Shown here in pieces: positions 1 to 64,000 of a stretch of DNA of 64,000 nt (position 1 is its first letter; each line of letters opens with the position of its first letter). The position numbers and the translations under genes are program-made. The stretch is from Actinomycetota bacterium (GTDB lineage Bacteria > Actinomycetota > UBA4738 > HRBIN12), in the NCBI GenBank assembly GCA_040881665.1, contig JBBECT010000005.1:202138-266137 (forward strand). Direction: 5' to 3'. The notes beneath the pieces are model-generated. The model saw only the letters and a program-made list of their open reading frames with translations. It had not been told where the DNA came from and made no database searches.

Positions 1-1
1 G

Positions 2-457
2 CTGTCGATCGGCGCCGTGATCGTCGGCATCCTCGTACTGTTCGTAGCGTTCACGATCGGCGGCTGGGTCGCCGGACGCATCGCGCGCTACGACGGGATC
101 CGCAACGGTGCGATGACCGCGGTCTGGTTCCTCGTGCTCGGCGCGATCCTGGCCGCTCTCGGCGCGTGGGCAGCCGTCGAGTACAACGTCTTGGTCGCTG
201 CAGACTTGCCGAACTGGTTCGATCGCTGGTTCAACACCGACGAAGTGACGACCGGTGCGGTGATCAGCGGGATCGTCGCGATCGTGGCTGTCTTCACCGG
301 CGGCATCCTCGGCGGGCTCTGGGGTGAGCGTTACCACCGGAAAGCCGATCGATACCTCGTCGATCGCGCCCGAGACCCCGTCCGGGACGTCGACCCGTTC
401 CGCGAGGATCGCGTCGTCGAGGGCGACCGCCAACGAGATACCCGCTTCGGCCGCTGA
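2..457 (+). CDS. 5'-partial small membrane protein, function unknown
   Basis: The reading frame is open from the window edge, so the true start may lie upstream; GTG at 17 is the first visible start. The visible protein has three hydrophobic segments (roughly residues 1-20, 30-55 and 85-105 counted from position 17). The first carries glycine-rich helix packing (GGWVAGRIAR), and the third ends in GGILGGLWGERYHRKADR. A charged, Arg/Asp-rich tail of about 40 residues follows and is probably cytoplasmic. I recognise no family. A strong hairpin follows the stop, so it probably ends its own transcription unit and is unrelated to sqdB downstream. Confidence 0.7.
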   Translation: MSIGAVIVGILVLFVAFTIGGWVAGRIARYDGIRNGAMTAVWFLVLGAILAALGAWAAVEYNVLVAADLPNWFDRWFNTDEVTTGAVISGIVAIVAVFTGGILGGLWGERYHRKADRYLVDRARDPVRDVDPFREDRVVEGDRQRDTRFGR

Positions 458-490
458 CGTTCCCTGGCCGGACCCTTGACCGGTCCGCTC

Positions 491-521
491 GAAAGCCGTC
501 CCGTGCCGTGGGGCGGCTTTC
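491..521 (+). terminator. Terminator-like hairpin after the first gene
   Basis: GAAAGCCGTCCC (491-502) pairs with GGGGCGGCTTTC (510-521), a 12-bp stem with one G-T wobble and a 7-nt loop. No clear U-tract follows, which is common for actinobacterial terminators. It lies 33 nt after the stop of the partial membrane protein and isolates it from sqdB. Confidence 0.6.
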
Positions 522-602
522 GTGTGTGTCAGGAGGTTCCGCCGTCCACTCCGGCGAACGCCATCGCACCCCCACCGCCCGTCCGGGATATCCGGGTCAT
601 CG

Positions 603-1876
<1,274 letters not shown>

Positions 1877-1903
1877 GCCCCGCAGCCCGTCGGCGGTGAC
1901 CGT

Positions 1904-2950
1904 ATGAGCGCGCTCCGGATCCTCGGTGCGATCCTCGCGGTCGCTCTGTTCTTCATCTCCGTCGTCCGCTACCGCCGGCGCCAGATCTCCCGGCTCAGCC
2001 TCGTGATCGGCTGGATCATCGCGACGGGCGTCGTGTTGCTCGCGCTCGACCCGAACCTCTTCAATCCGCTGTTCGACACCTTCAACTTCCAACCGGGGAG
2101 CGGCCGACGGCTGGACGCCGTACTCCTCGTCGCGGTCGCCGTGTTGTTCGCCCTCCTGCTTCGCACCCAGGCCCAGGCCGACTCGAACGAACGCAGCATC
2201 CGTCTGCTCGTCGAAGCCCTCGCCCAGAAGGAGTTCGATTGGGACGCGGCGCGAGCGCTCCTTCCCGGAAGGAAGATCGCGACCGTCTCCCCCGCGTTCA
2301 ACGAGGAAGAGAACCTCGGTGAGGTACTCCGGCGGATCCCCCGGGAGCTGGAGGGCTATCAGGTGATCTCGATCGTCGTCGACGACGGTTCGGAGGACGC
2401 CACCGTCGAGGTCGCTCGTGCCGGCGGGGCGCTCGTCGCGAGCAACCCGATCCGCCGAGGTGGTGGATTGGCCCTGCGCGTGGGGTACGACATCGCGATC
2501 GAGCTCGGAGCGGACATCGTCGTGACGGTCGACGCCGACGGACAGCACATGCCCGAGGAGCTGCCCGTGATGATCGAGCCGATCCTCGCGGGCCGGGCCG
2601 ACTACGTGAACGGCTCACGACTGCTCGGAGAGTTCGAGTCCGAGAGCACGATCCGACACATCGGCGTGCACTTCTTCTCGTGGCTGACCACGATCCTCAC
2701 CGGCCAGCGGATCACCGACATCTCGTCGGGTTACCGGGCGGCCACGACAGACCTCCTCCGCAAGCTCGTGCTCGAGCAAGATCAGTTCTGGACGAGCGAG
2801 GTCCTGATCGAGGCACTCCGGCACCGAGCGAGGATCGTCGAGGTCCCCGTGACGATCGAGGCGCGCAAGGGTGGCAAGTCCAAGAAGCCGAAGTCGCTGA
2901 AGTACGGCTACCACTTCGGCAAGGCGATCCTGCAGACCTGGCTGCGCTGA
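1904..2950 (+). CDS. DUF2304-type membrane anchor fused to a family 2 glycosyltransferase
   Basis: 348 aa. Residues 1-90 hold three hydrophobic segments (about 3-20, 32-48, 71-87) resembling DUF2304, a membrane domain usually encoded as a separate small protein beside GT2 enzymes. Residues 124-330 are a GT-A glycosyltransferase of the dolichyl-phosphate-mannose-synthase type: VSPAFNEEENLGEV (128-141), VVDDGSEDAT (158-167) and the metal/nucleotide motif DADGQ (210-214). The tail is basic (KGGKSKKPKS). It follows sqdB closely and is probably co-transcribed, so UDP-sulfoquinovose or a polyprenyl-phosphate sugar is a plausible substrate. Known sulfolipid synthases (SqdX/SQD2) are GT4 enzymes, so a direct SQDG-synthase role is not supported. 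Confidence 0.85.
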   Translation: MSALRILGAILAVALFFISVVRYRRRQISRLSLVIGWIIATGVVLLALDPNLFNPLFDTFNFQPGSGRRLDAVLLVAVAVLFALLLRTQAQADSNERSIRLLVEALAQKEFDWDAARALLPGRKIATVSPAFNEEENLGEVLRRIPRELEGYQVISIVVDDGSEDATVEVARAGGALVASNPIRRGGGLALRVGYDIAIELGADIVVTVDADGQHMPEELPVMIEPILAGRADYVNGSRLLGEFESESTIRHIGVHFFSWLTTILTGQRITDISSGYRAATTDLLRKLVLEQDQFWTSEVLIEALRHRARIVEVPVTIEARKGGKSKKPKSLKYGYHFGKAILQTWLR

Positions 2951-2954
2951 GTCC

Positions 2955-5339
2955 CTAGCCGCGCCAGGCGGCCACCTCGTCGACGATCATGTCGTAGGCG
3001 CGCCCGATCGTGCCGTCGCCGATCCGGATCCGACCGATCGCGCTGGGGCCCAGGGCCTTCTTGCCGGAGAGCGCTCCCACCTTCACGCCGTCGAGCCTCG
3101 TCACGAGCTTCTTCACCGTGCCGTCGACCCTCGCTCGGACGCGCAGCACATGCGCGTTCCCGTCGTCGACCAGCCGGCGCGAAACGGTCTGGCTGCCGTT
3201 CGCCTGCTCCGTGAGGGCGAGGTAGCCGGCCTGCGTGACGAAAAGGGTTGCGCCGGTCGCCCCGCCCGACGCCGCGCGGAGGGCCAGGAGATCGACGGCG
3301 TTGCTCCCGTGATCAAGAAGCCGGAACGTCGCCTCGGTCACCAGATCCGGTTCCGGCGCCGAGAGATCGCGATACGCGTAGCCGCGGGCGGCGCCGTTCA
3401 CATCGAAGCGCACCGCACGCGTCCCTCGGCTGCCGCCACCGTCGACGACGACGCCACCGGTCGTCGATGTCCATGTCGCCAACCCCCCACTCTCGAAGCC
3501 GTCGGCGAAGAGCGCGGCCGGGATCGAGACCTCCAGCGGTGCACCGAAGGCCGACGTGTGCCCGGCCGTGTCCCGCGCGCGGACCGTGTAGAGGTACGTC
3601 TCACCCGGGACCACGGTCTCGTCGGCGAACGACGAGGCAGCCCCGGTTCCGAGCAGGATGCCGTTGCGGGCGATGTCGTAGCCCACCACCCCGATGTCGT
3701 CCGTGGCCTCGTTCCACGCCAGCTCCGCATGGAACCGGTCGGCGACCGAGACCCGCAGGCCACCGGGAATCGATGGAGGTGCGTCGTCGGTGGGCGTCGT
3801 CACCGAGACACGGTCCGAAGACCGCGACAGGTTGCCGGCCGCATCAAGCGCACGGACCCGGTAGGCGTACGTCGTCTCCGACTCGAGGCCTGCGTCGGTC
3901 GCGGCGGTCGGCCAGGTCGGCACCTCGTCGATCTGCTCGCCGTCGCGGTAGATCCGGTAGCCGGTGACGCCCACGTCATCGGTCGACGCCGTCCAATCCA
4001 GCAGGACGGACCTCGGACCCGACGCGGTCGCCGTCAGATCCGCCGGCGACGACGGAGGCTCCTCGTCGGGAACCGGTGAGCACGCGAAGCTGCCCGAGTC
4101 GGCGACGGTGCCGTCCGTGCGGCGCCAGGACCAGTCCGCTCCCGTCGCGCCGAGCTCGAACCGCAGTGCGCCGCGTGTGTGTTCCAGTCCGAAGGCCATA
4201 CGCGCATCGGTGCGTCGGAACGCATAGGTCGGGTGCCCGCCGGTTCCGCTGATGAACTGGCGGATCCCGTCGGCGTCGAGCGCACCGCTCGGACCGATCG
4301 GGCGCCATCGCTGGTAGCCGTGATCGTGGCCGTGGAGCGTGACGTCGACGCCGTGCTCGGCGAGCAGCTGCCAGATCGGCTGCATCCAGTCGGCGCCGGG
4401 CGTGTACTTCCCGACCGTGAACCGCGGCTGGTGCCAGAACGCGAGGGTGCAGGCGCGGCGGGTCGTCGTCAACTCGTCCCGCAGCCACTCGTACTGAGCG
4501 GAACCGACCTCGTGGCCGTGAAAGTCCTTGTTCGCGTCGAGGCTGATCACGCGCCAATCCCCTGCGTCGAACGCGTAGAAGGGCTCGACCCCCCAGTATT
4601 CGAAGTAGGGCTCTCCGTCGTTCGACAGGTACTCGTGGTTGCCGGGAGTCGGAGCCGTGATGTCGTGCAGGCGGGCGAAGTTCTTGCCGGGAGGCCCGTA
4701 CCAGCTCGCGAACTCCGCGTGCGTTCCCGTCGCGTACACGTCCCCCAAGTAGAGGAACGCGTCGGGATCCCAGGACTCGATCAACGAGAGCACCGCGGGG
4801 GCGGCGGTCTGGCTCCCGGCGCCGTCGCCGACAGCCGCGAGAACCACCGGCTCGCCGGTCGGCGGGACGCTCGGTTCCTCGAAGGTCACCGACGGGCCCG
4901 GGTCACCGGCGTTCCCGTTGTCGAAGGTCAGCGATACGCGGGCGCGAGCGCTCGTGAACGAACCGGAGGTGTCGACGTCGGCGGACACGCCGAGTTCGTT
5001 CGACCCGTCGGGATAGCGATCGGTCGGCAGCACGAACCGGTACGGTGCGACCTGATCGATGATGATCGCCTGTCCGCCGAGGAACGCGCGGATCTGTTCC
5101 ACGTTGGCCCCGTCCGACACGTCCACGGTGACCTGGACCGGCACGGCACCCGACACCGTGACTTCGGACTCGGGAGAGGTGATACACACCTCGACGGTGA
5201 CGCCGTTGCCGGGACCGCTCGTGCGGCACGCGGCCTGTCCGCCGAGGGCCGCCGCGGGGATCCCGGCTGCCGCCAACGCGAGCACCAGCGCGGTGACGAG
5301 CCTGCGCGACCGGGGTGGCGCGGTCCGACCCCGGTTCAA
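2955..5339 (-). CDS. Secreted metallophosphoesterase with two fibronectin type III domains
   Basis: Start chosen as TTG at 5339, which overlaps the stop of the upstream paralogue as TTGA, giving 794 aa and a clean signal peptide (RRLVTALVLALAAAGIPAAA) near the N-terminus. Order: an Ig-like region, a calcineurin-type phosphoesterase domain (GDVY, GNHEY, FWHQPRF, GHDHGYQR metal-ligand blocks), two FN3 domains beginning PPSSPADLTA and PPSIPGGLRV, and a C-terminal beta-rich domain starting near FADGFESGGL. It is an extracellular phosphatase or nucleotidase/phosphodiesterase; the substrate is unknown. It shares the N-terminal two thirds with its upstream neighbour and adds the FN3 and C-terminal domains, so a tandem duplication is likely. 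It ends 4 nt from the convergent glycosyltransferase. Confidence 0.85.
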   Translation of the reverse strand: MNRGRTAPPRSRRLVTALVLALAAAGIPAAALGGQAACRTSGPGNGVTVEVCITSPESEVTVSGAVPVQVTVDVSDGANVEQIRAFLGGQAIIIDQVAPYRFVLPTDRYPDGSNELGVSADVDTSGSFTSARARVSLTFDNGNAGDPGPSVTFEEPSVPPTGEPVVLAAVGDGAGSQTAAPAVLSLIESWDPDAFLYLGDVYATGTHAEFASWYGPPGKNFARLHDITAPTPGNHEYLSNDGEPYFEYWGVEPFYAFDAGDWRVISLDANKDFHGHEVGSAQYEWLRDELTTTRRACTLAFWHQPRFTVGKYTPGADWMQPIWQLLAEHGVDVTLHGHDHGYQRWRPIGPSGALDADGIRQFISGTGGHPTYAFRRTDARMAFGLEHTRGALRFELGATGADWSWRRTDGTVADSGSFACSPVPDEEPPSSPADLTATASGPRSVLLDWTASTDDVGVTGYRIYRDGEQIDEVPTWPTAATDAGLESETTYAYRVRALDAAGNLSRSSDRVSVTTPTDDAPPSIPGGLRVSVADRFHAELAWNEATDDIGVVGYDIARNGILLGTGAASSFADETVVPGETYLYTVRARDTAGHTSAFGAPLEVSIPAALFADGFESGGLATWTSTTGGVVVDGGGSRGTRAVRFDVNGAARGYAYRDLSAPEPDLVTEATFRLLDHGSNAVDLLALRAASGGATGATLFVTQAGYLALTEQANGSQTVSRRLVDDGNAHVLRVRARVDGTVKKLVTRLDGVKVGALSGKKALGPSAIGRIRIGDGTIGRAYDMIVDEVAAWRG

Positions 5340-6679
5340 CGACCCCCCGATCCGGGCGAGCTCTCGGCCATCAGAGCGTCGTCGGCCGGCGCCGTGGGCG
5401 GCAACTGGTCCGAGACCGAACACGGGAACTTCCCGGAATCGAGCACGGTGCCGTTCGGTTTGACGAAGGAATACAACGCGCGGTCGGCCCGCAGCTCGAG
5501 CCTAAGCGCACCGTCGGTGTTCCCGACCGCGAAGGCGGTCCGTGGATCGTTGCGCTGGATCGCGTACGTCTCGTGTCCACCCGTCCCGACGATGAACTGC
5601 CGGACGCCGTCCTTGCTCTGCGTGCCGTTGCTTCCCAGCGGCTTCCAACGCTGATAGTTGTGATCGTGGCCCGTGAGGAGCACGTCGACGCCGTGGGTGG
5701 TCAGCAGCGACCAGATCGACTGGAGCCACGGTGAGCCCGTGTACTTGCCCACCGAGTACCGCGGATGATGGGCCGAGACGAGGGTGCACGCCGGCGTGCC
5801 GCCCTCGAGTTCCGCGCGGAGCCACTCGAACTGCGGCGATCCGGGGAGGTACTGTCCGAAGTCCTTCGTCGAGTCGAGCACGATCACCCGCCACGCTCCC
5901 GCGTCGAACGCATAGGCGTGGGGAACCCCGTTCCAGTAGTCGAAATACGGTTGCGCGTTCTCGGTGAGGTACTCGTGGTTGCCGAGCGTCGGGGCCGTCA
6001 CGTCCCGGAAGACCGACCACGCCTGGCCGTTCGATCCGTACCAGCTTGCGAATTCCTCACGCGACCCGTCGTCGTAGACATCGCCCGTGTACAGGAACAG
6101 GTCCGGATCCCATGTGGCGATGCGGTCGATCACGCGCTGGGCCCGCGAACCTCCATCGGCTCCGTCCCCCACGCTCCCCACGACGATCCGCGAGCCGTGG
6201 ACGGTGGGCGGGTCGAACCCGGAGGTCGGACCCGGCGTGCTTGCGTTGCCGTTGTCGAAGCCCACACCGATGCGCGTCCATCCCGAGAGCACCGGGTGCA
6301 TCGTCGTGCCGATGACCGCTCGGGCACGGAGGCGATAGGAGCCGTCTGCGTAGCGGTCGGTGGGGATCTGGAACTCCCAGGGCTCCTCGCCGTCGTCGAT
6401 CACCGTGACGCCCTCGATCGACGCCTGCAGACCAATCACCGGCGTGTCGTTCGAGACCGACACCGTCGCACGCACCCGCTCGAGACCGGACAAGGCCTCC
6501 CCGTCCGATGGTTCGAGGAGGCAGACCTGGACGTTCGCCGACCCGGCGGAAGTCGTCCGACACGTCGACCCCGTGCCTGCGGCGGCCGGCCCGATCGCCG
6601 GAGACCCCCCGAGCATCAACGCCACCACGCACAGCGAGGCGATCGGAACCGATGCTCTCCGTATCCGCACCCGCCGCAT
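5336..6679 (-). CDS. Secreted metallophosphoesterase, short paralogue
   Basis: 447 aa from ATG 6679; a much longer open frame upstream is antisense read-through and is not used. A signal peptide follows the basic start (MRRVRIRR, then a hydrophobic run to about residue 35). An Ig-like segment precedes the calcineurin-type domain with VGDGADGG, YTGDVYDDG, GNHEY, SAHHPRY and GHDHNYQR. The protein stops right after the catalytic domain, unlike its downstream paralogue. The stop shares bases with the TTG start of that paralogue, so the two are probably translationally coupled. Extracellular phosphohydrolase; substrate unknown. Confidence 0.85.
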   Translation of the reverse strand: MRRVRIRRASVPIASLCVVALMLGGSPAIGPAAAGTGSTCRTTSAGSANVQVCLLEPSDGEALSGLERVRATVSVSNDTPVIGLQASIEGVTVIDDGEEPWEFQIPTDRYADGSYRLRARAVIGTTMHPVLSGWTRIGVGFDNGNASTPGPTSGFDPPTVHGSRIVVGSVGDGADGGSRAQRVIDRIATWDPDLFLYTGDVYDDGSREEFASWYGSNGQAWSVFRDVTAPTLGNHEYLTENAQPYFDYWNGVPHAYAFDAGAWRVIVLDSTKDFGQYLPGSPQFEWLRAELEGGTPACTLVSAHHPRYSVGKYTGSPWLQSIWSLLTTHGVDVLLTGHDHNYQRWKPLGSNGTQSKDGVRQFIVGTGGHETYAIQRNDPRTAFAVGNTDGALRLELRADRALYSFVKPNGTVLDSGKFPCSVSDQLPPTAPADDALMAESSPGSGGR

Positions 6680-6780
6680 CTCCCCAGGGTACGGACAGAT
6701 GGGGAGGAGGGTCAAGCGAGTTCCGTAGGCCGATGGTCTGACGCGGTTCGGCGTTCGGCGGTTCGGCGGTGCAGGAGCTC

Positions 6781-7866
6781 TCAGGCTCCGGTCGACTCTC
6801 CGGCGCCTCCCGCCGCCTCGGCCGCCCAGCTTCCGAACGCGCCCCAGAAGGGATCGAGGCCGGGGTGACGGAGCGGCTGGGCGCCCTGCGGGGTCTCGAG
6901 CACCCGCCCCGAGGCGGGCTCGGTGATCTCCCCGACGACCGCGGCATCGATCCCCTCGCCGGTGAGGGCAGCGACGAACGCGTCCGCTCGCCCCGGCGTG
7001 ACCGTCGCCAGGAGTGTTCCCTCGGAGATCGACACGTACGGATCGATCCCGACGTGGTCGCAGACCGCGAGAACCTCGGGCCGCACCGGGATCGCCGAGC
7101 GGTCGATCCGCATCCCGACCCCCGCGGCGTCGGCGACCTCGAGGAGCCCCCCGAGCACGCCGCCTTCGGTCGCATCGTGCATCGAGGTCACTCCCCGGTG
7201 GCGGAGCCCGAACGCCGCCGCGACCCTCGCCTCGGGAACGACCGTCATCTGCTCGAACAAGGCGTCGGCCGCTCGCATCATGTCGTGGCCGACGCCCTTT
7301 GCGACCCGGTCGGGAAACGTCGCCGCGAACAGTGCGGTCGCTTCGATCGCCGCCCCCTTCGTGACGACGACCATGTCGCCGGGAACGGCCATCGTCGGCG
7401 TGACGAACGCGTCGTCCGGCCCGATGGCCATGCACGTCGCTCCTCCGACCATCGGCCACGAACACCCGTCGTAGCGCGCGGTATGGCCGGTGACGACGGC
7501 GATACCGAGCGCTTCGCAGGTCCGGTGGAACGCGTCCCATAGCAGGGTCAGGTCCGTATCGCTCACCTCCGGGGGCAGGTTCAGGTCGACCGACATCCAC
7601 CGGATCGGAAGACCGCTCGTCGAGGCGTCCGAGGCGAGGATGTGGACGGCGAACCATGCGGCGCGTTCCCACCCATAGGCCGGAACGATGAAGATCGGGT
7701 CCGCGGTCATCGCCATCGCCACGCCGTCGGCGACCCGCACCACACCGACGTCGACGCCGTGACGTGGTCCGACGAGCACGTCCCGATCGAGGGCCCCGAG
7801 GCGGCGCAGGATCACCTGCTCGAACAGCTCGGCGGTCGCCTTGCCCGTGCGTTGTTCGTCGATCAC
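6781..7866 (-). CDS. AIR-synthase-related (HypE/ThiL-superfamily) protein in the thiamine operon
   Basis: 361 aa with the AIR-synthase two-domain fold: an N-terminal nucleotide-binding half (MTADPIF, then WMSVDLNLPPE) and a C-terminal half with HDATEGGVLGGLLEVADAAG, a hallmark of the PurM/HypE/SelD/ThiL superfamily. It lacks the usual ThiL signature blocks as I know them and has no SelD-type Cys/Sec motif, so neither name is safe. ATG 7866 overlaps the thiE stop by 4 nt (ATGA), so it is translationally coupled to thiE and falls under the same TPP riboswitch. A role in thiamine phosphate metabolism is inferred from context only. Confidence 0.75.
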   Translation of the reverse strand: MIDEQRTGKATAELFEQVILRRLGALDRDVLVGPRHGVDVGVVRVADGVAMAMTADPIFIVPAYGWERAAWFAVHILASDASTSGLPIRWMSVDLNLPPEVSDTDLTLLWDAFHRTCEALGIAVVTGHTARYDGCSWPMVGGATCMAIGPDDAFVTPTMAVPGDMVVVTKGAAIEATALFAATFPDRVAKGVGHDMMRAADALFEQMTVVPEARVAAAFGLRHRGVTSMHDATEGGVLGGLLEVADAAGVGMRIDRSAIPVRPEVLAVCDHVGIDPYVSISEGTLLATVTPGRADAFVAALTGEGIDAAVVGEITEPASGRVLETPQGAQPLRHPGLDPFWGAFGSWAAEAAGGAGESTGA

Positions 7867-8546
7867 GTCCGCGCCTGCTCCCCGGACGGCGCCGGGCCGG
7901 CGCCGTCCGGGCGCGAGGCGCCGCCGCCCGACCGCGCTGCGACCACCCGGACGAGCGAGCGGGTCGCGGCGACCGGGTCGTAGGCCGCCCCGACCGACGA
8001 CACGACGGCGATCCCGGCGGCACCGGCACCGAGCACCTCACCGGCGTTCGTGGCATCGATCCCGCCGATCCCGACCACGGGCAGCTTCGTTGCTGCCGCG
8101 ATCGCCCGCAATCCGGCCACCCCGACCGGCTTGGCCTGCGGTTTGGTCCCCGTCGACCAGACGACGACGCCGAGGTAGTCCGCGTCAAAATCCTCGGCCT
8201 CCCGCGCCTGAGCGACGTCGCTGACGCTGATCCCGAGGATCCGTTCGGAACCGAGCATCCGGCGCGCACCGTGCGGCCCGTCCTCCTGCCCCAGATGCAC
8301 GCCCGTCGCGCCACTGGAGATCGCAACGTCGATGCGGTCGTTGACGATCCCCGGGATCCCCGCGGTCCGGCACAGCTCCGCGAACGCGCGCGCCGTGACC
8401 TGCAGCACAGGATCGGGCAGATCGGGCGCCCGCAATTGGAGCATCGTCGCGCCGCCCTCGATCGCCGCCCGCACGACGTCGAGGTGGCCCCGGCCGGGCA
8501 CGAGGCCGTCCGAGGTCAATACGTAGACGTCCGGGTGCACTTCCAT
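7863..8546 (-). CDS. thiE: Thiamine-phosphate synthase
   Basis: 227 aa. Joins HMP-pyrophosphate and the thiazole phosphate to thiamine monophosphate in the cytosol. TIM-barrel motifs: GATMLQLRAPD (substrate/phosphate), NDRIDVAISSGATGVHLGQED, an altered VWSTGTK block where VFxTxTK is usual, and the C-terminal phosphate loop VVGIGGIDATNAGEVLGAGAAGIAV. The last 20 residues are a low-complexity extension. It is preceded by a TPP riboswitch that includes its ribosome-binding site, and followed by the coupled AIR-synthase-like gene. Confidence 0.93.
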   Translation of the reverse strand: MEVHPDVYVLTSDGLVPGRGHLDVVRAAIEGGATMLQLRAPDLPDPVLQVTARAFAELCRTAGIPGIVNDRIDVAISSGATGVHLGQEDGPHGARRMLGSERILGISVSDVAQAREAEDFDADYLGVVVWSTGTKPQAKPVGVAGLRAIAAATKLPVVGIGGIDATNAGEVLGAGAAGIAVVSSVGAAYDPVAATRSLVRVVAARSGGGASRPDGAGPAPSGEQART

Positions 8547-8555
8547 GCGTTGAGC

Positions 8556-8646
8556 GTCCCTCCGCCAGCATTACCTGGATCAGGTTCGTCGGGTCGCCGA
8601 CGCTGCCTGCAGCCGGCCTCTCAGCCCGGTTCCGCCCGAGCTCCCC
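8556..8646 (-). promoter_or_regulatory. TPP riboswitch (THI element)
   Basis: On the minus strand the conserved THI-box blocks are present in order: GGGCTGAGAGG (about 8630-8620), then GAACCTGATC and GGTAATGCTGGCGGAGGGA (about 8588-8557). The GGAGGG that serves as Shine-Dalgarno for thiE (ATG 8546) is the 3' edge of the element, so TPP binding would most simply block translation initiation rather than terminate transcription. Confidence 0.95.
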
Positions 8647-8686
8647 TGGTCGAGCGGATGATAGCACAGCGCCGGGACCCCCGCGC

Positions 8687-10660
8687 TTGCGGGATTCGGC
8701 CTGCTCGGCCCCCTACAATGACCGGTACCCACCGCGCGGCCCCCACCATGCGGAGGGCGGCATCACGGCACGATCAAGCGCTTCTGCCAAACCCGTCCCG
8801 GCCACGGCGCCCGCCTCGGCCGCGACAGGCGTTCGCCTGACCACCCTCGACGGCCGGTACCGGATCGTCGAGCGGATCGCCGCCGGAGGGATGGGCGAGG
8901 TGTTCCGCGCCCACGACACCGTGCTCGACCGCCAGGTCGCGATCAAGGTTCTCCACCGGTCGCTGGCGGGCGACGCGGGATTCATCGAGCGGTTCCGTCG
9001 CGAGGCACGCGCGGCAGCCGGCATCAACCATCCGAACATCGTCGCCGTCTACGACTGGGGCGCGGTCGACGGCATCTACTTCATGGTGATGGAGCACATC
9101 CGTGGTCAGAGTCTGCGGGAGCTCCTGAACGCCCGCGGACGCCTGGAGCCCGCGCAGGCGGCCGAGGTCCTCGACCAGGTGCTCGCCGCGCTGGGCCACG
9201 CGCACCGACAGGGCATCGTGCACCGCGACATCAAGCCGGAGAACATCATGGTCACGCCGGAGGGCATCGCGAAGGTGGCGGACTTCGGCCTTGCCCGTGC
9301 CTACGCCGACGGCCGACAGACCTCCACCGGCACGGTAACCGGAACGGTGCAGTACCTCGCGCCCGAACAGATCCGCGGCGAGCCCGCCGATCCCCGCACC
9401 GACCTGTATTCGCTCGGCATCGTGAGCTTCGAACTGCTCACCGGAAAGCTCCCGTTCACCGGTGAGACCGCGATGGCGATCGCCTACAAGCACCTCTCGA
9501 ACCGTGTCCCGGCGCCCTCGAGGATCATCCCGGGCCTGCCGGCCGGGATGGACGGGTTCGTCACCTCCGCTACGGAGCGCGACCGAGAGCTGCGACCCGA
9601 GTCGGCCGAGGAGATGCGTCGCGACCTGTCACGCGAGTCCGCGATGCTTCCCGTCGCGCCCGCGCTGGCCGGGATCGTCGAGGCCGAGGCTCCGCTCATC
9701 CTCCCCGAGGCCGGCCCCGAGCGGGCCGAGACCGTGACGATCGAACGGGAGACCGCGAGCGGCGAGCGCCGCGCACGTCGATGGCCCAAGCGTGTGGTCG
9801 CCCTCGTCCTGCTGCTCGGTCTGCTCGGCGGCGCCGCGTACGGCGCGTGGGAGTACCTGATCCCCCACTACCACGACATCCCGAGGCTCGTCGGCAGCGA
9901 CCTCGATCGAGCGCGCTCCCGTCTGAGCTCCCTCGGCTACACGGTCGCGATCGGCGAAGCGAGCCACTCCGACGACATCGCTGCCGGTCGCGTCCTGCAG
10001 CTGCAGCCTCCCGCCGGCGAGCGCCTCGAAGAAGGCGAGCAGGTCCTCATCGTGCCGTCCGCCGGCCCTCCCCCAGTTCACGTCCCCGACGTCGTCGGGA
10101 TGCCCCGAGCCCGGGCGGTGGCGGCGATCGAAGATACAGAGCTCGTCGTCGGGAGGACGACCCAGGCGTTCTCCGAACGGATCGACGAGGGCCAGGTCGT
10201 CCGGCAGCGGCCGAGCAGCGCACGAGCGCCTCTCGGCAGCGAGATCAGCCTCGTGATCAGCAAGGGCCCTCCGCCGCGGGCCGTACTCGCCGTCGTCGGT
10301 CGCGAGGTCGACGATGCCACCGCGGCGCTGCAAGCAGGCGGGTTCCAGGTCCGGGTCGTCGAGGAGTTCAGCAACAGCGCTCGGATCGGGATCGTCATGG
10401 GCCAGTCCCCGCTGGCGGGAACCGAGCGCGCGTTCGATTCCTTCGTCACGCTCACCGTCTCCGAGGGCCCGGAGCGGTTCGCGATCGCCGACTACCGGGG
10501 CATGACCGAGGTGCAGGCCGTCGCGGCGATCCAGGCCCGGGGGCTCGCCGCCGACGTGCAGCGGGTTCCCAACGCGAAGGGAGCCGTCGTGCGCGGCCAG
10601 GATCCGAAACCGGGGACGATCGTCCGTGCCGGCGACACGATCACGATCTTCATCGGCTGA
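8687..10660 (+). CDS. PASTA-domain Ser/Thr protein kinase (PknB type)
   Basis: 657 aa from TTG 8687. Kinase domain about 53-315: glycine loop IAAGGMGEVF, VAIKVL (K87), HRDIKPENI (catalytic D181), DFGLA (199-203), YLAPEQ. One transmembrane helix (about 368-388) precedes four extracellular PASTA repeats (about 395-657) that sense muropeptides or lipid II in related kinases; it probably regulates growth and cell-wall synthesis. The start is doubtful: TTG 8687 lies upstream of the -10 box at 8714, and no ATG, GTG or other TTG exists in frame before the kinase domain. ATC 8762, 4 nt after GGAGGG, is a candidate non-canonical start. It runs convergently into a secreted coiled-coil protein 7 nt away. 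Confidence 0.92.
   Translation: MRDSACSAPYNDRYPPRGPHHAEGGITARSSASAKPVPATAPASAATGVRLTTLDGRYRIVERIAAGGMGEVFRAHDTVLDRQVAIKVLHRSLAGDAGFIERFRREARAAAGINHPNIVAVYDWGAVDGIYFMVMEHIRGQSLRELLNARGRLEPAQAAEVLDQVLAALGHAHRQGIVHRDIKPENIMVTPEGIAKVADFGLARAYADGRQTSTGTVTGTVQYLAPEQIRGEPADPRTDLYSLGIVSFELLTGKLPFTGETAMAIAYKHLSNRVPAPSRIIPGLPAGMDGFVTSATERDRELRPESAEEMRRDLSRESAMLPVAPALAGIVEAEAPLILPEAGPERAETVTIERETASGERRARRWPKRVVALVLLLGLLGGAAYGAWEYLIPHYHDIPRLVGSDLDRARSRLSSLGYTVAIGEASHSDDIAAGRVLQLQPPAGERLEEGEQVLIVPSAGPPPVHVPDVVGMPRARAVAAIEDTELVVGRTTQAFSERIDEGQVVRQRPSSARAPLGSEISLVISKGPPPRAVLAVVGREVDDATAALQAGGFQVRVVEEFSNSARIGIVMGQSPLAGTERAFDSFVTLTVSEGPERFAIADYRGMTEVQAVAAIQARGLAADVQRVPNAKGAVVRGQDPKPGTIVRAGDTITIFIG
8714..8719 (+). 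promoter_or_regulatory. -10 box TACAAT before the PASTA kinase gene
   Basis: TACAAT lies in the short divergent region between the TPP riboswitch and the kinase. Transcription would begin near 8726, downstream of the only in-frame TTG (8687). A Shine-Dalgarno-like GGAGGG follows at 8752-8757. No well-spaced -35 is obvious. Confidence 0.45.
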
Positions 10661-10667
10661 TGCCGGA

Positions 10668-11858
10668 TCAGTCCCAGGCGCTCTCGTTCGCGTATCGCTC
10701 CCAGTACCGCTCGACGATCGGGACCAGGCCGGTCACGTACGCGCCGCTCGCGCAGCCCGCGCACCACGACGACGCGCGGATCGCGTTCGCGGTGACCATC
10801 CGGTCGGCGCACCTCTTCAAACCCTGGAGCACCGCGCCGTACCCGTAGGTCTCCGCCCCGCGGAGGAGCGTCTGATGGGTCGCCTCCAGGCCCTGCTCGA
10901 GCGAGACGTAGTTGCGAACCCCATGTGAGTTGAATACGGTCGCGTTCGGCATGTCGAGGGTTGTCGCCAGTGGGTTCCAGCGGGCCTCGGTGAACTCGGC
11001 CACCTGCCAGGTCACCATGATCACGACGTTATCCGAGCAGGTCGGCGCGTCGATGTACTGCAGGAACGACTTCGCCCACGTCCCGAACGTCGCCCCGCCG
11101 CCGGCCGGCACCGAGAACTCCCTCTCCGCGAGCTCTTCCGCATGGGCACTGAGCTGCGACAGGAGACGCTGCGCCTCCTGCTTCGCGTCGGCGATCGCGT
11201 CCAGGCGCCACTGCTGGTCGACGAGGGCGGCCGCGAGCCGTTCCTCCTCGGTGTCGAGCACCTCGACGAGCTCCACCTGCCGCGCGAGTTCGGCCTGTTC
11301 GAGCCGCCGCTTGCGATCCAGCATCTCGGCGGCGACTGCGGCTTCGTCGGCGAGGGCGTCGTCGGCGACCTGCATCTGGTTGAGGAATTCCAGCCGGTCA
11401 CCGGCTTCGGTGAGCGACTGGGACTCGAGGACGAACTCGAGCGCCGCCGGTCCCTCGGCGAGCTCGACGGCCACGAGGGCGCGATCGGCGAGGCGGGTCT
11501 GGATCTCCGCGTGCTCCGCCTCGATCACGACGAGCTCGCTGCGAAGCGACATCAGCTGCTGCTGGGTCTCATCGAACGCGCTCTGGGCCTCACCCAGAGC
11601 CCGCGCCGCCTCGGCGATCTGCACCTGGAGCGTCGTCGACGCTCGCTGCTCGGCGGCGATCGTTTCGCGCAGCTCGACGAGGCGCTGCTCGACGTCGCCG
11701 ATCTCGACCTTGGTGCGCCGCTGCCGTTGCTCGAGACGGTCGTCGTTCTCGCCCGCCGAGACGCCCGCGGCCGGAACGATCGCGGAGAGCGCGAGCACCG
11801 CGACGAGCACGCGGGGAGCGCGGCGCCGGGCGGAACGAGGAAGTGTGGACACGGCCAT
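10668..11858 (-). CDS. Secreted coiled-coil protein with a C-terminal lysozyme-like/adaptor domain
   Basis: 396 aa. Signal peptide about 1-36 (RVLVAVLALSAIVPAAGVSAG). Residues 40-255 are a long Glu/Gln/Ala-rich coiled coil like those of PcsB/EnvC/RipC-type peptidoglycan hydrolase regulators. The C-terminal 130 residues contain a pattern (NPLATT, then VFNSHGVRNYVSLEQGLEATHQTLL) that I have seen in actinobacterial and phage cell-wall proteins, plus several Cys (TCSD, KRCAD, WCAGCAS) that could form disulfides. No catalytic residues are certain. Convergent with the PASTA kinase gene; a shared cell-wall role is plausible but inferred. Confidence 0.75.
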   Translation of the reverse strand: MAVSTLPRSARRRAPRVLVAVLALSAIVPAAGVSAGENDDRLEQRQRRTKVEIGDVEQRLVELRETIAAEQRASTTLQVQIAEAARALGEAQSAFDETQQQLMSLRSELVVIEAEHAEIQTRLADRALVAVELAEGPAALEFVLESQSLTEAGDRLEFLNQMQVADDALADEAAVAAEMLDRKRRLEQAELARQVELVEVLDTEEERLAAALVDQQWRLDAIADAKQEAQRLLSQLSAHAEELAEREFSVPAGGGATFGTWAKSFLQYIDAPTCSDNVVIMVTWQVAEFTEARWNPLATTLDMPNATVFNSHGVRNYVSLEQGLEATHQTLLRGAETYGYGAVLQGLKRCADRMVTANAIRASSWCAGCASGAYVTGLVPIVERYWERYANESAWD

Positions 11859-11911
11859 GGACGAAAGGGAACCCCCACCTGCCCATCGGCGGGGGCGCCG
11901 GCAGGCTTGAA

Positions 11912-11938
11912 CGGGGGAGGCTACTACCTGCTCCCCCG
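11912..11938. terminator. GC-rich hairpin between two minus-strand genes
   Basis: CGGGGGAG (11912-11919) pairs perfectly with CTCCCCCG (11931-11938) around an 11-nt loop. It lies after the stop of the Mo-oxidoreductase (11988) and before the start of the coiled-coil gene (11858). It could end the former transcript or be part of the leader of the latter; further GC-rich inverted repeats flank it. No riboswitch class was recognised. Confidence 0.4.
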
Positions 11939-11987
11939 CTGCTCCCAGCTACCCCCGCCCGGCCCCTCGTCGGGCGAGGAGAGGGGC

Positions 11988-12614
11988 TCAGGGCTCGAGG
12001 TCGGCCCGCCCGTGCTCCTGATAGCTGTAGCGTTCCTCGGGCCAGGGATCCGCGTGCACGTGGTAGCCGCGCTCCTCCCAGAAGCCGCGCTTGTTGTCGG
12101 TTCGGAACTCGAGCCCCCGGAGCCATTTCGCGCTCTTCCAGGCGTACCGCTTCGGGACGACGAGCCGAAGCGGATATCCGTGCTCGGGGGTCAGATCGTG
12201 GCCCGCGTGCGCCCACGCGACGAGGACGTCGCCATCATCCATCGCCTGCATCGACAGGTCAGACGTGTAGCCCTGCTCACAGTGCGTCACGACCCATCTC
12301 GCCCCGCCCGTGGGATGGCAGCGCTCGGCGAGGGTACGGAACGAGACCCCGGTCCACGCGTTGTCCAGGGTCGTCCACCCGGTCACGCAGTGCATGTCGG
12401 CGGTGAGCGTGGTGATCGGCAGGGCCCGCAACTCCTCGTAGGTCAGGACGACCTCCTGCTCGACCTCACCGAACAACCGGAGATCCCAGGTCGAGAGGTC
12501 GAACGCGGGGATCGAACCGACATGCAGCACGGGCCAGGTCTTCACGAGTCGCTGCCCCGGCGGCACACGGGCCGCGACCTCATCAGAGAGCTTCTGCGAG
12601 AACAACCCCATCAT
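11988..12614 (-). CDS. Sulfite-oxidase-like molybdopterin oxidoreductase
   Basis: 208 aa from ATG 12614, overlapping the threonine aldolase stop as ATGA with GGAGG just upstream. The Mo-pterin domain of the sulfite oxidase/MsrP family is present, with the presumed Mo-ligand Cys in [10 protein letters not shown] and the downstream WTGV, TSDL and [19 protein letters not shown] blocks. There is no heme, dimerisation or Tat signal region, so it is a short cytoplasmic form. Physiological substrate unknown. Coupling to threonine aldolase gives no clear hint. Confidence 0.85.
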
Positions 12615-13693
12615 GCCTCCTCCGCCCGGATGGACGTCGTCGCGAGCCTCGACGCGGAGGCGATCGCGCGCCATGCCTCGAGCGCGACATCGATCCCGTC
12701 GTCGTCCACGTCCCAGTGCGTGACCATCCTCACGACACCGTTCGTCGGCGTCGCCCCGATCCCGGCGTCACGGAGGCGATCGATCACCTCGAGCGGATCC
12801 AGTCCGATCCGAGCGATGTCGGCGAACACCATGTTCGTCTCGACGGCCGCAACATCCACCGTCCCGGGCAGCGCCGCCTCGACACCGTGAGCCAGTCGCT
12901 GCGCGCGCTCGTGGTCTTCGTGGAGCCGCCCGGGCCCGCGCTCGAGGGCGAGCAGGCCGGCCGCAGCCATGATCCCCGCCTGCCGCCAGGCACCGCCGAA
13001 CAGGATCTGCAGCCGCCGTGCCTCGGCCATCACCTCGATCGGCCCACACAGCAGCGACCCGATCGGAGCGCCGAGACCCTTGGACACGCAGAACATCAGG
13101 GTGTCAACGGTCGCGCCGAACTCGGCCGGATCGATCCCCGTCGCCGCTGCCGCGTTGAACAGCCGCGCGCCGTCCAGGTGGAGCGGGAGGCTACGGGCGC
13201 TCACCGCCTCGCGGATCGCGTGCAGCCGATCGAGCTGCAGACATGTTCCACCGGCGTATCCGGCAGTGTTCTCCACGGCGACGAGGTCCACGATCTCCAC
13301 GTCGTAGTAGGAGTCTTCCGCGAGTCCGTCGGCGACCGCCTCGGCCGTCAGGTGGCCCCGGTCCGGCCCTTCGATCTGGCGATAGGAGATCCCGGACAGC
13401 ACCGCGGAGGTCATGACCTCGGTCGAGGCGACGTGCGCGCCCTCCGCGCACACGACGAGATGTCCGCCGCCCCGGACGTGAAGTCGCAGAGCGATCTGGT
13501 TCGCCATCGTGCCGGTCGGCACGTACAGGGCTGCCTCCGTGCCGACGAGGGCAGCGGCACGTTCCTGCAGCGCGTTCACCGTCGGGTCGTCGCCGTACCA
13601 GGCATCACCGACTTCCGCGTCGGCCATCGCGCGCCGCATCGCGTCCGAAGGACGCGTGACGGTGTCCGAACGCAGGTCGACGCGATAGCGCAC
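12611..13693 (-). CDS. ltaE: Low-specificity L-threonine aldolase
   Basis: 360 aa, PLP-dependent, cleaves L-threonine/allo-threonine to glycine and acetaldehyde. Motifs: [11 protein letters not shown] at the N-terminus, [10 protein letters not shown], FxPTGTMAN-like [35 protein letters not shown], and the PLP lysine in [16 protein letters not shown] start at 13693 with TATACT (13703-13708, minus strand) 9 nt upstream and no Shine-Dalgarno, so the transcript is probably nearly leaderless. As a glycine/C2 enzyme it could feed the one-carbon block, but no genetic link is visible. Confidence 0.93.
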
Positions 13694-13711
13694 AGAAGCG
13701 TCAGTATATGG

Positions 13712-14740
13712 TCAGCCGGTGAAGACCTCGGCCGTGCGGATCAGAGAGTCCGGCACCACCTTGCGCTCGGCGACCGCGTCGGCCAGAGGAACGTCGACGA
13801 TCTCCCCACCCGACAACGCGGCCATGCGGCCCCATCCGCCCGCGGTGGCGAGGGCGACGGCTGCCACCCCCAGCCGCGTCGCGAGGATCCGGTCGAACGG
13901 CACGGGCGAGCCCCCGCGCTGGGTGTGGCCGAGGATCGTCACCCGGGTGTCGTAGCCCGTTCGCTCCTGGATCTGGGGTCCGAGCACCGCGGAGATCCCC
14001 CCGAGGCGCGGGAACCCGTTCTCATCGACCTCGTAGGCGGGCAGCGGCATCGAGTGGTCGACCGGAAGAGCGCCCTCGGCCACCACGACGATCGAGAACG
14101 AGGCGCTGCGCATATGGCGCGTACGGAGCAGAGCACAGACCTCATCGAGATCGAACGGCCGCTCGGGGATCAAAGTCGCATCCGCTCCGCCCGCGATACC
14201 CGCGGAGATCGCGATCCATCCCGCGTGGCGGCCCATCACCTCGACGACCATCACGCGGTTGTGACTCTCCGCGGTGCTGTGCAGCCGGTCGACGGCCTCG
14301 GTCGCGACGCCGACCGCGGTGTGGAACCCGATCGTGTAGTCGTTGGCCGACAGATCGTTGTCGATCGTCTTCGGCACTCCGATGACATGGACACCGAGAT
14401 CCGCGAGACGCGTCGCAGCCGTGAGCGTTCCCTCTCCGCCGATCGCGATCAATCCGTCGAGACGGTGACGCGCGAGCGTCTCTTCGATCCGCTCCGGCCC
14501 ACGATCGTGGTTGAACGGGTTCGTACCCGATGACCCAAGGATCGTCCCGCCCCGATGGATGATCCCCCGCACCGCGGCCGTATCGAGGGTCCGGGCGTCG
14601 TCGTCGAGGACGCCCAGCCATCCGTCGGCGAACCCCACCACCTCGTCCCCCCGCCGGCCGACCGCGTCGCGCACGACCGCGCGGATCACCGCGTTCAGTC
14701 CGGGGCAGTCGCCCCCGCCGGTGAGCAGGCCCAGTCGCAC
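13712..14740 (-). CDS. pfkA: 6-phosphofructokinase, actinobacterial group III type
   Basis: 342 aa. Phosphorylates fructose 6-phosphate. Sites seen: GGGDCPGLN (nucleotide), IGGEGTL, PKTIDNDL (catalytic Asp) and MGRHAGWIA. The residue after GGE is Gly, the ATP-type signature (PPi enzymes have Asp there), while Lys precedes TIDND as in mixed-type group III enzymes, so ATP dependence is predicted. GTG 14740 with TAGGAT (14747-14752, minus strand) 6 nt upstream and no Shine-Dalgarno: leaderless. Confidence 0.93.
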   Translation of the reverse strand: MRLGLLTGGGDCPGLNAVIRAVVRDAVGRRGDEVVGFADGWLGVLDDDARTLDTAAVRGIIHRGGTILGSSGTNPFNHDRGPERIEETLARHRLDGLIAIGGEGTLTAATRLADLGVHVIGVPKTIDNDLSANDYTIGFHTAVGVATEAVDRLHSTAESHNRVMVVEVMGRHAGWIAISAGIAGGADATLIPERPFDLDEVCALLRTRHMRSASFSIVVVAEGALPVDHSMPLPAYEVDENGFPRLGGISAVLGPQIQERTGYDTRVTILGHTQRGGSPVPFDRILATRLGVAAVALATAGGWGRMAALSGGEIVDVPLADAVAERKVVPDSLIRTAEVFTG

Positions 14741-14780
14741 CGCGTCATCCTATGCGCCGAGGGCCGGGCGGCGGGCGCGG

Positions 14781-14813
14781 ACCGGGCGCGGGCCGGGCGC
14801 GGGCCGGGCGCGG
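14781..14813. repeat. Three tandem copies of an 11-bp GC repeat
   Basis: The unit (A/G)CCGGGCGCGG occurs three times head to tail between the divergent pfkA and the 49-aa membrane gene, within a wholly G+C tract from about 14755 to 14818. Probably slippage-derived; no function is evident. Confidence 0.7.
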
Positions 14814-14854
14814 GCGGGAAATGAGGTCCGCGGCGTGCGGTAGCATCTCGCGCG

Positions 14855-15004
14855 ATGCAGCCCATCCTTGCGATCAGCGGGTTCCTGGAGTGGTTCTTCG
14901 CGATCCTGCTCGTCGGCCTCGTCGGTGCGGCGGGGCTCTTCGGCGTCTTCATCGTGATCCAGCTGTTCCGCAACCCGGCCCGCGGCGGGCGCCGGCGGAT
15001 CTAG
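14855..15004 (+). CDS. 49-aa single-pass membrane peptide
   Basis: Short ORF from ATG 14855 to TAG 15002-15004. Residues 10-36 form a hydrophobic helix (FLEWFFAILLVGLVGAAGLF, then GVFIVIQLF); the tail is basic (RNPARGGRRRI), predicting an N-out or N-periplasmic, C-in topology. A -10 hexamer TAGCAT (14841-14846) lies 8 nt before the ATG with no Shine-Dalgarno, the leaderless arrangement of many genes here, which supports expression. It converges on the EEP-family gene with no gap. No recognised family. Confidence 0.6.
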   Translation: MQPILAISGFLEWFFAILLVGLVGAAGLFGVFIVIQLFRNPARGGRRRI

Positions 15005-15694
15005 CTACCCGATCTCGAGGTCTGCCACCAGGGGAAGGTGATCCGACGCGATCCCCGCCTCGACGGCGACCCGGGCGGAGGCAACCCCGACACCCTCAGA
15101 AACCAGGAGGTAGTCGATCCTCGCCGACGGATCGTCCGAGGGGAACGTCGCACCCTGATCGTGTCCGGTGTCGGCGGGGAGGGGATCCTGGGGCCGGACA
15201 TCCCGGAGGGCCTCGGCCAGACGCGCCGCCGCGCCGCGACCCGGCCGCTCGTTCAGGTCGGCCCCGAGGATCGTCGGCGGGTCGAGCGGGAGCGCGAGAT
15301 CGGCGAGCATCTCAGCGTGCGCGGCGCGCTCGGCCGGGACCAGCCCCAAGTGCGCCGACACCACTCGCAGACGCACGGACCAGGCGCGCACGTCGGCGAG
15401 CAACGCTCCTCGCGGGTAGAAGCGCTCGGTCCCGGGGAACCGATCGAGACGGTGGCCGGCGATGGTGAGCGGCGTCCGAACCAGGACGGCGTTCTTCACC
15501 CGGCGGCGGAGCGGCGACCAGGGGTCGGAAGCCACCTCCATCCCCAGCCGCTCACCCAGCCGGCGCAGGTACCGGCGTGGACCGGACTCTTGCACCAACA
15601 GGACATCGGGAGCGAGGTCGTGGAGCACCTCGGCGATCGGTTCCCGCCCGAGCCGGAACCCCTTGAGGTTGTAGACGACGACCCGGCAGCGCAC
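15005..15694 (-). CDS. Endonuclease/exonuclease/phosphatase (EEP) family protein
   Basis: 229 aa, cytoplasmic. EEP superfamily blocks: N-terminal VVYNLKGF, metal-binding Glu in LLVQESG, SAHLGL, GADLNERPG, and the C-terminal RIDYLLVSEG and ASDHLPLVADL (catalytic Asp-His). No signal peptide or added domain. The substrate could be DNA, a phospholipid or a phosphoinositide; the sequence does not decide. GTG 15694 with TAGGCT (15701-15706, minus strand) 6 nt upstream and no Shine-Dalgarno: leaderless. Confidence 0.85.
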   Translation of the reverse strand: MRCRVVVYNLKGFRLGREPIAEVLHDLAPDVLLVQESGPRRYLRRLGERLGMEVASDPWSPLRRRVKNAVLVRTPLTIAGHRLDRFPGTERFYPRGALLADVRAWSVRLRVVSAHLGLVPAERAAHAEMLADLALPLDPPTILGADLNERPGRGAAARLAEALRDVRPQDPLPADTGHDQGATFPSDDPSARIDYLLVSEGVGVASARVAVEAGIASDHLPLVADLEIG

Positions 15695-15753
15695 GACGCG
15701 AGCCTATCGCGAGGGAGGTGGCTCCGAGAGGGTGGCCGTTTCGCAGCGAGCTG

Positions 15754-16695
15754 TCAGTGGATCGTCGTACCGACCTCGCCCCGGAGCGCTGGCAAGGCGT
15801 CCTCGAGGTCGGCGATCACGGCGGTTCGGTCGTTCCCCCGCTCGGAGAACTCCACCGCCGCCCGCACCTTCGGCCCCATCGACCCCGCGCCGAACTCCCC
15901 CGCTGCGAGCATCCGTCGCGCCTCGTCGACGGGAAGGTCGCGGATCTGCTCGGCGTGCTCGGTTCCGAAATCCCGCTGGACCCCAGCGACGTCGGTGAGG
16001 ATCAGCAGGGTCGAGGCCTGCAGCTCCGTGGCCAGGATCCCGGCGGCGAGGTCCTTGTCGATCACGCCTTCGACCCCGACGAGGCGGGGGCCGTCTTCGA
16101 TCACCGGCACGCCGCCGCCGCCCGACGCGATCACGATCGCACCGTCGCCGATCAGGTTCGCGATCACCGGGGTCTCGACGATCGAGTACGGCGCCGGCGA
16201 GGGAACGACGCGGCGCCACCCGCCGTGGCTGTCGGGTTTGACCGTCCAGCCTCGCTCGTCCGCAAGCCTCTGCGCCTCCTCTTCCTCGTAGTAGGGGCCG
16301 ATCGGCTTCGTCGGATCCTCGAACGCGGGGTCGTCGGCACGCACCCGCGTCAGCGTGAGCACGGTGACCACAGGACGTTCCATCGCCCGCTCGAAGAACA
16401 CGTCGCCGATCGTGACCTGAAGGAGATAGCCGATCTGGCCCTGGCTCTCGGCCCCGCACACATCGAGCGGCATCGGATGCACCCAGCCGCGCGCCGCCTC
16501 CTGCTGCAACAGGATCCGCCCGACCTGGGGACCGTTCCCGTGCGTGAGCACGACCTCCCAGCCGGCGGCTGCGATATCGGCGACCTTCTCCGCGGCGCTG
16601 CGGGCCGATCGATACAGCTCCTCGAAGGTGTCGTCGGCGCCGCGTCTGAGCAGCGCGTTCCCACCGAGGGCCACGACGACCCGCTCCACCCGCAT
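15754..16695 (-). CDS. arcC: Carbamate kinase
   Basis: 313 aa from ATG 16695, chosen over an upstream in-frame ATG because GGAGGAGGG lies directly before it and the family begins at VVVALGGNALL. Catalyses carbamoyl phosphate + ADP to ATP + carbamate (or the reverse). Motifs: ALGGNALLRRG, LTHGNGPQVG, ESQGQIGYLLQ, IASGGGGVPV, VIDKDLAA (catalytic Lys/Asp) and FGAGSMGPKVRAA. No arginine deiminase or ornithine carbamoyltransferase is nearby, so its pathway here is unclear. A -10-like TATCCT precedes it near 16726. Confidence 0.92.
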   Translation of the reverse strand: MRVERVVVALGGNALLRRGADDTFEELYRSARSAAEKVADIAAAGWEVVLTHGNGPQVGRILLQQEAARGWVHPMPLDVCGAESQGQIGYLLQVTIGDVFFERAMERPVVTVLTLTRVRADDPAFEDPTKPIGPYYEEEEAQRLADERGWTVKPDSHGGWRRVVPSPAPYSIVETPVIANLIGDGAIVIASGGGGVPVIEDGPRLVGVEGVIDKDLAAGILATELQASTLLILTDVAGVQRDFGTEHAEQIRDLPVDEARRMLAAGEFGAGSMGPKVRAAVEFSERGNDRTAVIADLEDALPALRGEVGTTIH

Positions 16696-16765
16696 CCCTC
16701 CTCCAGCTCGGGAAGGGTCCGAGGATACCCGCTGCCGGTTCGGCGACCGCGGGCTCGGTGACCGG

Positions 16766-17350
16766 TCAGATCTGGAGGTCTCCGGGGACATCGATGTCGT
16801 GAAGGCTCCGCCGCTGCGGATCGAGCGACGTCCAGGTCGCCTCGTCGATCACCCCGACGCGCAGCGCATCGAGGAACCCGCGCAGCCTCCGCTCTCCGTC
16901 GTGGAGAAGCGCGTGAGCGACGTGACGGCCGCGATCGGCGCGCACCAGCATCGGCAGCGGCCGGAAGAGATCGCCGTCCTGCAGCGCGACCGCGTCCGTC
17001 CCCGCTTCACCCGCCACGGCCAGCATCTCCAGGAGCACGGGGGTCGACGGCTCCGGCATGTCGCCGCCGACGACCAGAGCGAGATCGGTCGTCGTCTCGT
17101 TCAGACCGGCGAGCAGGCCGGCCAAGGGCCCCTGCCGGTCACCGGATCCCTCGGCTGCGTCGCGCGCGAACCGGGCCGGGACCCCGAGCGGCAAGGACGG
17201 CTCGGGACCTTCCGCGGAGAGGACGACGACGACCTCGTTGCAGACCTCGATCAGGCGCAACACCGGATGGTGCAACAGCGGCATCCCCCGGTAGATCGCC
17301 GCGAGCTTGTCCGAGCCGAACCGAGTGGATGCTCCTCCCGCGAGGACGAT
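16766..17350 (-). CDS. mobA: MobA-like molybdenum cofactor guanylyltransferase, start codon unresolved
   Basis: Would attach GMP to molybdopterin to make the (bis-)MGD cofactor that formate dehydrogenase needs, which fits its place at the end of the fdh cluster. The frame encodes the family's nucleotide-binding N-terminus IVLAGGASTRFGSDKL (starting about 17350), then VVGGDMPEP (metal Asp). ATG 17284 is the first standard start but would delete that essential loop. Upstream codons in frame back to the fdh stop (17367) contain no ATG, GTG or TTG; ATC at 17350 is the best-placed alternative and is used here. An N-terminal sequence error or a +1 frameshift from the fdh gene are other explanations. 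Confidence 0.75.
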   Translation of the reverse strand: MVLAGGASTRFGSDKLAAIYRGMPLLHHPVLRLIEVCNEVVVVLSAEGPEPSLPLGVPARFARDAAEGSGDRQGPLAGLLAGLNETTTDLALVVGGDMPEPSTPVLLEMLAVAGEAGTDAVALQDGDLFRPLPMLVRADRGRHVAHALLHDGERRLRGFLDALRVGVIDEATWTSLDPQRRSLHDIDVPGDLQI

Positions 17351-17366
17351 CCCCGTCGCGACGAGA

Positions 17367-18392
17367 TCAGGCGTCGGGGTCCCCCGTGTCGCGTGCGATC
17401 CGGTCGGCGGGGCCCTCGACGATCCCGAGCCCTCGCGCGGCGGCGTCGGCGTCCTTCGGCCCGCGGTTCTGCACGAACTGGAAACCGAATCGCCCCTTGA
17501 TGCACAGGTGCCCGCTCGTGATCGAGTTATCGAGCGGGCTCGAGACCTTCACGATCTCGTTGTCCTGCACGTGGAGCTCGAGATCGCATCCGACGCCACA
17601 GTAGGGACAGATCGTCTCGGTGACCGTCTGCGCCTCCTCGTTCCACGTCCCACCCTCTCGCATGTCGTGCTCGGACTTGAACATCAGGGCACCCGTCGGA
17701 CACACACCGATGCAGTTGCCGCAGTACACGCACGCGGAGTCCGGGAGTGTCACATCGAACTCCGTGGAGATGCGGGCATCGAACCCGCGACCGGCGACCG
17801 CGATCGCGAACGTGTTCTGTGCGTCGACGCCGCACGCCTCGACGCACTTGTAGCAGAGGATGCAGCGCTCGTAGTCGCGCACGTACAGGTCGTTGTCGAC
17901 CTTGACGGGTTGGGCGACCGTCTCGGCCCGCGTTCCGTCGGGTTCGTGGTGGTGTCCGGCGTGCCGGGTGTCCCGCTCGCCGAGCGGTGCCGGGGCCGCC
18001 TGCTCCCCGTAGCGCTCCGCGTCGACCCCGTAGTCGGAGATCCACCGGCGGACGTCGTCGTTCGCGAGGGAGAGATCCACGCTCGAGGCCAGGAACTCGA
18101 GCACCATCCGCCGGCTCGTGCGCACCCGCTGGGAATCGGTGGCGACCTGCATCCCCCCCTCCGCCTTCCGGGCGCACGAGGGCACGAGCGTGCGCGAGCC
18201 CTCGAGCTCGACGACACAGACGCGACATGCGTTCACCGGGGTGAGGTTCTCCGAGTAGCAGAGGGTGGGAGTGTCGACCCGTTTCGCCCGCAGGGCGTCG
18301 AGCAGCGTGGCGCCCTCGGGGACGCGAACGGTCTCGCCATCGATCTCCACGTCGATCAGGCGTTTGGGCGGAGCGAGCATCACCGGTTCCAT
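17367..18392 (-). CDS. Formate dehydrogenase N-terminal Fe-S subunit (detached FdhA N-domain)
   Basis: 341 aa from ATG 18392, 4 nt after the diaphorase stop. Equivalent to the first third of a normal soluble FdhA: [2Fe-2S] ferredoxin domain (C45, C56, C59, C73), two [4Fe-4S] clusters (C177, C180, C183, C187 and C221, C224, C227, C231), and the small [4Fe-4S] module that normally sits against the Mo cofactor (C262, C265, C269, C297; CPYCGVGC, then SGHLCIKGR). The NuoG-type His-Cys3 cluster motif is absent from the linker (about 95-125). It ends soon after this module, where catalytic FdhA would continue; that part is a separate gene at 20333-22255. Role: electron wire from the Mo site to the diaphorase. 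Confidence 0.9.
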   Translation of the reverse strand: MEPVMLAPPKRLIDVEIDGETVRVPEGATLLDALRAKRVDTPTLCYSENLTPVNACRVCVVELEGSRTLVPSCARKAEGGMQVATDSQRVRTSRRMVLEFLASSVDLSLANDDVRRWISDYGVDAERYGEQAAPAPLGERDTRHAGHHHEPDGTRAETVAQPVKVDNDLYVRDYERCILCYKCVEACGVDAQNTFAIAVAGRGFDARISTEFDVTLPDSACVYCGNCIGVCPTGALMFKSEHDMREGGTWNEEAQTVTETICPYCGVGCDLELHVQDNEIVKVSSPLDNSITSGHLCIKGRFGFQFVQNRGPKDADAAARGLGIVEGPADRIARDTGDPDA

Positions 18393-18396
18393 CGTG

Positions 18397-20322
<1,926 letters not shown>

Positions 20323-20332
20323 CGAGCCTCCA

Positions 20333-22255
20333 TCAGGCGCCCGCGGCTGTTGCGACCGAGAGCTTGTCGATCCGGATCGCGGAGGCCTTGAACTCGGCGG
20401 TGCCGGACTTGGGATCGGTGGCGTCGATCGTGAGCCGGTTCGTCTCGACTTCCTCCGGGAAGTGGAACGTCATGAACGTCAGCCCCCGGCGCAGCGTCGG
20501 GTCGATCCGGATCGGCGCCTCCAGGGATCCACGCCGTGAGGTCACGCGGACGATCTCACCGTCGGCGACACCGAGGTCGCGCGCGTCCTCCGGGGAGACG
20601 TCGACCGACTCGCCCCGTCGCAGCGGCGAGGAGAACCCGCCGGTCTGTACCCCGGTGTTGTAGTCGGTGAGCCGCCGCCCGGTGGTCAACCGCAACGGGT
20701 ACTCGTCGGTCAGCCGGTCGACGGGATCGGCTTGCGGCGTGATGCTGAAGGGAGCGGGCATGCCGCGCTCCTCGGGATCCTCCGACCACAGACGCTCGTG
20801 GAGGAACCGCGTTCCCGGGTGCTCTTCGTCGGGACAGGGCCACTGCAGACCACCCAGCTCTTCGAGACGGCGGTAGCTCATGCCGGCGTGCATCGGGCTG
20901 AGCGCGCGGAGCTCGTCCCACGCCTCTTCGGGAGTGAGCTCGCCCCATCGGGCGCCCATCCGGTTCGCGATCTCGCCGATGATCCAGATGTCGTCGCGCG
21001 CCCGGCCCGGTGGCTCCAGCGCCTTGCGCACGCGCTGGACACGCCGCTCGGAGTTGGTCACCGTGCCCTCGGTCTCGGCCCACGAGGCGCTGGCCGGCAG
21101 GACGACGTCGGCGAGCTCCGCGGTCTTGGTCATGAAGATATCCTGCACGATCAGCGTGTGGAGGTTCCCGAGCAGCTTGCGCGCCCGATGGAGGTCGGCC
21201 TCGGAGCTCGCGGGGTTCTCGCCGATCACGTACACGGCCGTGAGGTCGCCGCGTTCCATCGCATCGAACATCTGCGTGAGATGCCAGCCGTACCGAGGGG
21301 GGACCGGCACGCCCCAGGCTCGCTCGAACCTCTCGCGCGCGGCGGCATCGGTCTCGATGTCCTGGAACCCCGGCAACTTGTTCGGGATCGCGCCCATGTC
21401 GCCGCCGCCCTGGACGTTGTTCTGCCCGCGCAGCGGGTTCAGACCGCTGCCGTAGGTCCCGACGTGGCCGGTCAGCAGACCGAGGTTGATCAACGCGAGG
21501 ACGTTGTCCACCGCGTTGTGGTGCTCGGTGATCCCCAGGGTCCAGCAGATCATCGCCCGATCCGCGCGCGCGAACGCGAGCGCCGCCTCGCGGATCGCCG
21601 GGGCGGGCACCCCGGTCACCCGCGCACCGCGCTCGAGCGTCCACGGCTCCACGCTCGCGGCGTAGTCGGCGAACCCCTCGGTCCCGCGCTCGATGAACGT
21701 CTTGTCGTGCAGATCGTTCGCGATGATCTCCCGAGCCATCGTGTTCGACAGGGCCACGTCGGTGCCCACGTCGATACCGAGCCACAGGTCGGCCCATTCC
21801 GCGGTGGTCGAACGCCGCGGGTCGACCGTGAACATCCGCGCGCCGTTGCGGATGCCCTTCAAGACGTGGTGGAAGAAGATCGGATGCGTCTCCCGCGCGT
21901 TCGATCCCCACATGATGACGAGGTCGGTGTTCTCGACCTCCTCGTATGAACTTGTACCGCCACCGGCCCCGAACGCGGTCGCCAGACCGACGACCGAAGG
22001 TGCGTGTCAGGTTCGGTTGCAGCTATCGATGTTGTTGCTGTGAAGGACCTGACGGATGAACTTCTGAGCGACGAAGTTCATCTCGTTCGTGGCCTTCGAG
22101 CAACTGAACAGGCCGACCCCGTCGCCGCCGTTCGCCTCGGTGGCCGCGGTCAATCCCTGCGCGGCCCGATCGAGGGCCACCTCCCAGGGAACGACCCGCA
22201 GCTCGCCGTTCTCGCGAACCATCGGCTCGGTGAGTCGCGCGAGCCCGTTCGGCAT
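20333..22255 (-). CDS. Formate dehydrogenase catalytic subunit, selenoprotein (in-frame UGA = Sec83)
   Basis: 640 aa if UGA at 22007-22009 is read as selenocysteine; ordinary callers will split it at this codon. ATG 22255 follows AAGGAG with 6-nt spacing. Around the UGA the protein reads NNIDSCNRT-U-HAPSVVGL, exactly the catalytic Sec/Cys context of FdhF/FdhA. A SECIS hairpin follows immediately. The rest is a Mo-bis-MGD oxidoreductase: NTDLVIMWGSNARETHP, DPRRSTTAEWAD, LNPLRGQNNVQGGGDMG, ENPASSEADLHRA and the C-terminal MGD-binding domain (GRRLTDYNTG, then GVADGEIVRVTSRRG). It starts after the point where the [4Fe-4S] module would normally be; that module is in the 17367-18392 gene. Sec insertion genes (selA, selB, selC, selD) are not in this window. 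Confidence 0.92.
21977..21995 (-). ncRNA. Bacterial SECIS element in the FDH mRNA
   Basis: Just downstream of the UGA, GGTCGTC (21995-21989) pairs with GGCGACC (21983-21977), 7 bp with one G-U, around a 5-nt GGTCT loop (21988-21984). The loop sequence and its distance from the UGA (G at nucleotide 22 counting the U of UGA as 1) match the Escherichia coli fdhF SECIS as I recall it. This is strong evidence for SelB-directed selenocysteine insertion. Confidence 0.88.
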
Positions 22256-22306
22256 CGGCGCTCCTTTCGACGGTGCGTACAACCGGCATCGTCCGGCCGT
22301 GCCCCT

Positions 22307-22325
22307 ATCCTAAACCCCGGTTCAA
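22307..22325 (-). promoter_or_regulatory. fdh operon promoter region with a TTGAAC motif
   Basis: On the minus strand TAGGAT (22312-22307) is a good -10 box about 50 nt before the FDH start. Overlapping and upstream is TTGAAC-N6-TTAG (22325-22310), related to motifs near fhs and the GcvT-like genes. TTGAAC is only 7 nt from the -10, too close to be its -35, so it may be an operator half-site. Confidence 0.4.
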
Positions 22326-22356
22326 ACTCCGACCGGAGCGACCGGCCGACCGCTGG

Positions 22357-23199
22357 TCAGGACCGGATCCGCTCCGCCCCCGAATAGATGTTGAACCGGT
22401 CGTCGCGGACGAACCCGAGCACGGTCATCTCGAACCGCTCGGCCGTCTCGACCGCGAGGCTCGACGGGGCGCCGACCGCGGCGATCACGGGGATACCGGC
22501 CACCGCGGCCTTCTGCACGATCTCGAAGCTCACGCGGCCCGACACCTGCAGGATCCGGTCCGCGAGGGGAAGGCCACCGACGAGCACCTGCTCCCCCACC
22601 ACCTTGTCGACCGCGTTGTGGCGCCCCACGTCCTCGCGGAGGCTGATGAGCGTGCCCTCCGGATCGAACAGACCGGCGGCATGCAAGCCCCCGGTTCGAT
22701 CGAATACCCGCTGGGCGCGGCGGAGGGCATCCGGCAGAGTCCCGATCACTGATGCCTCGACGACAGGCCCCGACGCGACCGGCGCGCAGTGGACCTGCAC
22801 GTCGTCGATCGATGCCTTCCCGCAGACGCCGCAGCTCGATGTCGCGTAGAAGTTCCTGCGCACGAGGTCGGCGTCGAACGGGCGGGTAAGACGAACCGTC
22901 ACGATGTTGTATCGCTGGTCGTCGGGACCGACGTCCTCGCAGTACGCGACGCGTTCCAGATCCCCGGAGGGGGCGATCAGCCCCTCCGTGACCAGGAACC
23001 CGACCGCGAGCTCGAAGTCGCCTCCCGGCGTCCTCATCGTGACCGCGACCGAACCCGCCTCCTGACCCGGCCCCCCGACCCGGATCTCCATCGGCTCCTC
23101 CGCGGCGAGAGTGTCGGGCCGCTCGGAGCGCTCGCCGCCCTTCACCGCGACGATCGGTCGCCGGACTACGTTCCTGCGTACGGGTTCGGTGGTCGTCAT
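22357..23199 (-). CDS. fdhD: Formate dehydrogenase accessory sulfurtransferase
   Basis: 280 aa. FdhD carries sulfur from a cysteine desulfurase to the Mo-bis-MGD cofactor of formate dehydrogenase. Seen: the Cys loop FYATSSCGVCGKAS (two Cys, the functional motif), GGLHAAGLF, EDVGRHNAVDKVVG, SGRVSFEIVQKAAVAGIPVIAAVGAPSSLAV and a C-terminal RFNIYSG. It lies directly upstream of the FDH operon on the same strand but has its own start: ATG 23199 with TACCCT (23211-23206) 6 nt upstream, leaderless. Confidence 0.95.
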   Translation of the reverse strand: MTTTEPVRRNVVRRPIVAVKGGERSERPDTLAAEEPMEIRVGGPGQEAGSVAVTMRTPGGDFELAVGFLVTEGLIAPSGDLERVAYCEDVGPDDQRYNIVTVRLTRPFDADLVRRNFYATSSCGVCGKASIDDVQVHCAPVASGPVVEASVIGTLPDALRRAQRVFDRTGGLHAAGLFDPEGTLISLREDVGRHNAVDKVVGEQVLVGGLPLADRILQVSGRVSFEIVQKAAVAGIPVIAAVGAPSSLAVETAERFEMTVLGFVRDDRFNIYSGAERIRS

Positions 23200-23327
23200 G
23201 CCCCCAGGGTAGGACCGGCCCGCGCCCAAGGTCCATCGACTCGCGATCCAAGCACGGTGTCCGGGCCGCTCGGGCCTCCGACCGCTTCGAGCGACATGAC
23301 CGTCGGTCGAGGATAGGCCTGTCGGGC

Positions 23328-23383
23328 TTGGAGGCCGTCCGGCAGGCTTGTATCGTCCGACGTGGGGTTGAACGGGCATTCAA
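23328..23383 (+). promoter_or_regulatory. fhs promoter with a palindromic TTGA-N8-TCAA site
   Basis: -35 TTGGAG (23328-23333), 17-nt spacer, -10 TATCGT (23351-23356); transcription predicted near 23363, leaving a leader of about 93 nt. TTGA-N8-TCAA (TTGAACGGGCATTCAA, 23368-23383) sits at about +6 to +21, a position where a repressor would block elongation or initiation. The same core is found near the GcvT-like pair. Confidence 0.5.
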
Positions 23384-23455
23384 GGCGCGGCCACCCGAGC
23401 GCACGACGCCGCGCCGCGCAGAGAACGACGCCGGAGACGGAAGGGACGCCCGAGC

Positions 23456-25126
23456 ATGAAGAGCGGACTGGAGATCGCACAGGAGGCGGAGCTCCGCCCC
23501 ATCACCGAGGTCGCGGAGGCCGCGGGCCTGCTGCCCGACGAGATCGAGCCTTACGGGGCTCACCGCGGCAAGATCCGGCTGTCGGTCCTCGAGCGTCTCG
23601 CAGGACGACCCGACGGCAAGCTCGTGATCACCACGGCGATCACCCCGACGAAGGCCGGCGAAGGGAAGACGACGACCTCCGTCTCCCTCACACAGGGGCT
23701 CGGCAAGATCGGCAAGGACGTGATGCTCTGTCTCCGCGAGCCGAGCATGGGACCGGTCTTCGGCATCAAGGGTGGCGGCACCGGGGGTGGCTACGCGCAG
23801 GTCGTTCCGATGGAGGAGATCAACCTCCACTTCAACGGCGACTTCCACGCGGTCACGACCGCGCACAACCTGCTCGCCGCGGCGCTCGACGCCTCGCTGT
23901 ACCACGGCAATCCGCTCGACATCGATCCCGCGACGATCACCTGGCCCCGCACGATGGACATGAACGAGCGCGAGCTCCGCTACACGGTCGTCGGACTCGG
24001 TGGCAGGGCGCACGGCGTGCCGCGGGAGAACTCCTTCGTGATCACGGCGGCCTCGGAGGTCATGGCCGTGTTCGCACTCGCGAGCGACCTGCGGGACCTA
24101 CGCAACCGGCTCGGACGGATCGTCGTCGCCGAGACCCACGACGGCAAGCCTGTCACCGCCGAGGACCTCGAGGTCGCGGGTGCGATGACCGTCGTGATGC
24201 GGGAGGCGATCAAGCCGAACCTCGTTCAGACCCTCGAACACCAGCCGACCCTGTTGCACGCGGGACCGTTCGGCAACATCGCGCACGCGAACAACTCGAT
24301 CATCGAGGACCGGATCGCGCTCAAGCTCGCCGACTATGTGATCACCGAGGCCGGCTTCGCATCCGATCTCGGTTTCCAGAAGTTCTGCGACATCGTCTGT
24401 CGAACCGGCGGGTTCGCTCCGAGCGCGTCCGTACTCGTCACGACGATCCGCGCCACGAAGTCGCACGGAGGCAAGCGATTCGAGGACCTCGGGGAGGAGG
24501 ACCTCACCGCCCTCCGAGGCGGCATCGACAACCTGACGGCCCACATCGAGATCGTGAAGCGCTACGGGCTGCCGTGCGTCGTGTCGATCAACCGCTTCCC
24601 CACCGACACGGCGGACGAGGTCGCGCTGATCTCCGAGCTCGCGACCGCGGCGGGTGCCGAGACCGTCGTCGTGAACAACGCGTTCGCCGAGGGAGGCGAT
24701 GGAGCGATCGAGCTCGCCGAGGCGGTCGTAGCCGCGTGCGAACGACCGAACACCTTCGGATACCTCACCCCCCCGGAAACCCCGATCAAGGAGCAGGTCG
24801 AGGCCATCGCCACGCAGCTCTACGGAGCGGACGGCGTGGACTTCCTCCCCCAGGCGGTGAAGGACATCGAACGCATGGACGCCCTCGGGTTTGGCACCTT
24901 CCCCGTCTGCATGGCGAAGACCCACCTGTCGCTGTCGCACGACCCCAAGATGTTGAATCGCCCCCGGGGTTTCCGGCTCCCGGTCCGCTCGGTGGTGCCG
25001 AGCGCCGGCGCGGGCTTCGTCGTCGTGCTCTGCGGCGACATGCAGCGCATGCCGGGGCTCGGCAAGACGCCCGCGTTCAAGAACGTCGACATCGACGCGA
25101 ACGGTACGACCGTCGGCCTCTTCTGA
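23456..25126 (+). CDS. fhs: Formate-tetrahydrofolate ligase
   Basis: 556 aa. Makes 10-formyl-THF from formate, THF and ATP, or runs in reverse to yield ATP and formate. P-loop TPTKAGEGKTTTSVSL about residues 63-78; also EPSMGPVFGIKGGGTGGGYAQV, DMNERELR, TEAGFASDLGFQKFCDIVCR, a VSINRFPTDT-type segment, AKTHLSLSHDPK and PGFVVxLCGD/MPGLGK-like C-terminal signatures. Full length. It lies between fdhD and the GcvT-like genes and shares a candidate operator with the latter, so it should interconvert formate (FDH side) and folate-bound C1 units. Confidence 0.96.
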   Translation: MKSGLEIAQEAELRPITEVAEAAGLLPDEIEPYGAHRGKIRLSVLERLAGRPDGKLVITTAITPTKAGEGKTTTSVSLTQGLGKIGKDVMLCLREPSMGPVFGIKGGGTGGGYAQVVPMEEINLHFNGDFHAVTTAHNLLAAALDASLYHGNPLDIDPATITWPRTMDMNERELRYTVVGLGGRAHGVPRENSFVITAASEVMAVFALASDLRDLRNRLGRIVVAETHDGKPVTAEDLEVAGAMTVVMREAIKPNLVQTLEHQPTLLHAGPFGNIAHANNSIIEDRIALKLADYVITEAGFASDLGFQKFCDIVCRTGGFAPSASVLVTTIRATKSHGGKRFEDLGEEDLTALRGGIDNLTAHIEIVKRYGLPCVVSINRFPTDTADEVALISELATAAGAETVVVNNAFAEGGDGAIELAEAVVAACERPNTFGYLTPPETPIKEQVEAIATQLYGADGVDFLPQAVKDIERMDALGFGTFPVCMAKTHLSLSHDPKMLNRPRGFRLPVRSVVPSAGAGFVVVLCGDMQRMPGLGKTPAFKNVDIDANGTTVGLF

Positions 25127-25128
25127 GC

Positions 25129-25176
25129 GTTCGGCCGCCCGACCGAACAGATCAGCTGTGACCGGGCGGGTCGGTC
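25129..25176. terminator. Two hairpins between convergent fhs and GcvT-like genes
   Basis: GTTCGG (25129-25134) pairs with CCGAAC (25143-25148), and GACCG (25160-25164) pairs with CGGTC (25172-25176). They fill the 48-nt convergent gap and probably act as a bidirectional terminator. Confidence 0.5.
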
Positions 25177-26275
25177 AGGCGCGCGGCTTGCGCTTGTTCG
25201 GGTCGTAGATCGAAAGGTCGTCGACCGTGGCCTTCGCGGTCCCGCCGTCGACGGCCACTTCGAGCTCCGTGCCGTTCGTCGCCTGGTCGGTGCGGAGCAC
25301 CGCGAGCCCGATCACGCCGAACAGAGGACTCTCGGCCGCGCTCGTGAGCGTTCCGACCTCTTCACCGCCGCGACGGACCGGCGTGCCGTACTCGGGAGCA
25401 GCCGTTCCCGCGATCCGCAGGGTCTTGAAGCGATTGGGCGGATCGGCGGCCTGCTCGCGCAGGCGGTCCTTCCCGAGGAAGTCGCACTCCGGCGTGTCGA
25501 TCGCGATCATCCGGTCGAAGGACAGGTCGTAGGGAGAACGGGCGCCGGGCTCGTACTCGACCCCCGCGACGATCAGACCCGCCTCGATCCGCGCGATCTC
25601 GACCGCGTGTGTTCCGAACGGCCGGCCGCCGGCATCCTGGAGGGCGTTCCACAGATCGACCGCGCGATCGCGGTCCGGGATCAGCTCGTAGCCCAGCTCG
25701 CCGGAGAACCCCGTGCGCAACAGCCACACCGGGATCCCCGCGACCTGCACCCGTTCGGGGAGGAACCGGAAGTACCCGAGCCCGGTGAGATCCGCATCCG
25801 TCACCTTCGAGAGCACCGTGCGCGACTCCGGGCCCTGCACCGAGATCAGGGGCATCTCGGCGGTCCGGTCGACGATCGAAACGTCGAGACCCTGCATCGC
25901 GCCCGCGAAGTACTCGTCGTAGCCGGGCATGTTCGTCATCACCCAGCAGTGGTCGTCGGCGACCCGGTAGATCGTCCCGTCGTCGACCATGTTCCCGGTC
26001 TCGTCGACGAAGGCTCCGTAGCGCACCTGACCGATCTGCAGATTCACCACGTCGTTCGTGAACACGCGCTGCGCGGCGCGGAGGGCGTCGGGGCCGGAGA
26101 AGTCCCATTTCACGAGCGGGTAGACGTCCCAGAGCCCGGCGCCCTTGCGGATCACGTCGTACTCGCCCATCACGTCGCCGAGATGCGCGGTCCACCAGAA
26201 CCCGTCGAAGTCCTCGAACTCGGCGCCGGCGGCGGCTTGGACGTCGTACAGCGGTGACTTCACCGATCCGGCCAT
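25175..26275 (-). CDS. GcvT-fold folate-dependent methyltransferase/demethylase, paralogue 1
   Basis: 366 aa from ATG 26275 (GAGGGGAG just upstream). Three-domain GcvT/DmdA fold: N-terminal GAGLWDVYPLVKWDFSG, the folate-site segment GNMVDDGTIYRV with the conserved Asp that activates THF in GcvT, ISVQGPESR, RTGFSGELGYEL, a RIEAGLIV-type helix, and a C-terminal beta domain ending IYDPNKRKPRA. No gcvH or gcvP is nearby, so glycine cleavage is unlikely. It follows its paralogue by 28 nt. Demethylation of a small methylated compound (N-, S- or O-methyl) onto THF is the best guess; the substrate is not readable from sequence. Confidence 0.85.
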   Translation of the reverse strand: MAGSVKSPLYDVQAAAGAEFEDFDGFWWTAHLGDVMGEYDVIRKGAGLWDVYPLVKWDFSGPDALRAAQRVFTNDVVNLQIGQVRYGAFVDETGNMVDDGTIYRVADDHCWVMTNMPGYDEYFAGAMQGLDVSIVDRTAEMPLISVQGPESRTVLSKVTDADLTGLGYFRFLPERVQVAGIPVWLLRTGFSGELGYELIPDRDRAVDLWNALQDAGGRPFGTHAVEIARIEAGLIVAGVEYEPGARSPYDLSFDRMIAIDTPECDFLGKDRLREQAADPPNRFKTLRIAGTAAPEYGTPVRRGGEEVGTLTSAAESPLFGVIGLAVLRTDQATNGTELEVAVDGGTAKATVDDLSIYDPNKRKPRA

Positions 26276-26303
26276 GCTGCTCCCCTCGGTCGGGTGACCC
26301 CGT

Positions 26304-27404
26304 TCAGCTACGGGGTCTGGTCTTGTTCGGGTCGTAGATCGCGAGGACGTCGACCGTCCCGGGGATCGCACCGCTCTCGTGGGCGATCTCCACCTTCTCC
26401 CCGTCGGATGCGACATCGCTTGCCAGGATCGCCAGCCCGATGCCGCCGAACGTCGGCGACTGGCACGGGCTCGTCAGCACGCCGACCTCGGCTCCGCCCG
26501 ACGTCAACTTCGAGCCGTACTCGGGCGTGAGGTCACCATCCCACTTCACGGTCTTGAAGCGGTTCGGGGGGTTCTTGGCGATCTCGGACAGTTTCGCCTT
26601 GCCGTTGAACGCCGCGTCCGCCTTCCCCGTGGCCACGAGCCGATCCATGTTGAAGTCGAACGGCGTTCGCGTGTTCTGCTCGTAGTCGTAGTCGGTGACG
26701 ATCATGCCGGTCTCGATGCGTATCGGCTCGATCACCCCGACCCCGTACGGCTGTGCGCCGGCGCCGTGGACGGCCTTCCAGAGGTCCTCGGCGTTCTCGG
26801 CCGCAACGAACAGCTCGAAGCCCAGCTCGCCCGAGAAGCCCGTCCGCGACAGCGTGACGGGCACGCCCCCGACCTTCACCTGTTCGGGCAGGAACGTGAA
26901 GTACTTCAGGCTCGACAGGTCGGCGTCGGTGAGCACGGCGAGGAAGTCGCGCGATCGCGGCCCCTGCACCTGCAGGTTCGGCAGCTCGAACGAGCGGTAT
27001 TCGATGTTCACGTCGAGGCCCTGCGTGTTCCCCGCGAAGTACTCGCGCCGCTCCATGCCGTTGGTCATCACCCAGTAGTGGTCGCCCGCGAACTTGTAGA
27101 CCGTCCCGTCGTCGACCATCAGACCGTCGATGTCGAGGAACGCTCCGTATTTGACCTGTCCCACCGACATGCCGGCGATGTCGTTGCTGTGGATCCGCTG
27201 GATCGCGGTGGTCGCGTCCTTGCCGGTGAATTCCCACTTGTTCAAAGGTGCGAGATCCCACATCCCGACGTTCTCGCGTGGAGCGCGGTACTCGGCATCG
27301 GTGTCGCCGAACGACTCGGTCCACAGCCACCCGCCTTCGGGCACGAACGTGGCGCCCATCGACTCCTGGATCGCGTGGAGGGGGGACTTGTGTTCGTCGG
27401 CCAT
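26304..27404 (-). CDS. GcvT-fold folate-dependent methyltransferase/demethylase, paralogue 2
   Basis: 366 aa, exactly the length of its downstream neighbour and clearly homologous along its whole length. Seen: NVGMWDLAPLNKWEFTG, GLMVDDGTVYKF (putative folate-activating Asp), LQVQGPRSRDFL, SRTGFSGELGFEL, RIETGMIV and the shared C-terminus IYDPNKTRPRS. ATG 27404 is preceded by AAGGAGGT. First gene of a two-gene unit with a promoter at about 27455-27484. The pair may form a heteromer or handle two successive methyl groups; both are inference. Confidence 0.85.
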   Translation of the reverse strand: MADEHKSPLHAIQESMGATFVPEGGWLWTESFGDTDAEYRAPRENVGMWDLAPLNKWEFTGKDATTAIQRIHSNDIAGMSVGQVKYGAFLDIDGLMVDDGTVYKFAGDHYWVMTNGMERREYFAGNTQGLDVNIEYRSFELPNLQVQGPRSRDFLAVLTDADLSSLKYFTFLPEQVKVGGVPVTLSRTGFSGELGFELFVAAENAEDLWKAVHGAGAQPYGVGVIEPIRIETGMIVTDYDYEQNTRTPFDFNMDRLVATGKADAAFNGKAKLSEIAKNPPNRFKTVKWDGDLTPEYGSKLTSGGAEVGVLTSPCQSPTFGGIGLAILASDVASDGEKVEIAHESGAIPGTVDVLAIYDPNKTRPRS

Positions 27405-27454
27405 CGCGGGTGGACCTCCTTGCGGGACGGAACGGATCGGGTACGTGCAGAGGG

Positions 27455-27484
27455 GTTCTACCAGGGATTTGACTGACGGTTCAA
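27455..27484 (-). promoter_or_regulatory. Promoter and TTGA-N8-TCAA motif of the GcvT-like pair
   Basis: Minus strand: -35 TTGAAC (27484-27479), 18-nt spacer, -10 TAGAAC (27460-27455). The -35 is part of TTGA-N8-TCAA (27484-27469), which matches the site in the fhs leader at TTGAAC and TCAA. It overlaps the stop codon of the upstream cyclo-ligase gene. Confidence 0.4.
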
Positions 27485-28101
27485 GTCGAGGCCCGCCGAG
27501 CAGCGACGTTCTCGACGCCGTCCTCGGTCACGAGCAGGTCGACCGGCAGGTCCAAGTGCCCCCGGGGAACCTCCTCGACGCGCTGGACGGCAAGGCCGAT
27601 GCCGATCAGCAGGGTGTCGTCGCGCACCTTCGTGAGGAATCGATCGTAGAAACCGCCCCCGTACCCGATCCGGTATCCGAGCCGGTCGAACGCGACCGCG
27701 GGAACGAGCGCGGCGTCGACCTGATCGGGCTCGACGAGCGCGCCCTCCGCGGGCTCTCTGGCGCCGAACGAGGTCTCGAGCACCGGGTCACCGGGACGGT
27801 AGCTCCTCGCTTCGAGTTCCCCTTCTGCGATCAGCGGCAGGCAGACCATCACCCCCTCGGCGAGCAGCTCGTCGATCAGGAGTCCGGTCGGGAGTTCGGA
27901 GCCGAACGCCCAGAACGCCATCGCGACCCGGGCCCCCCGGTCGTGGAGGATCTCGCGCACCAGCCCGGAGATCTCCGCGGCCGCCAGATCGCGATCGAGG
28001 GTCGATACGCCGTCGCGTCGCTCGAGCACCGCACGGCGCAGCCGCTTCTTCTCCTTCTTCAGATCCGTGGGGTTCGATCCGGGTGCGCCGACATCGGTCA
28101 T
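27481..28101 (-). CDS. 5-formyltetrahydrofolate cyclo-ligase
   Basis: 206 aa. Converts 5-formyl-THF to 5,10-methenyl-THF with ATP, rescuing a dead-end folate. N-terminal KKEKKRLRRAVLERR matches the family's basic helix; AFWAFGSELPTGLLID, CLPLI, LVPAVAFDRLGYRIGYGGGFYDRFL (the family signature) and IGIGLAVQRVEEVP follow. ATG 28101 overlaps the stop of the LLM oxidoreductase by 4 nt (ATGA). Last gene of a coupled operon that begins with the ArsA-like ATPase. Confidence 0.93.
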   Translation of the reverse strand: MTDVGAPGSNPTDLKKEKKRLRRAVLERRDGVSTLDRDLAAAEISGLVREILHDRGARVAMAFWAFGSELPTGLLIDELLAEGVMVCLPLIAEGELEARSYRPGDPVLETSFGAREPAEGALVEPDQVDAALVPAVAFDRLGYRIGYGGGFYDRFLTKVRDDTLLIGIGLAVQRVEEVPRGHLDLPVDLLVTEDGVENVAARRAST

Positions 28102-29006
28102 CCGGCCAGCACCCCCGCCGCTCGGGCGGTCTCGGCGATCACCGAAACCCGGTCCGCGGGACCGGCCGCCATCACGATGGCCCATGTCGCCCCCGTCTCG
28201 GCGATCCCGCGCAGATGCGCACCGAATCCCTCCGCGGTCCCCTTCCAGACCCCTTGCCCCGGCGCACCCCGCTCCTCGCGCTCGATCGCAAGCCGGGCCA
28301 GCTCGTCGTCGTCGCGGCCGACGAGGGCCAGTCCCGCCCACGTCGGCGGGACGTCGCGTCCGGCCTGAACGCCGGCCGCCCGGAGTCGGTCCACCCGCTC
28401 GCGGAACCCCTCCAGGTCCAACCCCCATCCGTTCCAGGCGTCGGCGACCCGTGCGGCGAGCCGGATCGCGGCGGGCGCGGTTCCTCCGATCCAGATCGGC
28501 GGTCCTCCCGGCGTGACGGTCGGAGGGACCAGGGGCCCCTGCATCGGCGGCACGCGATCACCGCCCGGCCAGGGCTCACCGCTGAACAGGTGCCGGCACG
28601 CGCCGACGGTCTCCTCCAGCAGCTCGCGGCGCTCGGACGCCGGGGGCGAGGCGAACCCGAAGGTCTCGGCCTCGGGATCCCGGCCCGCGTCGCCGGTGCC
28701 GAGCGCGAGGATCAGCCGACCGCCGGAGATCTGGTCGACGGCCGCGGCGTGCTTCGCCAGCATCGCCGGCGATCGGAGCGTGACGCGAGCCACGAGCGTA
28801 CCGAGTGCGAGCCTCGTGGTCGCCTCCGCGACGAGCGAGAGCGTCGTGAACACCTCGATCGAGGGTCGCGAGACATCGGCCCACGGCGGGAACAGGTGGT
28901 CGAAGGCGAAGGCCCCGTCGAACCCGAGCTCCTCCGCCTCGATCCCGGCCTCGCGGACGCGCCGGGGATCTCCGGAGAACAGCGGGAGCAGCAGTCCGAG
29001 CTTCAT
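28098..29006 (-). CDS. LLM-class (luciferase-like, F420/flavin-type) oxidoreductase
   Basis: 302 aa from ATG 29006, overlapping the ROK kinase stop as ATGA; the much longer open frame upstream is a shadow of that gene. TIM-barrel LLM family: MKLGLLLPLF, EELGFDGAFAFDHLF, LALGTLVARVTLRSPAMLAKHAAAVDQISGGRLILALGTGD, PPIWIGGTAPAAIRLAARVADAWNGWG. Members use F420H2 or FMN. It is coupled to the cyclo-ligase, so a folate C1 reductase is worth testing: mycobacteria have an LLM-like non-canonical methylene-THF reductase (MfrA). No metF-type gene is in this window. Confidence 0.85.
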   Translation of the reverse strand: MKLGLLLPLFSGDPRRVREAGIEAEELGFDGAFAFDHLFPPWADVSRPSIEVFTTLSLVAEATTRLALGTLVARVTLRSPAMLAKHAAAVDQISGGRLILALGTGDAGRDPEAETFGFASPPASERRELLEETVGACRHLFSGEPWPGGDRVPPMQGPLVPPTVTPGGPPIWIGGTAPAAIRLAARVADAWNGWGLDLEGFRERVDRLRAAGVQAGRDVPPTWAGLALVGRDDDELARLAIEREERGAPGQGVWKGTAEGFGAHLRGIAETGATWAIVMAAGPADRVSVIAETARAAGVLAG

Positions 29007-29983
29007 CCGAGGTCCGTGAGCTCCTCGAGCGCGAGCAGTGCCGCTCCGACGCCCCCGGCGTCGTTCCCGAGCGCCGCCGGCACGATCGGTGCCAGGGACG
29101 GCCGGTGTTGGACCGCCTCGACGGCGTCCCGGTACGCGGCGCGGGCCGGCGCCAACAGCAGATCTCCCGCATCCACCACACCGCCACCGATCACCACGAT
29201 CTCGGGATCGAGGACGTTGACGAGTCCGGCGATCCCCTCGCCGAGCCTGCGCCCGACGACCGCGAGGACGCTGCGCGCGACCGAATCTCCCTCGCGCGCC
29301 GCACGGGTCACGAGCTCTCCGGTGACCCTCTCCGCGTCTTGATCGACCAGCGACGCCAACAGGCTCCGCGGGTGCTCCTGTGCCGCCTGGACCCCCGCGC
29401 GCCGGATCGCGGTTCCCGACGCCACCTGTTCCAAGCACCCGCGGTTGCCGCAGCCGCAGACCGGCCCGTTCGGCTCCACGATGATGTGACCGATCTCCGC
29501 GGCGAAGCCATGGGTCCCGCGAACCAGTGCGCCCTGACTCACGATCCCACCGCCGATCCCGGTCCCCACAGTCACCAGCAGCAGATGTTCGACGTCGCGT
29601 CCCGCTCCTACGCGGAACTCGCCCCAGGCGGCGACGTTCGCGTCGTTGCCCACGAGCACCGGCAGGCCGATCTTGTCCGCGACGCGCGCGGCGAGAGGGA
29701 GCTCCCGCCACGCGAGGTTCGGGGAGAAGCGCACGGTCCCGGTGTGATCGACCATGCCGGCGGCGCCGATCCCGACGGCGACGACGTCCGCGTTCGCGAG
29801 GCCGTGAGCGATCCCGACGCTCGCCGCGACGAGCGCCTCGGGGTCGTCGGCCGGAGACGGCACCTCGGCGCGCGCGAGGATCTCCCCCTCCGGACTCACC
29901 CGATACGCCGAGATCCACGACCCACCGACGTCGACCCCGACGGCCTGAGCCGGGATCGATGCGGCGGCGTGGGACGCGTTCAC
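29003..29983 (-). CDS. ROK-family sugar kinase (glucokinase-like)
   Basis: 326 aa, GTG 29983 overlapping the upstream stop as GTGA. ROK features: N-terminal phosphate loop VGVDVGGSWISAYRV, GNDANVAAWGEFRVGAGRD (catalytic Asp), VTVGTGIGGGIV, EIGHI, and the zinc motif CGCGNRGCLEQVASG. IVVIGGGVVDAGD completes the ATP site. Phosphorylates glucose or a related hexose/N-acetylhexosamine. A ROK glucokinase beside SRPBCC and ArsA-like genes also occurs in other actinobacteria. Lies in the middle of a five-gene coupled operon. Confidence 0.9.
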   Translation of the reverse strand: MNASHAAASIPAQAVGVDVGGSWISAYRVSPEGEILARAEVPSPADDPEALVAASVGIAHGLANADVVAVGIGAAGMVDHTGTVRFSPNLAWRELPLAARVADKIGLPVLVGNDANVAAWGEFRVGAGRDVEHLLLVTVGTGIGGGIVSQGALVRGTHGFAAEIGHIIVEPNGPVCGCGNRGCLEQVASGTAIRRAGVQAAQEHPRSLLASLVDQDAERVTGELVTRAAREGDSVARSVLAVVGRRLGEGIAGLVNVLDPEIVVIGGGVVDAGDLLLAPARAAYRDAVEAVQHRPSLAPIVPAALGNDAGGVGAALLALEELTDLG

Positions 29984-30324
29984 CCGATGTCGATCTTCTG
30001 GAACCTGTTGACCGCCTCGTCGACAGCCTCGTCGACCTCGTCCGCGCGTGCATCGACGACCGCTCTAGCGGCAAGCAGGAACTCGCGTCCGGCGACCAGC
30101 AGGTGTGCCATCGCGTCGGGACGGACCGCCCCGAGGGAGTTCACCGCGGCACCGATCGGACAGAAGCCGACGGGACACACGTGTCCACCCTCCTTCCGGG
30201 CGGTGTCGGGCTCTCCTTGCGTTGCGGTCTCGCTCGTGGAGGTGGTCGTCGCGGCGCCGACCTCCGTGGGCACGGCGTGTGGCGTGCCCTCCGTGGCGTC
30301 ACTCGGCTCGTGGATCGTGGCCAT
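29980..30324 (-). CDS. Small protein with a CPVGFCPIG motif
   Basis: 114 aa. The N-terminal half is low-complexity Thr/Ala/Glu. It contains HVCPVGFCPIGAAVNSLG, a CPxxxCPxG motif able to bind a metal or Fe-S cluster or form a disulfide, followed by a helix-rich C-terminus (LLVAGREFLLAARAVVDARADEVDEAVDEAVNR). It starts directly after the stop of the ArsA-like ATPase, whose final codons supply AGGAGGAG as ribosome-binding site. Actinobacterial genomes often have a small CP-motif protein at this spot (DUF5304-like); I do not know its function. Confidence 0.75.
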   Translation of the reverse strand: MATIHEPSDATEGTPHAVPTEVGAATTTSTSETATQGEPDTARKEGGHVCPVGFCPIGAAVNSLGAVRPDAMAHLLVAGREFLLAARAVVDARADEVDEAVDEAVNRFQKIDIG

Positions 30325-31527
30325 CTACGCTCCTCCTTGCGGACCGGCGGCCGCGTCCGGGGAGGCGCGACCGAAGAGGATCTCGAGATGCTCGCCGCGG
30401 AAGTTCGCCTCGCGCACCTCCAGACGCTGCAACGTCTGCGGCAGGATCAGGTTCCGTTTGTAGGTTCCGACGCGCACGAACAGCTCCTCCCCCCGACGAT
30501 GGATATCCATGTCGTCGCGCGAGACGAACGGCAGCCGCATCCCGAGCACGTAGTGCTCTCCACGCTTGCGCACCCGCACCGGCTCGTCGCGGAACAGGAT
30601 CGCGGCAGCATCACGATCCTCGTAGACTTCCTCGCCCATCTGTTCGAGCAGTCCGACCCCGACGAGCTCACGATCGAAGAGTTTCGAGGTCAGGATCGGA
30701 ACGGGCTCGAACGACTCCCGGATCGTCGCGAGGTGCTCGGCCTGGATGTCTTTCCACTTCCCGAAGTACGGATCCGTCACGTCGTCGGGGAAGATCCTGT
30801 TCACCACGACGGCGTCGACGCGATAGCCGAACAACGACAGGTACGTGTAGGTCCGGCGAGCCTCGGAGATCACCATCTTCTCCGGGTTCACCACCAGACG
30901 CACGGTCGAGGTGGTCTCGTCGGTGAGGATCCGGCGGACGGCTTCCAGGTTGCCGTGGAGCTGTTCGATCGCCGCGAAGAACTGGTCGCCGGCGATCGGC
31001 AACGAGGTCATCCGCGAGACGAGCGGACGCACCGTCTTCACGATCCTCTTCTCGACCGGGAAGATCCTCTCGATGTACCAGTTCATGACCTCGGGCAGCG
31101 ACAGCAGCCGAAGCGTTTCGGCCGTCGGTGCGCAGTCGACCACGAGAAGGTCGTAGTCACCCGACTCCGTGTGCTTCTTCACGTCGATCAAGCTGAAGAT
31201 CTCGTCGAGCCCCGGGATGACCGAGAGCTCCTCGGGCTGGACCGCTTCGACACCGGCCCAGTTCATCAATTGGATGAAGTACTCCTGGATGTCCCGCCAG
31301 TTCGTTTCGAGGCGTTCCTGGGCGTCGATCTGTTCGGCCCACAGGCCCGGTTCGATCTCGGTGGACTCCGACGGGATCTCGACATCGAACGAGTCCGCGA
31401 GCGAGTGCGCGGGATCCGTGCTCATCACCATCGTCCGGATACCAGCGCGGGCAGCGCGAACCGCGGTGGCAGCGGCGACGGTCGTCTTCCCGACCCCGCC
31501 TTTCCCGGTGAACAGAAGGACGCGCAT
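30325..31527 (-). CDS. ArsA/GET3-family ATPase (Rv2184c-like)
   Basis: 400 aa. Deviant Walker A FTGKGGVGKTTVAAA at the N-terminus; MSTDPAHSLADSFDV (A' motif), VVDCAPTAETLRLLSLPE (switch/Walker B), and a C-terminal beta domain with Hsp20-like ArsA_HSP20 character (FVSRDDMDIHRRGEELFVRVGTYKRNLILPQTL). In mycobacteria the equivalent lies beside an SRPBCC protein and PimB', as here. A targeting or assembly role is typical for the family; arsenic export is unlikely because no ArsB is nearby. ATG 31527 with TATCCT (31540-31535) 7 nt upstream: leaderless start of the operon. Confidence 0.88.
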   Translation of the reverse strand: MRVLLFTGKGGVGKTTVAAATAVRAARAGIRTMVMSTDPAHSLADSFDVEIPSESTEIEPGLWAEQIDAQERLETNWRDIQEYFIQLMNWAGVEAVQPEELSVIPGLDEIFSLIDVKKHTESGDYDLLVVDCAPTAETLRLLSLPEVMNWYIERIFPVEKRIVKTVRPLVSRMTSLPIAGDQFFAAIEQLHGNLEAVRRILTDETTSTVRLVVNPEKMVISEARRTYTYLSLFGYRVDAVVVNRIFPDDVTDPYFGKWKDIQAEHLATIRESFEPVPILTSKLFDRELVGVGLLEQMGEEVYEDRDAAAILFRDEPVRVRKRGEHYVLGMRLPFVSRDDMDIHRRGEELFVRVGTYKRNLILPQTLQRLEVREANFRGEHLEILFGRASPDAAAGPQGGA

Positions 31528-31547
31528 CACGCCCAGGATAAGGGGTC

Positions 31548-31988
31548 CTAGCGAGCTTCGACGCGCCCTTTGAGCCGTTCGAGCGCGTTCTCGATCACGC
31601 GCTGCGAGCCCTGGGTGCGCACGAACCCGGGGACGAGGACCCCGAGGTCGACGGCGAGGCGGTACGTGACCTCCGTCTTGCCGTCCTCGAGCTCGCGCAG
31701 CAGGTACTCCCCCCGGATGTCCCGGACGGCGCCGCGCGCCTCCTTCGTCGACCACGACAGACCCTGATCACCTGCGTAGACATAGGACAGCGTGTAGCCG
31801 GCGGTCCCCAGGAACGGCACATCGACCTCGAAGGCCACCTCGGAACCGAGTCCGCCCTCGCCGCGTGCAACCACCTGCGCCGAGACGACCTCGGTCCATT
31901 CGGGGTAGGACTCGTAGTCGGTGATGACCTCCATCACGTCCCAGGGAAGCCCGTCCACGACGATCGAACCCTCTGCGTACTCACTCAT
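31548..31988 (-). CDS. SRPBCC (START-like) lipid/ligand-binding protein
   Basis: 146 aa of the polyketide cyclase/dehydrase-like helix-grip fold: WDVMEVITDYESYPEWTEVV at the N-terminus, VAFEVDVPFLGTAGYTLSYVYA, a central beta sheet and a long C-terminal helix (GSQRVIENALERLKGRV). Homologous in type and position to mycobacterial Rv2185c (TB16.3). Probably binds a hydrophobic ligand. ATG 31988 with TAGGAT (32002-31997) 8 nt upstream: leaderless; that -10 overlaps the stop codon of the zinc-ribbon gene. Confidence 0.88.
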   Translation of the reverse strand: MSEYAEGSIVVDGLPWDVMEVITDYESYPEWTEVVSAQVVARGEGGLGSEVAFEVDVPFLGTAGYTLSYVYAGDQGLSWSTKEARGAVRDIRGEYLLRELEDGKTEVTYRLAVDLGVLVPGFVRTQGSQRVIENALERLKGRVEAR

Positions 31989-31999
31989 CCCGCAGCATC

Positions 32000-32890
32000 C
32001 TAGAGGGCCTCGCTCGCACCGGCGGTGGGCGTCACCGGCGTGGTCGGGGTCGGCTCGAGCGTGGTCGTCGGCGACGGCGTGGGCAGGACGATCGTCGGCG
32101 GAGGCTGCGCCGGCTCGCCCGGCACCACCGCGGGCACCTCCTCGCGGGCATCGCTCGAGCCGGTGATGAGCACGAACGCGAGTCCCAGCGTGACGATCAC
32201 GAGGCCGGCGGAGGCCCACGCGAGCCCCCTCGGCGAGAGGAACGGCGCGCCACCCTCGGCGATCCGGGCCGCCTCAACCGCGGTTCCCACGTAGACGACG
32301 AGGGCGAAGACGACGAAGAGGGCGACGATGCCGAGCAGCGGCCCGAGGGATCGATCTCCGCGACTGAGGAGCACGAGCAGCGCCGTCCCCAGCGTCCATG
32401 CGAACAGAACGCCTCGTGCGACCCCGTCCCCCGTTCGCCCCAGCATCGAGTGACCGAGCCCCGGAAACAGCAGCGACCGCAGGATCGCGTCGCGTGGCAC
32501 CACGTCGGGACGTTCGTCGGCCTGCTGGAACAACGCGAAGAACGGCGTGCCGCACACGCTGCACGCGTTGTCCTCCAGGAGGTTGACCTCGCCACACGAC
32601 GGACAGGTCCACGTCGGCTGCTCCTGCCCCGACGTCCCGGTCACGGGAACCGTGGTCCCGCCGGGAGCGACGGGGACCGGCGGCGGCGGCGGCGCGGCGG
32701 CGGCGGCCTGGTCGCCCGTCGCGGGGGTGCCTCCGGCGTCGGCGGCGCCCGGAGGCGGCGGGGGGACCTCCGGAGCGGCCGCCCGCGCGGCGAAGGAGTG
32801 GAAACACTGGCTGCACCACTCCGCGTCGGCGGCGACGAGCGCACCGCAGTTGGGACACCGGCGCTCGCTCACGGGCGGCGCGCTCCGCAC
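32000..32890 (-). CDS. Double zinc-ribbon membrane protein
   Basis: 296 aa. Two zinc ribbons: RCPNCGALVAADAEWCSQC near the N-terminus and WTCPSCGEVNLLEDNACSVCG around residue 95, joined by a Pro/Ala/Gly linker. About four hydrophobic segments follow (near ILRSLLFPGLGHSML, VLFAWTLGTALLVLL, LLGIVALFVVFALVVYVG, GLVIVTLGLAFVLI). The C-terminus is a Pro/Thr-rich, probably extracytoplasmic tail. GTG 32890 is used; GTG 32872 just before SERRCPNCG is an equal alternative. Function unknown. It sits between PimB' and the SRPBCC gene on the same strand. Confidence 0.78.
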   Translation of the reverse strand: MRSAPPVSERRCPNCGALVAADAEWCSQCFHSFAARAAAPEVPPPPPGAADAGGTPATGDQAAAAAPPPPPVPVAPGGTTVPVTGTSGQEQPTWTCPSCGEVNLLEDNACSVCGTPFFALFQQADERPDVVPRDAILRSLLFPGLGHSMLGRTGDGVARGVLFAWTLGTALLVLLSRGDRSLGPLLGIVALFVVFALVVYVGTAVEAARIAEGGAPFLSPRGLAWASAGLVIVTLGLAFVLITGSSDAREEVPAVVPGEPAQPPPTIVLPTPSPTTTLEPTPTTPVTPTAGASEAL

Positions 32891-32946
32891 GGCTGCATAC
32901 CGCGGAGACTACCCCGAGGCGTGTGCCGTCCCGGTGAGGCCAAGCC

Positions 32947-34095
32947 TCAGGCGGGTCCCTTGATCGCGGCGCGCGTGAGCCACCCCGCCAGTCGATCGGC
33001 CACGCGTGTCCACGAGAGTTGCTGCTCGACTCGTGCCCTGCCCGCCCGTCCCATCGCCGAGGCGCGGTCGGGATCGGCGAGCAGCCCGGCGACGGCGTCG
33101 GCGATCTGCCCGGCGTCGGTCCCGTCCACGACGAGCCCGGTCTGCCCGTCGAGGACCGCCTCGGGAGCGCCGCCCGACCGGCCGGCGATGCCGGGAAGCC
33201 CGCTCGCCGCCGCCTCGACGAAGACGATCCCCCACCCCTCGACCTCCAGCCCCCCCAGCCGGTCGCGGCAGGGCATCGCGAACACGTCGCCGAGCGCGTA
33301 CGCCAGGGGAAGCTGCTCGTCGGTCACCTGCCCTGCGAAGACCACCGAGCCCGCGGGCACGTCGGCGGCGAGCCGCTCGAGCCGGGTCCGATCCTGTCCG
33401 CCGCCGACCAGCACGAGGACGGCGTCGGGAACCCGCTCGCGCACCCGGGCGATCGTCCGGATCAGGATGTCCTGCCCCTTCCGCGGCACGAGCCGGCTGA
33501 CGCACACCACCACCGGTCTGCCCGCGACACCCAGCCTGCGCCGCAGCTCCTCCACCTCCGGGCCCCGGTCGGGGCGGAACCGGCTGGGGTCCACGCCCGG
33601 CGCGAGCACCGCGACCGGCACGGCCTGCGGGACCGCGGTGCGCACCACGCGCGCGACGAAGTGCGAGCAGACGAGCACCCCGGAGGCGCGCGAGGTCGCG
33701 CGGCGTAGGAACGCGTGCGCCCCGGGCGCGAGGGACATCCAGTACTCGAACCCGTGGGCGAGCGTGACGTACGGGAATCCCTGATCCGCGAGCGCCGGCC
33801 CGATCCCGGCGAGCGGTACCGGCGAGCCGAACAGGATCACGTCGGCCGCGTGCTCGCGAGCGAGCGAGAGCACGCGTTCCCGCACCCCGGGCGTGGGCCA
33901 GAGGGGGCGCGATCCGATCCGCTCGACGCGGAAGGACTGGGTGCGGTCGTATCCCGTGTCGCCGGCCGCGCCGGGCGCGAGCACCGCCACGCGATCGGCA
34001 GGGAGCTGTGCCGTGAGCGCGTGGACGAACGTCTGGACGCCGCCGACGTGCGGAGGGAAATCGTTCGTGACCACGAGGGTCCGGGGAACATCCAC
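32947..34095 (-). CDS. GT4 glycosyltransferase, PimB'-like
   Basis: 382 aa from GTG 34095 (reading VDVPRTLVVTNDFPP). GT-B fold: N-terminal VTNDFPPHVGGVQTFVHAL, a donor domain with VSRLVPRKGQDILI, GGGQDRTRLERLA, and the acceptor/nucleotide signature MPCRDRLGGLEVEGWGIVFVEAAASGLPGIAG. These match PimB', which adds the second mannose to phosphatidylinositol mannosides with GDP-mannose. The nearby ArsA-like, SRPBCC and small genes mirror the mycobacterial pimB' region. Exact acceptor unproven. Its start is only 22 nt from the divergent ygfZ start. Confidence 0.88.
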   Translation of the reverse strand: MDVPRTLVVTNDFPPHVGGVQTFVHALTAQLPADRVAVLAPGAAGDTGYDRTQSFRVERIGSRPLWPTPGVRERVLSLAREHAADVILFGSPVPLAGIGPALADQGFPYVTLAHGFEYWMSLAPGAHAFLRRATSRASGVLVCSHFVARVVRTAVPQAVPVAVLAPGVDPSRFRPDRGPEVEELRRRLGVAGRPVVVCVSRLVPRKGQDILIRTIARVRERVPDAVLVLVGGGQDRTRLERLAADVPAGSVVFAGQVTDEQLPLAYALGDVFAMPCRDRLGGLEVEGWGIVFVEAAASGLPGIAGRSGGAPEAVLDGQTGLVVDGTDAGQIADAVAGLLADPDRASAMGRAGRARVEQQLSWTRVADRLAGWLTRAAIKGPA

Positions 34096-34117
34096 GGAGC
34101 CGTATCCTCGCAGAAGG
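34096..34117. promoter_or_regulatory. 22-bp divergent start region between pimB'-like gene and ygfZ
   Basis: TATCCT (34103-34108, plus) is the -10 for ygfZ, 9 nt before its ATG. The reverse strand offers a weaker TACGGC overlapping it. Both genes must be nearly leaderless or the pimB'-like gene must begin elsewhere. Confidence 0.4.
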
Positions 34118-35002
34118 ATGCACACCCTCGACGACGACACTGCTCGCGAGCTCGAACTCCTCGAACGGGAAGCGCCGGTCGTGGTGGATCGGCGGAACCG
34201 GCGAGCGATCCGGGTCGGAGGCGCCGACGCCGTTGCGTGGCTGCACGACCTGCTCACCGCCGATATCCAGGGGCTGGCTCCCGGCGCGACTATCCGATCG
34301 CTGCTCCTGTCGCCCACCGGTCGCATCCGAGGCGAGGTCCACGTCTACCGTCGCCCCGAGGACGTCGTCCTCTCTCAGGACCCGGCGCACGGACGTCCGA
34401 TCGAGGAGCTGCTCGCCCCCTACGTGCTCTCCTCGGACGTGGTCCTCGAGCCGGCCGGGGTCGGGGTCGTGTGCGTGCTCGGGCCCGGAGAACCCGCACG
34501 GGAGCACTGGCGCCCCTCCCAGCTGTTCGCGACCGGACGGGACGGTGGCGATGGTGCCGACCTGCTCCTGGCGCCCGACGTTCCGCTCCCGGAGGGGTTC
34601 GCGACCGTCGGTTGGCAGGCCGTCGACCTGTGGCGGACCCGGCGCGGCGACGTGCGCTTCGGTCTCGACCTGGACGAGGAGTCGCTGCCGGCGGAGGCCG
34701 GGCTGGACGATCCCGAGGCTGGCGTGATCGACGGCTCGAAGGGCTGCTACCTCGGTCAGGAGTCGGTCGCGAAGATCCGCAACTTCGGCCACCCACGGAG
34801 GGTGCTCGTGGCCGCCGATGCCGCGGAAACGGTCCTCGCGGGAACGCCGATCCACGCGGTCGCCGACCCCACCTCGGCGGCCGGGCTCGTGACGAGCGCC
34901 GCCCCCCGGCCGGGAGGCGGTACCCGGATGATCGTCCGGATCCGCTGGGCCGACCGGGAGAAGGCACTGACCGCGGCGGGCAAGGCGATCACCTTGGTCT
35001 GA
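34118..35002 (+). CDS. ygfZ: Folate-binding protein YgfZ (GcvT fold)
   Basis: 294 aa. GcvT-like tRNA-modification/Fe-S cluster repair protein, identified by the Cys signature KGCYLGQES (about 208-216) and the N-terminal VGGADAVAWLHDLLTADIQGLAPG. YgfZ helps assemble or protect [4Fe-4S] clusters in a folate-dependent way, which fits a genome with many Fe-S enzymes (FDH, KorAB, SUF). Third GcvT-fold protein of the window. ATG 34118 lies 9 nt after TATCCT with no Shine-Dalgarno; leaderless or nearly so. Confidence 0.92.
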   Translation: MHTLDDDTARELELLEREAPVVVDRRNRRAIRVGGADAVAWLHDLLTADIQGLAPGATIRSLLLSPTGRIRGEVHVYRRPEDVVLSQDPAHGRPIEELLAPYVLSSDVVLEPAGVGVVCVLGPGEPAREHWRPSQLFATGRDGGDGADLLLAPDVPLPEGFATVGWQAVDLWRTRRGDVRFGLDLDEESLPAEAGLDDPEAGVIDGSKGCYLGQESVAKIRNFGHPRRVLVAADAAETVLAGTPIHAVADPTSAAGLVTSAAPRPGGGTRMIVRIRWADREKALTAAGKAITLV

Positions 35003-35184
35003 AACCTCCGCCGGGCTCCGTACGCCGATCGCCCGACGACCGGAAGACTCGGTCGTGCATCACCTTTCCAGGAGTGACAATTGCACCGGATGGGGCCTTC
35101 CGCTCGGCCGTCCAGGGGTGGTACACAGGGGGCTCGCGGACGCCCCCGTCGCCCGCGACCGCCACGGACCTGAGGGGGATCCAC

Positions 35185-35463
35185 GTGAGACGGAACCGGT
35201 TCGGGGACATCGACCTCGGGCTCCTGCCCGAGAACCCCTCCCCACCCGACGTGTGGCAAGAACGGGCCGCCTGCTTCGGCGTCGACCCCGACGTGTTCTT
35301 CCCCACCACCGAGGAAGAGGCCGCGCCCGCCCTCGGTCACTGCACGGGCTGCCGGATCCGCGAGGAGTGCCTCGCCTGGGCCCTCAAGAACGGCGAACGC
35401 TACGGGGTCTGGGGCGGCACGACCGAGCAAGAGCGTCGCCGCATCACCCGCCACGTCGCCTGA
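35185..35463 (+). CDS. WhiB-family [4Fe-4S] transcription factor
   Basis: 92 aa from GTG 35185 (GGGGGA 5 nt upstream). The four cluster ligands are in ERAACFG, CTGCRIREEC (C-x2-C-x5-C); then GVWGGTTEQERRRI, the family's beta-turn plus basic DNA-contact tail. Domain order and size are standard for WhiB proteins, which bind the housekeeping sigma factor region 4. The subfamily is not clear. The 180-nt region before it (35003-35184) has no ORF I trust; a long leader is usual for whiB genes. No sure promoter seen. Confidence 0.93.
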   Translation: MRRNRFGDIDLGLLPENPSPPDVWQERAACFGVDPDVFFPTTEEEAAPALGHCTGCRIREECLAWALKNGERYGVWGGTTEQERRRITRHVA

Positions 35464-35517
35464 GCCCGCCCGGAGGTTTCACCGGAGCGTTCGCCACCGC
35501 GTGCGTAGACTGGATGC

Positions 35518-36696
35518 ATGCACGAGGTCGTGATCGTCGAAGGCGCCCGGACTCCGATCGGTCGGTTCCTCGGGTCGCTCTCCGAGGTTCCCGCGGTCGA
35601 GCTCGGTGAGCTCGCCGCGAAAGAGGCGCTCCGTCGGGCCGACGTCGATCCCGGCTCGATCGATCAGACGATCATCGGACACGCGCGCCAGGCGGGCAAC
35701 GGGCCGAACACGGGTCGTCAGGTCTCGATCCGCGCTGGCGTCCCGAACGAGGTCTCCGCCTTCAACGTCAACATCGCATGCGGCTCCGGGATGAAGGCCA
35801 CACAGCTCGCGACCCAGCAGATCATGCTCGGCGACGCGGAGGTCGTGCTGGCCGGCGGGATCGAGAACATGAGCCGGGTGCCGTTCCTGCTCGACCGGAT
35901 GCGAACCGGGTACCGGATCGGCGACGGGACCGTCTACGACGCGATGTACCGCGACGGGCTCCTCGACCCCCTGTGCGGCCTGCTGATGGGCGAGACCGCG
36001 GAGAACCTCGTCGATCGCTACGACATCTCGCGTGAGGAACAGGACCTGTTTGCCCTCGAGTCGCAGAGCAAGGCCGCCGACGGGGCGTCACGCCGCGCGG
36101 CGGAGCTGTTCCCCGTCACCGCACCCAACCCGAAAGGCAAAGGGGCGGTCGAGCTGGTCGAGGACGAGCACCCGCGCCCCGGAACGACGCTGGAAAAGCT
36201 CGCGGGATTGCAGCCGGTGTTCCGGGAGGGCGGCAGCGTCACCGCCGGGAACTCCTCGGGGATCACCGACGGCGCCGCGGCACTCGTGCTGATGCGCGCG
36301 GAACGCGCGAAGGCCGAGGGACGCGAGCCCCTCGCACGGATCACCGGGATGAGCTGGGCCGGCGTGGATCCGGCGTTCATGGGGATCGGACCGGTTCCCG
36401 CCACGCACAAGGTGCTCGAACGCACCGGTCTGTCGCTGCCCGACATCGACGTGATCGAGATCAACGAGGCCTTTGCGGCTCAGGTCATCGCGTGCGAGCG
36501 GGAGCTGAAGTTCGATCGCGACCGGCTGAACGTCAACGGAGGGGGCATCTCGGTCGGGCACCCGATCGGCATGAGCGGCGCGCGGATCATCCTGTCGCTC
36601 GCCTACGAGATGCGAGAACGCGATGCCGCACTCGGGCTGGCCACGCTCTGCATCTCCGGAGGCCAGGGACTCGCGGTCGTCCTCGAGCGCGCCTGA
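35518..36696 (+). CDS. Acetyl-CoA C-acetyltransferase (thiolase)
   Basis: 392 aa, standard length. Nucleophile Cys in NVNIACGSGMKAT (C88), NEAFAAQ (Asn/His region), GHPIGMSGAR (catalytic His) and LCISGGQGLA (second Cys; the usual CxGGG has Ser here as CISGG). Condenses or cleaves acetoacetyl-CoA or 3-ketoacyl-CoA. No beta-oxidation partners nearby. ATG 35518 with TAGACT (35506-35511) 6 nt upstream: leaderless. Confidence 0.93.
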   Translation: MHEVVIVEGARTPIGRFLGSLSEVPAVELGELAAKEALRRADVDPGSIDQTIIGHARQAGNGPNTGRQVSIRAGVPNEVSAFNVNIACGSGMKATQLATQQIMLGDAEVVLAGGIENMSRVPFLLDRMRTGYRIGDGTVYDAMYRDGLLDPLCGLLMGETAENLVDRYDISREEQDLFALESQSKAADGASRRAAELFPVTAPNPKGKGAVELVEDEHPRPGTTLEKLAGLQPVFREGGSVTAGNSSGITDGAAALVLMRAERAKAEGREPLARITGMSWAGVDPAFMGIGPVPATHKVLERTGLSLPDIDVIEINEAFAAQVIACERELKFDRDRLNVNGGGISVGHPIGMSGARIILSLAYEMRERDAALGLATLCISGGQGLAVVLERA

Positions 36697-36716
36697 AGCA
36701 CCGCCCCCGCCTCGAC

Positions 36717-37073
36717 TCAGCCCTGGAGCGCGATGGCGATCGGCAGCGCGGTCGCTCCCCACTCTCCGAGCTGATCGCTCGAGCGTGGCATGTACTTGTC
36801 GAGCAGCAACCGGCGAGAGAGGGCGTCCTCCGCCTCATCGGTGACGATCCGCGCCTTCGTGATCATGTCGTGCTCTCCCAGACGCAGCCCGACGGTGGGA
36901 TTCGCGAGGAGGTTCTTGACCCAGTCGGACTGATCGCCGTTGCCCGACAGGACGAACAAGGTGTCCTCGTGCAGGGCGAACCAGATCTCGATCGTGTGCG
37001 CGTGTCCGGACCGACGGCCCGTCGTGGTGATGTAGCAATAGTCCAGCTCTGCGAGCTCGGACCGGGTGTCCAA
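36717..37073 (-). CDS. Deazaflavin (F420)-dependent nitroreductase-like protein
   Basis: 118 aa, split beta-barrel of the FDOR/Ddn type: TTTGRRSGHAHTIEIWF (cofactor-binding), LFVLSGNGDQSDWVKNLLANPTVGLRLG. The TGRxSG block is characteristic of F420-binding members. Start is TTG 37073, 4 nt after the stop of a 35-aa membrane peptide, so it closes a small coupled operon headed by a receiver-domain gene. Substrate unknown. Confidence 0.82.
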   Translation of the reverse strand: MDTRSELAELDYCYITTTGRRSGHAHTIEIWFALHEDTLFVLSGNGDQSDWVKNLLANPTVGLRLGEHDMITKARIVTDEAEDALSRRLLLDKYMPRSSDQLGEWGATALPIAIALQG

Positions 37074-37077
37074 GGCC

Positions 37078-37185
37078 CTACCGGATCGCCCAGACGACGA
37101 GCGCGAGGATGATCACGACGGCGGCCCCGAGCATGATCCAATCACCCTTGCGGATCTTGCCGGGCTGCATCGCGTTGAAGCCCAT
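37078..37185 (-). CDS. 35-aa membrane peptide
   Basis: ATG 37185 (GGTGAGGG just upstream) to TAG 37080-37078. Basic N-terminus (MQPGKIRKGDW) then one hydrophobic helix IMLGAAVVIILALVVWAIR. It fits tightly between two same-strand genes (gaps 3 and 4 nt), which is the main support for it being real. Function unknown. Confidence 0.6.
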   Translation of the reverse strand: MGFNAMQPGKIRKGDWIMLGAAVVIILALVVWAIR

Positions 37186-37188
37186 CCC

Positions 37189-37410
37189 TCACCCCGCTTC
37201 CGATCCGAGTCCGTAGTACTCGCGGAACCGTTCGTCCGAGAGCCAGTACCGGTGTTGTCGAACGGTCGAGGCGTACGTCCGTGCCTCGGCGGCGTCCTTG
37301 CACGCGCGCTCGGCGACGGTCGTTCCGTCCTGTTCGACGATCGCGACCCACCAGGCTCCCTCGCGCTCGTGTGCGACGACGTCGTAACGCGGAGCCATCA
37401 CCGCATTCAC
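37189..37410 (-). CDS. Small conserved-looking protein, unknown function
   Basis: 73 aa from GTG 37410, which overlaps the upstream stop as GTGA; ATG 37398 is an alternative. Sequence: APRYDVVAHEREGAWWVAIV, then an antiparallel beta pattern, DAAEARTYASTVRQHRYWL and an acidic/aromatic end. It looks like a small alpha/beta protein. Part of the coupled chain 38074 to 36717. Confidence 0.6.
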   Translation of the reverse strand: MNAVMAPRYDVVAHEREGAWWVAIVEQDGTTVAERACKDAAEARTYASTVRQHRYWLSDERFREYYGLGSEAG

Positions 37411-37688
37411 CCGACCCGGACGTTCTCCAGCCGGTCCATGCTGTCGCGCAGCGGCCCGAGGATCGACTCCTTCTGGAAGACGAACCCGGGTTCGAGATCC
37501 GAGACCCGCTCGAGCGCCTCTTCGAGCTGCTGGCCCGCAGCCTCGGCGGCCTTGAGCGCCTCGACGAGCGTCGCGGCGTAGTCGGGTTGCAGCGGACGCC
37601 CGTCCCAAGGATCGTCGCCGCCGGCGTCGATCACCTGGTCGATGAGGAACTCACGGCCGGTGCGAGTGGACGTTCCTTTGATCTTCAC
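37407..37688 (-). CDS. Small helical protein, unknown function
   Basis: 93 aa from GTG 37688, overlapping the receiver-domain stop as GTGA. N-terminal beta segment (KIKGTSTRTGREFLIDQVID) then a long amphipathic helix rich in Ala, Glu and Leu (TLVEALKAAEAAGQQLEEALERVSDLE). The first part resembles a small ligand-binding or adaptor strand pair; no family recognised. Confidence 0.6.
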   Translation of the reverse strand: MKIKGTSTRTGREFLIDQVIDAGGDDPWDGRPLQPDYAATLVEALKAAEAAGQQLEEALERVSDLEPGFVFQKESILGPLRDSMDRLENVRVG

Positions 37689-38074
37689 GCGGTCTCCTTC
37701 GCTCGCGTCAACTCCAGGACCCGATCGGCGAGCGCGAACGGATCTACGGGCTTGTCGAACCAGGCGTCGGCACCCGACCAGCGCGCCAGCCATGCGTCGT
37801 GCGGGCGATCGAGCAGGATCACGATCACGCCCGGGAACGGAGCCGCGTCGTTGCGCAGATCGTGAGCGAGCGCGAAGGCTCCGGCCCGCGACGCGATCTC
37901 GTCGGCCACGATCACGTCCGGGACCTCGGAGCGCGCGAGCGCGATCCCCCGCTCGCCGTCGCTCGCCTCGATGAGCTCGATCGAAGCCGCTCCCAGTGCG
38001 CGCCGGATCCCGCGCACGGCCAAGCCCATCGCCTGGCGCGACTTCGGGTCCGGGGATACGACCAGCACCTTCAC
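37685..38074 (-). CDS. Stand-alone receiver-like (response regulator) protein
   Basis: 129 aa from GTG 38074. CheY-like fold: VKVLVVSPDPKSR, a likely phospho-site in PDVIVADEIASR (usual DVVLLDxxMP altered to ADE), and DKPVDPFALADRV with the conserved Lys-Pro. The acidic pocket at the N-terminus is reduced (SPD where DDD/DDE is usual), so phosphorylation may be lost. GTG 38074 was chosen because TACGAT (38087-38082) lies 7 nt upstream, the local leaderless pattern; ATG 38083 falls inside that box. Heads a five-gene coupled operon. Confidence 0.7.
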   Translation of the reverse strand: MKVLVVSPDPKSRQAMGLAVRGIRRALGAASIELIEASDGERGIALARSEVPDVIVADEIASRAGAFALAHDLRNDAAPFPGVIVILLDRPHDAWLARWSGADAWFDKPVDPFALADRVLELTRAKETA

Positions 38075-38107
38075 GCCGGGCATCGTACCCGAACCGCTCC
38101 CCAGACT

Positions 38108-38136
38108 TTGCCCCGGACCAGGTGCTCCGCTATCGT
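38108..38136 (+). promoter_or_regulatory. Promoter of the aquaporin gene
   Basis: -35-like TTGCCC (38108-38113), 17-nt spacer, -10 TATCGT (38131-38136). The same -10 hexamer and spacing occur before fhs. Leader of about 110 nt to the TTG start. Confidence 0.5.
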
Positions 38137-38253
38137 CGGCAGCGGACGCGGCTGCCGCGCGCGCGTCCCTTCCCCCGAACCTCGGTGCGCCGACGTTCGC
38201 CCCGGCCCCTTCGGCCGAGCGCGGTCGTGATCGTCACGACCAAGGAGGGAAGG

Positions 38254-38940
38254 TTGGAGAGCATCGGCAAGGCTGCCGTGGCGGAGTTCATCGCCACGTT
38301 CGCACTCATCTTCATCGGGGCGGGTTCGGTGCTCGTCTCGGGAGGGGACCTGGTCGGGGTCGCCTTGGCACACGGCCTGGTCCTCGCGATCATGGTCGCG
38401 GTCACCGCGCCGATCTCCGGAGGTCTCGTGAACCCCGGAGTGACGATCGGACTCTGGGTCACCGGCCAGATCCGGACGCCGCGCGCTGGGATCCTGGTCG
38501 GCGCCGAGCTGCTGGGTGCTGTGGCCGGGGCGTTCGTGCTCAAGGCCATCGTCCCGGCGGAGATCTTCGACGCCGGGAGCGGGGGCACCCCGACGGTGAA
38601 CACGGCGATCACCGGGTTCGGCGTCGGCCAAGCCGTGCTCCTCGAGGCGGTGCTGACCTTCTTCCTGGTCTTCGCCGTCTACGGTGCAGCCGTCAACGAC
38701 AAAGGGCCGCTCGCGACGGCCGGCTGGGTCATCGGACTCGTGCTCACCTTCGACATCCTCGTGGGCGGCCCATTCACGGGCGCCGCGATGAACCCGGCGC
38801 GGCAGTTCGGCCCCGCGGTGGCCTCCGGCACCTGGACGGATTGGTGGGTGTACTGGGTCGGCCCGATCGCCGGGGGGATCATCGCCGGTGTCGTCTACTG
38901 GGGCGTGTTCCTCCGCGACAAGGAGCCGGCGACTCCCTGA
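38254..38940 (+). CDS. MIP-family channel (aquaporin/aquaglyceroporin)
   Basis: 228 aa from TTG 38254, chosen because AAGGAGG lies 5 nt upstream and the first helix (AAVAEFIATFALIFIGAGSV) follows at once. Six membrane helices with two half-helix motifs: the first is altered to NPGVTIG (normally NPA), the second is a normal NPARQFGP. Passive water, glycerol or small-solute channel of the inner membrane. No glycerol kinase nearby. A perfect 13-bp terminator hairpin follows. Confidence 0.9.
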   Translation: MESIGKAAVAEFIATFALIFIGAGSVLVSGGDLVGVALAHGLVLAIMVAVTAPISGGLVNPGVTIGLWVTGQIRTPRAGILVGAELLGAVAGAFVLKAIVPAEIFDAGSGGTPTVNTAITGFGVGQAVLLEAVLTFFLVFAVYGAAVNDKGPLATAGWVIGLVLTFDILVGGPFTGAAMNPARQFGPAVASGTWTDWWVYWVGPIAGGIIAGVVYWGVFLRDKEPATP

Positions 38941-38957
38941 ACCACGCTCGGGAACGC

Positions 38958-38988
38958 GGTGGTCCCCGGCACCCCGCCGGGGACCACC
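38958..38988 (+). terminator. Strong hairpin after the aquaporin gene
   Basis: A perfect 13-bp stem: 38958-38970 (GGTGGTCCCCGGC) with 38976-38988, loop ACCCC. It lies 17 nt after the aquaporin stop and just before the promoter of the next gene. No U-tract. Confidence 0.7.
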
Positions 38989-39014
38989 CGGGGCGGTGCT
39001 AGCCTCGCCATCCC

Positions 39015-40214
39015 ATGACCGACGACTCCACCTACCTCGACTACGCCTCGTCCACGCCGCTGCGCGACGCGGCACGCACCGCCGCACAGGCGGCCCTCGA
39101 CACCTTCGGCGACCCCCTTCGGATCCACGGCGCCGGCAGAACGGCGCGGACCCTCCTCGAGGGCGCGCGCGCGGCGATCGCCGAGGGACTCGGGGCACAG
39201 CCCGACGAGATCGTGTTCACGTCGGGCGGCACGGAGTCGGTGTCCCTCGCGATCTGGGGAACGGTGCGCGCGATCCGCGAGCTCGGCACCCGGATCGTCG
39301 TCGGGGGCGTGGAGCATCCCGCGGTCTACGGCGTCGGACACGCGCTGGAGACCGACGGGTTCGAGGTCGTGCGGGTTCGGGTCGACGACACGGGCCGGGT
39401 GGACCTCGACGAGTTCGCATCGCAGGTGCGCGTGCCGGGAACGGTGCTCGCATCGCTCCAACATGCCAACCACGAGATCGGCACGATCCAACCGATCGGC
39501 GAGGCGGCCCGGATCTGCCGTGAAGCCAAGGTGCTGTTCCACACCGACGCGTGCCAGACGGCTGGCCGCCTCCCCCTCGACGTCTCCCGGCTCGACGTCG
39601 ACCTGCTTTCCCTGTCGGCCCACAAGTTCGGTGGGCCCGCGGGCGCGGGGGTCCTGTTCGTGCGCCGCGGGGTGGGGGTCGCCGCCTATCCGTGCGGCGA
39701 CGATCGGGAACGCAAGCGGCGTGCCGGGATGGAGAACCTGCCCGGCGTCGCCGGGATGACCGTCGCGTTCACCACGGCTCTCAAGGAGCTCGGCGACGAA
39801 GCCGCCCGGCTCTGGGCACTCACCGAGCGTCTCGGGTCCGGGATCGCCGAACGGGTCCCGCACGCCGCACTCCACGGACATCGCACCCACCGCGTGCCGC
39901 ACATCGCGTGCTTCTCGGTCGTCGGCCTCGATCCGGAGACCCTGATGATGGCCCTCGACGACCGTGGCTTCCGGATCGGCGGCGGATCCCTGTGCTCCGG
40001 TGCCCCCGGAGAGCCCTCCCCCGTCCTCGAAGCGATCGGCGTGCCGGGAACACCCTCGTTCCCGCTCTCGGTCGGGTTCGACACGACCGAGGCCTCGGTC
40101 GACGCCCTGCTCGAGGTGCTTCCCGGACTCGTCTCGCAACTCCAGGGGGTCGAGGCGACCTCGTCCGAGGCACTCGGGCGGTTCCGGGTTCCCGGTGATG
40201 CAGACCGCGGCTGA
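39015..40214 (+). CDS. Cysteine desulfurase, NifS/IscS type
   Basis: 399 aa, PLP-dependent. TYLDYASSTPL, FTSGGTESVSLA, VEHPAVY, LQHANHEIGTIQPI, HTDACQTAG, LSAHKFGGPAG (PLP Lys) and a mobile-loop Cys in GGGSLCSGAPGEPSP. Distinct from the SufS in the SUF operon, so a second desulfurase. It may serve tRNA thiolation or FdhD-dependent cofactor sulfuration; nothing local decides. ATG 39015, TAGCCT (39000-39005) 9 nt upstream, no Shine-Dalgarno. Confidence 0.9.
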   Translation: MTDDSTYLDYASSTPLRDAARTAAQAALDTFGDPLRIHGAGRTARTLLEGARAAIAEGLGAQPDEIVFTSGGTESVSLAIWGTVRAIRELGTRIVVGGVEHPAVYGVGHALETDGFEVVRVRVDDTGRVDLDEFASQVRVPGTVLASLQHANHEIGTIQPIGEAARICREAKVLFHTDACQTAGRLPLDVSRLDVDLLSLSAHKFGGPAGAGVLFVRRGVGVAAYPCGDDRERKRRAGMENLPGVAGMTVAFTTALKELGDEAARLWALTERLGSGIAERVPHAALHGHRTHRVPHIACFSVVGLDPETLMMALDDRGFRIGGGSLCSGAPGEPSPVLEAIGVPGTPSFPLSVGFDTTEASVDALLEVLPGLVSQLQGVEATSSEALGRFRVPGDADRG

Positions 40215-41291
40215 CTAGCGTTCGGGAGCGCCGACCTCCCACGTGTCCCCGCCGCGGAGGAGTTTGGAGAGGTCGCCGGCGCCGAGGCGCTCGGTCGCCG
40301 CGCCGATCTGCGCTCGAACGGCCTCGCCGTAGACCGATCGGTCCTCCTGGTGGAACACGCCGATGCAGGTCGGCTCGGTAGGTCCCTTCGCCAGATGGGC
40401 GAGCGAGAACGCCAGCGACGGATCGCCGAAGACGTCGTGCACGATGATCCGGTCGGCGTCCACGCTGTCGGTCTCGACGATCTGCAGCCGCCCGTTCTCG
40501 CCGACGGCGACCGCGCGCTCCCCGTCATCGAACAGGATCGGCTCACCGTGCACGAGGCGGATCTGGTTGTGCTTGCCCGCCTCCTTGTCGCGGAGCAGGT
40601 CGAAGGCCCCGTCGTTGAAGACGTTGCAGTTCTGATAGATCTCGATGAACGCCGTCCCGCGGTGCGCCGCCGCCTCGCGGAGCACGCCGGTGAGGTGCTG
40701 CCGGTCGTTGTCGACCGTTCGCGCGACGAAACTCGCCTCCGCGCCGAGCGCCACCGCGATCGGGTTGAACGGATGATCGAGCGAGCCGAAGGGTGTCGAC
40801 TTCGTGATCTTGCCCTCTTCGCTCGTCGGCGAGTACTGCCCCTTGGTGAGCCCGTAGATCTGATTGTTGAACAGCAGGATCTTCAGGTTGACGTTCCGGC
40901 GGAGCGCGTGGATCAGGTGGTTCCCCCCGATCGACAGACCGTCGCCGTCGCCGGTGACCACCCACACCGACAGGTTCGGGTTCGCGACGGCGATCCCGGT
41001 GGCGAGCGCGGGTGCGCGCCCGTGGATCCCGTGCATCCCGTAGGTGTCCATGTAGTAGGTGAACCGCCCCGAGCACCCGATCCCGGATACGAAGACGGTG
41101 TCCTTCGGCTCGATCCCCAGCTCCGGCATGAACCCCTGGACCGCCGACAGGATCGCGTAGTCGCCGCACCCGGGACACCAGCGGACCTCTTGGTCGCTCG
41201 TGAAGTCCTTCTTCGTCAGGGTCGCCCCGGGTGAGGGCTGCCCGCCGTCGGGCGCTGGCGCGCGCTCCGCGTGTTCGGTCGTCTCAGGCAT
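40215..41291 (-). CDS. korB: 2-oxoacid:ferredoxin oxidoreductase beta subunit (KorB)
   Basis: 358 aa. Thiamine pyrophosphate-binding subunit: VRWCPGCGDYAILSAV (Cys pair for the [4Fe-4S] cluster), SGIGCSGRF, HGRAPALATGIAVANP, GDGDGLSIGGNHLIHALRRN with the downstream NNQIYGLTKGQYSPTS (TPP/Mg loop). Actinobacterial KorB type, so 2-oxoglutarate is the likely substrate, giving succinyl-CoA and reduced ferredoxin. The start overlaps the korA stop by 8 nt. Confidence 0.92.
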   Translation of the reverse strand: MPETTEHAERAPAPDGGQPSPGATLTKKDFTSDQEVRWCPGCGDYAILSAVQGFMPELGIEPKDTVFVSGIGCSGRFTYYMDTYGMHGIHGRAPALATGIAVANPNLSVWVVTGDGDGLSIGGNHLIHALRRNVNLKILLFNNQIYGLTKGQYSPTSEEGKITKSTPFGSLDHPFNPIAVALGAEASFVARTVDNDRQHLTGVLREAAAHRGTAFIEIYQNCNVFNDGAFDLLRDKEAGKHNQIRLVHGEPILFDDGERAVAVGENGRLQIVETDSVDADRIIVHDVFGDPSLAFSLAHLAKGPTEPTCIGVFHQEDRSVYGEAVRAQIGAATERLGAGDLSKLLRGGDTWEVGAPER

Positions 41292-43122
41292 CGAGCACCC
41301 GCCTGATCTCGTCCTCGAGCTCGCCCGCGAAGATCGGGATCCCCTGCACCTTCGTGTAGCTGATCGCGTCGATCAGGAACCGGCCTCGCACGAGCAAGGC
41401 GAGCTGACCACGGTTCATCTCCGGGATCAGCACCTTCGGGTACCGGCGCAGCACCTCGCCCAGATTGGGCGGGAACGGGTTCAGGTGCACGAGGTGCGCG
41501 TGGGCCACCTTGCCCCCTTCGCGTCGCACGCGCCGGACCGCTGCCCGGATCGTGCCGTGCGACGAGCCCCAGCCGAGGACGAGCAGATCCGCGTCCTCGT
41601 TAGCTTCGGGCTCAAGCTCGGGGATCGAACCGGCGACCGCCTCGACCTTCCGCTCCCGGAGCAGGGTCATCGCCTCGTGGTTCTCCGGCTCGTAGGAGAT
41701 GTTGCCCGTGACCTCCTCGCGTTCGAGGCCTCCGATGCGGTGCTCGAGTCCCTCCGTGCCGGGAAGGGCCCATGGACGCGCGAGTTTGTCGTCACGCAGG
41801 TACGGGAGGAACCCATCCGGGTGGTTCGTGCCGGTCGCGTAGTCCGGTGAGAACGTCGGGAGGTCGTCCACCTGTGGCAGCAGCCACGGCTCCGAGGAGT
41901 TCGCCAGGAACGTGTCCGACAGCAGGATCACGGGCGTGCGGTAGGTGACCGCGATCCGCGAGGCCTCGATCGCGGCATCGAAGCAATGCGACGGAGACTT
42001 CGCCGCGACGATCGGCATCGGGGACTCGCCGTGGCGACCGAACAGCGCCAACAGCAGATCGGTCTGCTCGGTCTTCGTCGGCATGCCGGTCGACGGTCCG
42101 GACCGCATCACGTCGACGATCACCATCGGCAGCTCCATGATGACCGCGAGACCGAGCGTCTCGGCTTTGAGATCCATACCCGGGCCGCTGGTCCCCGTGA
42201 CCCCGAGCTTGCCAGCGAACGAGGCCCCGAGCGCCATGTTCACCGCCGCGATCTCGTCCTCGGCCTGGAGGGTGACGACGCCGAAGTTCTTGTGACGCGA
42301 CAGCTCGTGGAGCAATTCGGAGGCCGGAGTGATCGGGTAGCTCGCGTAGAACAGCGGTACCCCGCTACGATCGCTCGCGGCCACCAGCCCCCACGCGAGC
42401 GCGGTCGAGCCGGCGACGTTGCGGTACAGGCCGGGCGTCGCGGGAGCGGGTTTGACCTCGTAGCTCTGCGCGAACAGCTCGGTGGTCTCGCCGAAGTTGT
42501 ATCCCGCCTTGAAGGCGCCGACGTTGGCTTCGAGGATCTGTTCCTTGCCCGAGAACTTGCGCTCGAGCCAGTCGAGCGTGGTCTCGGGCGGACGTCCGTA
42601 CATCCAGCTGAGCAGGCCGAGCGCGAACATGTTCTTCGAACGCTCCGCCTCCTTCTTCGTGAGACCGAGCCCCTCGGTCGCGCGAACCGTGATCGTGGTC
42701 ATCGGGACCTTGAACACCTGGTAGCCCTCGAGCGTGCCGTCGGCCAGCGGATCGCCGTCGTAGCCCGCCTTCTCGAGGTTGCGCTGGGTGAAGGCGTCCT
42801 CGTTCAGGATCACCGTGCCGCCGCTCGTCACGGTGTGCAGATCGGCCTTCAACGCGGCGGGGTTCATCGCGACGAGGACGTTGGGATGGTCCCCCGGTGT
42901 CGTGACGTCTTCGGAGGCGAACTGGATCTGGAACGCCGAGACGCCGTGGACGGTGCCGGCCGGAGCACGGATCTCCGCAGGGAAGTCCGGAAGGGTGGCG
43001 AGGTCGTTGCCGAGGACCGCGGTTGCGTTCGTGAACCGGTCTCCCGTGAGCTGCATCCCGTCACCGGAATCGCCGGCGAACCGGATGATCACGCGATCGC
43101 GCTGCTCAACAGCTTTCGACAT
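41284..43122 (-). CDS. korA: 2-oxoacid:ferredoxin oxidoreductase alpha subunit (KorA, gamma-alpha fusion)
   Basis: 612 aa. N-terminal gamma domain (RVIIRFAGDSGDGMQLTGDRFT) fused to the alpha pyrimidine-binding domain (YPITPASELLHELS, QAEDEIAAVNMALGASFAG, TGTSGPGMDLKAE). C-terminal domain II from about residue 470. Forms the KorAB heterodimer, an oxygen-tolerant CO2-releasing step of the TCA cycle in many actinobacteria. Upstream leader of 200 nt has no clear Shine-Dalgarno near the ATG. Confidence 0.93.
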   Translation of the reverse strand: MSKAVEQRDRVIIRFAGDSGDGMQLTGDRFTNATAVLGNDLATLPDFPAEIRAPAGTVHGVSAFQIQFASEDVTTPGDHPNVLVAMNPAALKADLHTVTSGGTVILNEDAFTQRNLEKAGYDGDPLADGTLEGYQVFKVPMTTITVRATEGLGLTKKEAERSKNMFALGLLSWMYGRPPETTLDWLERKFSGKEQILEANVGAFKAGYNFGETTELFAQSYEVKPAPATPGLYRNVAGSTALAWGLVAASDRSGVPLFYASYPITPASELLHELSRHKNFGVVTLQAEDEIAAVNMALGASFAGKLGVTGTSGPGMDLKAETLGLAVIMELPMVIVDVMRSGPSTGMPTKTEQTDLLLALFGRHGESPMPIVAAKSPSHCFDAAIEASRIAVTYRTPVILLSDTFLANSSEPWLLPQVDDLPTFSPDYATGTNHPDGFLPYLRDDKLARPWALPGTEGLEHRIGGLEREEVTGNISYEPENHEAMTLLRERKVEAVAGSIPELEPEANEDADLLVLGWGSSHGTIRAAVRRVRREGGKVAHAHLVHLNPFPPNLGEVLRRYPKVLIPEMNRGQLALLVRGRFLIDAISYTKVQGIPIFAGELEDEIRRVLDA

Positions 43123-43322
43123 CGGTTCGGGCGGGCCGCGAGCGACCGCCTGGGCGCCTCCTCACAACATCGGATCGAATCCTGGATCGTTCGGACACTT
43201 CCACCTTATCGAACGCTTCCGCTTCCGAAGCCGGACACGTCAGAAATCCGGACGAACCTGGTGACGCATCGGCCGCTCGGAACGCGGCGATCCCCGCTCG
43301 GGGTGACGAAGCGACGAGCGAC
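43123..43322. other. Intergenic region before korA
   Basis: 200 nt with no credible ORF. It contains a small GC palindrome (around 43291-43306, CCCC-GCTC-GGGG) that may end the upstream cyclic-nucleotide-binding gene. The korA promoter must lie here; no convincing -35/-10 pair was found. Confidence 0.5.
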
Positions 43323-43829
43323 CTAGCTCGTCAGGAGCTTCTCGGCCGCCCGCAGGCGACCCGCGAGCGTCTCCAGTACCCGCTCAGCCATCTTCGGCTC
43401 GGACCGAGCCAGCTTGAGGAACTCGCGGCGGAACAGGCGCACGGTGACGAGGGGGGTCTGCGCCCCGACGGATGCCGTGCGCGGCCCGCGATCGAGCAAC
43501 GAGATCTCGCCGAAGAACTCGCCGGGGCCGAGCTTGGTCAGGGTCCGGCCCCCTCGGGTCACCTTCGCCTGGCCCTCGAGGATCACGAACAGGGTCTGCC
43601 CCAGGTCGCCTTCCCGGATCACCGCGGTGCCCGGACGGAACCGCACCTCGTCGACCACGTCGGCGAGCTGGTTGAGGTGCCGACGGGACAGGCCGGAGAA
43701 CAACGGGACCCCGGCGAGGGCGTCCGCGCTGCGGCGCCGCACCTTGGAAGCGACGGGCTTGGGAGTGACCGGCCCCCGGGTGGAGGGCTTCGATCGCGTC
43801 GTCAGCAGGTCGATCGGCGTTTTGCTCAT
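43323..43829 (-). CDS. Cyclic-nucleotide-binding domain protein without a DNA-binding domain
   Basis: 168 aa. Residues 40-160 form a CAP-type effector domain (VPLFSGLSRRHLNQLADVVDE, GDLGQTLFVILEGQAKV, LGPGEFFGEISLLDRGPRTASVGAQT with the phosphate-binding cassette FGEISLL...RTASV). No helix-turn-helix follows; the end is a short helix (RVLETLAGRLRAAEKLL). The N-terminal 40 residues are basic and probably disordered. Perhaps a cAMP-responsive regulator of a partner. ATG 43829 with TAGGCT (43842-43837) 7 nt upstream: leaderless. Confidence 0.82.
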   Translation of the reverse strand: MSKTPIDLLTTRSKPSTRGPVTPKPVASKVRRRSADALAGVPLFSGLSRRHLNQLADVVDEVRFRPGTAVIREGDLGQTLFVILEGQAKVTRGGRTLTKLGPGEFFGEISLLDRGPRTASVGAQTPLVTVRLFRREFLKLARSEPKMAERVLETLAGRLRAAEKLLTS

Positions 43830-43836
43830 TGGCCGG

Positions 43837-43977
43837 AGCCTACCCCAGAGCAGCGACGCGGCGCGAGGCGCCTCGCTCCTGACCGTTGGTCAGTTGCAAC
43901 CAGTGGCGACTAGGATGCCTCCTGTGACCCGCACGACAAGACCCGACCGTCATCCCGCCACCCTCCGAGGGTAGCCT
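43837..43977. promoter_or_regulatory. Divergent promoter region between the cNMP-binding gene and metH
   Basis: Minus-strand -10 TAGGCT (43842-43837) serves the cNMP-binding gene; plus-strand -10 TAGCCT (43972-43977) lies 7 nt before metH GTG 43985. A further plus-strand TAGGAT (43911-43916) precedes a 16-codon ORF, GTG 43924 to TAG 43972-43974, whose stop overlaps the metH -10. GTTGCAAC (43893-43900) is an 8-bp palindrome. I found no cobalamin or SAM riboswitch. Confidence 0.5.
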
Positions 43978-43984
43978 CCGCACC

Positions 43985-47623
<3,639 letters not shown>

Positions 47624-47652
47624 CTCCGCGGAACCGCTGGTACCGTGCCCGG

Positions 47653-48909
47653 ATGAGCCATCTCTGGCATCCGTTCGCCGACATGCGCGCCGTAGACACC
47701 GCAGGACCCCTCGTGATCGAGCGCGGCGAGGGCGTGCACGTGTGGGATGAACAGGGCCGACGCTACCTCGATGCGACCGCATCGCTGTGGTACTGCAACG
47801 TCGGATTCGGACGCGGGGAACTCGCCGAAGCCGCCGAGGCTCAGCTGCGCACGCTCGCCGCATATTCGATCTTCGGCGATCTCACGAACCGCCCCGCCGA
47901 GGCGCTCGCAGACCGGGTGAGCGAGCTCGCTCCCGTCCCCGACTCCCGTGTGTTCCTCACGAGCGGCGGCTCGGACTCGATCGATACCGCGACCAAGATG
48001 GCACGGCGCTACTGGCAGCTGCGCGATCGCCCGGAGCGCACGATCTTCATCAACCGCGAGCGCGCCTATCACGGGATGCACCTCGGCGGGACGAGTCTCG
48101 CGGGGATCGACGCGAACGCGCAGGGCCACGGCACGTTCGTCGGGGAGGTCTCGCGGGTCGCGTGGGACGACCCCTCCGCGCTCCGCTCGACGATCGAGCA
48201 GCTCGGCCCCGACCGCGTGGCCGCCTTCTTCTGCGAACCGGTGATCGGTGCCGGGGGTGTGTTCGCCCCGCCGCCGGGCTATCTCGCCGAGGTCCGCGAC
48301 ATCTGCCGCACCCACGACGTCCTGTTCGTCGCCGACGAGGTCATCACCGGATTCGGTCGCGCGGGCGACTGGTTCGCGAGCGGCCGGTGGGAGCTCGAGC
48401 CCGACCTCATCACCTGCGCCAAGGGCATCACGAGCGGCTACCTCCCGATGGGAGCCGTCATCGCCGCGCCACGCGTCTACGAACCGTTCGCGGCCGGGTC
48501 GGCGATGTGGCGGCACGGCTACACCTACAGCGGACACGCGACGGTCGCGGCGGTCGCGCTCGCCAACATCGACGTGCTCGCGCGCGAGGACCTGCCCGCT
48601 CGGTCCCTCCAGCTGGAGAAGCAGCTCGCCGAGACGCTGCGACCCCTCAAGGCCCACCCACTCGTGGAGGAGGTCCGCGCCGGGACGGGGGTCCTGGCCG
48701 CCGTCCAGCCCGTCTCCGAGGCGCTCGCCGATCCAGCCTATTCGTCGCGGCTCGTCACGGCATGTCGCGAGGCGGGCGTGATCACGCGTTCCCTCGCGAC
48801 CGGTGCGCTCCAGATCTCTCCGGCGCTCGTGATCGAGCACGAGGGCCTAGACGAGTTGGTTGGCGGGATCTCGCAGGCGTTGGACGCGGTCGAGCCGCAG
48901 GTCAGCTGA
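47653..48909 (+). CDS. Class III (omega-) aminotransferase
   Basis: 418 aa, PLP-dependent. Motifs: LWHPFADM, SLWYCNVGFGRGELAEA, FLTSGGSDSIDTATKMARRYWQ, YHGMHLGGTSLAG, EPVIGAGGV, VADEVITGFGRAGDWFAS and the PLP Lys in ITCAKGITSGYLPMGAV. Resembles omega-amino acid:pyruvate or putrescine-type enzymes; substrate not settled. ATG 47653 with TACCGT (47641-47646) 6 nt upstream: leaderless, although only about 30 nt after metH. It converges on and overlaps the erpA-like gene by 8 nt. Confidence 0.9.
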   Translation: MSHLWHPFADMRAVDTAGPLVIERGEGVHVWDEQGRRYLDATASLWYCNVGFGRGELAEAAEAQLRTLAAYSIFGDLTNRPAEALADRVSELAPVPDSRVFLTSGGSDSIDTATKMARRYWQLRDRPERTIFINRERAYHGMHLGGTSLAGIDANAQGHGTFVGEVSRVAWDDPSALRSTIEQLGPDRVAAFFCEPVIGAGGVFAPPPGYLAEVRDICRTHDVLFVADEVITGFGRAGDWFASGRWELEPDLITCAKGITSGYLPMGAVIAAPRVYEPFAAGSAMWRHGYTYSGHATVAAVALANIDVLAREDLPARSLQLEKQLAETLRPLKAHPLVEEVRAGTGVLAAVQPVSEALADPAYSSRLVTACREAGVITRSLATGALQISPALVIEHEGLDELVGGISQALDAVEPQVS

Positions 48910-49222
48910 ACGAGCTGCCGCAGGCGCAGCCGCCCTGGGCGGCCGGGTTGTCGATCGTGAAGCCCGAGGCTTCGAGGGAGTCGACGAAGTCGATCTTGGC
49001 GTCGGACAGATACGGAACGCTCATCTTGTCGATCACGACACGGACCCCGAACTGGGTCTCGGCGAGGTCCTTCTCTCCGACCTGATCGTCCAGGTACATC
49101 GAGTACCGTAGCCCGGAGCATCCGCCCGGCTGGACGGCGACGCGGAGGGCGATGTCGTCCCGGCCCTCCTCGACGAGCAGGTCCCGGACCTTGCCGGCGG
49201 CGTTCTCGGTGATCGTGATCAT
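48902..49222 (-). CDS. A-type Fe-S carrier protein (HesB/IscA/ErpA family)
   Basis: 106 aa from ATG 49222 (GGAGGT 9 nt upstream). Conserved Cys are in VQPGGCSGLRYSMY and the C-terminal GGCACGSSFS, the three-Cys pattern of A-type carriers. Delivers clusters from the SUF scaffold to targets. TACCAT (49264-49259, minus strand) is a plausible -10. Confidence 0.93.
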   Translation of the reverse strand: MITITENAAGKVRDLLVEEGRDDIALRVAVQPGGCSGLRYSMYLDDQVGEKDLAETQFGVRVVIDKMSVPYLSDAKIDFVDSLEASGFTIDNPAAQGGCACGSSFS

Positions 49223-49328
49223 CGTGGCTGCAACCTCCGTCGGGGGTGATCTGCTCCCTATGGTACCGCCGTCCGGCGGGATCGGCGGGGAACCTCGTTC
49301 GGCGCGCTCCGTCAGGCGCCTGAGCTCG

Positions 49329-50456
49329 TCAGACCCCGGCCGGGTCCACCGGGTCGGCCGCCATCTCGGCGGCGAGATCCTGTAGGGCCCGGCGCGTGTC
49401 CTCCATGGCCCGAGGGAGTCCGAACCGCTCGACCAGGGACCGGACCCGGATGTCGGGAACCTGCATGTCGGCCCGTCCACAGACGACCACCACGGGCACC
49501 TTCGAGAGGCGGGCGGTCGTCAGGACCCCCCCGACCGTCTTCCCGCGCATCGAGGACGCATCGAAGCGTCCTTCGCCGGTGATCACGAGGTCGGCATCGC
49601 CGAGGCGCTCGGCGAACCCCACGGCATCCATCACGACCTCGACACCGGGACGCAGTCGAGCCCCGAGGAACCCCATCAGCCCCGCACCCAGTCCCCCCGC
49701 GGCACCCGCGCCGGGCGAGTCGCGGAGGTCGATACCGAGATCCCGCCCGAAGATCGCGGCGAAATGCCCGAGGGCCCGATCGAGCAGCGCGATGTTCTCG
49801 GGTGTCGCACCCTTCTGCGGGCCATAGACGGCTGCCGCGCCGGTCGGGCCGACGAGCGGGTTGTCCACGTCGCTTGCGACATCGAACCGGATCGCCCCGG
49901 TGACGCGCGGCAGCTCCCCGAGATCGATCGTCGCGAGGTCGAGGAGGCCGAGTCCGCCCGGCTCGATCGGCGTACCGTCCGCCTTCGGCAGCCGGGCCCC
50001 CAGCGCCCGCGCCATCCCGGCCCCGCCGTCGGTCGTCGCACTGCCCCCGATGCATACGAGCATCGAGGTGGGCGCGTAACGTTCTATCGCGGTTCGCATC
50101 AGCTCGCCGGTCCCGTACGTCGTAGCGCGCAAGGGATCACGTCGCCCCTCGGACACGAGCTCCAGCCCGGAGGCTCTGGCCATCTCGATCACCACCGAAC
50201 GCCCCTGGGCGGTCGGCACGATCCCGAACTCGGCGGTGACCGGATCGCCGAGCGGGCCCGAAACGGTGGCGCTGTCGATCTCACCCTTGCCGGCGGCAAC
50301 GAGCGCATCGAGCGTACCCTCGCCCCCGTCGGCCATCGGGACCCGCACGACCCGATCGTCGGGTCGTGCACGCTGCCACCCGGTCGCGATCGCCTCGGCG
50401 GCCTGCGCCGCGGTCAGCGTTCCACGGAACTTGTCGGGCGCCACGAGAACCTGCAT
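49329..50456 (-). CDS. Glycerate kinase
   Basis: 375 aa from ATG 50456. GlxK/GarK family (glycerate 2-kinase): MQVLVAPDKFRGTLTAAQAAEAIATGW, VPMADGGEGTLDAL, VIEMARASGLEL, CIGGSATTDGGAGMARALGA, ASDVDNPLVGPTGAAAVYGPQKGA, GGLGAGLMGFLGARLRPGVEVV, ITGEGRFDASSMRGK. Feeds glycerate into glycolysis; typical in glyoxylate/serine use. TACCCT (50469-50464) lies 7 nt upstream: leaderless. Confidence 0.93.
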   Translation of the reverse strand: MQVLVAPDKFRGTLTAAQAAEAIATGWQRARPDDRVVRVPMADGGEGTLDALVAAGKGEIDSATVSGPLGDPVTAEFGIVPTAQGRSVVIEMARASGLELVSEGRRDPLRATTYGTGELMRTAIERYAPTSMLVCIGGSATTDGGAGMARALGARLPKADGTPIEPGGLGLLDLATIDLGELPRVTGAIRFDVASDVDNPLVGPTGAAAVYGPQKGATPENIALLDRALGHFAAIFGRDLGIDLRDSPGAGAAGGLGAGLMGFLGARLRPGVEVVMDAVGFAERLGDADLVITGEGRFDASSMRGKTVGGVLTTARLSKVPVVVVCGRADMQVPDIRVRSLVERFGLPRAMEDTRRALQDLAAEMAADPVDPAGV

Positions 50457-50463
50457 GCACCCG

Positions 50464-50473
50464 AGGGTACAAT
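50464..50473. promoter_or_regulatory. Overlapping divergent -10 boxes
   Basis: TACCCT on the minus strand (50469-50464) and TACAAT on the plus strand (50468-50473) share the central TA. They serve glycerate kinase and the mycothiol isomerase-like gene, making a symmetric bidirectional promoter. Confidence 0.55.
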
Positions 50474-50518
50474 CCCGCCGCGACGGCACCGGCCGATCGG
50501 GCGAGGGAGCGGACACAG

Positions 50519-51349
50519 GTGGGCGTGGACAGGACGACGTTGGTCGCGGCGGCCAGGGCCGAGCGTGCGGGACTGGGACGGACGATCCAGTACGCCCCGC
50601 CGGAGTCCTGGGAACAGCCGAGCGCATGCCCCGGCTGGTGGAACCGCGACGTGATGGCCCATCTCGCCGCGCAGGACTATGCCGCCGCACAGCTGCTTGC
50701 GGGAGAGGACCCGACCGAGCTCGTCGAGTACCGGGCCTCGCTCGGCGACGAGCCCTTCACGACCGACGGCTTCAACGAGCGCGTCGTGAACGCACGATCG
50801 GGGCTCGCCTACCGGGAAGTCCTCACCCACTGGGGCCGCGCGGCCGATCTCGTGTGCGAAGGCGCCGCCGACCTGCCGGACGAGGACTGGAACGACCGCC
50901 GGGTCGACTGGCTGGCCGGAGACATCGGGATCCCGTATCTGCTGCAGTCACGGGTCGTCGAATGGTGGGTCCACGGCGAGGACGTTCGCGCGGGGGCCGG
51001 GATGCCCGAACGCGTGGAACATTGGCCGATCTACCTCACGAGCGATCTCGCGATCCGGATGCTGCCATGGTCGCTGTCCCAGGCGGGTCTTGATCTGCGG
51101 GGACTCTCGGTCCAGATCGACCTCGAGGGTGCAGGTCTCGGCTCGTGGCGGTACGGCCTCGGCGCCGGCGAGGTTCCCGACCCTGACGCGAAGCCGGACG
51201 CATGGATCTCCGGACGGGCGAAGTCCTTCGCCCTCGTGGCCGCCCGCCGGCTCGACCTCGATGGTGTGCTCGATGTCGGCAACCTCGTCGTGGGCGGCGA
51301 AGAGGAACTCGGCATCGCCGTCCTCCGGGCGCTACGCGCCTACCCCTGA
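50519..51349 (+). CDS. Mycothiol-dependent maleylpyruvate isomerase-like (DinB-fold) protein
   Basis: 276 aa from GTG 50519 (AGGGAG upstream). N-terminal DinB/MDMPI four-helix region: SWEQPSACPGWWNRDVMAHLAAQDYAAAQLLAG (metal His near AHLAAQD), and the second helix VVEWWVHGEDVRAGAG with the metal-binding His-x3-Asp pattern. C-terminal SCP2-like domain from about residue 185. Family members use mycothiol; its presence suggests this host makes mycothiol. Substrate unknown. Confidence 0.82.
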   Translation: MGVDRTTLVAAARAERAGLGRTIQYAPPESWEQPSACPGWWNRDVMAHLAAQDYAAAQLLAGEDPTELVEYRASLGDEPFTTDGFNERVVNARSGLAYREVLTHWGRAADLVCEGAADLPDEDWNDRRVDWLAGDIGIPYLLQSRVVEWWVHGEDVRAGAGMPERVEHWPIYLTSDLAIRMLPWSLSQAGLDLRGLSVQIDLEGAGLGSWRYGLGAGEVPDPDAKPDAWISGRAKSFALVAARRLDLDGVLDVGNLVVGGEEELGIAVLRALRAYP

Positions 51350-51359
51350 GCTCGCGCCT

Positions 51360-52424
51360 TCAGCGCTCGATCACGAGCCGTTTCACGATCCGCTTCACCG
51401 CGCCGAACCGGTACTTGTATGCGTAGTCCCCCTTCAGCAGATCGAACGCGTCGCACCCGCCGTCGATCGCGAGCCTGATGTCCTCTGCCACGAGCACCAT
51501 CCCCGGCGCGAGCTGTGACCACCGGTGTTCGTGGTCGAACGCAGAGTTGTACAGCAGGAACCGCCCCCCGTACCGGAACCCGATCGTTCCCGCGAGCTTG
51601 GCTCCGTCGATCGTGAGGAACGAGAGCGCGAAGACCCCGTCGTCGAGGAACGCCTCCCCGAGCCGGCGGAAGAAGATCTCCATGCCCGGCTGCATGAAGT
51701 TCCCCTTCGGCCCCTCGCTCGAGCGGTGCATCGCGACGAAGACGTCGAGGTCGCTCACGAGCGTTTCGGGTCCCGCGAACTCGATCGCGTACGGTCCGGC
51801 CTCGGCCTCGAGCTTTCGCGCCTTGCGTTTGATCTCGTGTCGCATCTTCGACGGAAGGGATGCGAGGTAGGTATCCCAATCGCCGGGCAGAGCGAGGAAC
51901 GGTGCGACCCCGTTCTGATCCTCGCCGACCTTCACCGCCATGCCCTGTGCTGCAGCCGCTTCCGCCAACCAGTCGGGCCAGCCACCGTCCTCGACCAGCC
52001 CCCGGAGATCGGCGCTGCGCCAGTCCTCGCGCGCCCCCAGCGCGGCAAACAGCGCCGCGGCCACCGCGCGCTGCACACCGTCCCGCGCGACCGGACCCAG
52101 GTAGTCGGTCACCTCCGTTCCGCCGAGGAACCGCAGCGTGTCACCGAACCGTTCGAACGCGACGGCGCCGACCTGACTGCCGTCGGTGAGCTCGGCGAAG
52201 GCGAGGAGGAGATGGTCGGGCGTTTCCCCGAACTCCTCCCAGTACAACTTCAGGTACCCGGGCGTGTGGAAGAAGGTTCCTGCGGGGTCCGAATCGACGA
52301 GATCGGTCCAATCACGGCGAGCGAAGTCCCTGCCGTCCTCTGAGAAGACGACCCGGATCGGGCCAGGGTCGGTGTCTCCGCTGTGGGAGGTCGCGTCGAT
52401 CGGGGAGCCGGAGGCCGCTGTCAT
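51360..52424 (-). CDS. GNAT-fold N-acyltransferase (BioF2/CelD-like)
   Basis: 354 aa. FDGRDFARRDWTDLVDSDPAGTFFHTPGYLKLYWE at the N-terminus and LPSKMRHEIKRKARKLE, then a C-terminal GNAT domain (FLTIDGAKLAGTIGFRYGGRFLLYNSAFDHEHRWSQLAPGMVLVAEDI) match the acyltransferase family used in exopolysaccharide and FemAB-like modification. Acceptor unknown. ATG 52424 with TATCAT (52436-52431) 6 nt upstream: leaderless. Confidence 0.85.
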   Translation of the reverse strand: MTAASGSPIDATSHSGDTDPGPIRVVFSEDGRDFARRDWTDLVDSDPAGTFFHTPGYLKLYWEEFGETPDHLLLAFAELTDGSQVGAVAFERFGDTLRFLGGTEVTDYLGPVARDGVQRAVAAALFAALGAREDWRSADLRGLVEDGGWPDWLAEAAAAQGMAVKVGEDQNGVAPFLALPGDWDTYLASLPSKMRHEIKRKARKLEAEAGPYAIEFAGPETLVSDLDVFVAMHRSSEGPKGNFMQPGMEIFFRRLGEAFLDDGVFALSFLTIDGAKLAGTIGFRYGGRFLLYNSAFDHEHRWSQLAPGMVLVAEDIRLAIDGGCDAFDLLKGDYAYKYRFGAVKRIVKRLVIER

Positions 52425-52466
52425 GCGCAGATGATAGAGGTCCGATCGCGGACGGCGCCGTCGGTC

Positions 52467-52907
52467 TCAGGGACGGGATCGCTGATCGTGACGCCGGACA
52501 CGAGAGGGCACGACGATCGAGGTCGCATCCTGATCGCCTCGCGGATCATCGGTGTCGGGCTCCGGACCGCCGCGCGTGGTGGCGCCGCCCTCTGGGTCGG
52601 GGCTCCCGGGCCGGCGCTCGTCGGTCCACCCGGCGCCGTGGGGTGCCCAGCCCGATTCCTCATCGGTCGGTCTGCTGCTCAGCATTGGTCGCAGCAGCCG
52701 GAGGACGACCCACATCAAGGCCAGGATCACGAGACCGGCGATCAGCATCACGGTCAGCAGCAGCAACGACCCCGGGACGACGGCCTCCCGGCATGCCGCG
52801 ACGTCGTTGGCCGAACCGCAATCCGACCACGCCCACGCCGCGATCGCTCCGGTCACCACGACCGCGGCGAGCGGGTACCAGAGCACGGCATGCGTCGCGG
52901 TGCTCAT
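52467..52907 (-). CDS. Two-helix membrane protein, unknown function
   Basis: 146 aa from ATG 52907 (GTG 52934 is an in-frame alternative). Two hydrophobic helices: HAVLWYPLAAVVVTGAIAAWAW and VVPGSLLLLTVMLIAGLVILALMWVVLRLL, with two Cys between them (SDCGSANDVAACRE) that could form an extracytoplasmic disulfide. Polar, Pro/Gly/Asp-rich cytoplasmic tail. No family recognised. Confidence 0.65.
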   Translation of the reverse strand: MSTATHAVLWYPLAAVVVTGAIAAWAWSDCGSANDVAACREAVVPGSLLLLTVMLIAGLVILALMWVVLRLLRPMLSSRPTDEESGWAPHGAGWTDERRPGSPDPEGGATTRGGPEPDTDDPRGDQDATSIVVPSRVRRHDQRSRP

Positions 52908-53021
52908 CCGCCGGCCCGATCGAGTTCCCCTCACGGGTGTGGATGATGCACGACCGCTCCCCCGGTTGCCACAACTGCACTGCTATCCTCGCGCTCTTCC
53001 GCCCTGACCGGAGGTTCCGCC

Positions 53022-53516
53022 GTGATCGCCCGCTCCTCGCTCGTGCTCGTGGTGCTCGCCGTGTTCGTCGGGGGGTGCGGAACGGGTGGGTCCGAGCCGG
53101 CGGCTTCGACCTCTCCGGCGATGAGCACGCCGGCAAGCCCCTCCGCCTCGTCCCCCGCCGAGCCGACACAGAGCGACGATCCGGATCCGACCACGTCTCC
53201 GACGGCATCACCCAACGCGAGCGAGGCTCCGCTACCCGTCCCGGAGATCACGCGTTTCGACGCTCCCTCGCGGCTCGCCTGCAACGACCCGGTGTCCGAG
53301 CTCATCACGATCCGCTACCGCGTGGTCCGGGCCGATGAGGTCCGGTTCGATCTCGACGGCGCCGATCTGTCCAGTCGTGGCTTCCCCAACAAGGGGTCCG
53401 CGCAGTTCGATCTCCCGTGTGACGGGGAGAACCACAGGCTCACTCTGCTGGCGTTCGTGGCGGGCAGCGACGACGTCGCGGCGCAGGCCTCGCGGATCGT
53501 GCGAGCACCTCGCTGA
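53022..53516 (+). CDS. Small lipoprotein
   Basis: 164 aa from GTG 53022. Type II signal peptide with lipobox VGGC (Cys at about residue 19), then a Ser/Thr/Pro/Ala-rich linker of about 50 residues and a compact beta-rich domain (ITRFDAPSRLACNDPVSELITIRYRVV...), with two Cys likely disulfide-bonded. GGAGGT (53010-53015) and -10 TATCCT (52984-52989) precede it. Function unknown; surface-anchored. Confidence 0.8.
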   Translation: MIARSSLVLVVLAVFVGGCGTGGSEPAASTSPAMSTPASPSASSPAEPTQSDDPDPTTSPTASPNASEAPLPVPEITRFDAPSRLACNDPVSELITIRYRVVRADEVRFDLDGADLSSRGFPNKGSAQFDLPCDGENHRLTLLAFVAGSDDVAAQASRIVRAPR

Positions 53517-53577
53517 CACATCACTCCGGCGTCCGTTGACGGGCGTGCGTACCGGACGCGAGATCGCGCCGGGCGCG

Positions 53578-54042
53578 TTACCCGCCGACCGTGTGCGACG
53601 CAGCGCCCGATGCTTCACCGTCGGCTCCGGTCAGCGCCTCCTGCAGCACGTCCCAGGCGAGCACCGCGCACTTGATCCGGATCGGGTACTTGACCACGCC
53701 CTTCAGCGCGATCAGGTCTCCGAACTCGTCCTCGTCGGGCTCAAGCTCGCCGGCCATCATGCCTCGGAAGTCGGACGCGAGCTTCAGCGCGGCGGCTGCA
53801 TCGACGCCCTGGACGGCCTCGGTCATCATCGACGCAGAGCTCTGCGAGATCGAACACCCCGCACCCTGGAACGCCACCTCTGCGAGCGCGTCCCCGTCGG
53901 TGTTCACGAAGACGGTGATCTCGTCCCCGCACAGCGGGTTGTTCTGATGGTTCGATCGGTCGGCCCCGGCGAGCTCGCGCTTGTTCCGCGGGTTCTTGTA
54001 GTGGTCGAGGATGACCTCTTTGTAGATATCGTCGAGTGCCAA
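53578..54042 (-). CDS. sufU: SufU-type Fe-S cluster assembly protein
   Basis: 154 aa, TTG start at 54042. U-type zinc protein that receives sulfur from SufS: YKEVILDHYKNPRNKREL, NPLCGDEITVF, GAGCSISQSSASMM and IKCAVLAW supply the three Cys and Asp zinc ligands. Carries the insertion typical of SufU relative to IscU. Last gene of the SUF operon. Confidence 0.94.
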   Translation of the reverse strand: MALDDIYKEVILDHYKNPRNKRELAGADRSNHQNNPLCGDEITVFVNTDGDALAEVAFQGAGCSISQSSASMMTEAVQGVDAAAALKLASDFRGMMAGELEPDEDEFGDLIALKGVVKYPIRIKCAVLAWDVLQEALTGADGEASGAASHTVGG

Positions 54043-54096
54043 GGTTCGTCCGTTCTCTCCATCACGCGGCCCGTATCGCGAGCCCGAGCGAGCCTA

Positions 54097-55359
54097 CTAG
54101 AAGGCGAACACGTCCTCCGCCTTCGCCAGCGCCTCGATCAGGACGTCGACCTCGGCGGGCGTGTTGTACACGTAGAACGACGCACGCGCCGTCGCGGGCG
54201 TCCCGAAACGCCGCATCACGAGCTGGGCGCAGTGGTGCCCCGCTCGCACGGCGACCCCCTGCTCGTTGAGGATCGTCGCGATGTCGTGGGGATGCACGTC
54301 CTTGTACCAGAACGACACCGCCCCTCCGCGTAGGTCGGGATCGGTCGGACCGAACACGGTCGCGCCGGCCTCGAGCAGGCGCTGGAGCGCGTACGCGGTG
54401 ATCTCGCGCTCGTGCTGCCGCACGGCATCCATCCCCAACCGCTCGAGGTAGTCGATCGCGGCACCGAGGGCGACCTGCTGCGCGACGTTCATCGTTCCCG
54501 CCTCGAACTTCAGCGGGATCGGCTTGTAGGTGCTGTGGTCGGGGAAGACCTCGTGGATCATCTCCCCTCCGCCGAGGAAGGGATCCATCACCTCGAGCAG
54601 TTCGCGCTTGCCGTAGAGCGCGCCGGAGGCGGTCGGTCCCAGCATCTTGTGGCCGCTGAACCCGAGGAAATCGACGTCGAGCGCGGTCACATCGACCCGC
54701 GCGTGCGGCACGAGCTGCGCACCGTCGACCACGACCACGGCTCCGACGGCATGCGCGGCCTCGATCAGGCGCGGCAGCGGGGTGATCGTCCCCAGGGCGT
54801 TCGACATGCCCGTCACACCCAGCAGTTTCGTCCGCTCGGTCAGCAGCCCCTCCAGCGCGTCGAGGTCGAGCACGCCGTCGTCGGTAATCGGGATGTACCG
54901 CAGGACGGCTCCGGTCGCCTTCGCCGCGAGCTGCCAGGGAACGATGTTGGAGTGGTGCTCCATCTCGGTGAGCAGGATCTCGTCGCCCTCGTGCAGGAAC
55001 TTGCGGCCCCAGCCGTGCGCGACGAGGTTCACCGCCTCGGTGGTCCCGCGCGTCGACACGATCGTCGCGGGATCGGGTGCACCGAGGAACCGGGCGATCG
55101 ACGCGCGGGCTCCCTCGTACAGCTCGGTGGCCTCTTCGGAGAGCTGGTAGATCCCGCGGTGGGCGTTCGCGTTGTGACGCTCGTAGAAGGTGCGTTCGGC
55201 TTCCAGCACTTGGCGAGGCTTCTGGGAGGTGGCGGCGCTGTCGAGGTAGACGAGCGGATGCCCCTCGATCTGTCGCGTCAGGATCGGGAAGTCCTCGCGG
55301 AGCTTCGCGACGTCGAGCCTCGCTCCCGCCGTGCCCATCGCCTGCTCGCCGACCGCCAT
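54097..55359 (-). CDS. sufS: SufS cysteine desulfurase
   Basis: 420 aa from ATG 55359. Group II desulfurase: YLDSAATSQKPRQVLEAE, FYERHNANAHRGIYQLSEEATELYEGAR, TRGTTEAVNLVAHGWGR, EMEHHSNIVPWQLAAKATGA, VDGAQLVPHARVDV, GFSGHKMLGPTASGALYGK (PLP Lys) and AVRAGHHCAQLVMRRFG (active Cys). Works with SufU. 55 nt to sufU and 34 nt after sufC. Confidence 0.95.
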   Translation of the reverse strand: MAVGEQAMGTAGARLDVAKLREDFPILTRQIEGHPLVYLDSAATSQKPRQVLEAERTFYERHNANAHRGIYQLSEEATELYEGARASIARFLGAPDPATIVSTRGTTEAVNLVAHGWGRKFLHEGDEILLTEMEHHSNIVPWQLAAKATGAVLRYIPITDDGVLDLDALEGLLTERTKLLGVTGMSNALGTITPLPRLIEAAHAVGAVVVVDGAQLVPHARVDVTALDVDFLGFSGHKMLGPTASGALYGKRELLEVMDPFLGGGEMIHEVFPDHSTYKPIPLKFEAGTMNVAQQVALGAAIDYLERLGMDAVRQHEREITAYALQRLLEAGATVFGPTDPDLRGGAVSFWYKDVHPHDIATILNEQGVAVRAGHHCAQLVMRRFGTPATARASFYVYNTPAEVDVLIEALAKAEDVFAF

Positions 55360-55393
55360 GAGCCTCGCTCCTTCGTCCCTCTCCTGGGCCGAC

Positions 55394-56191
55394 CTACTCG
55401 GTCGAGGCGCCGACGGCCTCGGGCAGTCCGAGCTGGTCGCGGATGCCCTCGTAACCCTTGTCCTCGAGCTCGAGGGCAAGCTCCTTGCCTCCGGACTTCA
55501 CGATACGACCGTCCATCATCACGTGGACGTGGTCGGGCCTGATGTAGTCGAGGATCCGCTGGTAGTGCGTGATCAGCAACACACCGAGATCGGGTCCGAC
55601 GAGCTGAGCGACCCCCGTCGCCACCTGCTTGAGCGAGTCGATGTCCAGACCGGAGTCGGTCTCGTCGAGGATAGCGATCTGGGGCTCGAGGACCGCGAGC
55701 TGGAGGATCTCGTTCCGCTTCTTCTCGCCGCCTGAGAATCCCTGGTTCACGTACCGGTTCACCATGGCGTCCTCGACGCCGAGCAGGTTCATCTTCTCCT
55801 TGAGATGCTTACGGAACGCCAGGGCCGAGACCTGATCGCCCTTGATCGACTGGTAGGCCGTCCGCAGGAAGTTCACCACCGAGACCCCGGGCACCTCGAC
55901 GGGGTACTGCATCGCGAGGAACAGCCCGCGTTGCGCCCGAGCGTCGGGCGTCAGCCCCAGGATGTTCTCACCCTTGAACAGCACCTCGCCGTGCGTGACC
56001 ACGTACCCGGGCCGGCCCATGATCACGTTCGACAGTGTGGACTTGCCAGATCCGTTCGGTCCCATCAGGGCGTGGGTCTCGTTCTGGTGCACGGTCAGGT
56101 CGATCCCCTTCAGGATCTGCTTGCCCTCGACCTCGGCCTGCAGGCCGCGGATCTCCAGGATCGCGCCGTCGGCGCTGTCGGTCTCGCTCAT
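55394..56191 (-). CDS. sufC: SufC ATPase of the Fe-S assembly complex
   Basis: 265 aa from ATG 56191, overlapping the Rieske gene stop as ATGA. ABC ATPase: Walker A GPNGSGKSTL, FSGGEKKRNEILQLAVLEP (signature), ILDETDSGLDID (Walker B), and H-loop ITHYQRIL. Forms SufBCD. Confidence 0.96.
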   Translation of the reverse strand: MSETDSADGAILEIRGLQAEVEGKQILKGIDLTVHQNETHALMGPNGSGKSTLSNVIMGRPGYVVTHGEVLFKGENILGLTPDARAQRGLFLAMQYPVEVPGVSVVNFLRTAYQSIKGDQVSALAFRKHLKEKMNLLGVEDAMVNRYVNQGFSGGEKKRNEILQLAVLEPQIAILDETDSGLDIDSLKQVATGVAQLVGPDLGVLLITHYQRILDYIRPDHVHVMMDGRIVKSGGKELALELEDKGYEGIRDQLGLPEAVGASTE

Positions 56192-56508
56192 GGGGTCACC
56201 TCGATCAGGATGTCGTCGCCTTCGACCTTCACGGGGAAGACGTCCACCGGGATGGTGGCGGGAAGGGTGGTCGGTCGGCCGGTCTCGAGGTCGAACGTGG
56301 AGCCGTGCTTCCAGCACTCGATCGTCGCGTCCTCGACGTCCACCTCGCCCTCGTCCAGGTAGTAGTGCGCGTGCGAGCAGACGGCGTCGATCGCCCGGAA
56401 CCCCTCGGCTCCGAGGTTGACGATCGCGATCTGGCGACCGCCGGCCTCGACGCGGATCACTTCGCCCTCGGGGACGTCGCCCACGGCCGCGACCTTCACC
56501 AGCGGCAT
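56188..56508 (-). CDS. Rieske-type ferredoxin in the SUF operon
   Basis: 106 aa. Two Rieske boxes, CSHAH (about 44-48) and CWKHGS (about 65-70), bind a [2Fe-2S] cluster with 2 Cys/2 His. Start ATG 56508 shares its A with the sufD stop. A dioxygenase-ferredoxin-like protein at this position is usual in actinobacterial suf operons; its exact role is not known. Confidence 0.93.
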   Translation of the reverse strand: MPLVKVAAVGDVPEGEVIRVEAGGRQIAIVNLGAEGFRAIDAVCSHAHYYLDEGEVDVEDATIECWKHGSTFDLETGRPTTLPATIPVDVFPVKVEGDDILIEVTP

Positions 56509-57848
56509 CAGACGTCCTCCCGCTGGAGCTCGTCCTCGATCTCGGCGGCCACACTCTCGCGGACCTCTTCGATCGTGATGCGGTCGATCACTTCCTGGAA
56601 GAAACCCTTCACGATCAGCTTCTCGGCCTCGGCCCGGGCGATCCCCCGCGTCCCGAGGTAGAAGAGCTGATCGTCGTCGACCGGGCCCGCGCTCGCCGCG
56701 TGTCCGCATCGGACATCGTTCGCCTCGATCTCCAGGTTCGGGATCGCCCGGGCGAACGCACCTTCGGAGAGCATGATGTTGCGCGAGGTCTGCATCGCAT
56801 TCGTTCCCTGAGCACCCGGCCGGACGTGGACCCATCCCGAGTACACCCCGCGCGAGGTGTCACGCAACGCGCCCTTGTACAACAGATCGCTCGTGCACTT
56901 CGCTGCGACGTGGTCCTGCTCGGTCCGATGATCGAAGTGCTGGTCGCCGTCGGCGAAGAACAGGCCGAGCGCTTCGCTGGACGCGCCGATCCCGGCCATC
57001 ACGCTCTCGGCCTCGACGCGCGCGAGATCCGCGCCGAATCCGACCGAGGTGGTCCGCAGGTCGGCGTCGCGGCTCAGGTGCGCGCGCTGGACCGCCAGGT
57101 GGGTCATGCCCGCGCCCCAGTCCTGGATCGAGACGTAGCGCACGCGCGCGGACGCATCCGCGTGGATCTCGGTGACCGCGTCGGACAACGCGCCCTCGAG
57201 ATCGGGCGAGGCGTACCGGTCGATGAAGGTCACTTCGGCATCGGGTCCGGCCACGATCAAGGTGTGCGGGAACACCGCCGCTCCGTCCACGTCTACCCAC
57301 GTCAAACTCTGCAGCGGAACCTCGATCGTGACGCCCTCCGGCACGTACAGGAACGTTCCCCCGGTCCGGAACGCGGCGTGCAGCGCCGTGAACTTCGAGC
57401 GCCCCGTCGGGACGATCGCGTGCAGGTACGGTTCGACGAGATCGGGCCGTTCGAGGATCGCCGTGGCCAGGTCGCCGAACACGACCCCCTGCTCCGCGAG
57501 CTTCGCGTCCAGGTTGGTCAGCAGCACCTCGGAGTTGCGCTGGATCTGGAGCCCGGATCGATCACCGACGATCGCGGCGCCGGCGACGATCTCCTCGGGC
57601 ACCTCGTCCAGGCTCGCGGCCGTTCCTCCGCGCGTGAACGGCGCGAAGGACAGCTCCAGCGCGGACAGATCGGTGTACCGCCATTCCTCGGTCTCCTGCG
57701 ACGGGATCGGCAGGGCGTTGAACTCGGCGAACGCGTCCTTACGGAGCTGTCCCACGAACGGCGAGGTCGGCGGGAGTGCCGCGAGCGCCGCTTCATCGAA
57801 GCTGGTGACGGGCACGTTGATGTCGGTGTCGGTGGCGCTGTGCGGCAT
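56508..57848 (-). CDS. sufD: SufD scaffold subunit
   Basis: 446 aa. SufB/D beta-helix core with FLYVPEGVTIEVPLQSL, HTLIVAGPDAEVTFIDRY, EQDHVAAKCTSDLLYKGAL and the C-terminal DVRCGHAASAGPVDDDQLFYL block. Pairs with SufB; starts 3 nt after sufB ends. Confidence 0.95.
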   Translation of the reverse strand: MPHSATDTDINVPVTSFDEAALAALPPTSPFVGQLRKDAFAEFNALPIPSQETEEWRYTDLSALELSFAPFTRGGTAASLDEVPEEIVAGAAIVGDRSGLQIQRNSEVLLTNLDAKLAEQGVVFGDLATAILERPDLVEPYLHAIVPTGRSKFTALHAAFRTGGTFLYVPEGVTIEVPLQSLTWVDVDGAAVFPHTLIVAGPDAEVTFIDRYASPDLEGALSDAVTEIHADASARVRYVSIQDWGAGMTHLAVQRAHLSRDADLRTTSVGFGADLARVEAESVMAGIGASSEALGLFFADGDQHFDHRTEQDHVAAKCTSDLLYKGALRDTSRGVYSGWVHVRPGAQGTNAMQTSRNIMLSEGAFARAIPNLEIEANDVRCGHAASAGPVDDDQLFYLGTRGIARAEAEKLIVKGFFQEVIDRITIEEVRESVAAEIEDELQREDV

Positions 57849-57851
57849 GAG

Positions 57852-59264
57852 CTACCCGACGGAGCCTTCCATCTGGAGCTCGACGAGGCGGTTCAGCTCG
57901 ACGGCGTACTCCATCGGGAGCTCGCGGGTGATCGGCTCGATGAAGCCGTTCACGATCATCGCGGTCGCCTCGACCTCGGAGAGGCCGCGGCTCATCAGGT
58001 AGAAGAGCTGGTCCTCGCCGACCTTGGAGACCGTGGCCTCGTGGCCGAGCGAGGCCGTCTCGTCCTCGACCTCGATGTAGGGGTAGGTGTCCGAGCGGGA
58101 GTCCTCGTCGAGGATCAAGGCGTCGCACCGCACGTTGCTCTTGGCGTGGTGCGCATCGGGCTCCACCCGGATCAGACCGCGGTACCCGGTGCGGCCACCG
58201 TCCTTGGAGACCGACTTGCTCGTGATCACACTCGTCGTGTACGGCGCGGCGTGGATCGCCTTGCCGCCGGCGTCGGTGTGCATGCCCTTGCCCGCGTAGG
58301 CCACGGACAGCACCTCGCCCCGCGCACCCTTGCCCATCAAGTAGATCGACGGGTACTTCATCGTCACCTTCGAGCCGATGTTGCCGTCGACCCACTCCAT
58401 CACGGCGTCCTCGTGTGCGACGGCGCGCTTGGTCACGAGGTTGTACACGTTCGTCGACCAGTTCTGGATCGTCGTGTAGCGCACCCGGGCGTTCTTCTTC
58501 GCGACGATCTCGACGACCGCCGAGTGCAGCGAGTCGCTCGTGTAGATCGGAGCGGAGCATCCCTCGACGTAGTGCACGTAGCTGCCCTCATCGGCGACGA
58601 TCAGGGTGCGCTCGAACTGGCCCATGTTCTCGGCGTTGATCCGGAAGTAGGCCTGCAGCGGGATGTCGACGTGGACACCGGGCGGCACGTAGATGAACGA
58701 GCCCCCCGACCACACGGCCGAGTTCAACGCCGCGAACTTGTTGTCGTTCGGCGGGATGATCGTGCCGAAGTATTCCTTCACCAGGTCCGGGTACTCGCGC
58801 AGCGCCGTGTCCATGTCGGTGAAGAGCACGCCGATGTCGTCCAGTTCCTTCTTGATCTTGTGGTACACGACCTCGGACTCGTACTGCGCGGAGACTCCAC
58901 CCAGGTACTTCTGCTCGGCCTCGGGGATCCCGAGCTTCTGCCAGGTGCCGCGGATGTCGTCAGGCAGGTCCTCCCACTCGGCGGCCTGCTTCTCCGTGGA
59001 CTTGATGTAGTAGTAGATGTTGTCGAAGTCGATGCCGGACAGATCGGCGCCCCACCACGGCATCGGGCGACCCTCGAAATGCCGCAGCGCCTTCAGGCGG
59101 AACTTGCGCATCCATTCGGGCTCGCCCTTGCGCGCGGATATCTCGTCGACGACGGCGGCAGACAGGCCGCGCTTCGGCTCGAACACCGAATGCGACGGGT
59201 CCTTCCAGTCGAACCGGTACCCCTTGGCGAGTTCGTCGAGATGCTCTTCCTGGGTGATCGCCAT
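57852..59264 (-). CDS. sufB: SufB scaffold subunit
   Basis: 470 aa. First gene of the suf operon. [70 protein letters not shown] (conserved Cys), [41 protein letters not shown] lies 7 nt before the ATG. Leader of about 85 nt. Confidence 0.96.
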
Positions 59265-59355
59265 GCGGCTGGTCCCTCTCGCTCGTGGTCGTGACGGCCT
59301 CGTCGCCCAGCGTGCGGCGGACGCGATGCTGGTCTCCAGGAGACCTCGTGCTCAA

Positions 59356-59390
59356 AGTCTACCGTCTGAGTCGGATTCCGTCCGATTCCG
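59356..59390 (-). promoter_or_regulatory. suf operon promoter with tandem repeats
   Basis: Minus-strand -10 TAGACT (59361-59356). Over its -35 position are two 10-bp direct repeats in plus orientation, TCGGATTCCG (59371-59380) and TCCGATTCCG (59381-59390), one helical turn apart. A candidate operator for a SufR/IscR-type regulator; none is encoded here. Confidence 0.45.
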
Positions 59391-59429
59391 GCAGAAGCCC
59401 GACCCGCGCATCCTCGCAGGTAGGACGGC

Positions 59430-60128
59430 CTACGAACCCCCGTCAGGCTCGCCTGACGGAGACCGCATCGGCTGGCGGTCGCCGGCCTCCCTGGTGGGCA
59501 CGCCGCCGACCAGGGTCGCCAGGGCGCCCGCCGCCACGCCGAGCCCCGCACCACCGACCACGTCCAGCGGCAGGTGCGCCCCCACGTACACCCGGGCGAC
59601 GCAGACCACGATCCCGAGCCCGACCGGCACCCACCTCCACCCTCGGGGGAGGAAGGCGAACAACACGAAGGCCAGCGCACCGGCGACCGCTGCGTGGCCC
59701 GAGGGGAACCCTCTCCCACCGGACCCGATCCCCCGAAGTTCCACCCCGTCCAGCAACCCCCCCGGGCGCGCCCTGGGAGCGATGTCCTTCACGAGCTTCG
59801 CGAGGATCCACACCCCGACACCGGCCACGACGACCTCGCACGCGAGACGCACACGGCGTGCCAGGAGCGCGGCGACCGCCACCAGGGGGATCGTGATGAA
59901 CGTGCCGCCCTGCATCAGCAGCCAGATCGGCCGATAGAGGGATCCGGGCAGATCGTTCGCCAGACCGAACACCGTCACCTCGAGACCGCCGACCGCCTCC
60001 GCGTCCACGAAGAGGGTGGATGCCCACAGCACGCCGATGCCACCGACGATCCATCCGAGGTCGCCAGGACGGCGACAAATCCCACGACCGGAAACGATCG
60101 AGGTCCAGATCGTCACCCGCGGCTTCAC
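59430..60128 (-). CDS. PAP2-superfamily membrane phosphatase
   Basis: 232 aa from GTG 60128, overlapping the ppx stop as GTGA. Phosphatase motifs in order: KLVKDIAPRARPGG (C1), FPSGHAAVAG (C2), RVYVGAHLPLDVVGG (C3), within about six membrane helices. Dephosphorylates a lipid phosphate such as undecaprenyl pyrophosphate or phosphatidate. Confidence 0.9.
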   Translation of the reverse strand: MKPRVTIWTSIVSGRGICRRPGDLGWIVGGIGVLWASTLFVDAEAVGGLEVTVFGLANDLPGSLYRPIWLLMQGGTFITIPLVAVAALLARRVRLACEVVVAGVGVWILAKLVKDIAPRARPGGLLDGVELRGIGSGGRGFPSGHAAVAGALAFVLFAFLPRGWRWVPVGLGIVVCVARVYVGAHLPLDVVGGAGLGVAAGALATLVGGVPTREAGDRQPMRSPSGEPDGGS

Positions 60129-61633
60129 CGGTCGACGACGTGCGCGACCGACAGCGGCCTTCCGAACACCTGCAGGAACCGTTCGCCGACGGCTCTCGGT
60201 CGCCACCCCGCCGGTACGGGCGCCCGGACCTCGAACCCGTCCCGCGTCCACCCGCACGCGACGTCCGCCCGATCCGCGGGCGGGATCCGCCGATTCAGCT
60301 CGTCTGCCAGCGCGAGCACCGTCGCCGCGCGCACGACCTGATCACGATCCTCTTCGTCGAGCAGGCCCCGGTACGGACCGAGACGGACATCGTCATCGGC
60401 TTGACGGAGTATCGCGGTCAGCAGCGCCAGATCGTGATGCGAGAACCCGCCGAGATCGGCAGCCGTGGTCAACATCGCCGCGTGCTCGAAACGATCGTAG
60501 TAGTCGATCGCGCGCCCGGCGTCGACGATCGTGGCGGCATGCCCGAGCATCTCCCGCACGTCGTCTCGTGCTTCCGGCGCAAGCACCTCGAACAGCCGTT
60601 CCGATATCTGCGTGCGGCGGGAGGCGGCGCGCTGCTCCCAGGTGGCGAAGCGGCCGGCCAGGTTCGCGACCGAGGCCGTCCGGACCCGCGGCGGCGAGGG
60701 AAGCTCATCGGAGACCTCGCGCAGCGCGATCCCCTCGCGGATGCCGCGGCTCGACACGAGAACCCGTTCGGCACCGACGACCTCGATCGCAGCGAGCACC
60801 GCGAGCGCGCCTCCGACGATCGTGTCGGCACGATCGGGGTTCAACCCCGGCGTGTTCGCGCGACGTGACATCCCGCGTCCCGCGAGGAACTCCATGAGCT
60901 CCTGCAGACGTGCTTCCGGAAGCTCGTAACCGTGCAGCAGGGGAAGCGGGTAGTCGATGCGGCGACGGTCGATCTTCGCGAGGTTGCGGATCGTTCCTCC
61001 GACACCGACGAGCGCCTCGCCGTCCTCGAGCCGCGGAACGCCGGCCTTGCGCACGGCCTTCGCAGCGTCCTGACGGAGCTTGCGCATCTCCTTGTCGGTA
61101 GGTGGATCCGAGATCAGGTACCGATCCGACACCCGCAGTGACCCCAACGGCAGGGTCCACGCCTCGTGCTGCACGCGGCCGCTGAAGCGGGTCAGTTCCA
61201 TGCTCCCGCCACCCACGTCCATCACCAGACCCGCGGACACCGGAAGGTCGTGGACCGCACCCAGGAACCCATACGCGGCCTCCCGATCGCCCCCGATCAC
61301 CTGCAGGTCGATCCCGACCTCCTCATCCGCGCGGCGCAACAACTCGTCCCCGTCCTCGGCCTCGCGTACCGCGGAGGTGGCGACGGCCAGCGTTCGGGTC
61401 GCCCCGGCTCCGAGCGCCACCGCGCGGAAGTCCTGCAGGGCTTCGAGCACGCGCTCGATCGCATCCGACCCCAGCCGATCGCCGTCCCGCAGCGATCGCG
61501 CGAGACGCAGCGGCGCCCGCGCATCCTCGAGAACATCCAGATGCCCCCCCTCGCGGAACCGGAACACCACCATCCGTCCCGAGTTCGAGCCGATGTCGAT
61601 CACCGCGATCGGAGGCTCGCCGGTCGCGCTCAC
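60125..61633 (-). CDS. Ppx/GppA-family exopolyphosphatase
   Basis: 502 aa, GTG start. ASKHA fold: IAVIDIGSNSGRMVVFRF, GAGATRTLAVATSAVREAEDG, VMDVGGGSMELTRF, TLPLGSLRVSDRYL, VGVGGTIRNLA, then a C-terminal HD-like helical domain (HAAMLTTAADLGGFSHHDLALLTAIL). Hydrolyses polyphosphate and/or pppGpp. Overlaps both neighbours by 4 nt. Confidence 0.93.
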   Translation of the reverse strand: MSATGEPPIAVIDIGSNSGRMVVFRFREGGHLDVLEDARAPLRLARSLRDGDRLGSDAIERVLEALQDFRAVALGAGATRTLAVATSAVREAEDGDELLRRADEEVGIDLQVIGGDREAAYGFLGAVHDLPVSAGLVMDVGGGSMELTRFSGRVQHEAWTLPLGSLRVSDRYLISDPPTDKEMRKLRQDAAKAVRKAGVPRLEDGEALVGVGGTIRNLAKIDRRRIDYPLPLLHGYELPEARLQELMEFLAGRGMSRRANTPGLNPDRADTIVGGALAVLAAIEVVGAERVLVSSRGIREGIALREVSDELPSPPRVRTASVANLAGRFATWEQRAASRRTQISERLFEVLAPEARDDVREMLGHAATIVDAGRAIDYYDRFEHAAMLTTAADLGGFSHHDLALLTAILRQADDDVRLGPYRGLLDEEDRDQVVRAATVLALADELNRRIPPADRADVACGWTRDGFEVRAPVPAGWRPRAVGERFLQVFGRPLSVAHVVDR

Positions 61634-62799
61634 CCGCCCGCTCCACCGACCCCGGCGGCGGCATCGCCCTCGCGAAGGATCGACTGTTCTACGTCCTTCA
61701 TCGCTCCGGTCTCACGCCGCCACGATCGGTTCGTGCGCCAGAACAGCCAGGTACCGACGCCGATCGGGATCGGAGCGAGGTAGGTCAGCGCTCGGAAGAC
61801 CAGCACCGCGGCCACGATCTGCGAGGCAAGCTCGCGATCGACGCCGACCGACAGCGCGCCGACATATCCGAGCTCGACGATCCCGACACCGCCGGGCGTG
61901 ATCGGCAGGGCCGAGATCAGTCGCGCGAACGCGAACGCCGCGAACACCTTCGTCGTGCTCACCTCGGCTTCGGACGCTCCGACATGGCGCAGCGTCACGA
62001 GCAGCACCACGAACAACGACAGGTGACTCACGATCGTTGCGATCGTGATCTTCCACGCCCGGCCGCGGAGCAGGTCGATCGTGTTCCGGCGGAATTCGAC
62101 GGCCGACACCGCCCAGTCGCGCGTCCATGGACGGCGGAACAGGCGAACGACCCACCCGGCCGCGCGCCCGAGCGTGTCACCGACGCGACGGGCGAGCTCC
62201 TCGCTCCGCAGCACGAGCCAGAACAGGACGATCGAGACCGTGAGCACCGCGACGCCGATCGGCGCCGCAAGCAACAGCGCCGAGGACACATCGCCCTGGA
62301 TCGCGAGGAGCGCGACCGCCACGACCGGGGTTCCGAGCTTGACGAAGGTATTGAACACGCCCGAGACCAGCACGAGCCGAACGATCTGGGCCACGGTGAA
62401 CCCCCACGAGGTGAACATCGCGTAGGTGAGGCCGACCGCGACCGCGCCTCCGGCCGGCACGGTGTTCGACACGGCGGTCGTGGCGTTCGTGACGACGAAC
62501 GCCTCCCGTAGCCGCAGGCCGGGCAGACAACTCACGAGGACGGGCAGATAGCTGAGGACGTTCCAGATCGAGACGACGATCAGGCTCGCCACCTCGAGGC
62601 CGGTCATCGCCCGGATCGTGGCCCAGACTTCTCCGTAGTCGGCGATCCGCGGGAAGATCCCCACGAACACGAGCACCACGATCGCGATCGTGACGATCCC
62701 GCCGATGATCTGCTTCGAACCGATCCCTCGCTTCGCCCCTGCTGGATCGGGACGGTGTCCTGCCTGGTCGAGGGGGTTCTGATCCGGAGCGTCGGGCAC
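61630..62799 (-). CDS. Flippase-like integral membrane protein (LPG synthetase TM-domain family)
   Basis: 389 aa with about eight membrane helices; the FARLISALPITPGGVGIVELGYVGAL block is the signature of this UPF0104/AglD family, which flips or handles lipid-linked groups. GTG 62799 with TAGGAT (62811-62806) 6 nt upstream: leaderless. First gene of a three-gene envelope operon (flippase-ppx-PAP2). Confidence 0.87.
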   Translation of the reverse strand: MPDAPDQNPLDQAGHRPDPAGAKRGIGSKQIIGGIVTIAIVVLVFVGIFPRIADYGEVWATIRAMTGLEVASLIVVSIWNVLSYLPVLVSCLPGLRLREAFVVTNATTAVSNTVPAGGAVAVGLTYAMFTSWGFTVAQIVRLVLVSGVFNTFVKLGTPVVAVALLAIQGDVSSALLLAAPIGVAVLTVSIVLFWLVLRSEELARRVGDTLGRAAGWVVRLFRRPWTRDWAVSAVEFRRNTIDLLRGRAWKITIATIVSHLSLFVVLLVTLRHVGASEAEVSTTKVFAAFAFARLISALPITPGGVGIVELGYVGALSVGVDRELASQIVAAVLVFRALTYLAPIPIGVGTWLFWRTNRSWRRETGAMKDVEQSILREGDAAAGVGGAGG

Positions 62800-62852
62800 C
62801 GGCTCATCCTAGAGGGTCTGCCCGGAGGGGGCGGTCGCGGACCACGACGCAA

Positions 62853-62878
62853 GGAACCCCGCCCGAAGGCGGGGTTCC
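62853..62878 (-). terminator. Terminator hairpin after the rhodanese gene
   Basis: Perfect 11-bp stem, GGAACCCCGCC (62853-62863) with 62868-62878; on the minus strand the loop is TTCG closed by C-G, a stable UUCG tetraloop. It lies 49 nt past the stop of the rhodanese gene. Confidence 0.75.
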
Positions 62879-62926
62879 GATCGATCGTCGCCGTGCGTCG
62901 TCGCGGTGCGGCGTCGCGGTCGGGCG

Positions 62927-63772
62927 CTACCCCTTCTCGACCGACGCGCCGACGAGGGAGCCGTACTCGGTCCACGACCCGTCGTAGTTCTTGACGTTGT
63001 CGAACCCGAGGAGCTCCTGGAGGGCGAACCACGTGTGGCTCGATCGCTCTCCGATCCTGCAGTAGGCGATCACCTCCGCCTCTCCGGTGATGCCCTGCTC
63101 GGCGTAGAGCTCGCGGAGCTCATCGGCCGACTTGAAGGTGCCATCCTCGTTCGCGGCTTGCGACCACGGGATGTTCGCAGCCCCCGGGATGTGCCCGGGC
63201 ACCTGCGATTGCTCCTGCGGGAGATGGTCGGGCGCGAGCTTCTCTCCGCGGAACTCCTCGGGAGATCGAACGTCCACGAGTTCGACGCCGGAGCCAACCT
63301 TGGCGATCACGTCGTCGCGCAGCGAACGGATCTCGGGACGCTCCGGGCCCGAGACCGCGATCTGAGTCGCCGGGTAGCTGGGAACCTCGCGCACGAGCTC
63401 GCGGGACTCGAGCTCCCACTTCTTGCGGCCCCCGTTGAGCAGTCGCACCGCGTCGAACCCCCGCAGCTTCAAGATCCAATACGCGTAGGCGGCGAACCAG
63501 TTGTTGTTGCCGCCGTACAGAACGACGGTCGTGTCCTGGTCGACCCCCGCATCGCGAAGGAGCGCGGAGAGCCCCTCCTGGTCGATGTAGTCGCGACCGA
63601 CATCGGTGTGTAGATCGGTCGACCAGTCCCACCCCACCGCGCCTCGGATGTGGCCCTTGTCGTAGGCCGAGGTGTCCTCGTCGACCTCGATCACGCGCAC
63701 CTTCTCGTCGCCCAGGTGCTCCTCGAGCCAGTCGGTGTCGACCAGCACGTCAGGCTTGGCGTAGTCCGCCAT
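62927..63772 (-). CDS. Two-domain thiosulfate sulfurtransferase (rhodanese)
   Basis: 281 aa from ATG 63772 (GAGGAG 9 nt upstream; ATG 63793 is an alternative). Tandem rhodanese domains: inactive N-terminal DTDWLEEHLGDEKVRVIEVD, GHIRGAVGWDW; catalytic C-terminal VDVRSPEEFRGE, GHIPGAANIPW, IAYCRIGERSSHTWFALQELLGF with the active Cys in CRIGERS. Moves sulfane sulfur from thiosulfate to acceptors. Confidence 0.94.
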   Translation of the reverse strand: MADYAKPDVLVDTDWLEEHLGDEKVRVIEVDEDTSAYDKGHIRGAVGWDWSTDLHTDVGRDYIDQEGLSALLRDAGVDQDTTVVLYGGNNNWFAAYAYWILKLRGFDAVRLLNGGRKKWELESRELVREVPSYPATQIAVSGPERPEIRSLRDDVIAKVGSGVELVDVRSPEEFRGEKLAPDHLPQEQSQVPGHIPGAANIPWSQAANEDGTFKSADELRELYAEQGITGEAEVIAYCRIGERSSHTWFALQELLGFDNVKNYDGSWTEYGSLVGASVEKG

Positions 63773-64000
63773 CGGTTTCAACTCCTCTCGCATCGTGCTT
63801 CGGATCGGATCGTGTCGTGATCCATATCGGATGCATCGATCGGGCGGATCGCTCGACGGCCCTCGATCCGTAGTCTCGGGTGTCGTCGGCCCCGCAGGAT
63901 CAGGGCCGGCCGGCGGGCGTCTATGCGAGGGCGCCGGAAGGCATACAGCACAGGCGCGAGGGGATCATCGCCGCCACCACCCCGATGCATCTCGTCCGAA
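63773..64000. other. Right window edge, no gene recognised
   Basis: The 228 nt upstream of the rhodanese gene hold its promoter, but I see no clear -35/-10 pair. Short Arg-rich open frames here lack any family signal and are not called. Nothing else was found. Confidence 0.5.

What the first reader, a model, noticed from the sequence alone, without database searches (positions are those of the whole stretch)
25175..27404. Twin GcvT-fold proteins (366 aa each) in a formate/folate cluster without a glycine cleavage system
Both keep the folate-activating Asp, share a C-terminal IYDPNK motif, and sit between formate-THF ligase and formyl-THF cyclo-ligase, close to FDH. This looks like a dedicated folate-dependent demethylation route: methylated substrate to THF-C1 to formate to CO2 with NADH. 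Substrate and reason for two copies are unknown; a previously undescribed system is possible.
Basis: partly seen in the sequence, partly recalled or inferred. Interest (0 to 1): 0.75.

Follow-up and report, generated by a model that had tools for sequence, protein, structure and literature searches.

The report
Twin folate proteins feeding formate oxidation
Two neighbouring bacterial proteins, descended from an ancient duplication and uncharacterised so far, most likely load one-carbon units stripped from methylated compounds onto folate so that nearby enzymes can burn them to formate and CO2; the chemistry follows a known scheme, but this protein family has no assigned function.

Summary
Window 26304-27404 (A) and 25175-26275 (B), both minus strand, are 366-aa GcvT-fold paralogues, 50.5% identical without gaps. 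Each keeps the folate Asp (D99) and ends in a YDPxK motif. They lie beside fhs, 5-formyl-THF cyclo-ligase and a selenocysteine formate dehydrogenase. Two claims need correcting. The genome does have a complete glycine cleavage system (gcvT is 3.9 kb past the window end; gcvP and gcvH are elsewhere). The C-terminal motif is not special to the twins; it is shared with TMAO demethylase (Tdm). In a maximum-likelihood tree A and B fall in a 100/100-supported actinobacterial family, outside GcvT, Tdm, DmmD, the sarcosine oxidase domain and this genome's DmdA-like proteins. A occurs in all 15 family genomes at least 80% complete and lies beside fhs in all 11 relatives' loci that reach it; B occurs in 8 of 15. 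Distant relatives sit beside purU, N-methylglutamate synthase, OYE-type/Etf genes or GbcA-like Rieske genes. Best explanation: stand-alone folate acceptors that turn demethylation-derived C1 (probably formaldehyde) into 5,10-methylene-THF for THF-linked oxidation to CO2, a scheme known from SAR11 and methylotrophs. The protein family and pair are uncharacterised; substrate and donor enzyme are unknown.

The parts
26304..27404 (-). Protein A: stand-alone GcvT-fold, folate-binding protein (366 aa)
   Evidence: PF01571 E=2.8e-56 and PF08669; AF2 pLDDT 89.3, TM 0.90-0.92 to GcvT structures; present in 15/15 family genomes at least 80% complete
25175..26275 (-). Protein B: paralogue of A (366 aa), 28 nt downstream of A
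   Evidence: 50.5% identical to A without gaps; PF01571 E=6.2e-55; AF2 pLDDT 93.4; separate B clade 100/99
27481..28101 (-). 5-formyl-THF cyclo-ligase (MTHFS), directly upstream of A (76-nt gap)
   Evidence: TIGR02727 141 bits, cut-off 84.9; conserved next to A in relatives
23456..25126 (+). Formate-THF ligase (fhs), convergent with B
   Evidence: NF010030 775 bits, cut-off 652; beside A in 11/11 relatives' loci long enough to show it, 71-80% identity
22357..23199 (-). FdhD, formate dehydrogenase accessory sulfurtransferase
   Evidence: NF001943 310 bits, cut-off 269
20333..22255 (-). Formate dehydrogenase catalytic part, in-frame TGA at 22007-22009 read as selenocysteine (CNRT-U-HAPSVVGL)
   Evidence: TIGR01591 E=5e-155; translation with TGA=U; SelB in the genome, 334 bits over a cut-off of 242
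18397..20322 (-). NuoE-NuoF-like fusion, the NADH-linked electron-transfer subunit of the FDH
   Evidence: PF01257, PF01512, PF10589
17367..18392 (-). NuoG/FdhA-N-terminal-like Fe-S subunit of the FDH
   Evidence: NCBIfam NuoG and Fdh-alpha N-terminal matches
28098..29006 (-). F420-type LLM oxidoreductase, conserved upstream neighbour; role unknown, below every curated cut-off
   Evidence: homologues in 10 relatives' loci

Best explanation
A and B are stand-alone, folate-binding GcvT-like proteins that catalyse the entry step of THF-linked one-carbon oxidation. A C1 unit (most likely formaldehyde or an N-methyl-derived iminium released by a separate oxidative demethylase) is joined to THF, giving 5,10-methylene-THF. 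FolD (encoded elsewhere) converts it to 10-formyl-THF, Fhs releases formate and makes ATP, and the selenocysteine formate dehydrogenase oxidises formate to CO2 with NADH; MTHFS repairs 5-formyl-THF. A and B come from an ancient duplication and probably serve different donors. Shown by sequence: fold, conserved folate-site residues, gene context, distinct phylogeny, A universal and B partial in the family, FolD present. Inferred: direction of flux, formaldehyde-level (not methyl-level) chemistry, and different donors for A and B.
For: Fold and folate residues. The GcvT-only Arg227 ('GARD') is I/V in A/B, as it is hydrophobic in Tdm; positions conserved in A/B and Tdm but not GcvT include K56, G100, L194, D358, K361. 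A beside fhs in 11/11 relatives' loci that reach it, plus MTHFS, FdhD/FDH and often FtcD and FchA cyclohydrolase. Distant members adjacent to purU in 5 loci; other relatives near N-methylglutamate synthase genes, OYE/EtfAB/Fe-S genes, mycothiol-dependent formaldehyde dehydrogenase, or GbcA-like Rieske genes. FolD x2 in the genome. No mycothiol-dependent formaldehyde dehydrogenase over cut-off, so THF is a plausible formaldehyde sink. Contrast in the same genome: a DmdA-like twin pair sits with metF, while no metF lies near any A/B-family locus. DmmD precedent: a THF-binding protein proposed to conjugate formaldehyde (PMC5520151). SAR11 precedent: THF-linked oxidation (PMC3160333). Ponticoccus FDH-fhs-folD-tdm and Paracoccus purU-folD-dmmD clusters.
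Against: No demethylase or amine oxidase lies in the A/B locus, and none is conserved beside A across the family; N-methylglutamate synthase is in only 3 of 10 family genomes tested and is absent here. FTCD_C/FchA and DUF1989 are absent from this genome. B-clade members in some genomes have Glu instead of the folate Asp. GcvT-like folate binding does not by itself distinguish methylene- from methyl-level transfer. The same genes could run in the assimilatory direction.
Confidence: 0.58

Rival explanations
1. A and B are redox-neutral demethylases (DmdA/LigM-like) that move a methyl group from a specific donor directly to THF, giving 5-methyl-THF, each with its own substrate.
For: Stand-alone GcvT-fold proteins with known function include such enzymes (DmdA, LigM); the fold match to DmdA 3tfh is TM 0.87-0.88; two paralogues would fit two substrates; Trp28 and Trp49 are conserved in 48/48 and 48/49 family members but not in GcvT or Tdm, and could line a substrate pocket (not tested).
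Against: No metF near any A/B-family locus, whereas the genome's DmdA-like pair does sit with metF; A/B do not group with the DmdA-like proteins and score only 129-133 bits against the DmdA model, cut-off 410; LigM/DesA matches are below 50 bits.
Confidence: 0.2
2. A and B work in the opposite, assimilatory or C1-supply direction: fhs makes formyl-THF from formate for biosynthesis, and A/B hand C1 units to acceptors.
For: fhs is reversible and MTHFS is a housekeeping folate gene, and the genome has a complete glycine cleavage system.
Against: Relatives carry FtcD, FchA, FDH with FdhD, and distant members carry purU, an irreversible formate-releasing deformylase; A/B lack the GcvT-specific Arg and no gcvH lies nearby.
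Confidence: 0.1
3. A and B are extra T-proteins of glycine cleavage or reductive glycine synthesis working with the genome's gcvH/gcvP.
For: GcvT fold; 205-210 bits to the GcvT subfamily model.
Against: Below both GcvT cut-offs (300 and 236 bits), which the real GcvT passes at 415 and 327; no gcvH/gcvP near any A/B-family locus, with positive controls; separate clade; Arg227 lost.
Confidence: 0.04
4. A and B are folate-binding accessory or regulatory proteins (YgfZ/IBA57-like Fe-S assembly factors, or formaldehyde sensors) of the formate dehydrogenase cluster.
For: YgfZ/IBA57 share the fold, and FDH is an Fe-S and molybdenum enzyme.
Against: The window has its own YgfZ/CAF17 homologue at 34076-35002; A/B keep full GcvT length and the catalytic Asp; TM to YgfZ/IBA57 is only about 0.6-0.66.
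Confidence: 0.06

Closest known systems
TMAO demethylase Tdm, C-terminal folate domain (PDB 9q59; NF053776)
   Same: GcvT fold, DDG folate motif, hydrophobic residue in place of GcvT Arg227, C-terminal YDPxK(x)RPRS end; found with fhs/FDH/folD in Ponticoccus.
   Different: A/B lack the N-terminal demethylase part (DUF1989 is absent from the whole genome); only 32-34% identical; 211-232 bits against a cut-off of 1100, no better than true GcvT (222); separate clade 100/100.
DmmD, accessory protein of dimethylamine monooxygenase
   Same: Stand-alone THF-binding GcvT-like protein proposed to conjugate formaldehyde with THF (PMC5520151); located with purU and folD in Paracoccus.
   Different: 32-34% identical; outside the A/B clade, beside Tdm with weak support and on a long branch; no dmmABC seen beside A/B.
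GcvT, glycine cleavage T-protein
   Same: Fold and Asp96, Tyr83 equivalents.
   Different: 27-34% identical; loses Arg227; no gcvH/gcvP partners; below curated cut-offs.
SAR11 THF-linked oxidation pathway and its GcvT-like proteins of unknown substrate (SAR11_1265, SAR11_1303)
   Same: folD, fhs, formate dehydrogenase and extra aminomethyltransferase-like proteins thought to supply C1.
   Different: Different phylum; the SAR11 proteins themselves were not compared here.
Arthrobacter sp. 31Y C1 cluster (folD, mch, purU, formaldehyde dehydrogenase, aminomethyltransferase)
   Same: Actinobacterial aminomethyltransferase clustered with C1-folate genes (PMC5023230).
   Different: Sequence not compared here; function of that protein also unproven.

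Membership tests
GcvT (glycine cleavage T-protein) | Passes the curated GcvT models (NF001567 300 bits; TIGR00528 235.85) | tested here: not met
   A 204.7/167.8, B 209.7/164.1; the genome's own GcvT 414.8/326.6
GcvT (glycine cleavage T-protein) | gcvH/gcvP partner genes nearby | tested here: not met
   No hit in any A/B-family locus; hits in L060-L062 controls
GcvT (glycine cleavage T-protein) | Catalytic Asp (T. maritima Asp96) and GcvT-type Arg227 | tested here: not met
   Asp kept (D99), Arg replaced by I225 in A and V225 in B
TMAO demethylase (Tdm) | N-terminal DUF1989-like demethylase domain fused to the folate domain | tested here: not met
   A/B are 366 aa of GcvT domain only; no DUF1989 match in the genome
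TMAO demethylase (Tdm) | Groups with Tdm in a tree | tested here: not met
   Separate 100/100 clade
DmmD | Groups with DmmD; co-located with dmmABC | tested here: not met
   DmmD falls outside the A/B clade; no dmmABC seen in the loci
DmdA (DMSP demethylase) | Passes NF009133 (410 bits) | tested here: not met
   129 and 133 bits; also apart from the genome's DmdA-like proteins
LigM/DesA aryl O-demethylases | Passes NF047885/NF047633 | tested here: not met
   31-47 bits against 580/800
Sarcosine oxidase alpha / DMG oxidase folate domain | Fusion to an FAD or NAD oxidoreductase domain | tested here: not met
   Stand-alone 366-aa proteins; outside the TSOX-alpha branch. The DMG oxidase domain was compared by sequence search and fold only
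THF-linked C1 oxidation pathway | fhs (or purU), folD and formate dehydrogenase in the genome, clustered with the C1-entry protein | tested here: met
   fhs, FDH and FdhD adjacent; folD twice elsewhere
THF-linked C1 oxidation pathway | Measured oxidation of a methyl or formaldehyde carbon to CO2 | not testable with these tools
   Needs an assay; no isolate of this taxonomic family was identified here

The most novel reading that the evidence does not exclude
A is a dedicated stand-alone enzyme that condenses free formaldehyde with THF (a folate counterpart of the formaldehyde-activating enzyme), serving as the universal formaldehyde entry point of this actinobacterial family, with B a partner specialised for another C1 donor.
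Probability: 0.22. Interest if true: 0.68.

Novelty: new variant of a known kind. Interest (0 to 1): 0.42.

Why it matters
Whether formaldehyde joins THF spontaneously or needs an enzyme in bacteria is, to my knowledge, an open question; DmmD and the Tdm C-domain are candidates without biochemical proof as separate proteins. This family gives single-domain candidates, universal in one lineage and tied to fhs/FDH, in which the step can be tested. It also warns against annotating such proteins as GcvT or as a specific demethylase.

Tried and rejected
Glycine cleavage: rejected. Tdm membership: the Tdm profile is the top curated hit for A/B, but true GcvT scores the same against it (222 against 211-232 bits), so the score carries no membership weight. 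Methylamine/N-methylglutamate pathway as the specific donor: the genes lie beside A in one family genome, but are absent from 7 of 10 tested including this one. FtcD/FchA as part of the system: conserved in several relatives; absent from this locus, and no FTCD_C match anywhere in this genome. Recent duplication as the reason for two copies: rejected, since the A and B clades each contain members from other actinobacteria. The first gcvH control used the wrong ORF and was repeated correctly. Promoter and RNA-family scans gave nothing useful. The plasmid protein search gave only hits below 35% identity, many annotated as sarcosine oxidase alpha. The organism was not placed more finely than Actinomycetota.

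Full report
WHAT IS THERE. A (26304-27404) and B (25175-26275), both on the minus strand, are intact 366-aa ORFs with a 28-nt gap between them, 76 nt downstream of the 5-formyl-THF cyclo-ligase gene (27481-28101) and convergent with fhs (23456-25126, 48-nt gap to B). They are 185/366 identical with no gap. Both match PF01571 and PF08669. AlphaFold2 models made from 17-18-row alignments have pLDDT 89.3 and 93.4 and match solved T-proteins at TM about 0.9, the sarcosine and dimethylglycine oxidase folate domains at 0.87-0.91 and DmdA at 0.87-0.88. The gene order toward lower coordinates is fdhD, then a split formate dehydrogenase with an in-frame TGA at 22007-22009 in the motif CNRT-U-HAPSVVGL; SelB is encoded in the genome.

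IS IT A GLYCINE CLEAVAGE PROTEIN? No. The genome has a protein that passes the GcvT models (L009:7700-8809, 415 and 327 bits), plus gcvP and gcvH elsewhere. A and B score below both cut-offs. The Arg227 position of GcvT is Ile or Val in A/B, hydrophobic in Tdm and Met in sarcosine oxidase, while the folate Asp (T. maritima Asp96 = D99) and Tyr83 (= Y86) remain. No gcvH or gcvP lies in any A/B-family locus; the same search finds gcvH beside canonical gcvT in the control loci L060-L062 and gcvP in L060 and L062.

WHICH FAMILY? Trees (quick; with bootstrap) put A and B in a family of actinobacterial proteins with 100/100 support in the last. Outside it lie GcvT, the sarcosine oxidase alpha domain, this genome's DmdA-like proteins, the Tdm C-terminal domain (Methylocella, Paracoccus, Ponticoccus) and DmmD of Paracoccus aminophilus. 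Most members are stand-alone; L094-L098 are fused to an unidentified N-terminal region. Inside, A-type (22 rows, 97/85) and B-type (8 rows, 100/99) split early, and each holds proteins of other actinobacteria, so the two copies are an old duplication. The C-terminal YDPxK is shared with Tdm (D358 in 49/49 family members, K361 in 48/49, both in 19/19 of the Tdm group), as are K56, G100 and L194; W28, W49 and Y241 are characteristic of this family. A third close paralogue in the genome (57% to A) sits beside hydantoinase HyuA/HyuB-like genes.

CONSERVATION. In the same taxonomic family A is found in 15 of 15 genomes at least 80% complete (this one included) and a second copy in 8 of 15; the sister families of the order have no match above 235 bits, against more than 600 for A. 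Outside the family only 2 of about 385 sampled Actinomycetota genomes have a match at E <= 1e-110. In all 11 relatives' loci long enough to show it, fhs is beside A; MTHFS, FdhD and FDH recur, and several relatives have FtcD and an FchA-like methenyl-THF cyclohydrolase between A (or the pair) and fhs. More distant family members lie beside purU in 5 loci (L071, L076, L077, L080, L085), OYE-type and EtfAB/Fe-S genes (L082, L090-L092), a mycothiol-dependent formaldehyde dehydrogenase (L077), GbcA-like Rieske oxygenases (L084, L087, L088) or MttB-like proteins (L096-L099). One family genome has N-methylglutamate synthase genes directly next to fhs and A (L045), but this genome has none.

HOW IT PROBABLY WORKS. 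The recurrent partners are C1-releasing demethylation systems on one side and formyl-THF to formate to CO2 on the other, so A/B most likely make 5,10-methylene-THF. FolD is present twice, so the path to formate is complete without FchA, which is absent here. A telling contrast lies in the same genome: a second twin pair, DmdA-like (306 and 341 bits to the DmdA model, cut-off 410), sits with metF, as expected if it makes methyl-THF, whereas no A/B-family locus has metF. That favours methylene-level chemistry for A/B, meaning formaldehyde or an iminium as donor, as proposed for DmmD (PMC5520151) and known for the folate domains of the sarcosine and dimethylglycine oxidases (established knowledge). 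No mycothiol-dependent formaldehyde dehydrogenase passes its cut-off. Flux direction, the donor and the A/B division of labour are inference.

WHAT IS KNOWN. THF-linked oxidation with folD, fhs and FDH and with GcvT-like proteins of unknown substrate is published for SAR11 (PMC3160333). A similar cluster with an aminomethyltransferase is noted in Arthrobacter 31Y (PMC5023230). Annotated records show FDH-fhs-folD-folD-tdm in Ponticoccus and purU-folD-...-dmmD-dmmABC-tdm in Paracoccus. The system type is therefore known. The protein family and its pairing have, in the sources searched, no assigned function.

LIMITS. SAR11_1265/1303, LigM/DesA, DMG oxidase and Arthrobacter 31Y sequences were not in the trees. 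DmmD sits on a long branch. Gene calls in relatives come from a GC3-based caller written here. Adjacency is not proof of co-transcription. The sample of genomes is uneven and mostly metagenome-assembled.

Noticed in passing
window 20333-22255 (-), TGA at 22007-22009: The formate dehydrogenase catalytic subunit is a selenoprotein; automatic ORF calling splits it in two, and the same split call appears in relatives L050, L053 and L054. SelB is present in the genome.
   Followed up: partly
L010:4642-7195 (genome C5, about 78.6-81.2 kb): A second twin GcvT-fold pair, DmdA-like, lies beside metF, an MTHFR C-terminal-like protein and a GbcA-like Rieske oxygenase; a possible methyl-THF-forming demethylation locus.
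   Followed up: partly
L013:591-9607 (genome C4, about 915-925 kb): Third close paralogue of A (57%) next to a solute-binding protein, hydantoinase HyuA/HyuB-like subunits and FAD oxidoreductases; suggests N-methylhydantoin/creatinine or a similar substrate.
   Followed up: no
L094-L098, e.g. L096:9131-11128: Family members fused to an N-terminal region of about 285 aa; the one scanned (L096) has no Pfam match there. In L096-L098 an MttB-like methyltransferase gene lies nearby (also in the truncated locus L099).
   Followed up: no
window 34076-35002 (+): Third GcvT-fold gene in the window, a YgfZ/CAF17-like Fe-S assembly factor (TIGR03317 over cut-off).
   Followed up: partly
L111 and L114: Records titled 'Bifidobacterium breve' MAG and 'Oceanobacillus sp. 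HTM 045' carry Tdm proteins that group closely with Solirubrobacterales and Neomegalonema ones; the organism labels may be wrong or the contigs foreign.
   Followed up: no
whole genome G000: Fourteen GCV_T matches in 2.46 Mb, several in long ORFs that look like fusions to FAD or sarcosine-oxidase-like modules: an unusually heavy investment in folate-linked demethylation.
   Followed up: partly
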